Counted from the stretch's first letter, positions 1 through 64,000 are shown. The stretch: DNA of 64,000 nt from Urechidicola croceus (GCF_001761325.1 NZ_CP017478.1:1184001-1248000), one strand, 5' to 3'. The notes: generated by a model from the sequence alone, not told the origin. A program made the numbers and translations.

Positions 1-120
1 ACACGATAGTGTTATCAATATTTTAATGGCGTTTTTGGTGTTTTCGGAAAGAACATCTAAAAACGGAATTTGATTTTTTATTGACTGCCATAAAGTTACG
101 TGATTTGAAATATTAATCAT
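1..120 (-). CDS. Possible 5' part of a divergent gene cut by the window edge
   Basis: An open frame of 40 codons runs leftward from an ATG at 120 to the window edge with no stop, beginning MINISNHVTLWQSIKN. It would be divergent from the gene starting at 137, with only 16 bases between the two start codons. The composition is protein-like, but the length is too short to recognise a family. The leader is T-rich rather than the A-rich leader usual here, so it may be a chance open frame. Confidence 0.25.
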   Translation of the reverse strand, partial: MINISNHVTLWQSIKNQIPFLDVLSENTKNAIKILITLSC

Positions 121-136
121 AAAAAAAGTAAAAATT

Positions 137-892
137 ATGGCAAAACAAACAGGTATTATCAAATTAAAAGGAACTATCGGAGGTATTTCTTTTTACAAAA
201 CAAGTGATGGACACCTTGCTCGTGAAAAAGGAGGTGTGGACAAAAACAGAATTCAGAATGATCCTGCGTTTCAGAGAACGCGAGAAAATGGTTCTGAATT
301 TGGTAGAGCTGGAAAAGGCGGTAAAGTATTGCGAAATGCGATTCGTTTGCTTTTACAGAATGCGAAAGACAAAAGAGTGGTTTCTCGATTGACAAAAACT
401 TTGGTGGCTGTTACCAAAACGGATGTTGTTAACGAAAGAGGTTTAAGAACCTTACAAGATGGAAATTTAGGTCTTTTAGAAGGTTTTGAATTCAATCTGA
501 ATGGAAAGTTGGGAGCAACTTTATTCGCTCCGTTTGCAAAAGCTTTTGACCGAGTTACAGGTGAAGCAACTTTAGATTTAGTAGCTTTTTCTCCAGTAGT
601 TAGAATTGCAGCTCCTGCAGGAACAACGCATTTCAAATTGGTTATGGGTGTTGCTGAATTAGATTTTGAGAATGAAACCTCAACTTTTGAAAGTGATGCT
701 ACCGCTATTTTACCATATACTGCTGCAGATACAGCAGCTATTGCATTATCGGCTACGATTACAGCAAATTCAACTTTGCCTGTTTCACAAGTTATTGGGG
801 TGGAGTTTTATCAGGAAGTAAATGGAGAAATGTATGCACTTAAAAATGGGGCTTACAATGCGTTATCAGTGGCAACTGTTGATACTCTATAA
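137..892 (+). CDS. Hypothetical protein, first gene of the DUF5675 cassette
   Basis: This 251-residue protein begins MAKQTGIIKLKGTIGGISFY and has no signal peptide or membrane segment. The N-terminal 60 residues are basic and glycine-rich (LAREKGGVDKNRI, FGRAGKGGKV). The C-terminal half is rich in beta-branched residues and looks like a beta-sandwich. I associate such proteins with flavobacterial cassettes that also carry DUF5675 genes, but the function is unknown to me. An A-rich leader (AAAAAAAGTAAAAATT) precedes the ATG. The DUF5675 gene starts two bases after the stop, so the two are probably co-transcribed. A structural role, for example in a phage-like particle, is only a guess. Confidence 0.7.
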   Translation: MAKQTGIIKLKGTIGGISFYKTSDGHLAREKGGVDKNRIQNDPAFQRTRENGSEFGRAGKGGKVLRNAIRLLLQNAKDKRVVSRLTKTLVAVTKTDVVNERGLRTLQDGNLGLLEGFEFNLNGKLGATLFAPFAKAFDRVTGEATLDLVAFSPVVRIAAPAGTTHFKLVMGVAELDFENETSTFESDATAILPYTAADTAAIALSATITANSTLPVSQVIGVEFYQEVNGEMYALKNGAYNALSVATVDTL

Positions 893-894
893 TT

Positions 895-1332
895 ATGGAA
901 TTAGTGCTACAAAGAGCTTATTTTAAACAGGGTACCAATGGTACTCTGTTTATTTCTGATTGGTTTCTTTGTCATACCATTGAGTTGCCCTGGAGAAACA
1001 ATCAACGAAACGTTTCCTGCATACCAGAAGGACAATATGAAATTATTCCTCGCTTTTCTAAAAAGTTTAAACATCATTTAATATTAAAAATTGTAGCCAA
1101 CAGAAGCTTTATTTTATTGCATCCTGCAAATGACGCCAAAAGAGATTTGCAAGGTTGTATTGCTCCCGTAACTTATTTAAGTGGTATTGGAAAAGGGGTT
1201 TATTCCAGAGATGCCATGCAGAAATTATTGTCTTTGGTATATCAAGCTCAAGACCGAAAAGAAAAAATACTATTAATTATTAAATCACAAAATCATGAAA
1301 ATTATAGAACGTTACCAAAAACCAACTCCTAA
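895..1332 (+). CDS. DUF5675 family protein
   Basis: This 145-residue protein matches DUF5675 as I recognise it: an N-terminal RAYFKQGTNGTLFISDWFLCHTIELP-type beta region, then PEGQYEI near residue 45, then HPANDAKRDLQGCI at residues 76-89. A conserved His76 followed by Gly87-Cys88 recalls the His...Gly-Cys arrangement of L,D-transpeptidase-like enzymes. That points to cell-wall chemistry, but it is inference and the family is formally of unknown function. It sits in an apparent operon, two bases after the upstream gene and overlapping the next gene by 38 bases. Two tiny membrane proteins follow, which gives a lysis-cassette look. Confidence 0.75.
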   Translation: MELVLQRAYFKQGTNGTLFISDWFLCHTIELPWRNNQRNVSCIPEGQYEIIPRFSKKFKHHLILKIVANRSFILLHPANDAKRDLQGCIAPVTYLSGIGKGVYSRDAMQKLLSLVYQAQDRKEKILLIIKSQNHENYRTLPKTNS

Positions 1333-1546
1333 ATTTTTTAGACTTTTAAGAAATATTGGCATTGTACTGGCTACTGCAGGTGGTGCAATTATTGCAGCTC
1401 CTGTTGCAATACCTGCCACCATTGTTACCATTGCTACTTACATGACTGTTGCAGGCACTGTAGCTACTGCAGTAAGTCAAGCGGTGGTCTCTGATGATAA
1501 AGAGAAAGAAAACACAACTACAGAAACCAATCAAAAAAGCAAGTAA
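1295..1546 (+). CDS. Small membrane protein, third gene of the DUF5675 cassette
   Basis: This 83-residue protein starts MKIIERYQKPTPKF. It has a basic N-terminus, a long hydrophobic Ala/Ile/Thr-rich stretch at about residues 20-66 that could form two transmembrane helices, and a charged Lys/Glu/Thr tail (DDKEKENTTTETN). The start overlaps the end of the DUF5675 gene by 38 bases, which is consistent with translational coupling. Size and topology resemble a holin, but no holin family can be assigned by eye. Confidence 0.6.
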   Translation: MKIIERYQKPTPKFFRLLRNIGIVLATAGGAIIAAPVAIPATIVTIATYMTVAGTVATAVSQAVVSDDKEKENTTTETNQKSK

Positions 1547-1547
1547 A

Positions 1548-1745
1548 ATGAATTTTCAAATTCCTCATCAAAATTTGAGTGCTGGCGTGATTGGGGGTAC
1601 TTTTTTATCTGCCATTACTCATATTGGTTCAGAAGACATTATTACTACTATAGTATTGGCTACTTTAGGGGCGATTGTGAGTTTTATTGCTTCATTTATG
1701 ATGAAAGTTTTTGTAAAAACCATAAAGAGACAGCGTAAAAAGTAA
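1548..1745 (+). CDS. Small membrane protein, last gene of the DUF5675 cassette
   Basis: I choose the ATG at 1548, one base after the preceding stop, giving 65 residues that start MNFQIPHQNLSAGVIGG. A longer frame from 1494 would only add the out-of-frame translation of the previous gene. It has two hydrophobic segments (about residues 10-24 and 30-52) and a basic tail (KTIKRQRKK), a topology like class II holins. It is the last gene before a strong terminator. The function is unknown. Confidence 0.6.
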   Translation: MNFQIPHQNLSAGVIGGTFLSAITHIGSEDIITTIVLATLGAIVSFIASFMMKVFVKTIKRQRKK

Positions 1746-1764
1746 TATCAAAAAAATCATTATC

Positions 1765-1799
1765 AAAAAAGGACATTTATATTTTAAGTGTCCTTTTTT
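1765..1799 (+). terminator. Intrinsic terminator of the DUF5675 cassette
   Basis: A perfect 11-bp stem, AAAAAAGGACA (1765-1775) with TGTCCTTTTTT (1789-1799), has a 13-base loop and lies 20 bases after the last stop codon. The run of T completes a rho-independent terminator. The A-rich left arm would allow some function on the other strand too. Confidence 0.85.
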
Positions 1800-1918
1800 A
1801 TTGTCTGTAATTTTTTACTTAACGAAATGAGGCAAGCAAAGAATTGTAGTTAACACTTTAAACTATAATTTTTGTGTAGATGAATGAGATAAGGAAAAAA
1901 TGACAATAAGTTTTGTCG

Positions 1919-1977
1919 TTTTTAAAGATTGATGAACAGGGAATGGCTTGCGTGTGGAGTTTATCAATCTTTAAAAA
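1919..1977. repeat. 19-bp inverted repeat (hairpin) in gene-free DNA
   Basis: TTTTTAAAGATTGATGAAC (1919-1937) pairs with GTTTATCAATCTTTAAAAA (1959-1977). All 19 positions pair, counting one G-T wobble, around a 21-base loop. There is no T-run beyond the stem on either side except within the arms, so it is not a typical terminator. It could be a structured transcript or a recombination or regulatory site. Confidence 0.65.
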
Positions 1978-2634
1978 TGTTAGCCCAATGGCGATTGAAT
2001 GAAAATAATAAATGTACGTAGTGCGCTGGCAGTAGCGAGAATAAGTGTATTACTTTTTATTTGCTTTGTTGATAATTTCTTGATTGTTTTTGTTAAAAGT
2101 TAATGCTTGGGAGGTTTATGATTTATAGTAAAAATAGTAAAACTGTTAATATAACTTGATTGCTGAAAAATAGCATTTACTTTTAGTAAAAACAACTTAT
2201 ACAATGCTTTTTACAAATAGAAAGTAATACTCTTATTGGCTTTTTTTGATTTTATAGGTGCTTTGATGCACATTCTTAAAGACTAAATTTATCATCCATT
2301 GTAACCTAATTTATTAATAGAAACGATAAAAGCACTTATAAAAACAATGCAAACAATTACGGATTTTCATTAATTAAATTGAATGTTATTTTTAGTACAA
2401 AAGTGAGCGTTGGAAAAGCGGCTATTTTACATAATGGCGTTATAGACCAGAAATCAAATGAATGTGTGTATAACTGCGCATTATGTAAAGATAGCTTTGG
2501 GGAGTTTTGTGTTTTATGAAATAATAAAAGCGTGTTGCTTTTTGGAGTTGTGTAATGAGTTTTCGAATGGAACAAGCTCTAAAATGCAACTACTTATAGA
2601 ATACTAAAACGCTAAACTTGCATTGGCGCGCGGA

Positions 2635-2689
2635 ACAAACCAAAAGACAGAGGGTTGTTGCGATAGCAATAAACTGGGTTTTGGTTTGT
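2635..2689. repeat. 11-bp inverted repeat with a nested hairpin just left of the RES gene
   Basis: ACAAACCAAAA (2635-2645) pairs perfectly with TTTTGGTTTGT (2679-2689). Inside the loop TTGTTGC-gata-GCAATAA forms a second, smaller stem. It lies within 10 bases of the end of the RES gene (2697), so it could be that operon's terminator, or part of the element's left end. Confidence 0.55.
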
Positions 2690-2696
2690 GGGGAAT

Positions 2697-3743
2697 TTAA
2701 TTATTATCAAGTAATTTATGATGTAATTTTATATTCTCAATTTCATAAACTTTTGTAGAAATGCATTCTAACTTATCTGGATTGAAAATAGCTAAATTAT
2801 AACCTTCAGCAAATAATGAACTCTGATATTCTACACCATCAAAACCTAATGATTTTATAAATTCAGAAATATATTGAGTAGGAATGTAATCTAATTGTTT
2901 ATCTCTTTTTCTTATTGGTAATGAGATTTCTTTTTGTAAAGTTTGTATAAATGGAACATAGGTTAAAAAATCTTCTATAGCCTCATTTTCAGACCAAGGA
3001 ATAGGGTCGTCTTTTGGATTTCTTAAATTAAGAATTTTTAGATCTTCATTTAAACGAAATTCACCGACTGTAACATAATCAAATAAAGATGCTCTTGTTT
3101 CATACAAAGATGTTTCTATTTTATCAGCTATATATAAATAAGATATTCCTTTAGGGTTTGCTCTACCACCAGAAGCTAATTCATTAGGTGGATTGCCCAT
3201 TTGATTTATAGTAAAACCTATTTTATCTGATACTCGACATCTGTAAAAAATACGACCTTTCTTTATCGTTTTATAAAAACTTTCGTGATTGAAAAAGTTG
3301 GCTAATTTTTTCAAATCAATTGTGTTATTGATATGATATCGATTTACAGATTTAATTTCTTCTTTAAATTCTTTCCAAATAGTATGAATTTGATTGGTTT
3401 CAGAAATTAGTTCAATCTTTATTTCTGACGATACATTACTATTGAATAATTCTGTTAATATTTCTTCTTCATCTACAAAAATAGATTCAAATAATAGTTT
3501 ATTATTATCAACTAAATTGGTAGTAAGATTAAAGTCTTTTTTTATGGATTGGGCAATATCAAAAACCGAATCAGCATTCACTTCATACAATGAAAATATA
3601 TTACGAAAAAAAGGAGCTAATTCTCTTGCTGAATAAATAGAAACATTTATTGAATTACAAAAATCACAATTCCCATTTCTATCATCAGCATTAATTATAC
3701 TTATCAAGTATTCGCTATTGAAACAATTTACACAACAATTCAT
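2697..3743 (-). CDS. HEPN/RES N-terminal domain plus RES-type NAD+ phosphorylase domain protein
   Basis: This 348-residue protein has an N-terminal zinc-binding knuckle (Cys3/Cys4, Cys7, Cys26, Cys29), a helical middle region, and a C-terminal RES domain at about residues 155-330. Candidate active-site residues are visible: Arg168 in FYRCR, Arg194 in GGRANPKG, Tyr202/Tyr204 and Glu210 in ISYLYIADKIETSLYE, and Ser308/Ser309 in EYQSSLF. Known RES toxins (MbcT type) degrade NAD+, and the Cys-rich start resembles the HEPN/RES N-terminal domain 1 family. It is the last gene of a tight operon, two bases after the sce7725 gene, with no separate antitoxin seen. An effector role that halts growth by NAD+ depletion is inferred. 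Confidence 0.8.
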   Translation of the reverse strand: MNCCVNCFNSEYLISIINADDRNGNCDFCNSINVSIYSARELAPFFRNIFSLYEVNADSVFDIAQSIKKDFNLTTNLVDNNKLLFESIFVDEEEILTELFNSNVSSEIKIELISETNQIHTIWKEFKEEIKSVNRYHINNTIDLKKLANFFNHESFYKTIKKGRIFYRCRVSDKIGFTINQMGNPPNELASGGRANPKGISYLYIADKIETSLYETRASLFDYVTVGEFRLNEDLKILNLRNPKDDPIPWSENEAIEDFLTYVPFIQTLQKEISLPIRKRDKQLDYIPTQYISEFIKSLGFDGVEYQSSLFAEGYNLAIFNPDKLECISTKVYEIENIKLHHKLLDNN

Positions 3744-3745
3744 AT

Positions 3746-4684
3746 TTAAATCTTATCTACAATTAATTCAATATGATTCATTATAGATAGTTTTTTTAAG
3801 GTGCCTAAACCAGGAAAGTGGCCACGATTATGAAGGTCTTTATAAATTTCAACAGCTTGGGTATTTATATTATTGCTAATAGACCAATTAACAAGTTTTT
3901 CAAGTGCTTCTGCAAATTTACCACCTATATCAGATACATCACCATTTGAGTCTGACACAAAGTGTTTTACCATTATTTTACCTGATGCATTAATATAAGA
4001 TAAATGCATTGCTACTGCTCTGGGTAAAAAACCTGAATCTGAATAATTATCGCCAACTGTTAAAAAATCAGAAAAACCAAAAAAGCCTTCGTCTTTATAA
4101 AAACGGTATTCTTCTGAAAAAGGACTTTCACCAACTTCAAGATAATCTGCATTTCTTGGCATATCTTTAAAATAATCATCTAATGATATTCTACTTTCTT
4201 CAGAAAATAGTCTATAATAACGCCTGCTTGTATTACTAAAGTAAATTATATTGTAAATAACATTTATATTATTTTGAATTTCGGCAATACTGACTTCAGA
4301 TATTTCAGAATTATGAATTAAAGTAACACCCTGATAGTTTAAGTCTAAATTATTTATACCTTCAATTAAAGCTGGAATTTGCTCTTCTATTTTTGTATCA
4401 ATAATTATTGCAATTTGATAATTGTTGTAATCTTGCAACACATCTTTAAGAAGTTCTATAATTTTATTTCCTTCTCCTACTAAACCACCAACTTTAGGAT
4501 TGATAATAACACTAAAATTTACTTTTTTAGCAGCTAAAGTTTTTAACGCAGATTTTAAAGTAGAAGAACCTTTAATTGGTTCGATTACTGGAGAAATTTT
4601 AGTAGAAAAATTGTGTAGTAAACCACATAACTCACGTAATGCGATTAACTCAAATTGTTTACCTCTGACATATGGGAAATACAT
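3746..4684 (-). CDS. sce7725 family (beta-type) protein
   Basis: This 312-residue protein begins MYFPYVRGKQFELIALREL, the typical opening of the sce7725 family. It has no signal peptide or membrane helix. The sequence reads as an alpha/beta barrel-like protein with SPVIEPIKG, NPKVGG and a C-terminal GLGTLKKLS segment, related to the 'beta protein' family. The family's biochemical activity is unknown to me. Its start lies 40 bases inside the end of the sce7726 gene and its stop two bases before the RES gene, so the three form one transcription unit. sce7725 and sce7726 genes are commonly found as a pair. Confidence 0.8.
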   Translation of the reverse strand: MYFPYVRGKQFELIALRELCGLLHNFSTKISPVIEPIKGSSTLKSALKTLAAKKVNFSVIINPKVGGLVGEGNKIIELLKDVLQDYNNYQIAIIIDTKIEEQIPALIEGINNLDLNYQGVTLIHNSEISEVSIAEIQNNINVIYNIIYFSNTSRRYYRLFSEESRISLDDYFKDMPRNADYLEVGESPFSEEYRFYKDEGFFGFSDFLTVGDNYSDSGFLPRAVAMHLSYINASGKIMVKHFVSDSNGDVSDIGGKFAEALEKLVNWSISNNINTQAVEIYKDLHNRGHFPGLGTLKKLSIMNHIELIVDKI

Positions 4685-5547
4685 AGCTTACTTTTTTTGT
4701 AAAGAAAATCTTCTAACTCAATAAAATCTTTTTTTGAAAAATTTAATGTGTAACAGATATGTTTTAATGAATCTGGTACTAAATCATCATTAAATAATTC
4801 TGGGTTAGAAATGTTTCTAAATTTTAATTCTTTTATAACTAATTTTTGAAACTCTAAAATATCTATTTTTTTTGAAAGTTTATAGCATTCTCTAAAAATT
4901 AGCGTGTTAGGAACTTTGGGAATTACTCCAAAATGTTTTTTTAGTAAACTAATATACTCGTCTTTTCTTAAACTTTTAAACAATGTTTCATAGGAAAATG
5001 AAAAATTTTGTTCTGCTTTTTTAATAGTTTTAAGTGCGTTTCTTTTTGTCAATTCAATTAAACCAATTTCTGTGTTATGAAATTTAACTAATAAATTAGG
5101 AATATGTTTTGAATTTGAAACTACATAGATTTTATCTGCAAATTTTTTATAATCTGCTAATTGTTTGTCTAATTTATCTAAACCATCTAATTCAGTTTTA
5201 ATTTCATAAACACGAGCTTCACCATTTAAAATAACAAAGTCTGCTATTGAATTACCAATTTTAAATTCTGATAGTGCTATTGATTTTTTTAAGCTATACT
5301 TTTTAAGAAGTTTTTGATTTAAAAGAATATTTTTATAAACATATTCATTTTTATAAGTACCTAAAAGTGATTTGTAAATAGTATTAATTACTTCGAAGTT
5401 AGTTGTAGAATCTGATATTTTTGTGTGCTTATTAATTCGATAAAATGTATCAAAATAATTCCTATCCTTTACTATTTTTTTAAAATTAGCAGGAGATAGA
5501 ATTTGTGATAAATTCCTTAAACTTTCTATATTTTTAGCTACTCGCAT
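4645..5547 (-). CDS. sce7726 family protein with PD-(D/E)XK nuclease fold
   Basis: This 300-residue protein carries a recognisable nuclease core at residues 90-145: Glu94 in ALSEFKIG, Asp103 in SIADFVI, Glu115-x-Lys117 in VYEIKTEL, then a helix with Gln129 and Tyr133. This is the E...D...ExK layout of restriction-endonuclease-like enzymes, and sce7726 proteins have it as a hallmark. The C-terminal 150 residues are helical and lysine-rich, perhaps for target binding. It is the first gene of the operon, 50 bases downstream of the DnaC-like ATPase gene. Nuclease activity is inferred from the motif only. Confidence 0.8.
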   Translation of the reverse strand: MRVAKNIESLRNLSQILSPANFKKIVKDRNYFDTFYRINKHTKISDSTTNFEVINTIYKSLLGTYKNEYVYKNILLNQKLLKKYSLKKSIALSEFKIGNSIADFVILNGEARVYEIKTELDGLDKLDKQLADYKKFADKIYVVSNSKHIPNLLVKFHNTEIGLIELTKRNALKTIKKAEQNFSFSYETLFKSLRKDEYISLLKKHFGVIPKVPNTLIFRECYKLSKKIDILEFQKLVIKELKFRNISNPELFNDDLVPDSLKHICYTLNFSKKDFIELEDFLYKKSKLCISHMSEVNNLS

Positions 5548-5597
5548 TATTTTACAAAGTTAACAAATTACAAAATTTAAACTAAATGATTTAAAAA

Positions 5598-6260
5598 CTA
5601 TTTTCTTTTGTCTATACATTCTCTATCAAAAGCAATCAAATTAAATAATTGTCTCATTCTTGAGCGAACACGATTTCCATATCTATTTTCTAATTCTTGT
5701 GCGTTGAGGTTTGTGGTAGCGTGAGTTCTTAATTTTCTTTTTAAAAATAAATCATGACGAGATAAGAGAATTTCACCCATTACATTGCAATCTTTTCCGA
5801 AATGCCTTCCAGTTGTTTCTACCCCTAAATCATCAAAACAGTAAAAACCACTATTACCATAATCTTCAATAATTTTAAAACCACTTTTATTGAAATTAAA
5901 CGTAATATTTCTTGCAGGAATTACAATATGCTTAATTTGATGAGGTACAATGTGCGGTAATAATTTCATTAAACTTGTTTTACCACAACCTACTGGACCT
6001 GATAACAGAATTCCTTTATTTGGATCTATTTCTAATTTCTTACAAGTTTCAAAATCACGAATAAAATAGATGCACAACTTGTATAAAATTGCTTCATCTT
6101 CTGAATATATTTTAAAATTCTTACCGAACAATAATTTACCTTTTGCTTCTAAATAGATTAAAATTTTAGGGAAATTATAGCTTATTTTATTACCTGTCAA
6201 TTCACCTAATTGAAATTGCACACTTCCTTCTTGGATTATATGTGGTTGTATTTTAATCAT
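5598..6260 (-). CDS. DnaC/IstB-like P-loop ATPase of the element
   Basis: This 220-residue AAA+ type ATPase has Walker A GPVGCGKTS near residue 90, Walker B FYCFDDLG near residue 140, a sensor-like ATTN segment, and an arginine-rich NRVRSRM helix near the C-terminus. That order matches helicase loaders (DnaC) and IstB-type transposition ATPases. It overlaps the upstream replication-like gene by four bases (ATGA type). In Bacteroidota elements this pair follows an excisionase-like HTH gene and probably supports replication of the excised circle; that role is inferred. Confidence 0.75.
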   Translation of the reverse strand: MIKIQPHIIQEGSVQFQLGELTGNKISYNFPKILIYLEAKGKLLFGKNFKIYSEDEAILYKLCIYFIRDFETCKKLEIDPNKGILLSGPVGCGKTSLMKLLPHIVPHQIKHIVIPARNITFNFNKSGFKIIEDYGNSGFYCFDDLGVETTGRHFGKDCNVMGEILLSRHDLFLKRKLRTHATTNLNAQELENRYGNRVRSRMRQLFNLIAFDRECIDKRK

Positions 6261-6955
6261 AAAGGTTCATTATAGTTTTTATTTTTACTGGTCTTTAGGT
6301 TGTCCATATTTTGGCTAACTGATTTTTGGTTTGTTCTCGACTGCGCTCGAACTGACATCTCTTCTGCTTTTAACATCCAATTTTTTGCTGTTGCCTGCCA
6401 ATTGACAATTTTTGTTTTGCCGCCCACTTTCCAACCAATACCTTGGTAATGATTGTAAAATTTTTGAGCTTCAATTTTTGGCCAGTTTTCTTTTTTAAAA
6501 AAATCAATAACCTCTTTTTCATTTTTGGGCTGGTCAAGTTTAGTAACATTTTTATTGTTTTTATTAGTTTGTATATGTTTATTTATAGATACCAGTGCTT
6601 GTCCATTGCTTGTCTCGATATTGGTATTGTTGTGTACCAGAGCTTGTCCAGTAGTTGTCCCAAAATCGAACATCTTGATTTTACTTCCTTTGTATGGATT
6701 GTGAGATGGATAATAAATGATGTATTTCCAATGACTTAACTCTTTTATACATTTGTGATAGGTAGATTTAGAACCAATTTTTGAAAAACGCATTACTTCT
6801 TCTCGATTGATGTAAAATTCATCTAAAAATCGATTGTTATTCCATAGTTGAAATAGCGCGATATATAAACTCATATGTGTTGGATTAAGCCGATTATCTT
6901 TTGAGAATTGCAGGAATATACCTTTTAGATGTTTTATGAAATTTACGTTTTGCAT
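6257..6955 (-). CDS. Winged-helix replication-type protein of the element
   Basis: I choose the ATG at 6955 (MQNVNFIKHLKGIFLQFSKD). The frame is open up to 6976, but the seven added residues come from a repeat-like stretch. The N-terminal 110 residues look like a winged helix (THMSLYIALFQLWNNNRF, REEVMRFSKIGSKSTYHKCIKEL). A linker rich in Asn/Gln follows, then a C-terminal segment (FFKKENW..AQKFYNHYQGIGWKVGG..NWQATAKNWM) as in DnaD-like or primosome-type proteins of Bacteroidota elements. It overlaps the ATPase gene by four bases. Residues EMSVRAQSRT near the C-terminus are the translation of a dispersed repeat (6335-6361), so this tail is probably tolerated rather than functional. Confidence 0.65.
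   Translation of the reverse strand: MQNVNFIKHLKGIFLQFSKDNRLNPTHMSLYIALFQLWNNNRFLDEFYINREEVMRFSKIGSKSTYHKCIKELSHWKYIIYYPSHNPYKGSKIKMFDFGTTTGQALVHNNTNIETSNGQALVSINKHIQTNKNNKNVTKLDQPKNEKEVIDFFKKENWPKIEAQKFYNHYQGIGWKVGGKTKIVNWQATAKNWMLKAEEMSVRAQSRTNQKSVSQNMDNLKTSKNKNYNEPL
6335..6361. repeat. Flavobacterial dispersed repeat copy inside the replication-type gene
   Basis: The stretch contains CTCGACTGCGCTCGAACTGA, a variant of the short repeat seen throughout many flavobacterial genomes (core CGACTGCGCTC...TGACA). It is translated in frame as EMSVRAQSRT. A related copy lies upstream of the same gene at 6985-7032 and another inside cusA at 17179-17205. Confidence 0.6.
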
Positions 6956-6984
6956 AGTATAAACTTCTCGATACAATTTTATTA

Positions 6985-7032
6985 TCTCATTTCGACAAAC
7001 TCAATTTGACAATATAATCACTCGAAGTGACA
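6985..7032. repeat. Flavobacterial dispersed repeat copy between the HTH and replication-type genes
   Basis: CTCATTTCGACAAACTCAAT (6986-7005), then TTGACA and CACTCGAAGTGACAG, forms the two-part version of the dispersed repeat. It fills the gap between the HTH gene stop (7045) and the replication-type gene start, so it sits in the intercistronic leader. Confidence 0.55.
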
Positions 7033-7044
7033 GAAAAATTTAAT

Positions 7045-7323
7045 TTAGAACTTGTTATGAATTCTATTTTCTTCTAATACTTTTACAATTTCTTCATAAT
7101 CGTAATAAATAACACCACCTACTTTAGAGTAAGGAAGCGTGCCGTTAATTCTTAAATTTTGTAGTGTTCCTGGAGAGATACTTAACAAGTCTCTAACTTC
7201 TGGAGATTTTAACCATTTTTTAGGAGCAAAGCCCGATTGATGATTAATCATCGCTTTAATGTCTTCTAATAATTCTTCTTTAAACTCACGAAGATCTTCT
7301 GTAGTAATAATTGATGTTGGCAT
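7045..7323 (-). CDS. Helix-turn-helix (excisionase-like) protein
   Basis: This 92-residue protein has an N-terminal acidic helix (TEDLREFKEELLEDIKAMIN) and a C-terminal MerR/excisionase-type HTH_17 domain: KKWLKSPEVRDLLSISPGTLQNLRINGTLPYSKVGGVIYYDYEEI. Such proteins sit directly after rteC or before replication genes in Bacteroidota integrative elements. They act as recombination directionality factors or as regulators of excision. A good promoter (7411-7438) and a perfect palindrome (7450-7464) precede it. The function is inferred from fold and position. Confidence 0.8.
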   Translation of the reverse strand: MPTSIITTEDLREFKEELLEDIKAMINHQSGFAPKKWLKSPEVRDLLSISPGTLQNLRINGTLPYSKVGGVIYYDYEEIVKVLEENRIHNKF

Positions 7324-7410
7324 TTGAAAACGGCTTTTGTAAAAGAAGAAGTTGCAGATTGTCCCCCAACAAATCTTGCAACTCTTCTTTCTGATTTAAC
7401 TTTCGTTTTG

Positions 7411-7438
7411 CAAATATGATATCTTTTTGGCTTTACAA
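7411..7438 (-). promoter_or_regulatory. Bacteroidota-type promoter of the excisionase-like gene
   Basis: Read on the minus strand, CATATTTG (7411-7418) matches the -7 element TAnnTTTG with one mismatch. A TTG at 7438-7436 lies 17 bases upstream as the -33 element. The start codon is about 90 bases downstream at 7323. Confidence 0.55.
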
Positions 7439-7449
7439 CACACAAGTTA

Positions 7450-7464
7450 CACCCAAGTTGGGTG
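7450..7464. promoter_or_regulatory. Perfect 7+7 palindrome upstream of the excisionase-like promoter (operator candidate)
   Basis: CACCCAAGTTGGGTG has seven-base arms around one central base and ends about 11 bases upstream of the -33 TTG. The same core recurs at 7574-7588. In CTnDOT, RteC activates the excision operon by binding an inverted repeat upstream of its promoter. rteC is the next gene upstream here, so this palindrome is a candidate RteC or HTH-protein site. Confidence 0.5.
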
Positions 7465-7573
7465 ATTTTACACACTCATTTTCAATGATTTGAATTGATT
7501 TAATTTGGTTTTTAATCTTCATTAATCAATATATAAATATGAATAAATTTTATGAATATGTAGATTATAAAAA

Positions 7574-7588
7574 ACACCCAAGTTGGGT
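7574..7588. promoter_or_regulatory. Second copy of the ACACCCAAGTTGGGT palindrome
   Basis: ACACCCAAGTTGGGT repeats the motif of 7449-7463 exactly for 15 bases, 125 bases away. It lies immediately after the rteC stop codon. On the minus strand it is followed by a T-rich run, so a weak terminator is an alternative explanation. Confidence 0.45.
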
Positions 7589-7589
7589 A

Positions 7590-8459
7590 TTATTCGTCTG
7601 ATTCTATAATTTTATTTGTTAATGCTAGTTTTATTTTATCAATAAATTTAGTTTGATTTATTTTTCTTGATTTTATTTCTAAAAACGTTCTGTAATAATC
7701 ACCTAATTCTATTTTAAACATTTGCTCAAAAGCAGTTGCTAATTCTTTAATATCTGCTGTACCACTATTAATAACACCAGAACTATGTAGTGCATAAATG
7801 AGCTCAATTAAATCTGTTTTGTTACCAGTCCAAAATAATTTTGATTGGTTTTTAAAAGTGCCATAATTTGTTTCCATAGTATTCTTATTTTCTAACATAT
7901 CAATTTCTCTTTTTAAATAGACAATTAACATATCATAAGCCAATATTGTAGCAACAGTTGTATCGTGACTTGTAGAGAATTTATTATCTGTAAAAAAAGA
8001 AAGTGAATCTGGAAATAATCTTAAATCTATTTTACCTCTTATAAAATATTCTTCATCTAAAAACTGTGCACCTCTTCTGTAGTAATGATAAAACTCTAAA
8101 TTGTCATTAAAATAATCTTGTAGCTTATCAATGTGATTATAGAAATATTTAATTTGTGATTTGTTACTACTTCTTGGTCTCTTACTCTCTATGTTAAATA
8201 ATTTTACATAATAAATTAATTTACTAAATACATAAGGTTTAGAATTTTTAAAAAAGGATATTTCTTCATTTTTAGAAATATCATTAGACTTTAAAAACAA
8301 GGTTTTAATTTGTGCTAAAGCTCTTTTTGTTATTCTAATACCTTCTTCGGCTTTTTCAATAGCTCCTTCTGTTTCTTTTTCTAAAAAATCTAAATTATAG
8401 TCTAATTCTTCAATAATTTTTTCAATCTTTTTCAATTTTTTTAATGTGGGGAAAACCAT
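7590..8459 (-). CDS. rteC: RteC family regulator
   Basis: This 289-residue protein matches RteC, the regulator of excision in CTnDOT-type elements. It has an N-terminal coiled coil (KKLKKIEKIIEELDYNLDFLEKETEGAIEKAEEGI), a middle FYHYYRRGAQFLDEEYFIRG segment and a C-terminal TDLIELIYALHSSGVINSGTADIKELATAFEQMF helical domain. RteC activates the xis operon by binding upstream DNA, and here the next gene downstream is an excisionase-like HTH gene behind a palindrome. The start ATG at 8457-8459 lies inside one arm of a 9-bp inverted repeat. No two-component pair (RteA/RteB) is present, which differs from CTnDOT. Confidence 0.8.
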   Translation of the reverse strand: MVFPTLKKLKKIEKIIEELDYNLDFLEKETEGAIEKAEEGIRITKRALAQIKTLFLKSNDISKNEEISFFKNSKPYVFSKLIYYVKLFNIESKRPRSSNKSQIKYFYNHIDKLQDYFNDNLEFYHYYRRGAQFLDEEYFIRGKIDLRLFPDSLSFFTDNKFSTSHDTTVATILAYDMLIVYLKREIDMLENKNTMETNYGTFKNQSKLFWTGNKTDLIELIYALHSSGVINSGTADIKELATAFEQMFKIELGDYYRTFLEIKSRKINQTKFIDKIKLALTNKIIESDE

Positions 8460-8483
8460 TCTATCATGAGTTAAAATGGTTTT
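8452..8483. promoter_or_regulatory. 9-bp inverted repeat covering the rteC start codon
   Basis: AAAACCATT (8452-8460) pairs perfectly with AATGGTTTT (8475-8483). On the minus strand the rteC ATG is in the distal arm, so a folded transcript would hide the start. Alternatively it is the terminator of the HMA lipoprotein gene, which ends at 8498, since an arm ending in TTTT follows. Confidence 0.5.
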
Positions 8484-8497
8484 AATTATTACTCTAT

Positions 8498-8896
8498 TTA
8501 TTGGTTCATTTGCATACTATGATCATATTTACAACAACCTGGTAAATCTTTATAGGCTTCTTCACTTCCTGCAACTTTTTCGGTGTCGTAACCTGAAGCT
8601 GCTATTGCTTTATGAATTGCCATTGCATCCGTTTTTGAATCATCAAAAGAGACATCAATTTTCTTTTTATCGACATCCCAATTCGCACTTGCAACGCCTT
8701 CAACACCGTTAGCTGCTTTTTCGATAGTGTTTTTACACATTCCGCAATTTCCTCTTACACCAAAAGACAGGTCTGTCATTGCCATATCTTTTGATATTTC
8801 AGTAGTTGTGGTTTCTGTTTCTTTTTTAGTTTCGTTTTTACAACTTGTTAAACCTAATGCTGCTATTACAGCCAAACTTAAAATTACTTTCTTCAT
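8498..8896 (-). CDS. Heavy-metal-associated (HMA) domain lipoprotein
   Basis: This 132-residue protein has a lipoprotein signal peptide ending GLTSC (Cys19), a Glu/Thr-rich linker and an HMA domain with GNCGMCKNTIEKAA, whose metal-binding cysteines are Cys51 and Cys54. The C-terminus adds PGCCKYDHSMQMNQ, a Cys/His/Met-rich tail that suits Cu(I). It is probably anchored in the periplasm as a copper chaperone or sponge, like a lipid-anchored CopZ/MerP. It is the last gene of the copper cluster, downstream of the CusB-type adaptor. Confidence 0.8.
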   Translation of the reverse strand: MKKVILSLAVIAALGLTSCKNETKKETETTTTEISKDMAMTDLSFGVRGNCGMCKNTIEKAANGVEGVASANWDVDKKKIDVSFDDSKTDAMAIHKAIAASGYDTEKVAGSEEAYKDLPGCCKYDHSMQMNQ

Positions 8897-8932
8897 TGTT
8901 TTAAAATTTAATTGTTATTACTTGATTTATTA

Positions 8933-10711
8933 TTATTCTATTACTTGTTTTACTTCTCCACAGGTTAGCATTGCTTCACCAAAATATGGATTGATTACTT
9001 TTTCTTCTTTACTCAACCAATAAGCACCATTGTTGTTATCTGCCATTGGACAAAATTCTACATACACTTTTTCATTGACACCAAATAATTGAACCGCATT
9101 GATTAGATGCGATGATAAATGCTTGAAATGGTCTCTTTGAGCCTTTATATCAGAGGTTTTAGAAATAGAGGTCGCAGAAGATTGTATTTCTTTTACTAAT
9201 GACATCCAATGTGTATGAGCATTATTGTCTGATAATAATTTCATATCCACTTTACTTAAATTGTTTAATAAACTTGTTGCATTAACTGAAGTATTTTTTG
9301 AATCTTCTTTAACTAAAGCATCTTTTAAATTGATATAGTCATTGTAAACAACTTTTAGTTGTTCTTGAAATTTCTCTGATACTGTCAATCTTTCGTTCAT
9401 ATTAGTATGGCCACTTTCTTTTTTTAATACATTATTATCCATTCCTAAATGTCCTTCGTGACCAGTCATTACTTTGCCGCCATCTTTATTCATCATTGAT
9501 TTTTTACCTTGTAATTGAGCTGCTGCATCAACCGTAAAAGTTCCGTTAGTTACGATTTCATTTCCAACAAATAATCCTTCTAAAACTTCATATTCATTAC
9601 CAATTTGATTACCTAAAACAACTTCACGCATTTCAAAAACGGTTTGGTCTGGATTGGTTTTTAAATAGACAACAGAACGCTCACCTGTCCAAAGTACAGC
9701 AGATGCTGGGATTGTTAACACTTCATCATTACTACCTGTAACTCGTTCAATATTTGCGGTTACAAACATTCCTGGTTTAATTACATCGTTTTTGTTATTA
9801 AGCACCACACGTAAGGTTACTGTTCTTGTTTTGGTATTTAATATTGGTTCAATGAAATCTACTTTCCCTTTAAATTCCTTATTAGCATAAGCGTTTGTAG
9901 TCACTAAAACTTCTTGTCCCTTTTTAAATAAATCGATTTGATTTTCATAGACATCAAAGTTTGCCCAAACCGTATTGAGATTTGCAATTTTAAGCAATGG
10001 TTGACCTTGTTTGATGTAGTCGCCTTGTTCTACTAATTTTTCGGTAACTGTTCCTGAAACGGTTGCATAAACTGGAAAGTTTTCTTTTACTTTTCCAGTT
10101 TCTTCAATCTGATTGATTTGATTGTCAGAGAGCTTCCATAATTTTAATTTATTACGAACTGCCTTATATAATGCAGGTTGTGATTCCTTTAATGATGAAG
10201 CTGTAATCAATTCTTGTTGTGCTGCATACAATTCTGGCGAATAAATGGTTGCTAATAATTGACCTTTACGAACTTCCTCGCCTGTAAAACTGACATTCAA
10301 ACGTTCAATTCTACCCGAAAAATAACTTACTTGTACTGCATTAGCTTCTTCATTTTCAGCAATTTTACCTGATAATTTAATGGTGTTGCCATCAACATTA
10401 CCTTTGCCGACTATGGTTGTTTGGATATTGGCTAATGCTATCGCATTTTCAGTTAACTTAAATTGGTCTGCTAATAAACCATCTGAACTATTTGCTGCAG
10501 GAATTAAATCCATACCGCAGATAGGACAATCGCCTGGTTCTGGTTGCATAATTTGTGGATGCATAGAACACGTCCACATTTGATTGGTTTCTGCAACCTT
10601 ATCGTGATTATGGTCTGTTTCTTCTTTTGATGAACCACCGAAAAGCAACCATCCTAAAAGAACACCTGTTATGAGCAAACCAACGTATATTACTATTTTG
10701 TTATTTTTCAT
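8933..10711 (-). CDS. cusB: Efflux RND periplasmic adaptor (CusB type) with metal-binding and DUF3347 domains
   Basis: This 592-residue protein has an N-terminal membrane anchor (residues 7-24), a heavy-metal-binding module WTCSMHPQIM...GDCPICGMDLIP (Cys48, Met50, His51, Cys62, Cys65), then the barrel-sandwich and beta-barrel domains of membrane fusion proteins (GRIERLNVSFTGEEVRKGQ, VSGTVTEKLVEQGDYIKQG). A DUF3347 domain covers about residues 445-590 and ends with FCPMADNNNGAYWLS. It should link the CusA pump to the TolC-type channel and hand over Cu(I)/Ag(I). It overlaps the DUF305 gene by 11 bases. Confidence 0.85.
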   Translation of the reverse strand: MKNNKIVIYVGLLITGVLLGWLLFGGSSKEETDHNHDKVAETNQMWTCSMHPQIMQPEPGDCPICGMDLIPAANSSDGLLADQFKLTENAIALANIQTTIVGKGNVDGNTIKLSGKIAENEEANAVQVSYFSGRIERLNVSFTGEEVRKGQLLATIYSPELYAAQQELITASSLKESQPALYKAVRNKLKLWKLSDNQINQIEETGKVKENFPVYATVSGTVTEKLVEQGDYIKQGQPLLKIANLNTVWANFDVYENQIDLFKKGQEVLVTTNAYANKEFKGKVDFIEPILNTKTRTVTLRVVLNNKNDVIKPGMFVTANIERVTGSNDEVLTIPASAVLWTGERSVVYLKTNPDQTVFEMREVVLGNQIGNEYEVLEGLFVGNEIVTNGTFTVDAAAQLQGKKSMMNKDGGKVMTGHEGHLGMDNNVLKKESGHTNMNERLTVSEKFQEQLKVVYNDYINLKDALVKEDSKNTSVNATSLLNNLSKVDMKLLSDNNAHTHWMSLVKEIQSSATSISKTSDIKAQRDHFKHLSSHLINAVQLFGVNEKVYVEFCPMADNNNGAYWLSKEEKVINPYFGEAMLTCGEVKQVIE

Positions 10712-11192
10712 TTTCTAATCGTTTTATCATTGCTTTCATTTCTTCAATTTCCTTCTTCTGTGCTTTTATAATATCATCTGCCAACTTTTTGACCTCTGGG
10801 TCTTTTATATCAGCTCTTTCACTGGTTAAGATTGCTATGGAATGATGTGGTATCATACCTTTCATCCACAATATATCTCCAACTGTTGATTTTTGGTCAC
10901 GTACTAATCCTAAAGCTCCAAGAAAAAGTACTACACTACCTATAACAATTCCCAAATTCTTCTTTTTATTCTTATACATATTCCTCATAAAGAAAAACAT
11001 AATTAATGCCATTGTCGAGATGCCTAAACAAACCATATAGAATCTTGTAAGACTAAACCAAACGTGGTCAAACTCATATGTATTGAGATACATAGTGATG
11101 TACATTGCAACAAAAGATGCTCCTAACATTAAGAAAAATTTTGTATAGTTGCTCATTCCTTTTTCATTGTTTTTGTATCCTTGTGTGTTCAT
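10701..11192 (-). CDS. DUF305 domain membrane protein
   Basis: This 163-residue protein has three predicted membrane segments (about residues 19-36, 50-69, 80-97) and a short DUF305 domain with MKGMIPHHSIAILTSERA (His116, His117), ending in a Lys/Glu-rich coiled coil. DUF305 proteins accompany copper resistance genes, and the His/Met motif may bind metal outside the membrane; the mechanism is not known. It lies between copA and the adaptor gene in the same direction. Met13 is an alternative start. Confidence 0.8.
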   Translation of the reverse strand: MNTQGYKNNEKGMSNYTKFFLMLGASFVAMYITMYLNTYEFDHVWFSLTRFYMVCLGISTMALIMFFFMRNMYKNKKKNLGIVIGSVVLFLGALGLVRDQKSTVGDILWMKGMIPHHSIAILTSERADIKDPEVKKLADDIIKAQKKEIEEMKAMIKRLENEK

Positions 11193-11211
11193 AATATTTT
11201 GATTTTAATGG

Positions 11212-13935
11212 TTAAACTTTTATTGTTCTTAATCGTAGTGCATTACCTATAACCGAAACAGAGCTAAAACTCATTGCTAAAGCTGCTATCATTGGCGAGA
11301 GTAGTATTCCGAAGAACGGAAACAACACACCTGCTGCAATAGGTACTCCTAATGTGTTATAAATAAGTGCAAAAAATAGATTTTGCTTAATATTCTTCAT
11401 TACGGAATGACTTAAATTTTTAGCCTTTACAATGCCGTGTAAATCACCTTTTACAAGCGTTATCATTGCACTTTCTATCGCCACATCTGTTCCAGTACCC
11501 ATTGCAATACCTATATCACTTTTTGCCAATGCTGGTGCATCATTAATACCATCACCTGCCATAGCAACCACTTTTCCTTTTTCTTGCAGTTTCTCTACTT
11601 CTTTGAGTTTATCTTCTGGTAGCATACTGGTTTTGAAATCTGCCAAATTAAGTTCTGAAGCTACTGCTTGTGCGGTATCGTGATTATCGCCTGTAAGCAT
11701 TATAACATCAATGCCTTTATCTTGAAGTGTTTTAATTGCTTTGGCACTTGTTTCTTTTATTTTATCTCCAATAACAACATAGCCAACAACGGTTTTATCT
11801 ATCGACAAATAAGAAACTGTCTTACCTTGTTTTTGGTAAGATTTAGCTTCGTCTTTCATTTTAGAAGTAATATCTGCTTTGGCATATTCCATCATTTTAG
11901 GATTTCCTAATGCTAATTTTTTATCACTTATTATAGCTTCAACACCTTTTCCTGTAACAGCACTAAAGTTTTCAGATTTTATTATTTCAGCATTATGCTC
12001 TTTTCCATATTTAACTGTCGCTTCGGCTAATGGGTGTTCGCTATTGGTATTTAATGAAACGATGTATTGTAGTATCTCTTTTTCGCTTAAAGCATCATTA
12101 AAAGCACCAACTGTTTCTACTGTTGGTTTGCCTTCGGTAATCGTACCAGTTTTATCTACTATTAAAGTATCAACCTTATCCATTTTTTCAAGAGCTTCTG
12201 CATTTTTAATCAATACACCATTTTGAGCACCTTTTCCCACACCAACCATTACAGACATTGGTGTTGCTAAACCTAAAGCACAAGGACACGCAATGATTAG
12301 TACTGCAATTGCATTCACAAACGCATACACATAAACTGGTTCTGGACCCCAAATTGTCCAAACAATAAATGTGATAATAGAAATAAGAACTACAACTGGT
12401 ACAAAATAACCTGATACCTTATCTGCTAAATTCTGAATAGGTGCGCGACTTCTACTGGCATCATTAACCATATGAATGATTTGTGAGAGTAACGTATCAC
12501 TTCCTACTTTTTCCGCTTTCATCAAGAATGATTGATTCCCATTAATTGTTCCGCTACTTACTTTATCTTCTTGAGATTTGTTTACAGGAATAGGTTCTCC
12601 TGTAATCATAGATTCGTCAATGGTTGTTTCGCCTTCAGTTATCACACCATCTACAGGAATTTTATCACCTGGTTTTACTTTTAGAATATCATTTAATTCT
12701 ATCTTATTTATACTGACTTCAACTTCTTCTCCATCAACAATTTTTATTGCTTTATTAGGTGCTAACTTTAATAATTCTTTTACTGCCGAATTGGTTTTGC
12801 TATGTGCACGAGCTTCCAATAATTGACCTAATAACACTAAGGTTAGAATAACCGTTGCTGCTTCAAAATAGACGTGTACTGCACCTGACTCTGTTTTAAA
12901 TTGCTCTGGAAAAACATCAGGTATAAGCATCCCAACTACACTAAATAGCCAAGCAACACCAGCACCAATCCCAATGAGTGTAAACATATTAAGGTTCCAC
13001 GTTTTAATACTTTTGTAAGCACGTTCAAAAAACATCCAAGTAGCATAGAATACAACTGGAATGGATAAAGCAAACTGAATCCAATTCCAATATTTTTGTT
13101 CCATTATATCGTACAATGGATTGTTATTGAGCATTTCGCTCATTGCGATTATAAAAATTGGGAAAGTGAAAACGGATGCTATCCAAAACTTTTTCAATAG
13201 TTTTTTATAGGTTTTTTCTTCCGCTGATGCTTCAGGTTTCAATGGCACTAAATCCATACCGCAAATAGGACAAGAGCCCTCTTCATCTTTTACAACTTCT
13301 GGATGCATAGGACACGTCCATTGCTGTTTGTTTGTTGTGGTTAGACTTACTTCTTCGACTAAATCCATACCACAAACAGGACAGTCTCCTGGCTCATCGT
13401 AGGTTTTGTCACCTTCACAATGCATAGGACAATAAAATGTTCCTGTACCTTGTACTTCTGGTTTTGTTTTTTTCTCTTTATTAGCATCAGGTCTTTGACC
13501 TGCTTTAAAAATGCTATATGTACCACCATCTTTTTCTAAAACCTCTTGAAACTTTTCAATTGGTATTTCTGGTTTCATATCTATAGTAGCTTCGGCATTT
13601 TTTAAATCAACTGAAACGCTTTGTACACCTTCAACAGAAGAAAGTGTTTTTACTACGTGAGCTTTACAGCCATTACAGGTCATCCCATTAACTGGAAAAG
13701 TTCTTGTGATTAAGCCATTACCTTTATCTGGATGAATATGATATTTTGCTTTTTTTTCTTGTAGCGATTTTTCAAAATTGTCTATTGAAATATGCGCTGT
13801 CATTTCTATGGTTGCTGTTGATGTTTCAAAATCAATCTCCACATTTTCTACTCCTTCCACTTCTGACAAAGCATTATTAACAGTTCTCATACATCCTTTG
13901 CAGGTCATTCCTTGAATTTGATATTTGTGTTTCAT
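11212..13935 (-). CDS. copA: Copper-translocating P-type ATPase CopA
   Basis: This 907-residue P1B-1 ATPase exports Cu(I)/Ag(I) from the cytoplasm. It has two N-terminal HMA domains (Cys12/Cys15 and Cys87/Cys90 in GMTCKGC and GMTCNGC), then two heavy-metal-binding modules (Cys169 to Cys188 and Cys208 to Cys225, each ending GMDLV). The ATPase core follows with TGE (445-447), CPC (550-552) and the phosphorylation site DKTGT at Asp594, then GDGINDAPAL. It is longer than E. coli CopA (about 830) because of the two added modules. It is located between the HMA-AraC regulator and the DUF305 gene. Confidence 0.93.
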   Translation of the reverse strand: MKHKYQIQGMTCKGCMRTVNNALSEVEGVENVEIDFETSTATIEMTAHISIDNFEKSLQEKKAKYHIHPDKGNGLITRTFPVNGMTCNGCKAHVVKTLSSVEGVQSVSVDLKNAEATIDMKPEIPIEKFQEVLEKDGGTYSIFKAGQRPDANKEKKTKPEVQGTGTFYCPMHCEGDKTYDEPGDCPVCGMDLVEEVSLTTTNKQQWTCPMHPEVVKDEEGSCPICGMDLVPLKPEASAEEKTYKKLLKKFWIASVFTFPIFIIAMSEMLNNNPLYDIMEQKYWNWIQFALSIPVVFYATWMFFERAYKSIKTWNLNMFTLIGIGAGVAWLFSVVGMLIPDVFPEQFKTESGAVHVYFEAATVILTLVLLGQLLEARAHSKTNSAVKELLKLAPNKAIKIVDGEEVEVSINKIELNDILKVKPGDKIPVDGVITEGETTIDESMITGEPIPVNKSQEDKVSSGTINGNQSFLMKAEKVGSDTLLSQIIHMVNDASRSRAPIQNLADKVSGYFVPVVVLISIITFIVWTIWGPEPVYVYAFVNAIAVLIIACPCALGLATPMSVMVGVGKGAQNGVLIKNAEALEKMDKVDTLIVDKTGTITEGKPTVETVGAFNDALSEKEILQYIVSLNTNSEHPLAEATVKYGKEHNAEIIKSENFSAVTGKGVEAIISDKKLALGNPKMMEYAKADITSKMKDEAKSYQKQGKTVSYLSIDKTVVGYVVIGDKIKETSAKAIKTLQDKGIDVIMLTGDNHDTAQAVASELNLADFKTSMLPEDKLKEVEKLQEKGKVVAMAGDGINDAPALAKSDIGIAMGTGTDVAIESAMITLVKGDLHGIVKAKNLSHSVMKNIKQNLFFALIYNTLGVPIAAGVLFPFFGILLSPMIAALAMSFSSVSVIGNALRLRTIKV

Positions 13936-14012
13936 TTTTTCATTTTTTAAAAGTTTAACTCACAAAGTTATTTTGACTGCATACTTTAAGCTTTTCTAAT
14001 ATGGGATACTTT

Positions 14013-14570
14013 TTATACAATTTTGTCCAAAGTTTTTCTGGCATCAATTTGTAAGCTCTTATAATCTGTCATAGACATACCTGTTATTTGTTTAAACTGT
14101 TTTGCTAAATGACTACTATTTTTATAATTTAAAGTGTAAGCGATTTCTGAAAAATTTAGTTTTTGCATTTGAATTAATTCTTTTGCCTTTTCAATTTTTA
14201 GATTGATGGAATACTTCTCTATTGTTATTCCTTCGTTTTTACTAAATGTTTTACTAAATGTTGTGTAACTTTTTCCTATCTCATTTTCGAGATAGGTTAC
14301 AATTGTGTTGTCATTACTATTTTCTACATACTGAATTAGTTTTACCTTGATTTTTTCAATCAATGTATCTACTGGGTCTTTAATTAGTTCAAAACCTAAA
14401 TCATTTAGCTGTTCCTCAAGTTTTTGATAGTTTATCTCTACATTTTCATCAATTGTGATTTTACCAAGTTGTATGCTTTTTACTTCAATATTTTGATTAT
14501 TGAATACATTAAGAATCGCCATTTTACAACGGTTACATACCATATTTTTAATGAATAATGTATGTGTCAT
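14013..14570 (-). CDS. HMA-AraC fusion: metal-sensing transcriptional regulator
   Basis: This 185-residue protein starts with an HMA-like domain (MTHTLFIKNMVCNRCKMAIL, Cys12 and Cys15) and ends with an AraC-type DNA-binding domain (KAKELIQMQKLNFSEIAYTLNYKNSSHLAKQFKQITGMSMTDYK). The fusion suggests that copper binding at the N-terminus controls DNA binding. It lies four bases downstream of the TolC-type gene and upstream of copA, so it could autoregulate the copper operon. The metal and the direction of control (activator or repressor) are inferred. Confidence 0.85.
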   Translation of the reverse strand: MTHTLFIKNMVCNRCKMAILNVFNNQNIEVKSIQLGKITIDENVEINYQKLEEQLNDLGFELIKDPVDTLIEKIKVKLIQYVENSNDNTIVTYLENEIGKSYTTFSKTFSKNEGITIEKYSINLKIEKAKELIQMQKLNFSEIAYTLNYKNSSHLAKQFKQITGMSMTDYKSLQIDARKTLDKIV

Positions 14571-14573
14571 TAT

Positions 14574-15815
14574 CTACTGAATTAAATAGTTAATAATTGT
14601 GCTTTGCACATAGTAGCCCTTAATAGACTCTATTTGGTTCATTTGAAACTTTAGTTTCAATTCCTGAATATCCAAAACATCATTAAAGTCAATCGTACCT
14701 GTTTCGTAACTTTTGATTAAGATGTCCTCTGCATCTTTAGCTTGTTTTAAATTCTTGGTTTGCGTAGCATAACTTATTCTTGCCGAAATACGCTCATTAA
14801 TCGCTTTACTTAATAGCGTTTTCAAAGTGTTTAATCGTTCTTGTTTTTGAGCTGTTATTTCTTGCTGTTCTAACTCATTTTGCTTGGTTTGGGATTTATA
14901 TTTTTTATTAAAAATTGGGATTGACACCGAAACCATAGGCATTACAATATCTTTACCGTTATCCGAGAAATTCATATCTGGTCTTTCGGAAACATTGATA
15001 TAGTCTAATCCAAAACCAATCATAGGACTGCTTTCTTTTTGGTTTAATAATTCTGATTGTTCTATGGATTGAAATAGTTTATCATACTTCAACAATTCAG
15101 GATGTAATGCTAAATTTTCAGTAACGATTTCAAAATCTTCTATTGGAATGGTTAAGCTATCTACCACAGTAACAGCAATATCATTTTCTCTATTCAAAAG
15201 ATTATTAAGATTCGTTTGTTCTGCTAAAAACTGTTGACTTAAAACATCTTTTAGTTGTTGCATTTCGTTTTGACGCATTTGCAATCGCAACACATCTACA
15301 GCAGATGCTTTACCAACCTCAACAGATGTTAGTGCTAATGTCTCATAGGTTTCCAATAGTTTAATGTTTTCTGTTAGCACCCTTTGTTTCGCTTTGTTAG
15401 CGTATAAATTATAATAGGATTGTGATACAGAAGCCATCAATTTTCGCTTTGCAATAACAATGTCCTCATATTTTGCATCGGCTAACGAACTCACATAATT
15501 TTCTCTTGATGTAATTGTGCCAAACCACGGTAACATTTGTTTAGCCGTTACTTTAAATCGTTGCGCTCCTGTTCTCGTTTCTGGTTCGCTCACAAAGTAA
15601 CCTACACCAAATTCAGTATTTGGAAGAGTATTTACTTCGTTAATTTTCTCGGAAGCAATATTATATTGCAATTCAAGTTTTTGAATTTCTGGATTGTTTT
15701 TTAATGCCTGCTCAATAAGTACATTTAATTCTTGTGTGTTTCCTTTAAGAAAAAAGAATAGAGAACAAAGAATAAAAACTTTTTTTGATATGTTATATTT
15801 ATTAAAATTCTTCAT
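14574..15815 (-). CDS. TolC family outer-membrane channel (CusC type)
   Basis: I choose the ATG at 15815 (MKNFNKYNISKKVFILCSL). It gives a normal signal peptide ending KGNTQ and an A-rich leader, whereas the longer frame to 15881 only overlaps cusA. The 413-residue protein shows outer-membrane efflux repeats with long helices (LNVLIEQALKNNPEIQKLELQYNIASEKINEV; YETGTIDFNDVLDIQELKLK). It should form the outer-membrane exit duct for the adjacent CusA pump. It overlaps the cusA stop by 14 bases. Confidence 0.85.
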   Translation of the reverse strand: MKNFNKYNISKKVFILCSLFFFLKGNTQELNVLIEQALKNNPEIQKLELQYNIASEKINEVNTLPNTEFGVGYFVSEPETRTGAQRFKVTAKQMLPWFGTITSRENYVSSLADAKYEDIVIAKRKLMASVSQSYYNLYANKAKQRVLTENIKLLETYETLALTSVEVGKASAVDVLRLQMRQNEMQQLKDVLSQQFLAEQTNLNNLLNRENDIAVTVVDSLTIPIEDFEIVTENLALHPELLKYDKLFQSIEQSELLNQKESSPMIGFGLDYINVSERPDMNFSDNGKDIVMPMVSVSIPIFNKKYKSQTKQNELEQQEITAQKQERLNTLKTLLSKAINERISARISYATQTKNLKQAKDAEDILIKSYETGTIDFNDVLDIQELKLKFQMNQIESIKGYYVQSTIINYLIQ

Positions 15816-18800
15816 CTTTTCTTTTTTTTTGATTTTTTTTAAACTTGAATTCTTCACGCCAACTATATAAAACAGGAACAATAAAATAAGAGGTAATATC
15901 TATGACCATTCCTCCAAAAATTGGAATTGCCATCGGAATCATAATATCACTTCCTTTTCCTGTGGATGTTAAAACTGGCAACAATGCTAAAATGGTAGTT
16001 ACTGTCGTCATTAAACAAGGACGAATTCTTTTTTCTGCAGCTTCTAAAGCTGAAGCTCGAATGCTTTTTTTATCAGCAGGTTTATCACGATTAAAAGTTT
16101 GTGTTAAATAGGTTGCCATTACAACACCATCATCTGTAGCAATACCAAATAATGCAATAAAACCTACCCAAACAGCCACACTTAAATTAATGGTTTTCAT
16201 ATTGAAGAGTTCTCTTATATTTTCACCGAAAAGACTAAAATTGAAAAACCAATCTTGCCCATACAACCAAATCATAATAAAACCACCTGCAAAAGCAATT
16301 GTTATTGCTGTAAAAACCATAAATGATGTAGAAACTGATTTAAACTGAAAATATAAAATCAAGAAAATAATTGCCAATGCTAATGGGACTATAACAGACA
16401 ACGTTTTTTCTGCGCGCAATTGGTTTTCATAAGTACCTGTAAACTTATAACTGATACCTTTTGGAACAGTTAACACGCCAGCATTTATTTTTTGTTGAAA
16501 TAAAGCTTGTGCATTTTCAACCACATCAACTTCTGCAAAACCATCTAATTTATCAAACAACACATAACCAACTAAAAAGGTGTCTTCACTTTTAATTACT
16601 TGTGGTCCTTTTTCGTATCTAATAGTTGCTAATTCACTTAATGGAATAGGATTGCCTTTTGAAACAGGAATATAAATGTCTTTTATAGTTTCAGGATTGT
16701 TACGTAATTCTCTGGGGTAACGAACTCGAACTCCATAACGCTCTCTTCCTTCTACAGTTTGCGTTAATTGCATACCACCAACTGCAACTTTTAAAACACT
16801 TTGTACATCTTCAATAGAAATTCCGTAACGTGCAATCTTTTCTCTATCAATATCAATTAGTAAATAGGGTTTACCAATAATTCTATCTGCAAAAACAGCT
16901 TCTACTTTAACACCTTCTGCTTGTTTTAAAATGGTTTCTAATTGCAAGCCAAACTTTTCAATTTGTTTTAAATCTTGCCCTTTTACTTTTATTCCCATTG
17001 GTGCACGCATACCTGTTTGAAGCATAACCAACCTGGTTTCTATGGGTTGTAATTTTGGTGCGGAAGTAACGCCTGGTAATTTGGTGACTTTTACAATTTC
17101 ATTCCAAATATCATCTAGAGAATTAATTTTTGGACGCCAGTTTCTATAAAACTCTCCATTTTCATCTTCGATTAATTGCGACCTTTCGACTGCACTCAAG
17201 GTGACGTTATCAAAATTATTAGGATTTTGAATAAATTGTCCATTTTTCAATTCAAAAGCACCATTGTTATTTACTTTATAACGTTGTCTTTTCCCTTCTG
17301 CATTGCGCATATATTCAGATTTATACTGAATTATATTTTCATACATAGACAAAGGTGCAGGATCTAAAGCAGATTCGGTTCTTCCTGCTTTACCTACAAC
17401 CATTTCAATTTCTGGGATAGTAGCAACTGCCATATCTAATTGCTGCAAAACGCGTTTATTTTCTGCAACACCAGCATGTGGCAATGAAGTTGGCATTAAT
17501 AAGAATGAGCCTTCATTTAAGGAAGGCATAAATTCTTTACCTGTATTTTTTAAAATCCAACCTCCAGCAATTAGAATGGCAGTAGGTATTATTAAAAACA
17601 AGAGTTTATTTGCTAATGCCCATTTTAAAATTTGTGAATAATATTTTCTAAAAAGAGAAAATATTCCTAAAATACCAAAACAAATAATGGTTACAAAAAT
17701 CAAGTTGATGAAGATACTTCTGTCAAAACCTAATGGACGCCAATATTCTGCCAATAAGAATACAATGGCTATGCAAGAAATAATAATATTGATAAGGTTA
17801 CTATTTTTTTTATTCAGTTTTCTTAAAACAAGAAATAAACCATTAATCCCAAAAGCAATTAGAATACTTCCTGACCAAAATCCGCTAATTATGATTACAA
17901 TACCAGCAACTATTAACGCAATATTTATGATATACTTAAAAGACTTTTTAAGTGATGTTTTTCTGAATAAATAAGCTGCGAAAGGTGGAATTAAAAATAA
18001 GGCAATAACTAAAGATGCAGATAATGCCATTGTTTTGGTAAAAGCCAATGGTCTAAATAGTTTTCCTTCTGCACCAACCATTGTAAATACAGGTATAAAA
18101 CTGATAATTGTTGTTAAAACCGCCGTTAATATTGCACCTGAAACTTCTGCTGTTGCATTGTAAATTATTTCATCTGTAGTGTATTTTTTACCATCTTCGC
18201 TACTTTGTAGTTTTTCATCATCTAAATGACGAATCATATTTTCGGCGAGAATTACGCCAACATCAACCATAGTTCCAATAGCAATTGCAATACCTGAAAG
18301 TGCTACTATATTTGCATCTACATGAAACAGCTTCATTGTAATAAAAACCATTAATACTGCTACAGGTAGTAAGCCAGATATTAAAATAGAAGCTCGAAGA
18401 TTAAAAACCATTACAATAATCACCAAAATAGTAATGAGAATTTCTAATGTTAGCGCTTCATTAAGCGTGTCTATTGTTTCCTCAATCAACTTTGTTCTAT
18501 CGTAAAAAGGAACAATTGTTACTTGTGATGTTCTGCCGTCAGCTAAAACTTTTCTTGGTAAACCTCCTTTCAATTCTTCTATTTGAGTTTTTACATTGGT
18601 AATCACTTCCATAGGATTTGCACCATATCTTGCTACTACAACACCACCAACAACTTCTGCACCTTCTTTATCTAAAATACCTCTTCTTGTTGCAGGACCT
18701 AAAGAAACGTTACCAATATCTTTTATTTTGATAGCTGTAAAATCTACAGAAGTAACTACAGCATTTTCAATATCTTCAATCGATTTTATGTACCCTAAAC

Positions 18801-19551
18801 CACGAACTAAATATTCAGCTTGATTAATCTCTAAAGTCTGCGCACCAATATCTTGATTGCTACTTTTAACCGCTTTTACAACTTGATGTAAACCAATGTT
18901 GTATTGGCGCATTAATTCTGGATTGACATCTACTTGATATTCTTGAACATAACCACCAATTGAAGCCACTTCAGAAACACCACTTGCTGATGATAATCCG
19001 TATTTAATATAGTAGTCTTGAATACTTCGTAATTCTTGTAGATCCCAACCACCAGTAACATTTCCTTTTTCATCACGACCTTCAAGTGTGTACCAAAATA
19101 TTTGACCTAAACCTGTGGCATCTGGACCTAAAGCAGGGTTTACACCTTCTGGTAATAAATTACTTGGTAATGAGTTTAGTTTTTCGAGAATACGACTTCT
19201 ACTCCAGTAAAATTCTATGTCTTCTTCAAAAATGATATAGATACTTGAAAAGCCAAACATAGATGAACTACGAATGGTTTTTACACCAGGAATACCTAAT
19301 AATGAGGTTGTTAAAGGGTAGGTAATTTGATCTTCTATATCTTGTGGCGAGCGACCATCCCATTTTGTGAAAACGATTTGCTGATTTTCTCCAATATCTG
19401 GAATGGCATCTACAGCAACAGGATTACTTGGTAATAATGGAATATCCCAACTAAAAGGAGCGTTTACAGTTCCCCAACCTACAAAAAGCAGGAGTAATAA
19501 AACGGATACGAGTTTATTTTGTATTAGAAATTTGATGCTTTTATTTAGCAT
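15802..19551 (-). CDS. cusA: CusA-type Cu(I)/Ag(I) RND efflux pump
   Basis: This 1249-residue heavy-metal RND permease has two sets of six membrane helices with large periplasmic loops. The helix-4 signature AIAIGTMVDVGVILAENMIRHL fits the copper/silver class rather than the zinc/cobalt class. It is longer than E. coli CusA (about 1050), mainly through extra hydrophobic sequence around residues 540-640 and loop insertions, as is common in Bacteroidota. At residues 783-791, VTLSAVERS is the in-frame translation of a dispersed flavobacterial repeat. It pairs with the downstream TolC-type gene and the CusB-type adaptor gene. Confidence 0.9.
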   Translation of the reverse strand: MLNKSIKFLIQNKLVSVLLLLLFVGWGTVNAPFSWDIPLLPSNPVAVDAIPDIGENQQIVFTKWDGRSPQDIEDQITYPLTTSLLGIPGVKTIRSSSMFGFSSIYIIFEEDIEFYWSRSRILEKLNSLPSNLLPEGVNPALGPDATGLGQIFWYTLEGRDEKGNVTGGWDLQELRSIQDYYIKYGLSSASGVSEVASIGGYVQEYQVDVNPELMRQYNIGLHQVVKAVKSSNQDIGAQTLEINQAEYLVRGLGYIKSIEDIENAVVTSVDFTAIKIKDIGNVSLGPATRRGILDKEGAEVVGGVVVARYGANPMEVITNVKTQIEELKGGLPRKVLADGRTSQVTIVPFYDRTKLIEETIDTLNEALTLEILITILVIIVMVFNLRASILISGLLPVAVLMVFITMKLFHVDANIVALSGIAIAIGTMVDVGVILAENMIRHLDDEKLQSSEDGKKYTTDEIIYNATAEVSGAILTAVLTTIISFIPVFTMVGAEGKLFRPLAFTKTMALSASLVIALFLIPPFAAYLFRKTSLKKSFKYIINIALIVAGIVIIISGFWSGSILIAFGINGLFLVLRKLNKKNSNLINIIISCIAIVFLLAEYWRPLGFDRSIFINLIFVTIICFGILGIFSLFRKYYSQILKWALANKLLFLIIPTAILIAGGWILKNTGKEFMPSLNEGSFLLMPTSLPHAGVAENKRVLQQLDMAVATIPEIEMVVGKAGRTESALDPAPLSMYENIIQYKSEYMRNAEGKRQRYKVNNNGAFELKNGQFIQNPNNFDNVTLSAVERSQLIEDENGEFYRNWRPKINSLDDIWNEIVKVTKLPGVTSAPKLQPIETRLVMLQTGMRAPMGIKVKGQDLKQIEKFGLQLETILKQAEGVKVEAVFADRIIGKPYLLIDIDREKIARYGISIEDVQSVLKVAVGGMQLTQTVEGRERYGVRVRYPRELRNNPETIKDIYIPVSKGNPIPLSELATIRYEKGPQVIKSEDTFLVGYVLFDKLDGFAEVDVVENAQALFQQKINAGVLTVPKGISYKFTGTYENQLRAEKTLSVIVPLALAIIFLILYFQFKSVSTSFMVFTAITIAFAGGFIMIWLYGQDWFFNFSLFGENIRELFNMKTINLSVAVWVGFIALFGIATDDGVVMATYLTQTFNRDKPADKKSIRASALEAAEKRIRPCLMTTVTTILALLPVLTSTGKGSDIMIPMAIPIFGGMVIDITSYFIVPVLYSWREEFKFKKNQKKRKDEEF
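17179..17205. repeat. Dispersed flavobacterial repeat copy in frame inside cusA
   Basis: The core CCTTTCGACTGCACTCAAGG followed by TGAC is a variant of the short repeat common in flavobacterial intergenic DNA. On the coding strand it is translated as VTLSAVERS (residues 783-791), between FDN and QLIEDENGEF, with the frame kept. The local protein stretch is polar and presumably a periplasmic loop that tolerates insertion. Confidence 0.6.
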
Positions 19552-19660
19552 TGGCTTTGATTATTAAACAATTAGACATTGGTATTGAGAAAACACCGAA
19601 TACAACAAATTATCCTTATAACATTGATATTATAGGATATTACAGTCTATTGTTTAAAAA

Positions 19661-20083
19661 TCAAATTAAATACATCTCGTCAATCTTGAAGATTTGCCTA
19701 ATGACGAGTGGTGGTTTGTACTCTTCGTAAGAAGATACATTATTTTCTAAACCTTCAAAAAGGTTAATATGTGTGTAAATAAATGAAGATATGAATACCT
19801 GTTGTTCAAATGAAATTTTGTCAACTTGTAATTGAAGTTCGTCTTGACCATCAATTAATAATTGCACATCATTACAACAGTCTTTTTTAACTATTGAACA
19901 CCCAGAAATAGAATTTGAAGAAGTTTTCTGATTTTCCATTCCACAAGTAGAAACCTCATCAAAAAAAGCAATATCTACAAGTGTACCACCACAAAAATGT
20001 TTTGTGACTGCAAATGAAGTTGTAGAAATTAATACTACAAAAGCCATTAAAATTGCTAATATTTTATGAGAAAATTCTTTCAT
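19661..20083 (-). CDS. HYC_CC_PP family small exported protein
   Basis: This 140-residue protein has an N-terminal signal peptide or anchor (KILAILMAFVVLISTTSFA), then the family's sparse motifs: HFCGG near residue 29, KDCCND near residue 70, and EYKPPLV near the C-terminus. These Cys/His positions suggest metal binding in the envelope. The family recurs beside heavy-metal ATPases in Bacteroidota, and here it lies between cusA and the P1B-2 ATPase gene. The function is not known. Confidence 0.75.
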   Translation of the reverse strand: MKEFSHKILAILMAFVVLISTTSFAVTKHFCGGTLVDIAFFDEVSTCGMENQKTSSNSISGCSIVKKDCCNDVQLLIDGQDELQLQVDKISFEQQVFISSFIYTHINLFEGLENNVSSYEEYKPPLVIRQIFKIDEMYLI

Positions 20084-20150
20084 TAGAAATACAAAAGTAC
20101 AAAATTATCACAAATCTTTTTTCTGTTAAAAAAATAATTTGGAAAAATAG

Positions 20151-22103
20151 TTAGTTCCAAGACATTCTTTGTAATCTCACAGCATTTAAAATAGCTAATA
20201 ACGCAACACCTACATCTGCAAAAACGGCTTCCCACATTGTAGCTAATCCACCAGCTCCTAAAATTAACACAATCACTTTTACACCAAATGCTAATCCAAT
20301 ATTTTGCCATACAATTTTTCTTGTAGAACGACCAATTTGAATTGCTTTTATCACTTTTGAAGGTTGATCTGTTTGAATAATTACATCTGCTGTTTCAATA
20401 GCAACATCGCTACCTAAACCACCCATTGCAATACCAACATCACTTGCAGCCAAAACAGGCGCATCATTAATTCCATCACCAATAAAAGCAATCTTATTTT
20501 CTGAATTTTGTTTTAATTTTTCTACTTCATTCAATTTATCTTCTGGCAATAAACCGCCTTTAGCTTTTTCAATATTTAGTTCTGTAGCTACTTTTTGCGT
20601 AATAGAATCCTTATCCCCAGAAAGCATCATTATTTTTTTAATACCTACTTTATGTAAATTGGTAATTGTTTCTTTTGCATCTTCTTTTAGTTCATCTGCT
20701 ATCACAACATAACCTGCAAATTGATTATCGATTGCAACTAAAACGATAGATTCTACAATAGATTCCGTTTCAGATGGAACATCAATATTATTAGAAGACA
20801 TTAAGGCTTTATTTCCTACTAAAACTGTTTTACCATTTACAATCCCTTTTAAACCTTTACCTGCAATTTCCGATACTTCTGAAGCTTGAAAATCTTTACC
20901 ATCTGCTTTATATTCTAAAATAGCTTTTGCAATAGGATGTGTAGATTGTTCTTCCATTGCCATTAGGTATTTCATAAACTCTTTTTCTTCCCAATTAATG
21001 GCTTTAATTTCTTTAATTTTAAACACTCCTTTTGTTACAGTGCCAGTTTTATCCATTACCAATGTATTTATCTTGGTCATAGCGTCTAAAAATGAAGCGC
21101 CTTTAAACAATATTCCATTTTTTGAAGCTGCTCCCAAACCACCAAAGTATCCTAAAGGAATAGAAATAACCAAGGCACAAGGACAGGAAATTACTAAAAA
21201 TATTAATGCACGATATAGCCAATCTCTAAACACATAATCATCTACAAAAAAGTATGGTAAAAATGTTATCGCAATAGCCAAATAAACCACAATAGGAGTG
21301 TAGATACGAGCAAATTTTCTAATGAATAATTCTGTTTTAGATTTACGAGCTGTTGCGTTCTGCACCATATGTAGAATTCGAGAAATTGAACTATCCTTAA
21401 ATTCTTTTGTAGTTTCGATTTCTATTACACCATCCATATTAATGCTACCGGCAAATACTTTTTCACCTTTTGAAATCGTATCTGGCTTGCTTTCACCAGT
21501 TAAAGCTGCTGTATTGAAAGACCCTTTTTCGGATAATAAAATACCATCCAATGGAATTTTTTCACCTACACGAACTTGAATTTTCTCTCCAATATTTACA
21601 GCTTCTGGCGACACACTTATATAGTCACCATCACGAAATACATTGGCTTCTTTTGGCCTAACATCCAATAATGCTTTAATATTTCCTTTTGCTCTATTTA
21701 CTGCTGCATTTTGAAATAATTCTCCTACTGCATAAAATAGCATTACTGCAACACCTTCTGGATATTCACCAATTATAAATGCACCAATCGTGGCAATAGA
21801 CATTAAAAAGAACTCGGTAAAAACATCGCCTTTTATAAGGCTTTTCCATCCTTCTTTAATTACTGGAAATCCAACTGGAATATATGCTAAAGTGTACCAA
21901 ACTACTCGAATCCATCCTTTAAATTGAGGAATCACATCAAAATAATCTACAGCGATACCTACAATTAACATTACAAAACTTATGATAGCAGGAATGTATG
22001 TTTTGAATGCGCTACCATCTCCGTGGTCGTGACCATCATCGTGAGAATGTTGTTCCTTTGAATTTGGTTTTAAATCTCTTAAATTGACTTTCTTTTTCTT
22101 CAT
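20151..22103 (-). CDS. P1B-2 type heavy-metal ATPase (Zn/Cd/Pb class)
   Basis: This 650-residue P-type ATPase lacks an N-terminal HMA domain and instead has a His/Asp-rich tail (HSHDDGHDHGDG, residues 19-30) that could bind zinc or cadmium. The core motifs are TGE (202-204), CPC in VISCPCALVISIP (307-309), DKTGT with Asp351, HPIAKAIL and GDGINDAPVLAASD. The CPCALVISIPLGYFGG sequence fits the zinc/cadmium/lead exporters (CadA/ZntA) rather than copper ATPases. It overlaps the DUF3703 gene by four bases, as part of the Fur-family-led operon. Confidence 0.9.
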   Translation of the reverse strand: MKKKKVNLRDLKPNSKEQHSHDDGHDHGDGSAFKTYIPAIISFVMLIVGIAVDYFDVIPQFKGWIRVVWYTLAYIPVGFPVIKEGWKSLIKGDVFTEFFLMSIATIGAFIIGEYPEGVAVMLFYAVGELFQNAAVNRAKGNIKALLDVRPKEANVFRDGDYISVSPEAVNIGEKIQVRVGEKIPLDGILLSEKGSFNTAALTGESKPDTISKGEKVFAGSINMDGVIEIETTKEFKDSSISRILHMVQNATARKSKTELFIRKFARIYTPIVVYLAIAITFLPYFFVDDYVFRDWLYRALIFLVISCPCALVISIPLGYFGGLGAASKNGILFKGASFLDAMTKINTLVMDKTGTVTKGVFKIKEIKAINWEEKEFMKYLMAMEEQSTHPIAKAILEYKADGKDFQASEVSEIAGKGLKGIVNGKTVLVGNKALMSSNNIDVPSETESIVESIVLVAIDNQFAGYVVIADELKEDAKETITNLHKVGIKKIMMLSGDKDSITQKVATELNIEKAKGGLLPEDKLNEVEKLKQNSENKIAFIGDGINDAPVLAASDVGIAMGGLGSDVAIETADVIIQTDQPSKVIKAIQIGRSTRKIVWQNIGLAFGVKVIVLILGAGGLATMWEAVFADVGVALLAILNAVRLQRMSWN

Positions 22104-22462
22104 TTTGAATTGAATAAATTTTTAATATCATTAGGTATAATCATAGATTTTAATGGTGGTACGTTTGCACCGCCTGTGTTACCAAGTGGCACGTGGTCAA
22201 TAAATGATTTCCAACCACCAACAAGTAACCTAATAATTTGACCGAGTACTTCTTTAGTATCTTTTTGCATAAATCCAAATTTTAGCATTAGCCAATGTGA
22301 ATAGGTATGTTCTATAGGGTAAGATTGCCCTATTATATGACTGCGTTCTAAATGATACCAAGCATTATTATACTGCTTATTTTCTAAACATAAACTGTAT
22401 AGTTTTAATTCTTCATTATAAGCCTGTTTAAGAGGTTTAGGTATTTTAGTATTAAACTTCAT
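22100..22462 (-). CDS. DUF3703 domain protein of the element
   Basis: I choose the ATG at 22462 (MKFNTKIPKPLKQAYNEEL). The frame continues upstream to 22504, but the family and the paralogue at 35484 start MKF. The 120-residue protein has YNNAWYHLERSHIIGQSYPIEHTYSHWLMLKFG and the C-terminal GNTGGANVPPLK signature of DUF3703. The His/Met-rich centre suggests metal binding, but the function is unknown. It lies between the Fur-family gene and the zinc-type ATPase, overlapping the latter by four bases. Confidence 0.8.
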   Translation of the reverse strand: MKFNTKIPKPLKQAYNEELKLYSLCLENKQYNNAWYHLERSHIIGQSYPIEHTYSHWLMLKFGFMQKDTKEVLGQIIRLLVGGWKSFIDHVPLGNTGGANVPPLKSMIIPNDIKNLFNSK

Positions 22463-22518
22463 ATCCACTAATTTTTTATAAAAATAATCTAATAGTAAGT
22501 GCAATGGAAGTACATTTG

Positions 22519-22932
22519 TTATCTACTACACTTATCACAAATACCTTTTACAACCAAGTTTACATTTTCTGAAACAAAGCCATCAGGCACTTTAATTTTT
22601 GGTATTTTATGGTCTGTTAAGCAAATGGTTTCATTACAATTGTTACAATGGAAATGTAAGTGTAAATCTTTATTTATATCACAACTACAACCTTGTTCAC
22701 ATAAAGCATATTTGGTAATACCTGTACCATCATCTATTTGATGTACAATGTCTTTTTCCTCGAATGTTTTAATAGTTCTGTACAATGTAGTTCTATCTGC
22801 TTTTTCAAAAGCATTTTCAATATCACTTAATGTTACTGCTACTTGTTTCTCTGCAAGAAACTTATAAATCAATAAACGCATTGCCGTAACGCGAATATTT
22901 TTTAACTCTAATAATTGTTCTATGGTTTGCAT
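22519..22932 (-). CDS. Fur family transcriptional regulator
   Basis: This 137-residue protein has the Fur winged helix (VTLSDIENAFEKADRTTLYRTIKTFEEKDIVHQI) and a dimerisation/metal domain with HLHFHCNNCNETICL and two CxxC pairs (Cys96/Cys99 and Cys132/Cys135), the structural zinc site. The short, His-rich form resembles Zur-type or other zinc-responsive members. Its place between the CzcB-type adaptor and the zinc-type ATPase genes suggests it controls the divalent-metal operon. The metal it senses is not shown by the sequence. Confidence 0.85.
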   Translation of the reverse strand: MQTIEQLLELKNIRVTAMRLLIYKFLAEKQVAVTLSDIENAFEKADRTTLYRTIKTFEEKDIVHQIDDGTGITKYALCEQGCSCDINKDLHLHFHCNNCNETICLTDHKIPKIKVPDGFVSENVNLVVKGICDKCSR

Positions 22933-22935
22933 AAT

Positions 22936-24141
22936 CTAATGTTCGTGTTCTGCTTCGCCTTTTTTCATTTCGGCTATTAAATAATAGGCATTATTATAAG
23001 CAAAGTTTGTATTTGGTTTTATATCTTCAGAAAATTGAATAGCTATCCAATTGCCATCTTTTGCTCCTAAAAGCACTTCAACTGGTTTAAAACTCCAATC
23101 GTCATTTTCTTTTTCTGCCGAAAACACAAAAAATTTATCACCTTCTTTTACTATCGCACTTTCGGGCAATGCCATAGTTTGTGTGTTTTCTGTTTGAATT
23201 TTTCCTTGAATATACATTCCAGGAATTAAGTTACCTTTCTTGTTTTCAATTTCAGCGTGTACGTGTACTGCTTTAGGGTCATCTTCAAATGTTTTGCTTA
23301 CGGAATAGATTTCTGCTGTTAATTCTTCATCTTGCATTGTTTGTATATTAAAGCTTACTTTTTGACCTTTCTTAACTTTATACACATCTTTTTCAAAGAC
23401 CATTAAATCAGCGTGAACGTGATGTGTGTTTACAATTTCAAAAAGTTCGGTTTGTGGTTCTACATACTGACCTGTTTTCACTTCAACCTTTTGCACATAG
23501 CCTTCAATAGGACTGCGTAGTGAAATACTTTGAGCAATTGTTCCATTTTTAACTAATGAGGTGTTTATGTTTAATAGTTTTAATTGTGCTTCTAAACCGT
23601 TTGCCATCGCTTTTGAGGCATCATATTCAGCTTCTGCTTTTTGAAAATTTGCACCAGAGCCAACTCCTGCATCATATAATTTTTGTTGACGCTCAAAGTT
23701 CTTCTTTAAAAAATTACTATTGCTAAAAGCATTCAAATAATCGGTTTGCATTTGAATAATATTTGGATGTGAAAGATATGCCACAACTTGACCTTTATTC
23801 ACTTTGTCTCCTTCAATCACTTTTATGGATAACACATTTGCACCAACTACAGAAGTTATTGCTGCTTCACTTTGTGGTGGTACTTCCAATGTGCCATTTG
23901 CTTCTACATAACCACTCATATTACGCAATGCAATGGTGTCTATCTTCATTTTTAAAGCTTCAAACTGTTGTTGTGAAAGCATCACTTCTTCGCCTTCGCT
24001 ATGGTCATCGTTTTCTTCAATCTTTTGTTCTTCGTTATGGGAATGACCATCACCTTCCTTATGGCTTTCTTTATTTCCGCAAGCAACAACTAAAAATGAA
24101 ACTGTTAGTAGTGCTAAAATTATATATTGTGTGTTTTTCAT
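22936..24141 (-). CDS. Efflux RND periplasmic adaptor (CzcB type) lipoprotein
   Basis: This 401-residue protein has a lipoprotein signal ending LVVAC (Cys21), then a His-rich segment (SHKEGDGHSHNEEQKIEENDDHSEGEE) and the membrane fusion protein core (VVGANVLSIKVIEGDKVNKGQVVAYLSHPNII; SPIEGYVQKVEVKTGQYV). It ends with HEHEH-like residues (EAEHEH). The His-rich ends suit zinc, cobalt or cadmium. It lies four bases from the fused RND pump gene and surely works with it. Confidence 0.85.
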   Translation of the reverse strand: MKNTQYIILALLTVSFLVVACGNKESHKEGDGHSHNEEQKIEENDDHSEGEEVMLSQQQFEALKMKIDTIALRNMSGYVEANGTLEVPPQSEAAITSVVGANVLSIKVIEGDKVNKGQVVAYLSHPNIIQMQTDYLNAFSNSNFLKKNFERQQKLYDAGVGSGANFQKAEAEYDASKAMANGLEAQLKLLNINTSLVKNGTIAQSISLRSPIEGYVQKVEVKTGQYVEPQTELFEIVNTHHVHADLMVFEKDVYKVKKGQKVSFNIQTMQDEELTAEIYSVSKTFEDDPKAVHVHAEIENKKGNLIPGMYIQGKIQTENTQTMALPESAIVKEGDKFFVFSAEKENDDWSFKPVEVLLGAKDGNWIAIQFSEDIKPNTNFAYNNAYYLIAEMKKGEAEHEH

Positions 24142-24145
24142 TGTC

Positions 24146-27100
24146 TTATTGATTAAAATATTGTAGTTGAAATGTGCTTTCTAAATAATTTATTAATGCT
24201 TCTTGTGCTTCTATTTCAGATTGAATAGCTTCTTTTATGAGTAGTGTAAACCTCGTGTAATCTATCTCTCCTTCTTTATAAGCAAATAAAGCTCCCAATT
24301 TTTGTTCTTTTACAAGAGGTAACACCTCCATTTTATAGAAGAACCAAGCTTTTTTCCATTTTTGATAATTCTCTTTTGATTGTTTAAACTTCGATTGTAC
24401 TTCTTGTTTTTTAAACTGAATGTTGGTGTCAGCAATTTCCTTATCTATTCTTGCAGTTTTAACTTTTGCTTTATTTGTACCTGATAAAAAAGGAATTGAA
24501 ATACCTGCTTGATATGTGTAAAAACCTGAATTTCCATTTACTTTTTGTAAACCACCTTGTAGGTTTAGTTTTGGTAAATTATCTGCTTTTGCTGCCTTAT
24601 AATTTGCTTCTGCTTCTGCAAATTGTGATTGTGCCAAAGCATACAAAGGATGTTTTTCTGGGTTAAAAGCGTCAACATCTATTTCAGGTGATATTTCAAA
24701 ATTATTAGGAACGGTATAGAAAGTATTAGTAACTAGCCATAAATTTAGTTGTTGTAATGCAATCCTAAATTCTCTTTTTGATTGCATCAACTTGTTTTTA
24801 ATCTTTAGTACTTGAGTTTTAGCTGCAGAGTATTCTAATTTAGAAATAGCTTCTACTTCATAATTTAATGCTACTGCTTTTTCAAAGTTGGTGTAAATAG
24901 AATCTAACTCTTTGTATAAATTATAATTCCTTTTACTCTGTAAAGCATTTGCCCACGCTTTCTTTACTTCCAGTTCTAAATCTAATTCTGAAAGCTGAAA
25001 CGCTTTTTGAGCTAACTGAATGCGTTGTTTTTGCAAATGTTTTTTTACAGAAATACCAAACACATCAATGTTGTTTTGACCAATACCTATAGTTGTATAA
25101 ATGCCATTCCCATTATTAACTTCTTCACCTCCTGTAAAAATTTGAGTAGTACCAAAATCGTAAGCTGTATTTTTAAGCTGCTCTTGTTTGTTGATTTCTA
25201 ATTGCTTTTGTTTCAATAAAGGGTAGTTTTCTTTGGCTAAATTCACAGCTTCTTGCATCGAAATAACTGGCAACGTATCATTGATATCTTGTGCGTTTCC
25301 TTTTGTAGGTAACAAAAAGAGAAAAACTACCATAGCTGTTGCTGCAATCATTTTTTTGTTAGCTCTCAATTTGAATGATTTGTTTTCTACCCAATGATAT
25401 AAAATTGGTAAAACGAATAATGTTAACAATGTAGAAGTTAGTAAACCACCAATTACAACCGTTGCTAAAGGTCGTTGCACTTCTGCACCAGCTGATGCCG
25501 AAATTGCCATCGGTAAAAAACCTAAAACATCTGTAAAAGCAGTTAACATAATTGGTCTAATTCTTCGTTTTGTGCCTTCTATAATTCTATCTTTTAAATT
25601 GGTTACACCTTCTTCTTTTAGTTCATTTAAACCACTAATCATAACCAATCCGTTTAAAACTGCAACACCAAATAACACAATAAAACCTACACCTGCAGAA
25701 ATACTAAAAGGCATATCTCTTAACCATAATGCAAAAACACCTCCAATAGTTGCCATTGGTATTGCGATATAAATCATTAAAGTTTGAGGTAATGATTTTA
25801 AAGCAAAATAAATGAGTATAAAAATTAGTAATAACGCAATTGGCACGACTGTTAATAAACGATTGCTGGCACGTTCTAAATTTTCAAAAGCGCCACCATA
25901 ACGAATAAAATAACCTGTAGGTAATTCTAATTGTGCATCTAACTTTGATTTTATTTCCATTACCAAAGATTTTACATCCCTTCCTCTAACGTTAATACCA
26001 ACATAAGTTCTTCTATTCGTATTATCTCTACTTATTTGCATTGGACCAGCTTTGTAGCTTACGTCTGCAATTTCACGAAGTGGAATTTGATTTCCAGAAG
26101 GTAAATTGATGTATAAATTTTGAACATCAGAAATATTTTTACGATTGGTAGCATTTAATCTTACTACTAAATCAAATCTTTTTTCTCCTTCAAAAATGAT
26201 ACCTGCAGTACCACCAGCAAAAGCAGATTGTACCAATTGATTCATTTTATTTATTTGAAGGCCATATTGAGCTAATTTATTTCTATTATACGTTATTGTA
26301 ATTTGTGGTAAGCCAGTTGTAGCTTCGGCTTTCATATCTCCAATACCTTCTGTACCTGCAATAATTTTAGATATTTCTTCTGCTTTTTGAGATAATACAT
26401 TTATATCTTCACCATAAATCTTTATAGCTATATCTTCTCTAACACCTTCTAATAATTCATTAAAACGCATTTCAATTGGTTGGGTAAATTCGTAATTTAC
26501 ACCAGGAATTATTTCAACAGCTTCTTTCATTTGCTCAATGAGTTCTTTTTTAGAATTAACTGAAGTCCATTCCCTTTTTGGTTTTAAAATCACAAAAATA
26601 TCTGCAATATCCATAGGCATAGGATCTGTAGGTATTTCTGCAACACCAATTCGACTTACAATTTTTTCAACTTCTGGAAACTTTGTTTTAACAATTTGCT
26701 CAATCTTTGTTGTTGTTTCAATAGTTTCAGTTAATGAACTACCAGGTTTTAAAATAGCGTGAAAAGCAATATCACCTTCATCAAGTTGAGGTATGAACTC
26801 GCCCCCCATTCTTGTAAACATAAAAACAGTAATACCAAATAAAATAACAGAAACACCAATTATTAGTTTTCCTTTTTTTAATGCTTTTTCTAATATAGGT
26901 TGGTATTTATGTTCAACCCAATGCACAAATTTATCTCCATAAGATTTTTTTTCTGATTTTGGAGCTCTTAAAATTAATGCGGACATCATTGGTACATAAG
27001 TCAAACACAGCACCATTGCACCAATCATTGCAAAAATGAAAGTCAATGCCATAGGTTTAAACATTTTCCCTTCAATACCCTCTAAAGCCAATATTGGCAG

Positions 27101-28480
27101 AAATACGATTAGAATAATAAGCTGACCAAAAAAGGCAGCATTCATCATTTTTTTTGAAGCATCTGCTGCAACGCCATCACGTTCTTTGGATGTTAATTTC
27201 TTTTTCTTTAATATTTTTGATGCAATGAGAAAAACGGTGCTTTCTACAATAATTACTGCGCCATCTACAATAATACCAAAATCAATTGCACCTAAACTCA
27301 TTAGATTCGCCCAAACATCAAATCCATTCATCAATATAAAAGCAAATAATAATGATAGCGGAATGGTTGATGCAACGATTAAGCCACCACGCCAGTTTCC
27401 TAATAAGAAAATAAGGACAAAAATGACTATCAATGCACCTTCAATAAGGTTTGTTGCTACAGTTGATGTTGTTTCAGCTATTAGCTTACTTCGGTCTAAT
27501 AAAGGTTCAATTATCACACCTTCTGGCAAAGATTTTTCAATTTGAGCCATTCTAACTTTAACATTTTCTATTACATCATTTGAATTAGCGCCTTTAAGCA
27601 TCATTACCAAACCACCTACAACTTCTCCTTCGCCATCTTGTGTTAATGCACCATAACGAATAGCAGCACCAAATTGTACTTTGGCAATATCGCCAATAGT
27701 AATAGGAATATTATTAGTGTTTTTTACAACAATTTTTTTTATATCATTTAAACTACGAGCTAATCCTTCTCCACGAATGAAATTAGCTTGATGATTTTTT
27801 TCGATATACGCACCACCAGTATTTTGGTTGTTATTTTCCAGTGCTTCAAAAACGTCGGTAATGGTTAGTCCAATCGCACGTAATTCGTTAGGGTCAACAG
27901 CGACTTCATATTGTTTTATTTTACCTCCAATTGCATTTACTTCTACAACACCTTCTACCATCGCCATTTGACGTTGTACAATCCAATCTTGCATCGTACG
28001 TAAATCAGTTACAGAATATTTATCTTTAAATTCAGGTTTTACTTTTAATGTATATTGATATATTTCGCCTAAACCTGATGAAATTGGACCCATAGAGGGT
28101 TCACCAAAACCAGCAGGTATTTGTTCTTTGATGTCGTTCAATTTTTCAGCAACTAATTGACGAGGTAAATATGTCCCCATATCATCGTTAAAAACAATAG
28201 TAACTACAGACAAACCAAAACGAGATACAGAACGAATTTCTTGAACATTAGGTAGGTTACTCATAGCAATCTCTACAGGATAAGTAATAATTTGCTCAAT
28301 ATCTTCTGTACCTAAATTTGGTGCTTGAGTAATGACCTGTACTTGGTTATTTGTAATATCTGGAACTGCATCTATTGGTACTTGGGTCATACTCCAAATA
28401 CCAGCTCCGATAATGGTAAGCGTTAGCAAACCAATTATAAATTTGTTATTGATTGAAAAATCAATGATTTTATTAATCAT
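24146..28480 (-). CDS. CzcA-type RND pump fused to a TolC-type channel
   Basis: This 1444-residue protein joins two proteins that are usually separate. Residues 1 to about 1040 are a heavy-metal RND permease with the LGAIDFGIIVDGAVIIVES signature of the divalent-cation class (zinc, cobalt, cadmium, nickel). Residues 1044-1064 (MIAATAMVVFLFLLPTKGNAQ) look like a retained signal peptide. The rest, from QDINDTLPVISMQEAV onward, is an outer-membrane efflux (TolC) domain. The metal class follows from the motif; whether the junction is cleaved is open. Similar fusions are known in Bacteroidota. It is the first main gene of the divalent-metal operon. Confidence 0.88.
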   Translation of the reverse strand: MINKIIDFSINNKFIIGLLTLTIIGAGIWSMTQVPIDAVPDITNNQVQVITQAPNLGTEDIEQIITYPVEIAMSNLPNVQEIRSVSRFGLSVVTIVFNDDMGTYLPRQLVAEKLNDIKEQIPAGFGEPSMGPISSGLGEIYQYTLKVKPEFKDKYSVTDLRTMQDWIVQRQMAMVEGVVEVNAIGGKIKQYEVAVDPNELRAIGLTITDVFEALENNNQNTGGAYIEKNHQANFIRGEGLARSLNDIKKIVVKNTNNIPITIGDIAKVQFGAAIRYGALTQDGEGEVVGGLVMMLKGANSNDVIENVKVRMAQIEKSLPEGVIIEPLLDRSKLIAETTSTVATNLIEGALIVIFVLIFLLGNWRGGLIVASTIPLSLLFAFILMNGFDVWANLMSLGAIDFGIIVDGAVIIVESTVFLIASKILKKKKLTSKERDGVAADASKKMMNAAFFGQLIILIVFLPILALEGIEGKMFKPMALTFIFAMIGAMVLCLTYVPMMSALILRAPKSEKKSYGDKFVHWVEHKYQPILEKALKKGKLIIGVSVILFGITVFMFTRMGGEFIPQLDEGDIAFHAILKPGSSLTETIETTTKIEQIVKTKFPEVEKIVSRIGVAEIPTDPMPMDIADIFVILKPKREWTSVNSKKELIEQMKEAVEIIPGVNYEFTQPIEMRFNELLEGVREDIAIKIYGEDINVLSQKAEEISKIIAGTEGIGDMKAEATTGLPQITITYNRNKLAQYGLQINKMNQLVQSAFAGGTAGIIFEGEKRFDLVVRLNATNRKNISDVQNLYINLPSGNQIPLREIADVSYKAGPMQISRDNTNRRTYVGINVRGRDVKSLVMEIKSKLDAQLELPTGYFIRYGGAFENLERASNRLLTVVPIALLLIFILIYFALKSLPQTLMIYIAIPMATIGGVFALWLRDMPFSISAGVGFIVLFGVAVLNGLVMISGLNELKEEGVTNLKDRIIEGTKRRIRPIMLTAFTDVLGFLPMAISASAGAEVQRPLATVVIGGLLTSTLLTLFVLPILYHWVENKSFKLRANKKMIAATAMVVFLFLLPTKGNAQDINDTLPVISMQEAVNLAKENYPLLKQKQLEINKQEQLKNTAYDFGTTQIFTGGEEVNNGNGIYTTIGIGQNNIDVFGISVKKHLQKQRIQLAQKAFQLSELDLELEVKKAWANALQSKRNYNLYKELDSIYTNFEKAVALNYEVEAISKLEYSAAKTQVLKIKNKLMQSKREFRIALQQLNLWLVTNTFYTVPNNFEISPEIDVDAFNPEKHPLYALAQSQFAEAEANYKAAKADNLPKLNLQGGLQKVNGNSGFYTYQAGISIPFLSGTNKAKVKTARIDKEIADTNIQFKKQEVQSKFKQSKENYQKWKKAWFFYKMEVLPLVKEQKLGALFAYKEGEIDYTRFTLLIKEAIQSEIEAQEALINYLESTFQLQYFNQ

Positions 28481-28600
28481 AGTGAATATGTTAATTCAGT
28501 TAAACTTATTGATATAATTCGTAAAAAAAAATAGAATTACACGAGATTTAAAGAACCTTTAGGTTCTAAATTGGATATAATTATCCTTTGAAAAACTGAA

Positions 28601-28912
28601 TTAAGCCCTTGGTGGCTGTAAAATTGAAGTAGTAAAGTCTTTTTCTGTACCATTTTGGTAGAAAAAGTCTTGGGTAGAAATGTAGTATGAGATAATATTT
28701 ACATCTATAAATTTGAAATCTATTGTATTAATATGACAACATTGACAAATACAAAAAGGAGAGCATAAGTCTAAATCTTGATGTTGATGATCACTGTTTG
28801 TTGCTTGTAAATTTTCTGTTTTAACCTCATTATCAAGCGCAGCATAATCTTCGCAAGGTGCTAAATTAAGAGCTAAAATATAAAGCGATAATATGAAGGT
28901 TAAATATTTCAT
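28601..28912 (-). CDS. DUF6660 family Cys-rich small exported protein
   Basis: This 103-residue protein has a signal peptide (MKYLTFILSLYILALNLAPC) and a Cys/His cluster in the middle, DHQHQDLDLCSPFCICQCCHI, which is very likely a metal-binding patch. I recognise the pattern as DUF6660, which accompanies CzcCBA-type pumps in Bacteroidota. It lies 120 bases upstream of the fused pump gene and is probably co-regulated with it. The role is unknown. Confidence 0.75.
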   Translation of the reverse strand: MKYLTFILSLYILALNLAPCEDYAALDNEVKTENLQATNSDHQHQDLDLCSPFCICQCCHINTIDFKFIDVNIISYYISTQDFFYQNGTEKDFTTSILQPPRA

Positions 28913-29000
28913 TATAGCAAAGATATAAATAAATTAATGCAATGGTTGTGCAAATAAAATGACCTTTTGATGTTAATAAAAATTATATGTATTAAAAAAA

Positions 29001-30845
29001 TTATTTAACTTCCAATGATAGTTTTTTAATTATTTCTTTTAGAGCATCAATAAACTCATTTAAATTAAGAACTCTCACTCTTTCATCAGGGTTTAAGTTT
29101 GACTTGTAGTATTCTATTTTTTCGGTAATATTATTTAAAAAATCTAAATCACCTTTCATAAAATCGATAACATTATTATAATCATATCTATCTTTAAATA
29201 TTTCGCACAATGTGAAAATCATTTTATTTTCAGATTTTTTAATAGCTTTTATAAAACTTGACACATTGACAAGAGGTAGGAATGCTTTATTAAATTTTTC
29301 CTTACTAAATAATACAGCCAACTCAACAATATCATTATTAGAAATTAATTTTGAAATTTGCTTTGAAGTTTCTGTATTTTTTTCTGATTGTATTTTAATA
29401 TGAAACTCGAAAATTTTATTGAGTATTTTTTTAGTATCAGGATCTGGAGTATTAAAATGTTTTAAAGTTTCAAAAGTTGCTAAATGAAATTCTTTTCTTT
29501 TTGCAGAAATTTTTAAGCCCTTTAATAATTTTGTTTCTAAATCCTTTTTTGGAATATCAATTAATTTTTTATCAATAAAGTGGTAGTAAAAGTTTGCTAT
29601 TTGTTTGTAATCATACATCCAGTAAAAACCTTCTTCTGCTTTTTCTAAAACATATTTTGATGAACTTTCAAATTCATCATCGTTAAGTTCTCTAAATTTA
29701 TAATTTAATAATTTTCTAAAACTAATAATTTCTTCGGATACTTTTTCTGGTTCTCTATTCTTTAATTCTTCTTTTAATTTTTTACTATCCAGAAAACCAG
29801 ATAATATAAATTGATAAATACTCGGATAGAAGTAATATTGATCTATCCTTTTTGTTAAATATTTCTCATAAAAAATTTCTGAACTAGACTTTTTTCTTGG
29901 TTCATCATTATTATTACCTAAAAAATTAGATACTATTCTTGAGTACCAATCTTTATTTATTTCTTTAAACTCTTTAAAATCATTATTGTCTTTTGAAGTT
30001 AAATTTCCATTTTTAAACTCAATACTAAATACAGCTGTAATAAATAGAATTTCTTGAACATATTTTTGGTCAGCAATCTTTATGTTTGGATGTATTGCCT
30101 CTAAAATATCTAAATAGAAAATTATATTTCGAAGATTTTTAACTTTTTGTTCTTTAAAAATTGAAATTATTAATGATTTATTTTGCTCTAAAAATTTATA
30201 AAAAACTGTTTTTGATTTATATTTCTGAATTAAATTAGGAAAAATAGATGATAGTTTAGGGTCGTAATTAAGAACTCTGCTGATAACTTTTTCTTTTATT
30301 TTATCATACTTGAGAGCAATTTTTTTATTGGATTTTTGTTTTTTTATCTTTTCTTCATCAGCAAGAACTATACATTTTGTATGTTTATGCTCTGTAAATT
30401 CTGATAAATAACCAAATAACTCATCAACAGGAATTTTACATCTTTCCAAATCATCTAAACATATACAGAACTTTTTAAAATTAAAAGATTTTACAGTTGA
30501 CCCTTTCAATAAATCTGTAGCCTCTGTTCTAAAAAAAAGTTTAGTTGTTGCGTTTGCTAAATTTGTAGAAATATTAGTGATACTTTTAACTAAATCATTT
30601 TGATTTTTGCCTAATTTTGGAATAAAATGTAAAAATAATTTGTGCTCTAAACTTTCAATTGAGCTTATACCGTTTAAAGAGATATACATGATTTTGAGAT
30701 TGTTTTTTTCAATAATCTCTTTTAATTGAGATTTTAAATAAAACGTTTTTCCACTACCCCAAACACCGTTAATTAATATAGCACTTTGTGTTTTCTCTTT
30801 TTTTAAATATGTGTCAATTATTTTTTCTATGTGAGTTGTTTTCAT
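29001..30845 (-). CDS. KAP-type P-loop NTPase
   Basis: I choose the ATG at 30845 (MKTTHIEKIIDTYLKKEKT). The frame extends seven codons further, to 30866, but homologous KAP proteins begin close to the P-loop. The 614-residue protein has Walker A GVWGSGKT near residue 30 and Walker B CICLDDLERC near residue 130, followed by an ADEEKI segment, all typical of KAP NTPases. The C-terminal 400 residues are charged and helical, without an enzymatic domain I can name. KAP NTPases often act in anti-phage systems. It sits next to the integrase, a common spot for defence cargo. No partner toxin is adjacent. Confidence 0.75.
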   Translation of the reverse strand: MKTTHIEKIIDTYLKKEKTQSAILINGVWGSGKTFYLKSQLKEIIEKNNLKIMYISLNGISSIESLEHKLFLHFIPKLGKNQNDLVKSITNISTNLANATTKLFFRTEATDLLKGSTVKSFNFKKFCICLDDLERCKIPVDELFGYLSEFTEHKHTKCIVLADEEKIKKQKSNKKIALKYDKIKEKVISRVLNYDPKLSSIFPNLIQKYKSKTVFYKFLEQNKSLIISIFKEQKVKNLRNIIFYLDILEAIHPNIKIADQKYVQEILFITAVFSIEFKNGNLTSKDNNDFKEFKEINKDWYSRIVSNFLGNNNDEPRKKSSSEIFYEKYLTKRIDQYYFYPSIYQFILSGFLDSKKLKEELKNREPEKVSEEIISFRKLLNYKFRELNDDEFESSSKYVLEKAEEGFYWMYDYKQIANFYYHFIDKKLIDIPKKDLETKLLKGLKISAKRKEFHLATFETLKHFNTPDPDTKKILNKIFEFHIKIQSEKNTETSKQISKLISNNDIVELAVLFSKEKFNKAFLPLVNVSSFIKAIKKSENKMIFTLCEIFKDRYDYNNVIDFMKGDLDFLNNITEKIEYYKSNLNPDERVRVLNLNEFIDALKEIIKKLSLEVK

Positions 30846-30868
30846 ATAATGAATATATAAAAACATTT

Positions 30869-32119
30869 TTATAAGTAAAGTTCTTTTCTATTATTATCAA
30901 CTTTATTGACATTCAATTTAGCTCTCAAAACAGCCATATCTTCACTAACTTTTCTATCAATTATTTTAGCATAATGTTGTGTAGTCTTTAAAGATTTATG
31001 CCCTAACATTTTGCTAACAGATTCTATTGGCACACCATTGGTTAAAGTGACAGTTGTAGCAAAAGTATGACGTGCCAAATGAAAAGTTAGATTCTTATTT
31101 ATTTCACACAAATCTGCTATTTCTTTTAAATAGGCATTCATTTTTTGATTACTTAAAACAGGTAAAAGGTAATCACTATTTGCAAAATTTGAAGAAGAAC
31201 TGTATTTTTCTAAAATAACTTCTGGGGTTTTAAGTAACGGAATGTTACTTCGAGTATTTGTCTTTGTTCTTTTCGTTTTTATCCATCTATCTCCATCAAT
31301 ACCAATAACAATATCATTTTTTGATAGCTTTTTTACGTCTGCATATGACAAACCTGTAAAACAGCAAAAAACAAATATGTCTTTAACTTGTTCTAATCGT
31401 TTTATTGAGAATTCTTTTTCAATTAGTTTTTGTATTTCTTCTTTTGATAAGAACTCTCTATCTACTATCTTAAGTCTAGCTTTCCAATTAAAAAAAGGAT
31501 CTTTACTAATCCAGTCATTTGCATAAGCTATTCTAATTATTTTTTTGAAGTTTGTAATATACTTAATAGCTGTATTGTGACTACAATTTCTTTCAGTTTT
31601 TAAGTAATACTCAAAACCATGAATGAATTTATGATTCACTTCTCTTACTGGAATATCATCTTCTTCATATTCCAATTTTATAAAAGCTTCTAAATGTTTT
31701 TTTGCTGTTTTATACCTTTCAAGTGTACCAGGAGCAAAGTCTTTACCTACTAATTTTTTAACTTGTAAATTATGGCTTTGAAAAATCTCCAATAGCATTC
31801 TATTCTGTTTTTCTTTTCCATTTAATAAATTCCTAATTTTTAAAGCAGTTATTGTTTTATCTTCTTCGACTAATTTCTGATGTATTTTATAAACTTTATT
31901 TGAAATGCTATCAATATATCTATTTAGCTGTTGAGATTCAGATGAATTACCTTTTAATTTACCTGCAGAAGGTAACCATTTATTGATATCGGCTTTTCTT
32001 AAAATGCTTAATTCTGCCCTTTTGCCATTTACAGTAATTCTTAAGTAAATATTTGCTTTTCCATTTTTATCAGCTTTACTTCTTTTGATATAAAATATAA
32101 AGGAGAACGAATTTTTCAT
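30869..32119 (-). CDS. Tyrosine integrase of the mobile element
   Basis: This 416-residue site-specific recombinase has an N-terminal arm-binding domain (residues 1-90), a SAM-like core-binding domain (about 105-205) and a catalytic domain (about 220-400). Visible catalytic residues are His347, Arg350 (HLARH), His374 (LGHKS) and Tyr383 (QHYAKI). The first catalytic arginine is replaced by Ser258 in FTGLSYADV, as in IntDOT of CTnDOT, where an upstream arginine substitutes; Arg241 is a candidate here. It lies 240 bases from tRNA-Ser, the probable integration side. GGTGTC motifs upstream may be arm sites. Confidence 0.88.
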   Translation of the reverse strand: MKNSFSFIFYIKRSKADKNGKANIYLRITVNGKRAELSILRKADINKWLPSAGKLKGNSSESQQLNRYIDSISNKVYKIHQKLVEEDKTITALKIRNLLNGKEKQNRMLLEIFQSHNLQVKKLVGKDFAPGTLERYKTAKKHLEAFIKLEYEEDDIPVREVNHKFIHGFEYYLKTERNCSHNTAIKYITNFKKIIRIAYANDWISKDPFFNWKARLKIVDREFLSKEEIQKLIEKEFSIKRLEQVKDIFVFCCFTGLSYADVKKLSKNDIVIGIDGDRWIKTKRTKTNTRSNIPLLKTPEVILEKYSSSSNFANSDYLLPVLSNQKMNAYLKEIADLCEINKNLTFHLARHTFATTVTLTNGVPIESVSKMLGHKSLKTTQHYAKIIDRKVSEDMAVLRAKLNVNKVDNNRKELYL

Positions 32120-32210
32120 AGGTGTCAGTTAATAATACAGTATAAATATAGTTAAAAATTATTAAAAAAACTAATGTAAAGCACTAATATACAACACGTT
32201 TACTTTATAA

Positions 32211-32243
32211 GGTGTCGCTTTTTTTCTAGTAAAAAAAGACACC
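32211..32243. repeat. Inverted repeat with GGTGTC ends between the integrase and tRNA-Ser
   Basis: GGTGTC (32211-32216), two unpaired bases, then TTTTTTT pairs with AAAAAAA and GACACC (32238-32243). A further GGTGTC lies at 32121-32126, right before the integrase start codon. Repeated and inverted hexamers near an integrase gene are what arm-type binding sites look like; an intrinsic terminator is the alternative. Confidence 0.45.
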
Positions 32244-32301
32244 GAATACGAAACCTTAAGGTTAGTTTTTATTGATTTTATTTAGTTTCTGAAGAAAACA
32301 A

Positions 32302-32334
32302 AAACACCTATAAACATAATATTTATAGGTGTTT
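32302..32334 (-). terminator. Terminator of the tRNA-Ser transcript
   Basis: AAACACCTATAAA (32302-32314) pairs perfectly with TTTATAGGTGTTT (32322-32334) around a seven-base loop. It lies 24 bases past the 3' end of tRNA-Ser, and on the minus strand it is followed by TTTTGTTTTC. The 10-mer TTTATAGGTG also occurs at 2251-2260. Confidence 0.7.
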
Positions 32335-32357
32335 GATAAGATTTAGTAATCTCAAAG

Positions 32358-32442
32358 CGGAGAAAGAGGGATTCGAACCCCCGGACCTGTTACAGTCAAC
32401 AGTTTTCAAGACTGCCGCATTCGACCACTCTGCCATTTCTCC
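32358..32442 (-). tRNA. tRNA-Ser (anticodon TGA)
   Basis: 85 bases on the minus strand. The acceptor stem is GGAGAAA with TTTCTCC, the anticodon loop is CTTGAAA (anticodon TGA), there is a long variable arm as expected for serine, and the T-loop is GGTTCGAATCC-like. The discriminator base is G and CCA is not encoded. The integrase gene lies on its 3' side, so this tRNA is the likely integration target of the element. Confidence 0.93.
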
Positions 32443-32600
32443 AGAAGTCTTATCAGATATTCTCTGAATGCGGGTGCAAATATATGATGCTTTTTTGTTA
32501 TGCTCAAACTTTTTTTTGATTTTTTTTCAAGTAAATTATTATTCTCTTTTCCTGCACTAATTAATTTGTGTTTTTTTACTTTTGTTAAAATTTTATTTTT

Positions 32601-33665
32601 ATGTCGAATAATACTTTCGGAAAACTATTTACTGTTACAACTTTTGGAGAATCACACGGAACTGCTATCGGCGGAATAATTGATGGATGCCCAGCTGGAA
32701 TAGAACTTGATTTAGAAGCAATTCAAAAAGACTTAGACCGTAGAAAACCTGGACAATCAAAAATTGTAACACAACGTAAAGAGCCAGATACCGTACAATT
32801 TTTATCTGGAATTTTTGAAGGAAAGACTACTGGAACCTCAATTGGTTTTATGATTCAAAATACAAATCAAAAAAGTAAAGATTATTCGCACAATGTAAAT
32901 GTATACCGCCCTTCTCATGCCGATTATACGTATGACAAAAAATATGGTGTAAGAGATTATCGTGGTGGTGGACGTACCTCAGCACGTGAAACTGCCAATT
33001 GGGTTGTTGCAGGCGCTGTTGCAAAACAATTAATATCTGACATAAAAATAAATGCATTTACTTCTTCTGTAGGGGAAATAAGTATCAATAAACCGTATCA
33101 GGATTTAGATTTTAATTTAATCGAATCTAATGATTTACGTTGTCCTGATACTGAAATGGCTGAAAAAATGATTGATCACATCAAGGAAGTTAAAAAAGCT
33201 GGTGATACCGTTGGTGGAACTATTACTTGTGTCATTCAAAATGTGCCTATTGGCTTAGGAGAACCTATTTTTAATAAATTACATGCGCAATTAGGTAAAG
33301 CAATGTTATCAATCAATGCTGTAAAAGGATTTGAATATGGTAGTGGTTTTTGCGGTACTAAAATGAAGGGTAGCGAACATAACGACAAATTTAACCAAGA
33401 CGGTACTACAAAAACTAACTTATCTGGAGGTATTCAAGGCGGTGTAAGTAATGGAATGGATATTTATTTCCGAGTAGCTTTTAAACCTGTTGCTACGTTG
33501 ATTCAAAAACAAGAAACTATTGATAGCGAGGGTAATGTTGTTGAAATGCAAGGTCGTGGTCGTCACGATCCATGTGTAGTTCCAAGAGCAGTACCTATTG
33601 TTGAAGCTATGGCTGCAATGGTAATGGCTGATTTTTATTTGTTAGATAAAACTACTAAAATTTAG
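32601..33665 (+). CDS. aroC: Chorismate synthase
   Basis: This 354-residue enzyme is of full length for the family. It converts 5-enolpyruvylshikimate-3-phosphate to chorismate, the last step of the shikimate pathway, using reduced FMN in the cytoplasm. Signatures seen are [18 protein letters not shown] (about residues 15-32), [14 protein letters not shown] and the block [11 protein letters not shown] in the middle, and [21 protein letters not shown] at the C-terminus. It has its own leader after tRNA-Ser on the opposite strand, and is the first host gene to the right of the mobile element. Confidence 0.96.
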
Positions 33666-34002
33666 TTGGTCTTGTCATTTTAACAAAACTGATATAATAA
33701 ACATTATAGAAAAGGAGATTATATCCTAAATTGTATCCTTTTTTATAAAGTATTCTATATTGTGTGTAAACTAATATTTACTCACAAATAATTAAACTAA
33801 ATCAATGCTCAACATATTAGTTGTGTTTAATACGAAAAAGAAATAAACGGATTGAATTAAAAAAGAATTGGTTAATAAAAAAAGTACTCAAAACACAACA
33901 ATGCCTATAATTCATTAAGGGTAATATTAATAATTAACTTGACTACAGCTTCCTTCTCCAAAATTCTGCCTAATTTCTATGCAACGAATCCTAGCTATAC
34001 CA
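33666..34002. other. Intergenic stretch between aroC and the convergent yitT-type gene
   Basis: No gene is seen in these 337 bases. Apart from the probable aroC terminator, there is AT-rich sequence and a short hairpin (CCATTAATGTTTTAATGG, 33999-34016) that overlaps the end of the YitT-type gene and could terminate it. Confidence 0.5.
33710..33744 (+). terminator. Probable terminator of aroC
   Basis: AAAAGGA (33710-33716) pairs with TCCTTTT (33736-33742), followed by further T. The 19-base loop itself contains a GGATATC-like short repeat, so the fold is loose. Confidence 0.5.
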
Positions 34003-34980
34003 TTAATGTTTTAATGGTCTTTTTTTTATCATCCCACCTTTAATATCTTTGATACTATTCATTACAATAAAAGTGTTTGGTTCAATTTTTTCAATTTCTG
34101 TATTCAATTTGTTTAGCTCTAAACGTGTTATAACTGTATAAATGATGTCCACTTTTTTAGTAACCCCATTTTTAGCATAACCTCCTTCTCCTTTATAAAT
34201 AGTTACTCCTCTTCCCATTTTTTCTATTATCATTTCCTTAATTCTGTTACTTTGAGAAGCTACAATTGTTACTCCAATATACTCTTCAATACCCTCAATT
34301 ATAAAATCTAATGTTTTAGAAGCTGATATATATGTTATCATAGAATATAGAGCTATTTCAATAGATAATAAGTAAGCCGCAAATGAAAATATAACAATAT
34401 TAATAACAATTATAATGTCACCTATAGTTGTAGTAAATTTTCGGCTTAAAAAAATAGCTAGAATTTCAGTTCCATCAATTACGGCACCTCCTCTTATAGA
34501 AAGACCAATACCAGCTCCAAGAAAAAATCCGCCAAAAATAGCAACTAACAAATCATCATTTGTAACATTTGGAAAAGGCACAATTGCAACACATAATGCA
34601 AGTCCAATTATTGCTAAGGCTGTTTTTATAGCAAATTGTTTTCCCATAATTTTATATCCAAGGATAACAAAAGGAAGATTTACACCAATAATAAGAAAGT
34701 AAAGTGGAATTTCAGTAATTGCTGCTACCAATAATGCAATTCCTGTTGCACCACCATCAATAAAATCATTAGTCAAAAGAAACCCCTTGAAACCAAATGA
34801 AGCAGAGAAAATTCCTATTATTATAAGTAATAAATTTTTAAAATTACGCTTCAATGAAATGATATATTCTCGATACTTTTTTGCACGTAGATAGTCAGAA
34901 GTTTCACTATTTGGATTGTTTTTTTTATCCTTGAACTTAAGGGTTGCATGAATTATTTTATTTGTAAAAAATGACTTCAT
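34003..34980 (-). CDS. YitT family (DUF2179) membrane protein
   Basis: This 325-residue protein has about five hydrophobic segments between residues 48 and 225, with the family's GFLLTNDFIDGGATGIALL and GGFFLGAGIGLSIRGGAVIDGTEILAI glycine-rich blocks. A C-terminal DUF2179 domain follows (VTIYKGEGGYAKNGVTKKVDIIYTVITRLELNKLNTEIEKIEPNTFIV). Such proteins are inner-membrane proteins of unknown transport or signalling role. The N-terminus carries an extra basic 45-residue extension before the first membrane helix. It is the first of the isolated minus-strand genes of 34-38 kb. Confidence 0.85.
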   Translation of the reverse strand: MKSFFTNKIIHATLKFKDKKNNPNSETSDYLRAKKYREYIISLKRNFKNLLLIIIGIFSASFGFKGFLLTNDFIDGGATGIALLVAAITEIPLYFLIIGVNLPFVILGYKIMGKQFAIKTALAIIGLALCVAIVPFPNVTNDDLLVAIFGGFFLGAGIGLSIRGGAVIDGTEILAIFLSRKFTTTIGDIIIVINIVIFSFAAYLLSIEIALYSMITYISASKTLDFIIEGIEEYIGVTIVASQSNRIKEMIIEKMGRGVTIYKGEGGYAKNGVTKKVDIIYTVITRLELNKLNTEIEKIEPNTFIVMNSIKDIKGGMIKKRPLKH

Positions 34981-35483
34981 TTTTATTTCATATTTTTTTT
35001 ACTTATTAGCAACCAAATGATTTGCAAAGTTTTTAATACTAAAACAAGTTCAACCGAGGTCTTATTTAACACCACTTAAGCGAAGTTAGTTTTTATTTAT
35101 AAGAAATTCAATTCCTTGATTTTTATTTCAATTTTATTTATCAACAACTATTTTTAGTTTATTTCCACAACAAAATGTGCTTTTATTATAAAAAATGACA
35201 AAGTAATAAGACGTTACAACACCAACTAACGATTGATTATACAAAGTATAATGAAGTTTTTCATTGGTCGGAACAATAGTCAACGAACTAAGTGAAATGA
35301 GATTTAAAAAATTATAATTTTAGCCACAATTTTGTTTCAAATATCGCATATAAATCCGAAGAAGTAACCGATAGATATAAATACCCAACTCTATAAAATT
35401 ACAATAAACTTATATATTAAAACAAATTAAAGTGTTAGATAAAAATGAAATGACCAAGATTGTTTATTCTATAGTAATTTGTG
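34981..35483. other. Gene-free spacer between the YitT and DUF3703 genes
   Basis: These 503 AT-rich bases hold no plausible gene. One short palindrome stands out: ATTATAC-aaa-GTATAAT (35236-35252). The stretch has the scattered AC-rich words (CGTTACAACACCAACTAACG) typical of flavobacterial accessory spacers. A promoter for the YitT gene should lie at its left end. Confidence 0.5.
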
Positions 35484-35858
35484 TTAGTTTGTAATTCCTG
35501 CTTGAAAAAAAATTTCTTGTAAATCTTCTCCTATTGGAAAAGGTTTTAATGGCGGAACATTGGCTCCTCCAGGATTTCCAACTGGAATTTTTCCAACAAA
35601 GGATTTTACGCCACCAAAAAAAAGACGAGGAATTTGTCCAAAAATTTCTTTTTTGCTTTTAATTTTAAATCCAAATTGTAACATTTTCCAATGGACTAAT
35701 GTATGAGCGTAAGGATACTTTTGACCAATTATGTGTGCCCTTTCTAAATGTACCCATGCGTTATTTAAATTTCCACTTGAGTATTTGGCTTGATAATTTT
35801 CTAATTCCAATTTGAAATAGGGTTTTAATTTTTTTGGAATAGATGTGTAAAATTTCAT
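35484..35858 (-). CDS. DUF3703 domain protein, chromosomal paralogue
   Basis: This 124-residue protein is a clear paralogue of the element's DUF3703 protein (22100-22462). They share NNAWVHLERAHIIGQKYP, the HWKMLQFGF segment and the GNPGGANVPPLK signature. It stands alone, outside the element and away from any metal gene. Upstream at 35916-35950 is a copy of the conserved spacer motif, probably its promoter. The function is unknown; the His/Met residues hint at metal binding. Confidence 0.8.
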   Translation of the reverse strand: MKFYTSIPKKLKPYFKLELENYQAKYSSGNLNNAWVHLERAHIIGQKYPYAHTLVHWKMLQFGFKIKSKKEIFGQIPRLFFGGVKSFVGKIPVGNPGGANVPPLKPFPIGEDLQEIFFQAGITN

Positions 35859-35915
35859 ATTTACTTTTGGTTCCTTAGTTACTAATTATATTGAAAGTAC
35901 ACTAATTGAATATTG

Positions 35916-35950
35916 TATAAAATTGCAAAAACTTCTTGACTTTACCAAAC
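35916..35950 (-). promoter_or_regulatory. Conserved spacer motif, copy A (upstream of DUF3703)
   Basis: TATAAAATTGCAAAAACTTC continues to TTGACTTTACCAAAC. Copies B and C occur upstream of the two other genes at 37134 and 37935. Read on the minus strand it gives TTTGG, about 16 bases, then TTTTTGC, resembling a -33/-7 promoter 58 bases before the start codon. It also forms an inverted repeat, TTTACCAAA (35941-35949) with TTTGGTAAA (35972-35980). Confidence 0.55.
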
Positions 35951-35986
35951 ACAAATATTAATTAGGTAATATTTGGTAAATGTACT

Positions 35987-36469
35987 TTAATCCATAAGTC
36001 TCATTATTTTACATCCTAATTCAACCCAACTTTTAGATCCTTTTTGTAGAAAAACTACTTCCCCGTTAAATCCTTCACCTTTTATTCCTATCCCTATTCT
36101 TTCAGGAATATTTTTTGCAAACTTTTTTTCCGCTACTTGAAACAAATCAACTCGATAATTATTTAATAAATTGAAGGCTGCAGATAAAACTATTCTAAGA
36201 GGATCCTCATTTTTGTGAGCCAAAAATTTAATCAAAGCGTGTTCTTCAAAAAGCGACCTTTGTTCTGGTATTTCATCAAATTCATCGTCATCATCTATTG
36301 ACTCTACTATATCTGTTGGCATTCTTGGAATTTTATATATTTCAGAAAGTTTCTCAAATGCAATTTCAGCTTTTTCAATCAGAGTTTTTTTAGTCAATTT
36401 AATATTTATAATTAAATCTTTAAGTTTTTCATCTGTGTTTATCCAATTTTCTATAAGATTTTCTTCCAT
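35987..36469 (-). CDS. Hypothetical protein
   Basis: I do not recognise this 160-residue protein. It is soluble and acidic, with a helical N-terminus (NTDEKLKDLIINIKLTKKTLIEKAEIAFEKL), an acidic patch (ESIDDDDEFDE, about residues 57-67) and a C-terminal basic region (GIKGEGFNGEVVFLQKGSKSWVELGCKIM). It has no signal peptide. It is isolated, with spacers of about 130 and 150 bases either side. The A-rich leader is normal for the organism, so it is likely expressed. Confidence 0.6.
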   Translation of the reverse strand: MEENLIENWINTDEKLKDLIINIKLTKKTLIEKAEIAFEKLSEIYKIPRMPTDIVESIDDDDEFDEIPEQRSLFEEHALIKFLAHKNEDPLRIVLSAAFNLLNNYRVDLFQVAEKKFAKNIPERIGIGIKGEGFNGEVVFLQKGSKSWVELGCKIMRLMD

Positions 36470-36568
36470 ATGTTTGCTAAGTTATCTTAAGTGTTTAGGA
36501 ACATAAAAGTACTTTGTAATTTTAAATAGCAAAAAACAATTGTTGAAATATCAAAACTCATATAACCA

Positions 36569-36612
36569 TTACCAATGTTGCCTGCTTTTTTTATTCTTAA
36601 CACTATTGGTAA
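36569..36612. repeat. Inverted repeat TTACCAAT/ATTGGTAA after the DUF1569 gene
   Basis: TTACCAAT (36569-36576) pairs with ATTGGTAA (36605-36612), eight bases, with GTTG and TAACAC words next to the arms. It lies eight bases past the DUF1569 stop codon (36620) on the minus strand, so it is either that gene's terminator or a boundary repeat of a cassette. Confidence 0.45.
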
Positions 36613-36619
36613 ACATTAA

Positions 36620-37072
36620 TTATAGTCCGAATTGTCTTAAATGATGATCATAATGCTTCCATTTTAGCACTGCCCATTCATAAGGTGTTAGTTTGCCAAA
36701 ATAAGAATGTGGATGTGTAGTACATTTTTCTGGACCATTTTGGTAAAAAGTACTTATCAATTCAATTGCTCTTTTTCTTTCCTTTTCAAATTCAAAGTTG
36801 TTTTTATCAGTGATATAAAAATCTTCTGTGATAGAATTTTTAACCATAGGCTTTTTATCCAGAAATTTTAATTTAATTAACTTTCCAAATATCCGACCTA
36901 TAAATTTTCTTTTTGGAAAGTTCAAACCCATAGCTGTTTCAAGAGAAACATTACAATGCGCTAACATTTGATCTACAGTCATTGTTCCCCATTGTCTTTT
37001 AGAATCTACAGTTAAATGTTTCAGTCTTTCAAGAAGATTGTTTACATCAGAATGATTATATAAATTATTCAT
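36620..37072 (-). CDS. DUF1569 domain protein
   Basis: This 150-residue protein matches DUF1569, a DinB-like four-helix fold: RLKHLTVDSKRQWGTMTVDQMLAHCNVSLETAMG at the N-terminus, HPHSYFGKLTPYEWAVLKWKHYDHHLRQFG at the C-terminus. Three His positions (in LAHC and the two near the end) fit the DinB metal site. The biochemical role is unknown, perhaps a metal-dependent hydrolase or transferase. It is an isolated gene behind spacer motif copy B. Confidence 0.8.
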   Translation of the reverse strand: MNNLYNHSDVNNLLERLKHLTVDSKRQWGTMTVDQMLAHCNVSLETAMGLNFPKRKFIGRIFGKLIKLKFLDKKPMVKNSITEDFYITDKNNFEFEKERKRAIELISTFYQNGPEKCTTHPHSYFGKLTPYEWAVLKWKHYDHHLRQFGL

Positions 37073-37133
37073 ATCTCTTTAGTTGCAGCCTATAAATGTT
37101 GTGTACCAGTCTTTTATGTAGGGGAATTGGCTT

Positions 37134-37173
37134 TATAAAATTGCAAAAACTTTGGGACTTGACCAAAAGTTAA
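37134..37173 (-). promoter_or_regulatory. Conserved spacer motif, copy B (upstream of DUF1569)
   Basis: TATAAAATTGCAAAAACTTT continues to GGGACTTGACCAAAAGTTAA. It lies 62 bases upstream of the DUF1569 start codon. It is the most complete of the three copies and on the minus strand reads TTTTGGTC, 14 bases, then GTTTTTGC, like a -33/-7 promoter. Confidence 0.55.
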
Positions 37174-37344
37174 TATTTATTATGAACTTTTTTAAAATAT
37201 ATTTCTTTTCTTTCTTTATCCATCATGTTTTCAGAATTACATACAAAAATCTTTGTGTGCGATGAATTTTCATTACGAAAATTGGGCAAAGCAAAATAGT
37301 ACTGTTCTATGATTAATCCATAAAGTTAGCATTATTTTTATCCG

Positions 37345-37357
37345 TTGTTGCCAACAA
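37345..37357. repeat. Palindrome TTGTTGCCAACAA at the 3' end of the membrane-protein gene
   Basis: TTGTTGCCAACAA (37345-37357) is a perfect 6+6 palindrome two bases from the gene's stop codon (37360). Its CCAACA part recurs inverted as TGTTGGCAACGG at 37862-37873 just before the gene's start codon, so the gene is bracketed by inverted repeats. Confidence 0.5.
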
Positions 37358-37359
37358 TT

Positions 37360-37854
37360 TTATTTGTATCCGTGAAATTTTTCCCATTCAGTTATGTCAA
37401 TTTTGTCAATTTCTTGCTGTCTTTTTAATTCAGATTGTTTGGAGGTATAGTTAATATATATAGCCCAAGAAATAAAACTTAATATAAAAACTATAATTCT
37501 TTGCTTGAATTTTAACAAATAATTATCTCTACGAAGGTTAAAAATAGTGTAATAACCATAACCTCTTATAAAAATTATTGGGCCAAATAAATACAGTACT
37601 ATTATTTCCCAAATTTTATAACTCTCGGTTTTGTTTTTTTCTAGTTTTTCTTGAATTATTCTGAAGTATTCTTCATTTTCTTGTTGCCATTTTTGAAAAA
37701 TTTCTGATTCATATTTTTCTGTAACATTTCGTTTTATTAATTCTTTATTTGCTTGATTAATGGCTTCTTGTTGCCATTTGTCGGTTGTTGAATATTTAAT
37801 TTTAATTAATTCTTCAGTTTCGCGCTCAGAAATTGGTGGTTTGAATTCTGTCAT
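37360..37854 (-). CDS. Hypothetical membrane protein
   Basis: This 164-residue protein starts MTEFKPPISERETEELIKI. A charged helical N-terminal half (YESEIFQKWQQENEEYFRIIQEKLEKN) precedes two membrane segments near residues 85-105 (IWEIIVLYLFGPIIFIRGYGYYTIF) and 120-140 (IIVFILSFISWAIYINYT). I do not recognise a family. It is isolated, bracketed by inverted repeats (37345 and 37862) and preceded by spacer motif copy C, which gives it the look of a mobile gene cassette. Confidence 0.65.
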   Translation of the reverse strand: MTEFKPPISERETEELIKIKYSTTDKWQQEAINQANKELIKRNVTEKYESEIFQKWQQENEEYFRIIQEKLEKNKTESYKIWEIIVLYLFGPIIFIRGYGYYTIFNLRRDNYLLKFKQRIIVFILSFISWAIYINYTSKQSELKRQQEIDKIDITEWEKFHGYK

Positions 37855-37861
37855 TTAGAAA

Positions 37862-37873
37862 TGTTGGCAACGG
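37862..37873. repeat. TGTTGGCAACGG, inverted counterpart of the 37345 palindrome
   Basis: It lies eight bases upstream of the membrane protein's start codon. It is the inverse of the CCGTTGTTGCCAACA sequence (37342-37356) on the other side of that gene, differing by one three-base insertion. Confidence 0.5.
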
Positions 37874-37934
37874 ATTAGTGTATGTTTCAGTGCGTAAAAG
37901 TACGCGGCAGATTTTCCGCTAGGAAAATCTGATG

Positions 37935-37974
37935 TTATAAAAGTGCGAAAACTTTGTGGATTGACCAAAAGTAA
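37935..37974 (-). promoter_or_regulatory. Conserved spacer motif, copy C (upstream of the membrane-protein gene)
   Basis: TTATAAAAGTGCGAAAACTT continues to TGTGGATTGACCAAAAGTAA. It matches copy B at most positions and lies 81 bases upstream of the start codon at 37854. Promoter reading on the minus strand is the same as for copies A and B. Confidence 0.55.
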
Positions 37975-37993
37975 AGCATTGAATATAAACAGT

Positions 37994-38330
37994 GTTGGGT
38001 TTTAGTGCGTTTTTCATTGTTATTTTCTGAGTCTGAGTAAAAATCCGCCGTTATGAGATTCAGCCGTGAGTGAGTTTCATTCCGTTAAAATTTTCCGTTC
38101 CAACTTTCAATTCCGCAAAGTTGAGTTTTTCACAGCAACTTATAATTCCGCAAAGTTGAGTTTTCCGTTTCAACTTTTCATTCCGCAAAGACTGGCAAAA
38201 ATTCCGTTGTTTAGTTTTTTTTTCGTGACAACTTTCAATTCCGCAGTAATTGCTAAAAATCTGTCAAATTTGAGTGAGTTTTTAAAGTTTTATATTCAGC
38301 GTAGATTTGTTTGTCAGCATTAAACCCAAC
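37994..38330. repeat. Gene-less unit bracketed by a GTTGGGTTT inverted repeat, holding a 35-bp tandem repeat
   Basis: GTTGGGTTTTAGTGC (37994-38008) is matched in inverted form by GCATTAAACCCAAC (38317-38330). Between them are copies of CAACTTTCAATTCCGCAAAG at 38101, 38136 and 38171, an exact period of 35, with a fourth at 38229. Each carries CAACTTT-caattccgc-AAAGTTG, a seven-base inverted repeat. No gene is supported inside: the open frame 38066-38323 is a by-product of the repeat. The bracketed layout resembles the neighbouring gene cassettes. Confidence 0.65.
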
Positions 38331-38547
38331 TAGTTATATGCTTATAAATACACGTTTTACCCGTTTACTATTTCGGATAAGTGCATTTTTTTGTTGTGAT
38401 TTTCGGTTTTGAATATAGAAATAATAGTTGCAATTTTTATTTCAAATATAATGAATTGAGAACTAAATAAATATATATCCTGTTTCTTACATGTCATAGT
38501 TATCAACATTTTTAGTGTTTCTCGGTGCTGCTTCTTAACTTTAATCC
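38331..38547. other. Intergenic stretch before the radical SAM gene
   Basis: AT-rich, with no gene seen. It should carry the promoter of the radical SAM gene; no clear TAnnTTTG element at the right distance was found by eye. Confidence 0.4.
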
Positions 38548-38640
38548 ATCAAAAAAACAGCAATCATAAAAGGTCGTGGTGCACAAATAAATAAGCACAA
38601 TCGTTTTCTAAAAAATGAATATTTTATAGAAGATGATTTC

Positions 38641-39621
38641 TTGAATTATTGCGAAAAAGAAGGTGATAATCCTGATAATAACCGTACACAATACATCGAA
38701 ATATTTCCTAAAACCATACTCAACAAAGTCACTAGTACCGATATTGGAATGGCTTATTCTATGAATCCGTATCAAGGTTGTGAACATGGTTGTATCTATT
38801 GTTATGCAAGAAACACACACGAATATTGGGGCTACAGTGCTGGATTAGATTTTGAACGAAAAATATTATTCAAAAGAAATGCACCTCAACTACTCGAAGC
38901 AAAACTCAATAGTAAAAACTGGAAACCTGAAAATATTATGTTTTCTGGAAATACAGATTGCTATCAGCCTATAGAAAAGAAGTTAGAAATTACTCGTGAT
39001 ATGCTCAAGATATTGCTCAAATACAAGCATCCTGTGAGTATCATCACCAAAAATAAATTGATACTTCGAGATTTGGATATTTTGAAAGAATTGGCACAAT
39101 TGAATTTACTACATGTAAGTATTTCTATCACTTCATTGAGTGAAGAAACACGTAGAATTTTAGAACCAAGAACAGCATCTATCAAAAATAGGCTGAAAAC
39201 GGTCAAGTTGTTATCAGAAAATGGAATTCCAGTCAATGTTATGATGGCACCTATAATACCTGCAATAAACAATCATGAAATATTTGAACTCGTAAGAACC
39301 GTGGCTAAATTGGGTGCAGTTTCTATGGGGTATACCATTGTGCGACTCAATGGTGCTATTGGAGAAATATTTACGGATTGGGTTCGTAAAACACTTCCAG
39401 ACAGAGCAGATAAAATTTTACATCAAATTGAAGATTGTCATGGCGGAACATTGAATAGTTCTGAGTTTGGAAAGCGAATGCGAGGAGAGGGAAAAATATC
39501 TGAGCAAGTGGCTATGCAATTTCGATTAGCTCGTAAAAAATTTATGTCAGATGTGTGCTTGCCACCATTGGATTATTCTCTTTTTACCAATGATTATAAT
39601 AGTCAAATGAGGTTGTTTTAA
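38641..39621 (+). CDS. PA0069-type radical SAM protein
   Basis: This protein carries the radical SAM cluster motif CEHGCIYCYARN (Cys residues spaced 3 and 2), then NTDCYQPIEKKLEITR, ISITSLSEETRRILEPR and the family's C-terminal GKRMRGEG and YSQMRLF-like ending (NDYNSQMRLF). It is related to spore photoproduct lyase-like proteins, and its substrate is unknown. The first accepted start codon is the TTG at 38641. However, the conserved N-terminal block KGRGAQINKHNRF is encoded in frame further upstream (38569-38607), where only ATC or ATA codons are available. The real start is therefore probably non-standard, or the gene has lost its ATG. Confidence 0.85.
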   Translation: MNYCEKEGDNPDNNRTQYIEIFPKTILNKVTSTDIGMAYSMNPYQGCEHGCIYCYARNTHEYWGYSAGLDFERKILFKRNAPQLLEAKLNSKNWKPENIMFSGNTDCYQPIEKKLEITRDMLKILLKYKHPVSIITKNKLILRDLDILKELAQLNLLHVSISITSLSEETRRILEPRTASIKNRLKTVKLLSENGIPVNVMMAPIIPAINNHEIFELVRTVAKLGAVSMGYTIVRLNGAIGEIFTDWVRKTLPDRADKILHQIEDCHGGTLNSSEFGKRMRGEGKISEQVAMQFRLARKKFMSDVCLPPLDYSLFTNDYNSQMRLF

Positions 39622-39624
39622 ATA

Positions 39625-39653
39625 AAAAACGCCCGAAAATTTCGGACGTTTTT
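39625..39653. terminator. Two-way terminator between convergent genes
   Basis: AAAAACG-c-CCGAAA (39625-39638) pairs with TTTCGG-a-CGTTTTT (39640-39653) with one mismatch. A-run and T-run flank it on both sides, so it can stop the radical SAM gene (+) and the DUF885 gene (-), which ends at 39672. Confidence 0.8.
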
Positions 39654-39671
39654 AGATATATTTTTTTACTT

Positions 39672-41486
39672 TTACTTCTCCGCTTCAATCATAGCATCTA
39701 CTTTGCTTTCTAAAACATTTAATGGGATTGCACCGTTGGTCAACACAACTTCGTGAAACTTTCTTATATCGAATTTGTCGCCTAAAGCAGTTTTAGCTTT
39801 TTCGCGTAATTCTAAAATTTTCAGCATTCCAATTTTATAAGCCGTTGCTTGTCCTGGCATTACGATATGGCGTTCTACCATTTTCACAATTCCAGATTGT
39901 GCTGTTGGTGTATTATCTGTATAATATTTAATTCCATCTTCACGTGTCCATTTTTTTGCATGGATTCCAGTATCAACTACTAATCGACAGGCTCTGAACA
40001 ACTCCATTGCCAATCTTCCAAAATCAGAATATGGATCACTATAAAAGCCCATTTCTTTTGGAATAAATTCTGAGTATAATCCCCAACCCTCAGTATAAGC
40101 TGTATAACTTGCATACTTTCTAAACGTAGGAATTTCCGTTAATTCTTGTGAAATTGAGCGTTGCATATGATGACCAGGAATTCCTTCATGATATGCCAAT
40201 GCTTCCATTTCGTAAGTTGGCATAGCAGCCATATCATATAAATTAGCATAATAAGTTCCAGGTCTTGAACCATCTGGTGCTGGGCTTTGATAAAATGCTT
40301 TCCCTGCCGATTTTTCTCTAAATGCTTCTACCGCTTTTACAACGATATCTGCCTTTGGTTTGGTAATAAACAACTCGTCTAAACGCGTTTTCATACTATC
40401 AATAATATGTGTAGCAAGTTTCATATATGCAGCCCTTCCTTGATTAGAATCTTCATAATAAAATTGCTTGTCAACTTTCATAAACTTAAAAAATTCTTGC
40501 AAATCGCCTTCAAAACCTACTGCTGTTTTAATTTTACGCATTTCGTCATGAATACGAGCCACTTCATTCAATCCAATTTCATGAATTTCATCGGCAGTAT
40601 AATCAGTTGTTGTAATTCTTTTTAATTGGTTATTATAATATGCTACTCCATCAGGAAGTTTCCATGCACCATCATCTGTTGTTGCTACTTTTTGTTGTGC
40701 TTCCAAAGTTGCTATCAAACTCTCATATGCTGGTTTTACTGAATTGATTAAAGCTTCATTTGCTGCGTTGATCAATTTGTTCTTTTTAGCAGCATCAATA
40801 TCTAGTTTATTTACTTTCGATGCAAAATCTTTAGCTAGGGTACTATTCGTATTTGATTTGTCAAAAGGTGCACCAACCAAAATATTTTTTGAATCTTCAA
40901 TAACTCTTGCGAACACAAATTTAGGTGGCATCACGCCCATTTCTTCTCTTGACTTCAAATTATCAATTAGTTGATTAAACATTCCTTTGAAACCATTCAA
41001 TCGTGCAATATAAGTTTCGGCATCTTTTACATTGTCAATACGATGCATATTGATTAAAAATGCTGGTCTTCTTGATTGCGCTCCAAACATTTGATTTACT
41101 GGATAAGAATGTTTTCTATATTTAAAATCATCAATATTATCTTCTAATTGTTGCTTGAATAGATCATAACTTAACTTGTTATTGACATCTAAAGCGTCAA
41201 CATTGATAGAATCTTTTAAAACTTGCAACGTGTTTTTATAGATTTCTAATTCTGCTTCTGCAAATTCATCACTTGAATCATCCCATTTGTCGTTATTCTT
41301 CTTTATCCCTAAATAGGTTTGAAAGGTTGGATAACGTTCTAGTTCTTCATTAAATTTTTCTTCAAAAAAGTCAAATGCTTTTTTTGATTCCTGAGCGATT
41401 TCTGCTTCAGTATATACTTTTACCTCTTCTTTTTTACAAGAAATTGTTAAAATGACGGCACTTAGAATTACTATTATTTTCTTCAT
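39672..41486 (-). CDS. DUF885 family lipoprotein, probable metallopeptidase
   Basis: This 604-residue protein begins with a lipoprotein signal (VILTISC, Cys17), then a long helical domain and a zinc-site-like motif YHEGIPGHHMQ (His433, Glu434, His439, His440). ALAYHEGIPGHHMQRSISQEL and YTEGWGLYSEFIPKEMG are the typical DUF885 blocks. These proteins are related to M3/M32-type gluzincins, and peptidase activity is inferred. It is probably attached to the envelope. Two bases separate it from the DUF962 gene, so it is the last gene of a small operon. Confidence 0.85.
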   Translation of the reverse strand: MKKIIVILSAVILTISCKKEEVKVYTEAEIAQESKKAFDFFEEKFNEELERYPTFQTYLGIKKNNDKWDDSSDEFAEAELEIYKNTLQVLKDSINVDALDVNNKLSYDLFKQQLEDNIDDFKYRKHSYPVNQMFGAQSRRPAFLINMHRIDNVKDAETYIARLNGFKGMFNQLIDNLKSREEMGVMPPKFVFARVIEDSKNILVGAPFDKSNTNSTLAKDFASKVNKLDIDAAKKNKLINAANEALINSVKPAYESLIATLEAQQKVATTDDGAWKLPDGVAYYNNQLKRITTTDYTADEIHEIGLNEVARIHDEMRKIKTAVGFEGDLQEFFKFMKVDKQFYYEDSNQGRAAYMKLATHIIDSMKTRLDELFITKPKADIVVKAVEAFREKSAGKAFYQSPAPDGSRPGTYYANLYDMAAMPTYEMEALAYHEGIPGHHMQRSISQELTEIPTFRKYASYTAYTEGWGLYSEFIPKEMGFYSDPYSDFGRLAMELFRACRLVVDTGIHAKKWTREDGIKYYTDNTPTAQSGIVKMVERHIVMPGQATAYKIGMLKILELREKAKTALGDKFDIRKFHEVVLTNGAIPLNVLESKVDAMIEAEK

Positions 41487-41488
41487 AA

Positions 41489-41824
41489 TTATATATTATC
41501 TTTTGATGAATCTAAACTTATTTTTCCTGAAAGGATATCGAAATACATTTTAAAATCTGATTTTAAACTCCACAATGGATATTTAAATGTTGCTGGTTTA
41601 TTTTTTTCAAAAAAGAAATGCCCAACCCAAGCAAAGCCATATCCTGCTAATGGTACTAGCCACAACAATTTAAAATTGCGATGGTAAATAGCAGTTATTG
41701 TTAGTGCAAATACTATTGTTGTACCAATAACATGCAACAATCGTGAGGTTTTATTTTTATGTTCTGTCAAATAGAACTTATAAAATTCTTCGTAGGTTTT
41801 AATTCTCTCTTCTGACATATTCAA
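41489..41824 (-). CDS. DUF962 (Mpo1-like) membrane protein
   Basis: This 111-residue protein has the family layout: EEFYKFYLTEHKNKTSRLLHVIGT, then two pairs of hydrophobic stretches (IVFALTITAIYH; LLWLVPLAGYGFAWVGHFFFEKNKPATFKYP). His33 in RLLHVIGT and His72 in VGHFFFEKNKP match the conserved metal-binding His of Mpo1, a fungal 2-hydroxy fatty acid dioxygenase. Bacterial members are not well studied. It lies one base from the DUF2461 gene and two from DUF885. Confidence 0.8.
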   Translation of the reverse strand: MNMSEERIKTYEEFYKFYLTEHKNKTSRLLHVIGTTIVFALTITAIYHRNFKLLWLVPLAGYGFAWVGHFFFEKNKPATFKYPLWSLKSDFKMYFDILSGKISLDSSKDNI

Positions 41825-42490
41825 TTAATTTAAAGCATTTTTAAAAAATTCTCTCAAACCCTTCGCAATTTTAGCATTTGAAACTATTGTGCCCATCAAA
41901 TCATCACTTTCAATTATTTCAGGTGATAGATGTATAAAATAATACCATTGCTTGTTATAAATCAATGGTTGCTCCTCTCCTATTTCTTTATATTCTTTTG
42001 GTATTCTTTTTGCTTTTGTACCTTTAATTTCTCCATAAGTATTTTTAAAACCCTTAGATGAAATTAACTTTTCAAATTGAGTTTGATTCTTTGAAATGTA
42101 ATTTCTAATCTTTTCAATTTGGTTTGTATCTGGTGAAAAAACTCCTCCATAAATTCCCAATTTTTCAGGACCTAACTCAATATATATTCCAGGATATACT
42201 TTATCTTTTCTTCCCGTTTTTGAAATTATTGCCGAATTATTCAACTTGTAAGGTGTTTTATCTTTTGCAAATCGAATATCACGATTGATTCTAAAAATAG
42301 CTTCTTTATGTGTTATTTGAACTTCACTATCATCTTTAGAAATTTCGTTTATCAATGTATCTACGAAAACTTTAAAAGGTTCTCTTACAGAAGTTTCGTA
42401 TCGCTTTCTGTTTTTATCAAACCATTCTTTGTTATTGTTTCCTGCTAGTTCTTTAAAAAACTGCAAATAATCAGAAGTGAAATATTTCAT
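41825..42490 (-). CDS. DUF2461 domain protein
   Basis: This 221-residue protein matches DUF2461: DYLQFFKELAGNNNKEWFDKNRKRYETSVREPFKVFVDTLI at the N-terminus, then IFRINRDIRFAKDKTPYKLNNSAIIS, and GIYIELGPEKLGIYGGVFSPD. It has no signal peptide and is soluble. The family's function is unknown. It is first in a three-gene leftward unit with DUF962 and DUF885, next to the terminator of the DoxX operon. Confidence 0.85.
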   Translation of the reverse strand: MKYFTSDYLQFFKELAGNNNKEWFDKNRKRYETSVREPFKVFVDTLINEISKDDSEVQITHKEAIFRINRDIRFAKDKTPYKLNNSAIISKTGRKDKVYPGIYIELGPEKLGIYGGVFSPDTNQIEKIRNYISKNQTQFEKLISSKGFKNTYGEIKGTKAKRIPKEYKEIGEEQPLIYNKQWYYFIHLSPEIIESDDLMGTIVSNAKIAKGLREFFKNALN

Positions 42491-42563
42491 ATGGTTAATC
42501 CTAAAACGTAAAGTTAAAAAAATAATCTGATGAAGATTGTTGAATCCACTGAAATAAAAAAGA

Positions 42564-42580
42564 CTCTCATAAAATGAGAG
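42564..42580 (-). terminator. Terminator of the haem/DoxX operon
   Basis: CTCTCAT (42564-42570) pairs with ATGAGAG (42574-42580), with flanking GACT/AGCC extending it. On the minus strand it is followed by TCTTTTTTATTT, so it stops the leftward operon that ends at 42741. Confidence 0.75.
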
Positions 42581-42740
42581 CCTTTCGTCTGTTTACTAAC
42601 TAACTTAACTAGTCTTATTTATATTTTTTAGGAAACAAAAAATTATAAATGTGAGGAGTATAATTCTTGTGGGGCTGATTCCTGACGCAAATATACAACT
42701 CATTGATTGTCTGAACATTAACAAATGTTAACGTTTGAGT

Positions 42741-43190
42741 TTAAATTGGTTTTATCCATAATAAATGCTTCCATTTTTCTTTTTCTTTTAAGACTAATAA
42801 AATATTTATAAGTAATAAAGCTCCTGTTTGCAATAGCTCTCCTACTTCATCCGATTCTAAAAAAGCGTGAAACAAAAAAATGTGTAACGTAATTGGCAAT
42901 AAAAATATGGCTCCAATAAAGCCAGTTCCTTGAATTATTAATAGTAGTCCAAACAATAATTCACATATTCCTAATACTTGCCAAAAGTATCCTGTTTGCT
43001 TTGCACCACTGATGTAAAGTATCTTTTGTAATGTACTTTCTTTTTCTGGAGATGCAAATTTCTCTACTTTTTGAGCAACTTCTATCGGAGTTGGAATTGG
43101 TTTTTGAAATTTACTTATCCCTCCGTAAATCATCATTCCTCCTAAAAAAAGTCGAAAAACAATGAATAGTATATTGATATATTTTTTCAT
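42741..43190 (-). CDS. DoxX family membrane protein
   Basis: This 149-residue protein has four hydrophobic segments and the DoxX opening (INILFIVFRLFLGGMMIYGGISKFQKPIPTP), followed by GYFWQVLGICELLFGLLLIIQGTGFIGAIFLLPITLHIFLFHAF. DoxX proteins are small integral membrane proteins linked to quinone or thiol redox systems in some bacteria; the role here is not known. It follows the T9SS protein gene by 15 bases and ends the operon. Confidence 0.8.
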   Translation of the reverse strand: MKKYINILFIVFRLFLGGMMIYGGISKFQKPIPTPIEVAQKVEKFASPEKESTLQKILYISGAKQTGYFWQVLGICELLFGLLLIIQGTGFIGAIFLLPITLHIFLFHAFLESDEVGELLQTGALLLINILLVLKEKEKWKHLLWIKPI

Positions 43191-43204
43191 CTTAACTATT
43201 TAAA

Positions 43205-44443
43205 TTATTGTAAAACGATTTTCTTTGAAGCATAAGAATCTCCTGACTTCAATTTCAAGATGTATATTCCTGCACTTAAACTTGATAAATCTAATTGGCT
43301 ATTATAAAACCCTGATATATTTGAAATAGATTTTTCGAATACTTTTGAGCCTGTGATATTAAAAATACTAATTGAACTTGAATCAGAATTTACTTTTGTA
43401 TCATATACTACATTTATTTTTTTATCTGATGATGGATTTGGAAATACTCCAAAAGATAATAAATTAGTTTCGTCTACACTCATTGTTGAAGTTACATCTT
43501 CAAAATTGAATGATAAATTACCTGTCGCTGAACCTTCAAAAGCAGTGAAATACATTCTGTAAATGGTATCATCAGCATATTTTACATAAAAAACTTGATC
43601 TGCACTTACTTCGTAGCCTGAACCTGTATATGATTTCCAATCATATCCAATAGTATTAATTTCTTCAGAATATTCTAGATTTGAAACATCAGCACCAGCA
43701 GATTCATCATTCTCGGCGATAGTAATATCTGAATGATGTAACGTTCCTGTTACTCCGTAATACAAACTTCCGTCTCCAAAATAGTCTGTTGCATACTTTG
43801 TAAATACAAAATCCCAATCGGTACTTGCTGGTTCTGCAAGAACTTCAGCATTATTTTCTAATGAATAATAGTTGAAATCATTATCAGGATTTGATGTATT
43901 AGAAATAGTTACAGTTTCATCTGCTGACCAACTAGAGCCATTCCAAGTTGAATAAATAATTGTATATCCATTAGAGTAATCGTCAATTATTAATTTTCTA
44001 TATGTTCCGTCTGCATATTTCAATACAAAAATAATTGCTCCTTCAACATGATGCGTAGTCACATTATATTCTCCCCAACCATAAGTTGCAGAACCCATAT
44101 CAAAAGCACCTATAAACCAATCGGTTTCTGAATTGTGTAATTCAATCCAAGTTCCTTCGTTAGCAACATCAATAGTGGTCCAATCGGCAGTATTTGCTGA
44201 GGCTTCAAAAACTTGGATTCCTTTTCCATCATTTACTCTTGTTGCAAAGGCATAAGCACTTACTCTTAAAAATGCTAAATCCCATGTATCTCTTGAAAAA
44301 GTAGTTTCTGTTTCAGTAGATAATTTATAATATACTTGGTTGGCATAACTGCTTCCCATAGAAAGGTCAACTGAGGTTTCTTGTGCTTGGATGATTCCTA
44401 AACCTAAGATTAAGAATGCTGAAATTAGTAGTTTTGTTTTCAT
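43205..44443 (-). CDS. HmuY-like protein with T9SS type A sorting domain
   Basis: This 412-residue protein has a signal peptide (LLISAFLILGLGIIQAQ) and two HmuY-like repeats: SSYANQVYYKLSTETETTFSRDTWDLAFLR near the start, and EPASTDWDFVFTKYATDYF in the middle. A C-terminal type IX secretion domain follows (FPNPSSDKKINVVYD..., GSKVFEKSISN..., LSAGIYILKLKSG, ending KIVLQ). It is presumably secreted across the outer membrane and held at the cell surface. HmuY proteins bind haem. It lies between the HmuY lipoprotein gene and DoxX. Confidence 0.85.
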   Translation of the reverse strand: MKTKLLISAFLILGLGIIQAQETSVDLSMGSSYANQVYYKLSTETETTFSRDTWDLAFLRVSAYAFATRVNDGKGIQVFEASANTADWTTIDVANEGTWIELHNSETDWFIGAFDMGSATYGWGEYNVTTHHVEGAIIFVLKYADGTYRKLIIDDYSNGYTIIYSTWNGSSWSADETVTISNTSNPDNDFNYYSLENNAEVLAEPASTDWDFVFTKYATDYFGDGSLYYGVTGTLHHSDITIAENDESAGADVSNLEYSEEINTIGYDWKSYTGSGYEVSADQVFYVKYADDTIYRMYFTAFEGSATGNLSFNFEDVTSTMSVDETNLLSFGVFPNPSSDKKINVVYDTKVNSDSSSISIFNITGSKVFEKSISNISGFYNSQLDLSSLSAGIYILKLKSGDSYASKKIVLQ

Positions 44444-44468
44444 TGTTATTGATTTTTATAATTTATTC

Positions 44469-45866
44469 TTATTGTATTAAACTGTATTCAAATTCTGGAA
44501 ATCCTCGTTCTCCACTATCATTTACCAAAGCCGTAAATCGGATTTTATAAATATTATTTTCAGTATCTTTTACGATATAAAATCGATCATCATAAGCCGA
44601 TGCATTAAAAACATCTCTCCAATTGCTTCCAATTACTCTTTGATCATCAGAAAAACTAGATGTGTCAATATTAGATTCACTAAAATCTTCATATGTGATA
44701 TCGCTTGTATCTACTTGATATACTTGAACATTGGCTTTAGTATTACTAACTATAAAATCTGAATAACCATACGACCCAAAACCTTCTATTTCATTGGTAA
44801 AAACAGTGAAGTTTAAATCCCACTCAACTTTTTTTGGTTCTACATTTACAATTGATTCTGTATTTAGGCTAAAGAATGTGAAGTTGTATTCGCTATCTTT
44901 TGAAATAGTAATTTCTTGATGTATAGTATCATTTAAATCGGCATATTGTAAAATGTAATTTTCTTCATTTCTCAAAATTCTGATTTTTTTCCAACCTCGA
45001 TGATCTCCAGCAATTGCTACTCCACCTGTTCCAGGTATTGAAGTTCCAACTTCATAACCCATATTAAGTAGGTATACTTTATTTTCTGTATCTGTCAATG
45101 AAATTTCTGAAATAGCTGTTCCAAGAATATTTCCATCTACTGCATCAACATATTCCATATTTTCGGCTGTGAAAGTTCCAATTGCTACTTCAGATTGAAA
45201 ACTAGTTACATCATCTTCGGTAACTTGATCAATGTCTGTAAACTCAAGTGCTTTGGTTGCCATATATATAGAACCATTGATACCAACTCTAAAATTATCT
45301 CCTCCATAAAAACCTAAATCCCAAGAATCTCTTTGTACTGCTGTAAATTTTTGCTTACTCAAATCAACATATACTTGATTTCCTTGGTTTGGGCCTCCAA
45401 CTTCTGGCTCAATATTACCTCCAAGTGATGTTTCAAAAGAAATCAACAATTGGCTGTATCCTTGAATATTATTATTTAATGGATAATCTATTTCATGTAT
45501 TTTCAACTCCACAGACTTCTCATTATCAAAAGGGTAAATAAGATTTTTAAATATGAAACTAGCGCTACTTTGACCAGTAGAAATTGGAATTTCTATAAGT
45601 CCATCAACTGCCATTGGAAGCGTTTCAAAATCAACACCATAATTTGCGTCAGTCAATGTATAACTAATTGTTACTAAACCATCTGCTTGTGCTGTCTCTG
45701 AAAAAACAAGTTGTATTTCTTCATCATTTTGAATTGTAGAAAAATCTATTGAAATTTTGTCAAATGCTACAACAAAAGGGTCATATGTTCTAAAATCTTC
45801 TTCATCATTACAGGCCGTGAAAACCAGTAATAATAACATCGTTAATAAGTGTAATTTATTTTTCAT
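44469..45866 (-). CDS. HmuY family lipoprotein
   Basis: This 465-residue protein has a lipoprotein signal (LLLLVFTAC, Cys19), an Ig-like N-terminal domain (residues 30-150, VAFDKISIDFSTIQNDEEIQLVFSE) and a HmuY domain (GNQVYVDLSKQKFTAVQRDSWDLGFYGGDNFRVGI). HmuY captures haem and passes it to its TonB receptor, and the preceding gene encodes such a receptor, overlapping this one by 11 bases. The length is greater than in Porphyromonas HmuY (about 216) because of the extra domains. Confidence 0.85.
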   Translation of the reverse strand: MKNKLHLLTMLLLLVFTACNDEEDFRTYDPFVVAFDKISIDFSTIQNDEEIQLVFSETAQADGLVTISYTLTDANYGVDFETLPMAVDGLIEIPISTGQSSASFIFKNLIYPFDNEKSVELKIHEIDYPLNNNIQGYSQLLISFETSLGGNIEPEVGGPNQGNQVYVDLSKQKFTAVQRDSWDLGFYGGDNFRVGINGSIYMATKALEFTDIDQVTEDDVTSFQSEVAIGTFTAENMEYVDAVDGNILGTAISEISLTDTENKVYLLNMGYEVGTSIPGTGGVAIAGDHRGWKKIRILRNEENYILQYADLNDTIHQEITISKDSEYNFTFFSLNTESIVNVEPKKVEWDLNFTVFTNEIEGFGSYGYSDFIVSNTKANVQVYQVDTSDITYEDFSESNIDTSSFSDDQRVIGSNWRDVFNASAYDDRFYIVKDTENNIYKIRFTALVNDSGERGFPEFEYSLIQ

Positions 45867-48006
45867 TTTTTCCGAAATTAAATTTGTATAATACTTTTAT
45901 GAAGTAGGATCTACCATAACCTAGTTGAATTGCTGATGGTGGCCCTGAATGTGCTCCACCTTCGGTGGCTGTTGTATTTACGGTATTTACATTTAATATG
46001 TTACGTACACCAAATGTTGTTTGCAATGCCTTGTTTAAAAATGATTTTTTTATTGAAGCATCTAACCAACTATAACCATTTTGTTTCCCTCTAACAAGAA
46101 CTGTTTCATCATTTTCATTTTGTTTTTGAACAAATAAATACTGTGGACCGTTGACTTTAAAATAAGTCGAGAAAATTAAATCATGCTTTGGAATTGTGTA
46201 GGCCAAATTTGCATTTAACTGAAAACTATATAGGTAATCATCATTATAATTTTCACTACTATTAATCACTTTTGAAAATCCTGAAAAAGTTGCTCCAAGT
46301 CCTCCATTAATTTGATTGATTTTAAAATCGTTTTTCAATGATGTTCCCCAAGTTTTATAAGTATCTATATTATTATATTGATATGCTAGTGGTGTTTCAT
46401 TAACTATTGTCAGTTCTATTTTATCTTTTACATCAATATACCAAGCAGATAATTTAGAAGTTAATTTAGCATCATTATTTTCTGACCAATATGTTTTTTT
46501 TACATGTAAAAATGTTGACAATCCTTGTTCTGGGTTCAAATTTTGATTTCCTCTTACATCATGATTTACATCTACGAAATAAGTATATAACTCATCATAA
46601 TTAGGAACTCTTGGTGCACTACCAACAGTTACTCTTGCTTCTAATCCATTTTTAAATAAATATCTTGAACCTAATGATATTGCTGCTTGAGTGTCAAATT
46701 GTGATGATAAAAGTATTCTTGCACCAGGTCTGATTGAAAATCTATCTGATAGATTAATTTCTGAAGAAGCATAAAAATCATATGAATCTAAAGTTCTCTC
46801 AATATTATCACTTTCATAAGTTCCTGCAAGTGAAGAAGAGAACCCTTTAATACTACTCAATTCATAACCCAATTGAAAATTAAATGTTTGGCTCTTTAAA
46901 AAGTTACTAAATGTTCCTCTTGAGTAATAGCCTTTTCTTGATTCATATTCAAAATTGTTTACATCAAATTTTTCTTCTTGACGAATTCTATAATTATAAA
47001 ATTCTGCATTTCTTTTTTGTTGTTGATAAGACATTGAAATATTATAATCAACTTGATTTGCTATTTTACCAAGGAAATTTAGATGGTGATAAAATCTTTC
47101 TGAAGTAAAAATTTCATCAGATGATGTTGGATTGGTTGTTTCAGTTGCGGGATTGTAATTTTCTCTAACTGTTGAATCGTATCTCTTTACTTCTTCATCA
47201 AAATATTCAAACTTATAGAATGCTCTAAATCTATCAGATTTATAATTTAATAATCCTTTTGTTGTAAGTTGTTGTTTTGGTAACCAATCATAACCTCTTA
47301 ACCCATCATTTTCTGTATAGTCCTTACCTTTTCTGTTATTCCAAAAACCTTTAAAATCATTAGCAGTTATTAATACATCTGCATATAATTTACTATTGAA
47401 ATTATGCCCAACTTTTAAGGATTGAATATGACGTCCTTTAGTAAACATATTAAATTCATTACCTATAGTTTCTTTTTGAATATATGGGGTAATTGACCAT
47501 TTATATTTAGATGACTTTTTAGTAATTATATTTATAATACCAGAAACTGCATTTGCACCATACTCTACACCCATAGAACCTTCAACAATTTCAATTTGCT
47601 CAATATCATCAAGGTTTAACTGAGTTAAATCGGTATTACTACCAAGACCTTCATCATTTATAACAGGTATATTATCAATTAAGATTTTGAAATATTGTGA
47701 GTCAAGACCAAATAGTTGAACTCCAGATTTTCCTGTTGAAGCATTTGGAATAATATTAATATTTAATGCTTGATTAAGTACATCTGCCAAATTATTTCCT
47801 GCTTGTTGCTCTATGTCTTTTCTTGTAATGACTTTTACATCAAAAACTGATTTTTTAACCGACTGAGGGTTGTATTGACCTGTGATAACAACTTCAGGGA
47901 TTTGATTTACTTTGGTAGTATCTACCATTACTTCTTGTCCTTGTGCTTTTATAACAAAGACTATAAAGAATGTTACTATTAATTTTAATGTAATTTTATT
48001 TTTCAT
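45856..48006 (-). CDS. TonB-dependent outer-membrane receptor (HmuR-like)
   Basis: This 716-residue receptor has a signal peptide (TLKLIVTFFIVFVIKAQGQ), a plug domain (NQIPEVVITGQYNPQSVKKSVFDVKVITRKDIEQQAGNNLADVLNQ, ending with GVEYGANAVSGIINIITKK) and a 22-strand barrel ending in FIKVLYKFNFGKNEK. With HmuY genes downstream it very likely imports haem or an iron complex. No ligand-specific residue can be named by eye. It follows the DUF6686 gene by one base in a leftward operon. Confidence 0.88.
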   Translation of the reverse strand: MKNKITLKLIVTFFIVFVIKAQGQEVMVDTTKVNQIPEVVITGQYNPQSVKKSVFDVKVITRKDIEQQAGNNLADVLNQALNINIIPNASTGKSGVQLFGLDSQYFKILIDNIPVINDEGLGSNTDLTQLNLDDIEQIEIVEGSMGVEYGANAVSGIINIITKKSSKYKWSITPYIQKETIGNEFNMFTKGRHIQSLKVGHNFNSKLYADVLITANDFKGFWNNRKGKDYTENDGLRGYDWLPKQQLTTKGLLNYKSDRFRAFYKFEYFDEEVKRYDSTVRENYNPATETTNPTSSDEIFTSERFYHHLNFLGKIANQVDYNISMSYQQQKRNAEFYNYRIRQEEKFDVNNFEYESRKGYYSRGTFSNFLKSQTFNFQLGYELSSIKGFSSSLAGTYESDNIERTLDSYDFYASSEINLSDRFSIRPGARILLSSQFDTQAAISLGSRYLFKNGLEARVTVGSAPRVPNYDELYTYFVDVNHDVRGNQNLNPEQGLSTFLHVKKTYWSENNDAKLTSKLSAWYIDVKDKIELTIVNETPLAYQYNNIDTYKTWGTSLKNDFKINQINGGLGATFSGFSKVINSSENYNDDYLYSFQLNANLAYTIPKHDLIFSTYFKVNGPQYLFVQKQNENDETVLVRGKQNGYSWLDASIKKSFLNKALQTTFGVRNILNVNTVNTTATEGGAHSGPPSAIQLGYGRSYFIKVLYKFNFGKNEK

Positions 48007-48007
48007 T

Positions 48008-48361
48008 CTAACTTAAACAGAAATTATAATTCATTTTACTTGAGATATCGTAATACATATTCTCTGTAGACCTTAGCGAGAATAAATAGGATAGTTCATT
48101 TAATTCCTCATTGTTCAAAATGATTTGTAATGAACTACTTTGAGTTGGTACTGTTATATTTCTTGCAAATTTTCCCATCAAATTTTCTGTTAAAGAAATT
48201 TCAACATTCAAATTGATGATGTAATTCGTAAATGCATCATACTCTTGAGTTGTTAAATTAAAAATGAAATTTTTATACTCAACATGAAAAGATGTACAAG
48301 TTTCACATCTATAAACCAATCCGTTGGCTGTGCGTCCAATTATTAAATTTTTTGTTTTCAT
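48008..48361 (-). CDS. DUF6686 family protein
   Basis: This 117-residue protein begins MKTKNLIIGRTANGLVYRCETCTSFHVEYKNFIFNL and has the pair CETC near residue 19-22. It is soluble, with no signal peptide. I recognise it as DUF6686, found at the head of HmuY/TonB receptor loci in flavobacteria. The two Cys could bind metal. It is the first gene of the leftward iron/haem operon and shares its promoter region with the divergent DUF6607 gene. Confidence 0.75.
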   Translation of the reverse strand: MKTKNLIIGRTANGLVYRCETCTSFHVEYKNFIFNLTTQEYDAFTNYIINLNVEISLTENLMGKFARNITVPTQSSSLQIILNNEELNELSYLFSLRSTENMYYDISSKMNYNFCLS

Positions 48362-48381
48362 ATTATTTTTAATAAGTCTAA

Positions 48382-48404
48382 ATTATAATAATGATAATGC
48401 AAAT
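48382..48404. promoter_or_regulatory. Possible Fur-type operator between divergent DUF6686 and DUF6607 genes
   Basis: ATTATAATAATGATAATGCA (from 48382) contains hexamers close to the Fur box unit GATAAT in the shared leader of two divergent genes. The match is partial, and AT-rich DNA gives such hits by chance. Confidence 0.35.
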
Positions 48405-48480
48405 ATATTTATTATTTTTAATCAATCTAAATAAAATTAATATATTTGTCAAAAAATATTTAATACTAAAACCAACAATA

Positions 48481-49380
48481 ATGAAAAACAAAAGTATCCT
48501 AACTCTAATATTATTAATATGTATGGGTTATGCGACAACTGCTCAAACAAAAAAAGAACAGGACATTCAATCTATAAAAGATATGTGCGGATGTTATGAA
48601 GTAAAATTTAAATATTCTGAAACTTTTGCTCCAGAAATAGACTACGAAAAAGCATTTGATTATAAAGCATCTGCTCTTGAACTTGCATTATTAATTGAAG
48701 ATGAAGAAAACAAATTATCAATTCAACACTTATTAGTTGTAAATGATACAATGGTTATTAAACATTGGAGACAAGATTGGTTGTATGAAAATACCGATTT
48801 ATATACATTTTATAAAGATAAGACTTGGAACTACACTACATTATCAAAAGATGATGTAAAAGGACAATGGACACAAAATGTATATCAGGTTGATGATAGT
48901 CCAAGATACTCTGGTTCTGCAACTTGGGTTCATTATGATGGAAAGCACTATTGGGAAAACAAAACAAACGCTCCATTACCTAGAAGAGAATATAGTAAAC
49001 GAAAAGACTACAATGTTATGCTTCGTGGTAATAGACAAGAAATTACAGATTTTGGTTGGGTTCATGAGCAAGATAATGATAAGGTAATTAGAGAAGATGG
49101 TCAAGAAGACATATTGTTGGTTCAAGAAAAAGGATTAAACACATATACAAAAGTTGAAGATAGTAAATGTAAAGCTGCTGCAGATTGGTGGAAAGAAAAC
49201 CAAAAAACATGGAAAGTTGTAAGAAAAAAATGGAATGAAATTTTAGATTCAAAAGTTGATTTAACTCTAAATAAATCGGTTGAAGAAAAACCTCTTTTCA
49301 TGCACTTATTTGCATTAGATCAAAGTAAAAAGAATAAAAAAGAAGTGAATAAAATTATAGATAGTTTTGTTTCTAAGTAA
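48481..49380 (+). CDS. DUF6607 family exported protein
   Basis: I choose the ATG at 48481 (MKNKSILTLILLICMGYATTAQ), which gives a proper signal peptide and an A-rich leader. The frame extends to 48391, but the added 30 residues are not signal-like. The 299-residue protein has a single-domain body with DMCGCYEVKFKYSETFAPE, KHWRQDWLYEN, VYQVDDSPRYSGSATWVHYDGKHYWENKTNAPLPRREYSKR. It matches DUF6607, which is found with HmuY/TonB receptor loci. It is divergent from the DUF6686 operon. The function is unknown. Confidence 0.8.
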   Translation: MKNKSILTLILLICMGYATTAQTKKEQDIQSIKDMCGCYEVKFKYSETFAPEIDYEKAFDYKASALELALLIEDEENKLSIQHLLVVNDTMVIKHWRQDWLYENTDLYTFYKDKTWNYTTLSKDDVKGQWTQNVYQVDDSPRYSGSATWVHYDGKHYWENKTNAPLPRREYSKRKDYNVMLRGNRQEITDFGWVHEQDNDKVIREDGQEDILLVQEKGLNTYTKVEDSKCKAAADWWKENQKTWKVVRKKWNEILDSKVDLTLNKSVEEKPLFMHLFALDQSKKNKKEVNKIIDSFVSK

Positions 49381-49478
49381 ATTTCAAACAATAAATAATA
49401 AGAAAATTATATCTTTAATAAAGTATTAGTTATCAATCTAGTATTAATAACTGATTTTAATTATTTATCTATTTGTTT

Positions 49479-49504
49479 AAGGTCACCTTTTGAAAGGTGA
49501 CCTT
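49479..49504 (+). terminator. Terminator of the DUF6607 gene
   Basis: AAGGTCACCTTT pairs perfectly with AAAGGTGACCTT around a two-base turn, followed by ATTTTTTAA. Confidence 0.85.
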
Positions 49505-49537
49505 ATTTTTTAAGAATACTTTTTCTACAAAAAAAAA

Positions 49538-49561
49538 CGTCATCTGTTTTACCAGATGACG
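49538..49561 (-). terminator. Terminator of the rpoB-rpoC-DUF3467 transcript
   Basis: CGTCATCTG (49538-49546) pairs with CAGATGACG (49553-49561). On the minus strand it runs into nine T, 32 bases past the DUF3467 stop codon. Confidence 0.85.
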
Positions 49562-49592
49562 CTTCACATATTTATTTATTATTGAAATCAAA

Positions 49593-49907
49593 TTATGCTT
49601 CCCCTGTTGGTCCAAAATTAATTGGAATTGGAGGTTGTTCATAATCTTTTATTTCTCCGTGAGCTTTCTCAAACCTTTTTACATTTTCGGCTAATGCTTT
49701 AGATAACCGTTTAGCATGTTGTGGTGTCAAGATAATTCTTGATTTCACTTTAGCTTTAGGTGTACCTGGCATAATATTGATAAAATCAACTATAAATTCT
49801 GATATAGAATGATTAATGATTGCTAAATTAGAATAAGTACCTTCAGCGATTTTATCATCCAATTCAATATTTAATTTACCGTCCTTTTTCGATTTTTGCT
49901 CATCCAT
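49593..49907 (-). CDS. DUF3467 domain protein
   Basis: This 104-residue protein has the DUF3467 layout: NIELDDKIAEGTYSNLAIINHSISEFIVDFINIMPGTPKAKVKSRIILTPQHAKRLSKALAENVKRFE. It has no signal peptide. The family is small and mainly bacterial, with no known function. The gene lies three bases after rpoC in the same direction, a very common arrangement in Bacteroidota, which suggests a link to transcription but does not prove it. Confidence 0.85.
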   Translation of the reverse strand: MDEQKSKKDGKLNIELDDKIAEGTYSNLAIINHSISEFIVDFINIMPGTPKAKVKSRIILTPQHAKRLSKALAENVKRFEKAHGEIKDYEQPPIPINFGPTGEA

Positions 49908-49910
49908 AAA

Positions 49911-52900
49911 TTATAGATTTGATTTTTCCATTTCTTCTTTCGAACCAACAATTACTTTATCATACTCACGTAATCCTGTACCGGCTGGAATTCTCTTACC
50001 TACAATTACATTCTCTTTTAATCCTTCTAAAGTATCAACTTTACCATTTACGGCTGCTTCGTTTAATACTTTAGTCGTTTCTTGGAACGAAGCTGCAGAA
50101 ATAAATGATTTAGTTTGTAAAGATGCTCTTGTAATACCTTGCAATACTTGCTCAGCAGTTGCAGGATTAGCTTCTCTAGCTTCAACCAATTGTTTGTCTG
50201 CTCTACGTAAAATTGAATTCTCATCTCTTAATTGACGAGGAGAAATCATTTGACCAAGTTTAAAGTTTTCAGAATCACCTACTTCTTCAACAATCTTCAT
50301 ACCGTAGATTTTATCATTTTGCTCAATAAAATCATTTTTATGAACTAAATCATTTTCTAAGAATAAAGTATCTCCTGAATCAATAATTCTTACTTTACGC
50401 ATCATTTGACGTACAACAACTTCAAAATGCTTGTCATTAATCTTCACACCTTGTAATCGGTACACTTCTTGAATTTCGTTAACTAAGAATTCTTGAACAG
50501 CAGTTGGTCCTAATATATTTAAAATATCAGAAGGTGTAGTTGCTCCGTCAGAAAGTGGCATACCCGCTTTTACGAAATCATTTTCTTGAACAAGAATTTG
50601 ATTTGATAATTTAACTAAGTATTTCTTGATATCACCATATTTAGATTCAATGATAATCTCTCTGTTTCCTCTCTTAATTTTTCCAAAAGATACAACACCA
50701 TCAATAGCAGTAACTACTGCTGGGTTAGATGGGTTACGTGCTTCAAATAACTCAGTTACACGTGGTAAACCTCCTGTAATATCTCCTGCTTTTCCAGATT
50801 TACGTGGAATCTTAACTAAGATTTGTCCAGTTTCAATCTTATCTTCATCATTAACAATCAAGTGTGCTCCAAGAGGTAAACTATATGAACGTAAAACTTC
50901 TCCGTCTTTTCCTTCAATTAATAAAGTAGGAATTACTTTTTTGTTTTTAGATTCAATAATTACTTTTTCTTGGAAACCTGTTTGCTCATCAATTTCAACA
51001 GTATAGTTTACATCCTTATCAACATTTTCATATTTCACTTTTCCTCCGAATTCTGAAATAATCACACCGTTAAATGGATCCCATTGACACACAACATCAC
51101 CTTTCTTAATTGATGCTCCATCTTTCACGAAGATTTGAGCTCCATAAGGAATATTTTGTGTACTTAATAGTATTCCTGTTTTCTTATCAGTAATTTTAGC
51201 TTCAGAAGTTCTTGAAATAACAATGTCAACTTTATTACCCTGACCATCATCACCTTTTACAGTTCTTAAATCATCAATAGTAACAATACCGTCAAATTTA
51301 GTTATTAGTTTATTATCTTCAGAAATATTTCCTGCTACCCCACCAACGTGGAATGTTCTTAATGTTAACTGTGTTCCTGGTTCTCCAATTGATTGTGCTG
51401 CAATAACACCAACTGCTTCACCTTTTTGAACCATTTTTCTAGTTGATAAACTCTGTCCATAACATTTAGTACAAATACCTTGTTTTGCTTCACAGGTTAA
51501 TGCTGAACGAACTTCAACAGAATCAACAGGCGAAGTTTCAATAATTGCTGCTATTTCTTCAGTAATTTCTGCTCCAGATTTCACATATACATCACCAGTT
51601 AATGGATCTATAACATCATGTAATGATACACGACCTACAATTCTTTCTGATAATTTCTCAACAATTTCATCATTCTTTTTCAATGGTTTAACTTCAAGTC
51701 CTCTTAAAGTACCACAATCTAGTTCATTGATAATTACATCTTGAGATACATCTACTAATCGACGAGTTAAGTATCCTGCATCGGCAGTTTTAAGTGCTGT
51801 ATCGGCTAAACCTTTACGAGCACCGTGAGTTGAGATAAAATATTCAAGAATCGATAATCCTTCCTTAAAGTTTGAAAGAATTGGATTTTCAATAATTTCT
51901 CCACCACCAGCAGTAGATTTTTTAGGTTTTGCCATCAATCCACGCATACCTGTCAACTGACGAATTTGTTCTTTAGAACCCCTTGCACCAGAATCAAGCA
52001 TCATATATACTGAGTTGAAACCTTGTTGATCTTCACGTAAACGTTTCATTGAAAGTTCCGTAAGCCTATTGTTAGTTGATCCCCAAATATCAATTACCTG
52101 ATTGTAACGTTCTTTGTTTGTCAACATACCCATATTATAGTTCATTCTAATTGCATCAACTTGTTCATTAGCATCAGCAATCATCTTGTGCTTTTCTTCT
52201 GGGATAATAATATCTCCTAAACTAAATGAAAGACCTCCTTGGAATGCAAATTTGTATCCCATATCTTTGATTTCATCTAAGAACGCTCCTGTTGCAGGAA
52301 TACTAGTAACTTTTAAAATTTTACCAATAATATCTCTTAATGATTTTTTAGTCAATACTTCATTAATATATCCTGCTTCTTTAGGTACAACTTCATTAAA
52401 TAAAACTCTACCAACAGTTGTTTTAATAATTCTAGTAACTTGGTTACCATTCTCATCAATATCTTTTGTACGAACTTTAATACCAGCATTTAATTCAACT
52501 GCTTCTTCATTAAAAGCAATAATTACTTCTTCTGGAGAATAGAATGTCAACCCTTCACCTTTTACAGTATAATCAGGAGTATTCAATCTTTCTTTTGTCA
52601 TATAATATAAACCAAGTACCATATCCTGTGAAGGTACAGTAATAGGCGCACCATTTGCAGGATTCAAAATACTGTGTGAAGCCAACATTAATAACTGTGC
52701 TTCTAAAATAGCTTCTGGTCCTAATGGTAAGTGAACCGCCATTTGATCTCCATCAAAATCGGCATTAAATGCAGTACACACTAATGGGTGTAATTGTATT
52801 GCTTTTCCTTCAATTAATTTTGGTTGAAATGCTTGAATTCCTAAACGGTGAAGTGTAGGAGCACGGTTTAATAATACAGGGTGTCCTTTTAAAACATTTT

Positions 52901-54188
52901 CTAAAATATCCCATACTACTGGTTCTTTCTTATCTATGATTTTCTTTGCAGATTTTACAGTTTTAACAATTCCTCTTTCAATTAATTTTCTAATGATAAA
53001 AGGTTTGTACAATTCTGCTGCCATATCTTTTGGCAATCCACATTCATATAATTTTAATGTTGGTCCAACTACAATTACAGAACGTGCAGAATAATCAACA
53101 CGCTTTCCTAATAAATTTTGACGGAAACGCCCTTGTTTACCTTTTAGTGAATCAGATAAAGATTTTAAAGGTCTGTTTGATTCTGTTTTAACTGCTGATG
53201 ATTTACGTGTGTTATCAAATAATGAATCTACTGATTCTTGTAACATACGTTTCTCATTACGTAAAATAACTTCAGGAGCTTTAATTTCAACCAAACGCTT
53301 CAAACGATTATTACGGATAATTACTCTTCGGTATAAATCATTTAAATCAGAAGTTGCAAAACGACCTCCATCAAGTGGTACTAAAGGACGTAGTTCTGGT
53401 GGAATTACCGGAACTGCCTTCATGATCATCCACTCAGGTTTATTTTCTCTATTTTTATTTGAATCACGGAATGCTTCAACAACATTAAGACGCTTTAAGG
53501 CTTCTGTTTTTCGTTGTTTTGAAGTTTCTGTATTTGCTTTATGTCTTAATTCATAAGATAATGCATCAAGATCAATTCTAGCTAATAAGTCAATTAAGCA
53601 TTCAGCACCCATTTTGGCAATGAATTTATCAGGATCAGTATCGTCTAAATATTGATTCTCAATAGGGAATGTTTCTTGTATATCTAAATATTCCTCTTCT
53701 GTTAAGAAATCCATTTTTTGTAATGGTTCTCCTTCAGCATTTTTAGCACCTGCAGGTTGAATTACTACATAACGTTCGTAGTAAATGATCATATCTAACT
53801 TTTTAGATGGTAATCCTAATAAGTACCCCATCTTGTTAGGTAATGATCTAAAGTACCAAATATGTGCTACTGGTACAACAAGATTAATGTGTCCTACTCT
53901 GTCTCTACGTACCTTTTTCTCAGTAACTTCAACACCGCAACGGTCACAAACAATACCTCGGTAACGTATTCTTTTATACTTACCACAAGCACATTCAAAA
54001 TCTTTTATTGGTCCAAAAATTCTTTCACAAAATAAACCATCTCTTTCTGGTTTATGTGTTCTATAATTTATGGTTTCTGGCTTTAAAACCTCTCCTCTTG
54101 ATTCTTCTAAAATAGCCTCAGGAGATGCTAAACCAATTGATATTTTATTAAACTTTTTTACAGTGTATTTATCGTTCTTTTTTGCCAT
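49911..54188 (-). CDS. rpoC: RNA polymerase beta' subunit
   Basis: This 1425-residue protein is of normal Bacteroidota length. The zinc ribbon of the N-terminal clamp is at residues 66-84 (Cys66, Cys68, Cys81, Cys84), the catalytic [12 protein letters not shown] motif at 475-486 holds the Mg-binding Asp477, Asp479 and Asp481, and the bridge-helix/trigger-loop region ([39 protein letters not shown]) follows. A second Cys cluster ([13 protein letters not shown]) is present. It is separated from rpoB by 77 bases containing a hairpin. Confidence 0.97.
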
Positions 54189-54226
54189 GATAATGGATTC
54201 GAATTTTTTTGTAAAAATTATATTAA

Positions 54227-54257
54227 TAGCAAGGAGTCTGAATAAAACTCCTTGCTA
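54227..54257. other. Intercistronic hairpin between rpoB and rpoC
   Basis: TAGCAAGGAGT (54227-54237) pairs perfectly with ACTCCTTGCTA (54247-54257), 11 bp around a nine-base loop, between the rpoB stop and the rpoC start. It could attenuate or mark an RNA processing site. There is no T-run next to the stem in the minus direction, so full termination is unlikely. Confidence 0.6.
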
Positions 54258-54265
54258 ATGTTTTA

Positions 54266-57200
54266 TTATTCCTCTAATCTAACGTCTAAGCCTAAACCTT
54301 TCAGTTCATGCATTAATACATTAAATGATTCTGGTAAACCTGGCTCTGGCATTGGCTCTCCCTTTACGATTGCTTCGTAAGTTTTTGCTCTACCAAGAAC
54401 GTCATCCGATTTTACAGTTAAGATTTCTCTTAAGATACTTGATGCACCATATGCTTCTAGTGCCCAAACTTCCATCTCTCCAAAACGTTGACCTCCAAAT
54501 TGTGCCTTACCACCAAGTGGTTGTTGCGTAATTAACGAATAAGGACCAATTGAACGCGCATGCATCTTATCATCAATCATATGACCTAATTTAATCATAT
54601 AAATAACTCCAACTGTTGCTGGTTGATCGAAACGTTGTCCTGTTCCACCATCATATAAGTATGTATGTCCAAACTCTGGTACTCCTGCTTTATTGGTTAA
54701 ATCGGTAATTTGATTTATTGTTGCTCCATCAAAAATTGGTGTTGCATACTTTTGATCTAATTTTTGACCAGCCCATCCTAAAACAGTTTCATAAATCTGA
54801 CCAATATTCATACGAGATGGTACTCCAAGTGGATTCAATACAATATCTACTGGTGTTCCATCTTCTAAGAATGGCATATCTTCTGCTCTAACGATACGTG
54901 CAACAATACCTTTATTACCGTGACGTCCAGCCATCTTATCACCTACCTTCAGTTTACGTTTTTTAGCTATATAAATCTTAGCTAACTTTACAATTCCTGC
55001 TGGTAATTCATCTCCAACTGAAATAGTAAATTTCTCACGACGTAAAGAACCTTGTAAATCGTTTAATTTGATTTTATAATTGTGAATTAATTCAGTAACT
55101 AATTCGTTCAATTCATTATCTGTTGTCCAAGAACCTTTAGTTAAATGGGCGTAATCTTCAACAGAGTTTAGCATTTTTTGAGTGAATTTTTTACCTTTTG
55201 GTAATACTTCTTCACCTAAATCATTCTTTACTCCTTGAGATGTTTTACCATTTACTAGACTGAATAATTTTTCTACTAAAACATTCTTTAATTCATCAAA
55301 CTTAACTAAAAATTCAGTTTCTAATCGTGCAATTTCTTCTTTATCTCTTGCTCTCTTAGTCTTGTCTTTGACTGCTCTTTTGAATAATTTTTTATCAATA
55401 ACAACTCCTCTTAACGAAGGTGAAGCTTTTAATGATGCGTCTTTTACATCACCGGCTTTGTCTCCGAAAATTGCTCTCAATAATTTTTCTTCAGGTGTTG
55501 GGTCTGATTCACCTTTAGGTGTAATTTTACCAATAAGAATATCTCCAGGTTTTACTTCGGCACCGATACGAATCATTCCATTTTCATCAAGATCTTTTGT
55601 AGCCTCTTCAGAAACATTTGGAATATCATTTGTTAATTCTTCAGCTCCAAGTTTAGTATCTCTAACATCTAAAGAATATTCATCAATATGTATTGAAGTG
55701 AAAATATCTTCTCTTACAACTTTTTCAGAAATTACAATCGCATCCTCAAAGTTATACCCTTTCCAAGGCATAAAGGCTACTTTCATATTTCTACCTAAAG
55801 CTAATTCTCCTTTTTGAGTAGCATATCCTTCACAAAGAACTTGTCCTAATTCAACTTTATCACCTTTTTGAACAATTGGTTTTAAGTTAATCGATGTTCC
55901 TTGATTCGTTTTTCTAAACTTTATTAAGTTGTATGTTTTATTATCAGAATCAAAACTTACCATTCTTATTCTATCACTTCTATCATATTTAATAGTAATG
56001 ATGTCAGAATCTACATATTCTACAACTCCACTTCCTTCAGCATTAATAAGAATACGAGAATCTTTTGCTACCCTACGCTCTAATCCAGTTCCAACAATTG
56101 GGGACTCAGGGCGTAATAATGGAACTGCTTGACGCATCATGTTAGATCCCATCAATGCACGGTTTGCATCATCATGCTCTAAGAATGGAATTAAAGATGC
56201 CGAAATAGATGCTATCTGATTTGGAGCAACATCCATATAATTAACCTCTACTGGTTCAACAACAGGATAATCGGCTTCAACACGTGTGATAACTCTTTCT
56301 GCAGTAAATTTACCTGTATCATCAATCGGTAAATTCGATTGAGCAAATTTCATTCCTTCTTCCTCTTCAGCACTTAAATAAATTGGTTCTTCGGTAATGT
56401 TAACTACACCATCTTCTACCTTTCTATATGCAGTTTCAATAAATCCTAAGTTATTTACTTTTGCATAAACTGCTAAAGATGAAATTAAACCAATATTTGG
56501 TCCCTCAGGGGTTTCAATTGGACACAAACGACCGTAATGAGTATAGTGAACATCACGAACCTCAAAACCTGCTCTTTCTCTAGATAAACCTCCAGGTCCT
56601 AGTGCTGATAAACGACGTTTATGAGTAATCTCAGCTAGTGGATTTGTTTGATCCATAAATTGAGATAACTGGTTTGTACCAAAAAATGAATTAATTACAG
56701 ACGATAAAGTCTTGGCATTAATCAAATCAATTGGTGTAAATACTTCGTTATCACGAACATTCATACGCTCACGAATAGTACGAGCCATACGAGATAAACC
56801 AACTCCAAATTGAGATGCTAATTGCTCACCTACTGTACGTACACGACGGTTTGATAAGTGATCAATATCATCAACTTCTGCTTTAGAGTTAACCAAGTTT
56901 ATCAAATTCTTGATAATGGTAATGATATCTTCTTTTGTTAAAACTTTAATGTCCATATCAACATTAAGTTCTAACTTTTTATTCATTCTAAAACGACCAA
57001 CTTCTCCTAAATTATAACGCTGTTCTGAGAAGAATAATTTATCAATAATTCCTTTTGCTGTCTCATAATCTGGTGGCTCAGCGTTACGTAATTGTCTATA
57101 AATATGCTCAACAGCCTCTTTTTCAGAGTTTGTTGGATCCTTTTGTAAAGTATTATGTATAATGGCATAATCGGCCATTTGATTGTCTTCTTTATGAAGT

Positions 57201-58081
57201 AAAATAGTTTTAGAACCAGAATCAACGATTTCATCGATGTGTTCTTTTTCTAAAATTGTATCACGGTCAAAAACAATTTCATTTCTTTCAATAGAAACTA
57301 CTTCTCCTGTATCTTCATCAACGAAATCTTCAAACCATGTTTTTAAAACACGTGCTGCAAGTTTACGCCCTAATATTCTTTTTAACCCGCTTTTTGAAAC
57401 TTTAACTTCTTCTGCTAAATCGAAAATTTCAAGAATATCTTTATCTCTCTCAAATCCAATAGCACGGAAAAGTGTAGTTACTGGTAATTTTTTCTTTCTA
57501 TCAATATAAGCATACATTACTTGATTGATATCTGTTGCAAACTCTATCCAAGAACCCTTAAAAGGAATTACTCTTGCTGAATATAATTTGGTTCCGTTTG
57601 CATGGAATGATTGCCCAAAGAATACTCCTGGTGAACGGTGTAATTGAGAAACTACAACTCTTTCAGCACCATTAATAACAAATGTTCCGCTCTGAGTCAT
57701 ATAAGGTATTGTACCTAAATACACATCTTGTACTATTGTCTCAAAATCTTCATGTTCAGGGTCAGTACAATACAATTTTAGACGTGCTTTTAAAGGCACA
57801 CTATGTGTTAATCCTCTTTCAATACATTCTTGAATGCTATATCTAGGTGGATCTACAAAATAGTCTAAAAATTCTAATACAAATTGGTTTCTAGTATCAG
57901 TGATTGGAAAATTGTCGGTGAAGGTTTTATATAACCCTTCGGCACTTCGTTCGTCAGCTTTAGTTTTTAATTGGAAAAAATCTTGGAATGATTTTATTTG
58001 AATATCTAAAAAGTCTGGATAATCAGTTACCAATTGTGCTGATGCAAAGTTTATTCTTTCGGTATTATTTTTCGTTGCCAA
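54266..58081 (-). CDS. rpoB: RNA polymerase beta subunit
   Basis: This 1271-residue protein is of normal size for Bacteroidota. Recognised blocks are the rifampicin-pocket region [68 protein letters not shown] and the C-terminal [27 protein letters not shown] and [23 protein letters not shown]. The rif pocket has the wild-type-like Gln/Asp/His/Arg/Ser set. It lies downstream of rplL with a hairpin in the leader. Confidence 0.97.
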
Positions 58082-58141
58082 TGGACAAATTTTTTTAATT
58101 AAAAGTCAGTTAAAATATAAGAACGAATATATACGCAAAAT

Positions 58142-58177
58142 GGTTTAGGTCTATTTGGTTACCCAAAGACCTAAACC
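58142..58177 (-). other. Attenuator-like hairpin between rplL and rpoB
   Basis: GGTTTAGGTC (58142-58151) pairs perfectly with GACCTAAACC (58168-58177). On the minus strand it is followed by ATTTTG, a weak T-run. In many bacteria a partial terminator lies between rplL and rpoB to lower polymerase expression relative to L7/L12, and this position fits. Confidence 0.65.
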
Positions 58178-58202
58178 TTTATTTGTGTAAATTGGTAAAA
58201 AC

Positions 58203-58577
58203 TTACTTAAGTTCTACTTCAGCTCCAGCTTCTTCTAAAGATGCTTTAAGACCTTCAGCCTCATCTTTTGAGATACCTTCTTTGATTGGCGCTGGTGCGC
58301 TATCAACAATTCCTTTAGCTTCTTTTAATCCTAAACCAGTTAATTCTTTAACTAATTTTACAACTGCTAATTTAGAACCTCCTGCTGCTTTTAAAATTAC
58401 GTCGAATTCTGATTTTTCTTCAGCTGCATCTCCACCACCTGCTGCTGGTCCTGCTACTGCTACTGCTGCAGCTGCTGGTTCGATACCATATTCGTCTTTT
58501 AAAATATTTGCTAACTCATTTACTTCTTTAACTGTTAAGTTAACAAGTTGTTCTGCGAAATCTTTTAATTCTGCCAT
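58203..58577 (-). CDS. rplL: Ribosomal protein L7/L12
   Basis: This 124-residue stalk protein has the N-terminal dimerisation helices ([31 protein letters not shown]), the flexible Ala/Gly-rich hinge ([21 protein letters not shown]) and the C-terminal factor-binding domain ([36 protein letters not shown]). It binds L10 in multiple copies and recruits GTPases to the large subunit. The gene follows rplJ by 49 bases. Confidence 0.97.
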
Positions 58578-58626
58578 TTTCTTTTGATTTAAAAATTTTA
58601 ATATTTAGTGTTTATTTAGTGCTTTA

Positions 58627-59142
58627 TTATCTTTCTGATAATGTTTTAAGAATTCCTGCTAATTTACCGCCGCCTGATTTAAGACCACTAATAACATTTT
58701 TAGCTGGTGATTGTAACAATCCAATAATTTCTCCAATAACTTCCTCTTTAGACTTGATGTTAACTAGAGCATCTAGTTGGTCATCACCAACATAAATAGC
58801 TTCTTCAACATAAGCGCCTTTTAAAATAGGTCTATCAGATCCTTTACGAAATTCTTTAATTACTTTTGCTGGAGCATTACCTGTTTCAGAAAACATTATT
58901 GATGTGTTTCCTTTTAATGTTTCTGGTAAATCTCCAAAATCCTTATCAGATTTTTCCATTGCTTTTGAAAGCAATGTATTTTTAACAACTGCTAATTTAA
59001 TATCAGCTTTAAAACAAGCTCTTCTTAAATTAGATGTACTCAATGCATCCAATCCTGAAATGTCTGCCAAATAAATGATGTTTCCTTCAGATAATTGAGT
59101 TGTTAAATCGTCTATTACTTGTGATTTTTCTTCTCTTGTCAT
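58627..59142 (-). CDS. rplJ: Ribosomal protein L10
   Basis: This 171-residue protein has the L10 globular N-terminus (TREEKSQVIDDLTTQLSEGNIIYLADISGLDALSTSNLRR) and the C-terminal helix that carries L7/L12 dimers (SGLKSGGGKLAGILKTLSER). It forms the base of the ribosomal stalk. It is nine bases downstream of rplA in the L11-L1-L10-L12 operon and in other bacteria is the autoregulator of that operon. Confidence 0.96.
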   Translation of the reverse strand: MTREEKSQVIDDLTTQLSEGNIIYLADISGLDALSTSNLRRACFKADIKLAVVKNTLLSKAMEKSDKDFGDLPETLKGNTSIMFSETGNAPAKVIKEFRKGSDRPILKGAYVEEAIYVGDDQLDALVNIKSKEEVIGEIIGLLQSPAKNVISGLKSGGGKLAGILKTLSER

Positions 59143-59151
59143 AATATTAAT

Positions 59152-59844
59152 TTATGAAACTGATTTAGCATCTATTGCTACAGAAGGACTCATAGTACTT
59201 GACATAAAAATGCTCTTTATATATGTTCCTTTTGCCGCAGTTGGCTTCAATTTAACAATTGTTTGTAATAATTCGTTTGCGTTTTCTGCAATTTTATCAG
59301 CGTCGAAAGATGCTTTACCAATAGCAGCATGTACAATTCCAGTTTTATCAACTTTAAAGTCAATTTTACCAGCCTTAACATCTTTTACTGCTTTTGCAAC
59401 ATCCATTGTTACTGTACCTGTTTTTGGGTTAGGCATTAATCCTCTAGGTCCTAAAACACGTCCTAATGGTCCTAATTTACCCATCACACTTGGCATAGTA
59501 ATAATTACATCAACATCTGTCCATCCTCCTTTAATTTTTTGAAGGTAATCATCTAATCCAACGTAATCTGCTCCTGCTTCTTCTGCTTCAGCCACTTTAT
59601 CTGGAGTTACAAGTGCTAAAACTTTAACATCTTTTCCAGTTCCGTGTGGTAATGTAACCACACCTCTAACCATTTGATTAGCTTTACGTGGATCAACTCC
59701 TAAACGAATTGCTAAATCAACAGATGCATCAAATTTTACATTTGTAATTTCCTTAATTAAAGCAGATGCTTCTGCTATATTCAAAGCTTTAGATTTGTCA
59801 ACTTTTGCTACAGCTTCTTTTTGCTTTTTACTTAATTTTGTCAT
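59152..59844 (-). CDS. rplA: Ribosomal protein L1
   Basis: This 230-residue protein has the L1 signatures: [60 protein letters not shown] and [24 protein letters not shown]. It forms the mobile L1 stalk at the E site. The gene follows rplK by 13 bases. Confidence 0.97.
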
Positions 59845-59857
59845 TTTTTAAAAAGTT

Positions 59858-60301
59858 TTAAGATTTAACTGGAGCAGTTCCTTTAACTCTGATTCCCATA
59901 GAACGAGCAGTACCTGCCATCATCAACATTGCTGATTCAATTGTAAATGCATTTAAATCTACCATTTTATCTTCAGCTATTACTTTTAATTGATCCCAAG
60001 TAACTGTTGCTACTTTGTTTCTATTTGGTTCACCAGAACCTTTTTTTACTTTCGCTGCTTCTAGTATTTGTACTGCCGCTGGAGGTGTTTTAACTACAAA
60101 ATCAAAAGATTTGTCTTTATATACAGTAATTGCTACTGGTAAAACTTTCCCTTGTTTGTCTTGAGTTCTAGCATTAAACTGCTTACAGAACTCCATAATA
60201 TTAACTCCGGCAGCACCTAAAGCAGGTCCAACTGGTGGTGAAGGATTTGCTGCACCTCCACGCACTTGTAATTTTACAACCTTACTTATTTCTTTTGCCA
60301 T
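59858..60301 (-). CDS. rplK: Ribosomal protein L11
   Basis: This 147-residue protein has the N-terminal domain [41 protein letters not shown] and a C-terminal rRNA-binding domain ending [28 protein letters not shown]. It binds the GTPase-associated centre of 23S rRNA. The gene lies 77 bases downstream of nusG. Confidence 0.97.
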
Positions 60302-60378
60302 CTTTTATTCTTAAATTTGTTAGATATTACAATTTTGTTGGAAGCTAAACTGTAGTATCAATATATTCAATGTAACAA

Positions 60379-60930
60379 TTATGAAATCTTTTCTACTTGC
60401 ATGTAGCTTAATTCTAACGGTGTTTTTCTTCCGAAAATTTTCACCATTACTTCTAGTTTCCTCTTTTCTTCATTAATCTTTTCAATAGAACCGTCAAATC
60501 CATTAAATGGACCATCAATAACTTTTACAGTTTCTCCTATTATATAAGGAATTGCTACATTTTCATTTTGTACTGCTAACTCATCTACTTTACCAAGCAT
60601 TCTATTTACTTCAGACCTTCTTAATGGCACAGGATCTCCTCCTTTAACTTCGCCTAAAAATCCTATAACTCCTGGTACAGATTTAATAATGTGTGGAATT
60701 TCTCCACTTAAATTAGCTTCAATCATTATGTAACCTGGAAAATAAACTCTTTCTTTGTTTACTTTCTTACCGTTACGTACTTGTATAACTTTTTCTGTTG
60801 GGACTAAAACTTGATCTATATAATCAGTTAATTCCAATCGTGCTATTTCGTTTTCAATATAGTTTTTAACTTTATTTTCTTGACCACCAATAGCTCTAAC
60901 AACATACCATTTCTTAACAGAATCAGCCAT
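60379..60930 (-). CDS. nusG: Transcription termination/antitermination factor NusG
   Basis: This 183-residue protein has the NGN domain (KWYVVRAIGGQENKVKNYIENEIARLELTDYIDQVLVPTEKV...VYFPGYIMIEANL) and a C-terminal KOW domain (GETVKVIDGPFNGFDGSIEKINEEKRKLEVMVKIFGRKTPLELSY). It binds RNA polymerase and links transcription with Rho and the ribosome. It lies two bases after secE. Confidence 0.96.
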   Translation of the reverse strand: MADSVKKWYVVRAIGGQENKVKNYIENEIARLELTDYIDQVLVPTEKVIQVRNGKKVNKERVYFPGYIMIEANLSGEIPHIIKSVPGVIGFLGEVKGGDPVPLRRSEVNRMLGKVDELAVQNENVAIPYIIGETVKVIDGPFNGFDGSIEKINEEKRKLEVMVKIFGRKTPLELSYMQVEKIS

Positions 60931-60932
60931 AA

Positions 60933-61121
60933 TTAAAATAGTTTAAAATATTCTTCAAGAACAGTTTGAAATGCTCTATCTACAACAAAAACTGCTAAAG
61001 CAAATATTATTGTAAAAATTGCCACAACAACTGTAGACTTTTGAGCTTCAGCCCAAGAAATCCAAGTCATTTTTGTACTTAACTCTTCAAATGAGTCTTT
61101 TATATATTCTAAAACTTTCAT
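60933..61121 (-). CDS. secE: Preprotein translocase subunit SecE
   Basis: This 62-residue protein has one amphipathic N-terminal helix (YIKDSFEELSTKMTWISWAEAQKSTVVV) and one membrane segment (VAIFTIIFALAVFVVDRAF), the minimal SecE of many bacteria. It clamps the SecY channel. The gene lies 18 bases downstream of tRNA-Trp and directly before nusG. Confidence 0.95.
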   Translation of the reverse strand: MKVLEYIKDSFEELSTKMTWISWAEAQKSTVVVAIFTIIFALAVFVVDRAFQTVLEEYFKLF

Positions 61122-61138
61122 ATACTTTTACTATTTTG

Positions 61139-61211
61139 CACGGGCGGAGAGGCTCGAACTCCCGACACCTGGTTTTGGAGACCAGTGCTCTACCAACTGA
61201 GCTACACCCGT
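61139..61211 (-). tRNA. tRNA-Trp (anticodon CCA)
   Basis: 73 bases. The acceptor stem ACGGGTG pairs with CGCCCGT with one wobble, the anticodon loop is CTCCAAA and the discriminator is G. It lies in the normal flavobacterial place between tuf and secE. CCA is not encoded. Confidence 0.95.
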
Positions 61212-61215
61212 AAAT

Positions 61216-61252
61216 ACAAGATGCTTCCTCCTAAAAAAGAGAAGCACCTTGT
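61216..61252 (-). other. Hairpin between tuf and tRNA-Trp
   Basis: ACAAGATGCTTC (61216-61227) pairs with GAAGCACCTTGT (61241-61252), 12 bp with one G-T wobble. It follows the tuf stop codon and precedes tRNA-Trp. Without a T-run it may be a processing site or a partial terminator. Confidence 0.6.
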
Positions 61253-61278
61253 AAAACTTTTTATTGGGTGTGGTTTAA

Positions 61279-62463
61279 TTAAAGAATTTCTGTAACCTGA
61301 CCAGCACCTACTGTTCTACCACCTTCACGGATTGCAAAACGTAATCCTACGTTCATTGCAATTGGTTGATGTAATTCAACAGTAATTGTTAAGTTATCAC
61401 CTGGCATTACCATTTCAACTCCATCAGGTAAGTTAATTGTACCTGTTACATCTGTAGTTCTAACGTAGAACTGTGGACGATAGTTATTATGGAATGGAGT
61501 GTGACGACCACCTTCTTCTTTCTTAAGTACGTATACTTCAGCTTTAAATTTAGCATGTGGAGTTACAGAACCTGGCTTACAGATTACCATACCTCTTTTA
61601 ATTTGAGATTTTTCAATACCTCTTAATAAGATACCTACATTATCTCCAGCCTCACCTCTATCTAAAATTTTACGGAACATTTCAACTCCAGTAATTGTAG
61701 ATGTTAACTTTTCAGCTCCCATACCTATGATATCAACACCATCACCTGTATTAGCTACACCAGACTCTATACGACCAGTAGCAACAGTTCCACGACCTGT
61801 AATTGTAAATACATCTTCAATTGGCATTAAGAAATCTTTATCTACATCACGTTGTGGTAATTCAATCCATGAATCAACAGCATCCATCAATTCCATAATT
61901 GAATCAACCCACTTTGCATCTCCATTCAATCCACCTAAAGCAGATCCAGCAATAACAGGAGTGTTATCTCCGTCATACTCATAGAAAGATAGCAAATCTC
62001 TGATTTCCATATCAACTAATTCTAATAACTCCTCATCATCAACCATATCCACTTTATTCATGAATACAACCATTCTAGGAATACCTACTTGACGACCTAA
62101 TAAGATGTGCTCACGTGTTTGTGGCATTGGTCCATCAGTAGCAGCAACAACTAAAATTGCACCATCCATTTGAGCAGCACCAGTTACCATGTTCTTCACG
62201 TAATCCGCGTGACCTGGACAGTCAACGTGTGCGTAGTGACGATTTGCCGTTTGATATTCAACGTGAGAAGTATTAATTGTAATACCTCTTTCTTTTTCTT
62301 CAGGAGCATTATCAATTGAAGAAAAGTCTCTTAATTCTGAAAGACCTTTAGATGCTAATACTGTAGTAATTGCAGCTGTTAAAGTTGTTTTACCGTGGTC
62401 AACGTGTCCAATAGTACCAATGTTTAAGTGTGGTTTTGAACGGTCAAAGGTTTCTTTTGCCAT
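61279..62463 (-). CDS. tuf: Elongation factor Tu
   Basis: This 394-residue GTPase delivers aminoacyl-tRNA to the ribosome. The G-domain motifs are GHVDHGKT (residues 18-25), DCPGHADY and [12 protein letters not shown], followed by the two beta-barrel domains ([33 protein letters not shown]). It stands between the tRNA cluster (Thr, Gly, Tyr, Thr, Thr) and tRNA-Trp. Only one tuf copy is seen in this window. Confidence 0.97.
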
Positions 62464-62527
62464 GATTATTAAATTTAATTCTTAAGTTATTATATATATA
62501 ATTTAGTGTTCTGATTTTTATTATTTG

Positions 62528-62599
62528 AGCCAATGACGGGAATTGAACCCGTGACCTCTTCCTTACCAAGGAAACGCTCTACCCCTGAGCTACACCGGC
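62528..62599 (-). tRNA. tRNA-Thr (anticodon GGT)
   Basis: 72 bases. The acceptor stem GCCGGTG pairs with CATTGGC (two G-T wobbles), and the anticodon loop is TTGGTAA. It is the tRNA gene nearest tuf in the cluster. Confidence 0.93.
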
Positions 62600-62609
62600 T
62601 TAAAAATTG

Positions 62610-62682
62610 AGCGAGAGACCGGGTTCGAACCGGCGACATTCAGCTTGGAAGGCTGACGCTCTACCAACTGAGCTACTCTCGC
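62610..62682 (-). tRNA. tRNA-Gly (anticodon TCC)
   Basis: 73 bases. The acceptor stem GCGAGAG pairs perfectly with CTCTCGC, the anticodon loop is CTTCCAA, and the T-arm is CCGGTTCGAACCCGG. Confidence 0.95.
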
Positions 62683-62725
62683 AATTTTTAAATACAATCT
62701 AAACTCAGATTGACTAAAATAATAG

Positions 62726-62806
<81 letters not shown>

Positions 62807-62883
62807 AATTTTTCAATGAACATGAATTGAAATTTCAATTCATTTTAATTTCAATATTAATAATTGAAATTTTTTTATTTTAG

Positions 62884-62957
62884 AGCCGATGGAGGGACTC
62901 GAACCCACGACCTGCTGATTACAAATCAGCTGCTCTAGCCAGCTGAGCTACATCGGC
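62884..62957 (-). tRNA. tRNA-Thr (anticodon TGT), copy 1
   Basis: 74 bases. The acceptor stem GCCGATG pairs with CATCGGC and the anticodon loop is TTTGTAA. It is identical in sequence to copy 2 at 63111-63184, 227 bases away. Confidence 0.95.
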
Positions 62958-62973
62958 ATTCTGTTATAAAAAA

Positions 62974-62996
62974 CAGCCCGCTTTTCTAACGGACTG
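62974..62996 (-). terminator. Terminator of tRNA-Thr copy 2
   Basis: CAGCCCG (62974-62980) pairs with CGGACTG (62990-62996) with one wobble, followed on the minus strand by TTTTTTATAA. The same unit in changed form is found at 63196-63214 after hpf. Confidence 0.75.
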
Positions 62997-63110
62997 CAAA
63001 TGTATAACGTTTATTTTTTCTAAACAAAACTTTTTGTGAAAATTTTTACTTTTTTTACAAGTATTTTGTTTACTAGTTCTTTTTAAACCAATTAGGTTTA
63101 TTTTAACTTG

Positions 63111-63184
63111 AGCCGATGGAGGGACTCGAACCCACGACCTGCTGATTACAAATCAGCTGCTCTAGCCAGCTGAGCTACATCGGC
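63111..63184 (-). tRNA. tRNA-Thr (anticodon TGT), copy 2
   Basis: Identical to copy 1 over all 74 bases. The flanks also match in part (each copy is preceded by a hairpin ending in a T-run and a TTTATTTTTT-like stretch), so the pair arose by tandem duplication of a roughly 227-bp unit. Confidence 0.95.
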
Positions 63185-63195
63185 TTAAAAAAATA

Positions 63196-63214
63196 GCCCG
63201 TTTTTTAGACGGGC
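63196..63214 (-). terminator. Terminator of the xerC-hpf unit
   Basis: GCCCGT (63196-63201) pairs with ACGGGC (63209-63214), followed on the minus strand by TATTTTTTTAA. It sits between the hpf stop codon and the first tRNA-Thr. Confidence 0.8.
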
Positions 63215-63262
63215 CAAAATTAATATGTTTATTTTTTGTAAACAAAACTTTTTTAATATTTT

Positions 63263-63568
63263 TTAAATATGATGAGCACGTAACTTTTCTTTCCTTCTAT
63301 TTAACTGTCTTTTTAAAGATTCAGTAGCTAAAACCGTACCTTCCTCAAAGGTTTTACATACCTTCTTAACTATAAATTCATCTTTAGGAACATTAATTTT
63401 TATTTCTACAACTTTATTTTCCTTATCACTTGTTTGCTGAACTTTTAAAAAAACTTCAGAATCTACAATTTTATCAAAATACTTTTCTAAAGTTGACACT
63501 TTCTTTTCGACAAAATTTACCAAATCTTTGTCTGCATTAAAATTCACTGATTGCACGAATATTTTCAT
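63263..63568 (-). CDS. hpf: Short HPF/RaiA ribosome hibernation factor
   Basis: This 101-residue protein has the S30AE fold: MKIFVQSVNFNADKDLVNFVEKKVSTLEKYFDKIVDSEVFLKV, then NKVVEIKINVPKDEFIVKKVCKTFEEGTVLATESLKRQLNRRKEKLRAH. It is the short form without a C-terminal dimerisation domain. It binds 70S ribosomes and protects them when growth stops. The gene follows xerC by six bases. Confidence 0.93.
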   Translation of the reverse strand: MKIFVQSVNFNADKDLVNFVEKKVSTLEKYFDKIVDSEVFLKVQQTSDKENKVVEIKINVPKDEFIVKKVCKTFEEGTVLATESLKRQLNRRKEKLRAHHI

Positions 63569-63574
63569 CTTTAA

Positions 63575-64000
63575 TCACTTTTTATCGCTCCTGGGATGAG
63601 CTTGGTTATACACTTCTTTTAACTTACCCAAACTACTATGGGTATAAACTTGCGTCGATGCTAAACTAGAATGTCCTAGTAATTCTTTCACTGAATTAAG
63701 GTCTGCTCCTTCATTTAATAAATGAGTAGCGAATGAATGCCTTAAAACATGGGGACTCTTTTTAACTTTTGAAGACACCGTACTAAAGTAGTCATTTATA
63801 ATTCTATAAACAAGAGTAGGATATAATTTATTTTGTTTATCGGTATAAAAAAGAAAGTTAGAATTAGGTACCTGTAAATTTCTTTTGAATAGATACTTTT
63901 CTAATGAAAGTTTAACTGATAATAATAAAGGTATGAATCTTTCTTTATTTCTTTTGCCTAACACCTTTATAGTGTTGTTAGACATATCAATATCTTTAAC
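63575..64000 (-). CDS. xerC: Tyrosine recombinase XerC (C-terminal part; gene runs beyond the window)
   Basis: The reading frame is open to the window edge, so the N-terminus is missing. The visible part has [52 protein letters not shown], with the catalytic HxxR, H and Tyr of the recombinase family, and ends AHPRSDKK. Xer recombinases resolve chromosome dimers at dif. The xerC-hpf-tRNA-tuf order is a host chromosomal arrangement, so this is the cellular enzyme and not a mobile-element integrase. Confidence 0.9.

What the first reader, a model, noticed from the sequence alone, without database searches (positions are those of the whole stretch)
2697..5547. sce7726-sce7725-RES operon: candidate nuclease plus NAD+-depleting defence or toxin module
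Seen: three minus-strand genes are packed with a 40-base overlap (sce7726/sce7725) and a two-base gap (sce7725/RES). The first has an E94...D103...E115xK117 nuclease core, the second is a beta-type protein of unknown function, and the third has a Cys-rich N-terminus and a RES domain with Arg168, Arg194, Glu210 and Ser308. Known: RES domains of the MbcT kind consume NAD+, and sce7725/sce7726 genes travel as a pair. Inferred: the RES protein is a growth-halting effector and the nuclease/beta pair senses or processes foreign DNA. It sits at the end of a mobile element, where defence cargo is common. I do not know of a described system with this trio.
Basis: partly seen in the sequence, partly recalled or inferred. 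Interest (0 to 1): 0.75.

Follow-up and report, generated by a model that had tools for sequence, protein, structure and literature searches.

The report
Mobile three-gene RES-type phage-defence operon
Three packed genes (a nuclease, a barrel-fold protein and a predicted NAD+-destroying RES enzyme) travel together between very different bacteria and sit in a slot that mobile elements otherwise fill with known anti-virus systems, so this is very probably an undescribed phage-defence system, and it would give RES toxins their first role in immunity.

Summary
In detail: sce7726 (nuclease), sce7725 and a HEPN_RES_NTD1-RES gene form one tight minus-strand operon at 2697-5547. One residue was misread: the invariant Glu is E215, not E210. 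The linkage is strong. All 19 complete RES-seeded genome loci carry the trio in this order. Of 20 sce7725-seeded Bacteroidota loci, 16 carry the trio and all carry sce7726. Trios also occur on Proteobacterial plasmids, in prophage contigs, on a Salmonella conjugative element and in 18 of 5,426 E. coli genomes. RES is missing in several lineages while the pair persists. Position supports defence. In Flavobacteriaceae the trio sits in a fixed slot of a mobile element; other copies of that slot hold Avs4, Argonaute, SoFic and type II RM, and related elements hold Gabija, SIR2-HerA and Olokun. In E. coli it sits beside Pycsar/TIR/caspase, Kiwa-like and retron-like genes. sce7726 folds as a PD-(D/E)XK nuclease, sce7725 as a TIM-like barrel with conserved polar residues at the mouth, and RES keeps the expected NAD+ active-site residues. 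Conclusion: a new, mobile, probably abortive-infection system with a RES effector. Phage restriction, toxicity and trigger are untested. A 2024 paper states that no RES toxin-antitoxin system had been implicated in immunity.

The parts
4645..5547 (-). sce7726 family protein: PD-(D/E)XK-type nuclease (first gene of the operon)
   Evidence: NF033832 E 5.9e-48; AF2 model pLDDT 89.7, Foldseek PDB hits are PD-(D/E)XK proteins
5149..5346 (-). nuclease core: E68 ... E94 ... D103 ... E115xK117 ... Q129xxxY133
   Evidence: invariant or nearly so in 59 homologues
3746..4684 (-). sce7725 family protein: distant Beta_protein relative, predicted TIM-like barrel with conserved polar mouth (R7/K9, E35, N62, D170, S190)
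   Evidence: NF033831 E 1.5e-85; PF14350 in 7/23 members; AF2 pLDDT 91.3 pTM 0.89
2697..3743 (-). HEPN_RES_NTD1-RES protein: predicted NAD+-consuming effector
   Evidence: PF08808 E 6.1e-17; alignment A4
3657..3734 (-). putative zinc knuckle C4-x2-C7 ... C26-x2-C29
   Evidence: four Cys invariant in 46 of 46 relatives with letters there
3324..3686 (-). HEPN_RES_NTD1 domain (aa 20-140)
   Evidence: PF18870 E 7.4e-6, 26.8 bits against cut-off 27.4
2763..3197 (-). RES domain (aa 183-327) with R194, Y204, E215, S308, N316; R168/R170 lie just upstream
   Evidence: PF08808; invariance; ParT alignment
5598..6260 (-). DnaC/DnaI-like ATPase of the mobile element: one border of the cargo slot
   Evidence: NF005992/DnaI-like E 2e-9; 113 of 351 family genomes carry a relative
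6257..6976 (-). 239-aa backbone protein of the element
   Evidence: kept next to the DnaC-like gene in other copies
7045..7323 (-). HTH_17 backbone protein
   Evidence: PF12728 E 2.5e-10
7590..8459 (-). RteC (CTnDOT-type regulator)
   Evidence: PF09357 E 2.3e-78
137..892 (+). 251-aa backbone protein: other border of the cargo slot
   Evidence: same place in 12 trio loci and in 9 copies with other cargo
895..1332 (+). 145-aa backbone protein (DUF5675-like, inferred), other border of the slot
   Evidence: homologues flank the slot
30869..32119 (-). tyrosine integrase of the element or of an adjacent one
   Evidence: PF00589 E 5.8e-19 at G000:C1:1214965-1215453

Best explanation
The operon is a mobile anti-phage system. 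Its core is a PD-(D/E)XK nuclease (sce7726) plus a TIM-like barrel protein (sce7725). Its third gene is a RES enzyme that, once triggered, destroys NAD+ and halts the infected cell (abortive infection). Shown here: family identity, intact active-site residues, conserved order, horizontal spread, location in defence-cargo slots, and repeated presence or absence of RES on a stable pair. Inferred: that the pair holds RES inactive and releases it on infection, that the nuclease acts on invading DNA or produces the trigger, and that RES is an NAD+ phosphorylase or hydrolase rather than a protein modifier. In RES-less forms the nuclease pair presumably acts alone.
For: Linkage: 19/19 complete RES-seeded loci have the trio in order. 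sce7725-seeded samples: 16 of 20 above cut-off have the trio and 20 of 20 have sce7726 next to sce7725. Spread: trio on Rhizobium, Shinella and Moraxella plasmids and on a Salmonella ICE, in prophage-type contigs and in 18/5426 E. coli; the tree mixes phyla and elements. Defence context: the same slot of the same element backbone holds type II RM, pAgo+PDC-S56, Avs4 and SoFic; related elements hold SIR2-HerA, Gabija and Olokun. E. coli copies lie beside Pycsar/TIR/caspase, KwaB-like and RT+PRTase genes, with BREX and AbiE nearby. Catalysis: RES R168, R170, R194, Y204, E215, S308, N316 invariant or nearly so, matching NatT/ParT active-site residues (PMC11535050). Nuclease fold and motif. Mosaic swapping of the RES middle in two backbones suggests an arms race.
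Against: No phenotype data for any member. PADLOC has no model for sce7725 or this RES protein. The sce7726 match to PADLOC 'cll' (E 6.8e-16) is undescribed in the output. In Bacteroidota outside the slot family, neighbours are only modestly defence-rich. The NatT paper reports no phage phenotype for that RES toxin (PMC11535050), so a RES domain alone does not mean defence. A toxin-antitoxin reading is not excluded.
Confidence: 0.62

Rival explanations
1. It is a three-part toxin-antitoxin or addiction module: RES is the toxin, sce7725 and/or sce7726 the antitoxin, and its job is to stabilise the mobile element; phage protection, if any, is secondary.
For: RES domains are mostly toxins of TA modules (PMC11535050). 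All 19 complete RES-seeded loci have the pair, while the pair occurs without RES, as orphan antitoxins do. It rides plasmids, ICEs and prophages.
Against: No Xre/MbcA/ParS-type or HTH gene is in the operon. Both partners keep apparent enzyme cores, unlike usual antitoxins. Pair-only forms keep the nuclease core in 10 of 13 cases. The slot it occupies holds defence systems.
Confidence: 0.2
2. The nuclease/barrel pair is the whole defence (restriction-like DNA cutting) and RES is an accessory or back-up suicide switch, as in layered systems.
For: The pair is the conserved core (20/20); RES is separable, with at least about five gain or loss events on the tree (L101 is cut by its contig end and should not be counted). 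The nuclease fold is close to SfsA, NucS, SduA and Cas4-type proteins.
Against: RES is present in 16 of 20 sce7725-seeded Bacteroidota loci. No methylase or other self/non-self partner is in the operon. Enterococcus/Listeria pair-only copies have a broken nuclease core (D103C).
Confidence: 0.13
3. RES modifies a protein or nucleic acid (ADP-ribosyl transfer, as ParT does) instead of depleting NAD+.
For: [quoted passage not shown] The N-terminal zinc knuckle and HEPN_RES_NTD1 domain could bind a substrate.
Against: Counterparts of the NatT active-site residues are kept (PMC11535050), but the sequence does not separate the reactions.
Confidence: 0.05

Closest known systems
RES-Xre toxin-antitoxin modules (MbcTA, NatRT, ParST, RES-Xre of P. 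putida)
   Same: RES domain with the R-Y-E-S-N active-site residues; NAD+ as substrate expected
   Different: No Xre/MbcA/ParS antitoxin; a zinc knuckle and HEPN_RES_NTD1 domain precede the RES domain; partners are a PD-(D/E)XK nuclease and a barrel protein; sits in defence-cargo slots
NADase abortive-infection systems (Thoeris, DSR1/DSR2, SIR2-HerA, SPARTA)
   Same: Predicted NAD+-consuming effector with upstream partner genes, defence-cargo location; SIR2-HerA is even found in a related element
   Different: RES instead of TIR or SIR2 effector; no HerA, Argonaute or cyclic-nucleotide synthase
Shedu (SduA) and Gabija-like nuclease defences
   Same: PD-(D/E)XK nuclease (Shedu) or nuclease plus partner on mobile elements; SduA is among the weak structural hits of sce7726 (E 0.056)
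   Different: Different nuclease family, and the partner is not a helicase
RES + phospholipase-D + SduA-domain operon on the Priestia plasmid (L049)
   Same: A related RES protein (about 31% identity) next to nuclease-type genes
   Different: No sce7725 or sce7726; other partners

Membership tests
RES toxin superfamily (PF08808) | RES domain above curated cut-off | tested here: met
   62.5 bits against 23.2; 64.4 bits in the whole-genome search
RES toxin superfamily (PF08808) | conserved active-site Arg, Tyr, Glu, Ser, Asn | tested here: met
   R168/R170/R194/Y204/E215/S308/N316 invariant in 46-47 sequences; residues listed for NatT in PMC11535050
RES-Xre type II toxin-antitoxin module | adjacent Xre/MbcA/ParS antitoxin gene | tested here: not met
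   neighbours are sce7725 and sce7726; no other gene in the operon
RES-Xre type II toxin-antitoxin module | toxicity neutralised by partner | not testable with these tools
   needs expression assay
PD-(D/E)XK nucleases | core fold | tested here: met
   AF2 pLDDT 89.7; top PDB hit 3dnx E 8.4e-5, weaker hits SfsA, NucS, SduA, Cas4-type
PD-(D/E)XK nucleases | (E)...D...ExK catalytic residues | tested here: met
   E94, D103, E115, K117 present in all 46 trio members aligned
Beta_protein PF14350 | profile match | tested here: inconclusive
   7 of 23 members at E<=5, best 8.9e-6; the window protein itself not listed
Catalogued defence systems (PADLOC) | all components matched by a named system | tested here: not met
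   only sce7726 hits a model ('cll', E 6.8e-16); no model for the others
Anti-phage defence systems in general | repeated location in defence islands or defence-cargo slots | tested here: met
   E. coli loci; element slot
Anti-phage defence systems in general | reduces phage plating | not testable with these tools
   needs plaque assay

The most novel reading that the evidence does not exclude
A RES NAD+ phosphorylase is a true immune effector, controlled by a nuclease plus a TIM-barrel enzyme that makes, reads or removes a small trigger molecule (for example a nucleotide released by the nuclease, or an ADP-ribose phosphate). This would be a signalling logic not seen in TIR or SIR2 systems. 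The conserved polar residues at the barrel mouth (R7/K9, E35, N62, D170, S190) allow this but do not prove it.
Probability: 0.2. Interest if true: 0.88.

Novelty: new variant of a known kind. Interest (0 to 1): 0.72.

Why it matters
The 2024 NatT paper (PMC11535050) states that no RES-domain toxin-antitoxin system had been implicated in immunity and that known immune systems targeting NAD use only TIR and SIR2 enzymes. This operon puts a RES enzyme in clear defence-cargo positions across several phyla, including E. coli copies ready for test, so the open question of what RES enzymes are for becomes directly testable. It also suggests a function for sce7725/sce7726, two widely annotated families for which no role was found in the literature searched.

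Tried and rejected
Literature searches for sce7725/sce7726 gave only incidental mentions, and none of the searches found a described trio. Searching PF14350 or Beta_protein in papers returned noise. PDB sequence searches with profiles found nothing useful for sce7725 or sce7726. Foldseek of sce7725 against PDB gave only generic TIM barrels with TM 0.3-0.4, so no enzyme class is claimed; in the viral library the best hit is an unnamed Gordonia phage protein (TM 0.64). A comparison of general neighbours in Bacteroidota against random loci was too blunt: redundant Type I specificity models inflate the case count, and control hits include common proteins; the slot comparison replaced it. A tRNA-Ser attachment repeat at the left end of the element was looked for and not found. 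CtnDOT TraJ was not found in the genome, but that search had no positive control. The meaning of the PADLOC 'cll' model could not be found. Considered and rejected: a chance neighbourhood (order conserved across phyla), and a decayed remnant (active sites intact).

Full report
OBSERVATION. Profile matches are strong. PADLOC matches only sce7726, to an undescribed model named 'cll'. The RES gene also matches HEPN_RES_NTD1 just under its cut-off, and its Cys-rich start is an invariant CxxC...CxxC. In a weak alignment to ParT (E 2.2, not significant alone) the GRxN arginine aligns with R194 and the ParT glutamate with E215. NatT active-site residues R23, R82, Y93, S184 and N193 (PMC11535050) have invariant or near-invariant counterparts in R168/R170, R194, Y204, S308 and N316 (the pairing is my inference from order and spacing).

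LINKAGE. A scan of 84,980 species genomes with the RES protein returned 20 loci; all 19 complete ones carry sce7726-sce7725-RES in that order, from 93% down to 33% identity, in Flavobacteriia, Sphingobacteriia and Saprospiria. This scan is seeded on RES, so I also sampled with sce7725 alone. An order-level sample of 398 genomes gave 8 loci above cut-off, 4 trios and 4 pairs without RES. A phylum-level sample of 396 gave 14, 13 of them trios. Together these are 20 distinct loci (the window included): 16 trios, 4 pairs, and sce7726 beside sce7725 in all 20. The family is rare (8/398 and 14/396 genomes).

SPREAD. Trios are on plasmids of Rhizobium, Shinella and Moraxella, on a conjugative element in Salmonella houtenae, in a faecal phage contig and in prophage-type viral contigs. 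Pair-only copies occur in Enterococcus and Listeria and in several viral contigs. On the sce7725 tree, plasmid, phage and Bacteroidota rows are mixed and the RES label needs six to seven changes. One pair-only row (L101) ends at its contig edge and should not be counted, which leaves about five. So the pair is the stable core and RES a repeatedly gained or lost third part.

DEFENCE CONTEXT, E. COLI. The Salmonella trio DNA finds 18 of 5,426 complete E. coli genomes at 97-98% identity. In the four loci read, the trio lies in the cargo part of an integrase/relaxase element. Neighbours are a Pycsar-type cyclase/TIR/caspase set, KwaB-like genes, a reverse transcriptase with a phosphoribosyltransferase-like gene, and AbiE plus BREX beyond the element.

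DEFENCE CONTEXT, FLAVOBACTERIACEAE. In the window and 12 related loci the trio lies between RteC/HTH_17/239-aa/DnaC-like genes and the 145-aa/251-aa gene pair. The DnaC-like gene occurs in 113 of 351 sampled family genomes. I read the slot in 20 other copies, one of them cut short. Nine share both borders. Their cargo is: type II RM (L166, L167, L177), pAgo with PDC-S56 (L168), Avs4 (L169; L170 has the same architecture), SoFic (L176), and two unmatched operons (L180, L181). So 7 of 9 strict slots hold known defence. Copies sharing only the DnaC-side border hold SIR2-HerA (L172), Gabija (L175, L178; L182 same architecture), Olokun (L183) and others. At protein level 13 of 20 slot proteins match PADLOC at E<=1e-10, against at most 13 protein-family matches among 144 random-locus proteins at 1e-15; thresholds differ and the slot proteins were chosen by size, so this is only indicative. 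This slot is the strongest evidence that the trio is defence cargo.

PROTEINS. sce7726: AF2 pLDDT 89.7; top Foldseek hits are PD-(D/E)XK proteins; E94, D103, E115, K117 and Q129 are present in all trio members. The QxxxY motif recalls RecB/Cas4-type nucleases (my knowledge). sce7725: AF2 pLDDT 91.3, pTM 0.89. Eight alternating strand-helix units and generic TIM-barrel hits indicate a TIM-like barrel. R7/K9, E35, N62, D170 and S190 sit at the C-terminal ends of strands 1, 2, 3, 7 and 8, where TIM barrels hold their active sites, so sce7725 may bind or act on a small molecule (inference). RES: complete active-site set, and a middle segment that is swapped between loci whose other two genes are 88-100% identical, in two separate backbones, which looks like diversifying pressure on the effector.

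MECHANISM. Most likely an abortive-infection system: infection perturbs the sce7726/sce7725 complex, RES is released, and NAD+ collapses. Evidence reaches as far as components and context; activity, trigger and order of events are inferred. A toxin-antitoxin function is the main rival.

NOVELTY. No paper found describes the trio or any function for sce7725/sce7726 (the library lacks most subscription papers). PMC11535050 says no RES toxin-antitoxin system had been implicated in immunity. I rate it a new variant of a known kind (NAD-targeting abortive infection), with a new effector family and new partners.

Noticed in passing
window 2900-3740 against L023, L025; L013 against L024: The middle of the RES gene is exchanged as a cassette between loci whose sce7726/sce7725 are mostly 85-100% identical; identity drops to 60-77% and recovers in the last 200 bases. 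Two independent backbones show it.
   Followed up: partly
L171:4326-10488, L180:4170-10340, L175:6417-12624, L184:7229-12487: A four-gene operon (about 445/216/1080-1100/315 aa, with GEGGSGKS or GESGSGKS Walker A in the large protein) recurs next to the same DnaC-like border. The L171 proteins tested match nothing in Pfam, and the large L171 and L175 proteins match nothing in PADLOC. It looks like a Wadjet-like candidate system.
   Followed up: partly
L181:2259-6703: A two-gene cargo (946-aa PIN_12 protein and a metallo-beta-lactamase-fold protein) in the strict defence slot, unmatched in PADLOC for the PIN protein: candidate defence pair.
   Followed up: no
L174:5050-10647: One element of the family carries a reverse-oriented operon with a secretin-domain protein in the slot position.
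   Followed up: no
L040:4306-5957, L050:2608-4457: In Enterococcus and Listeria the sce7726 partner has lost its nuclease core (D103C, E94D, Q129 absent) while sce7725 is kept; no RES follows.
   Followed up: partly
L103:6001-6462, L104:6001-6384: Two viral contigs carry a short sce7725 (153 and 127 aa) next to a full sce7726.
   Followed up: no
L044, L046, L108:15844-16868: Broken copies: sce7725 cut beside an IS3 (Arthrobacter), RES with only a scrap of sce7725 near IS6100 (Glutamicibacter), frameshifted RES (E. coli UTME-9).
   Followed up: no
L049:5001-9659: On a Priestia plasmid a related RES protein heads a gene run with a phospholipase-D-type protein and a Shedu SduA-domain protein: a second RES-nuclease association.
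   Followed up: no
window 8498-13935: The same element also appears to carry copper/heavy-metal genes (HMA protein, efflux adaptor, DUF305-like, P-type ATPase; named by eye from the sequence); relatives of them flank the trio in several loci.
   Followed up: no
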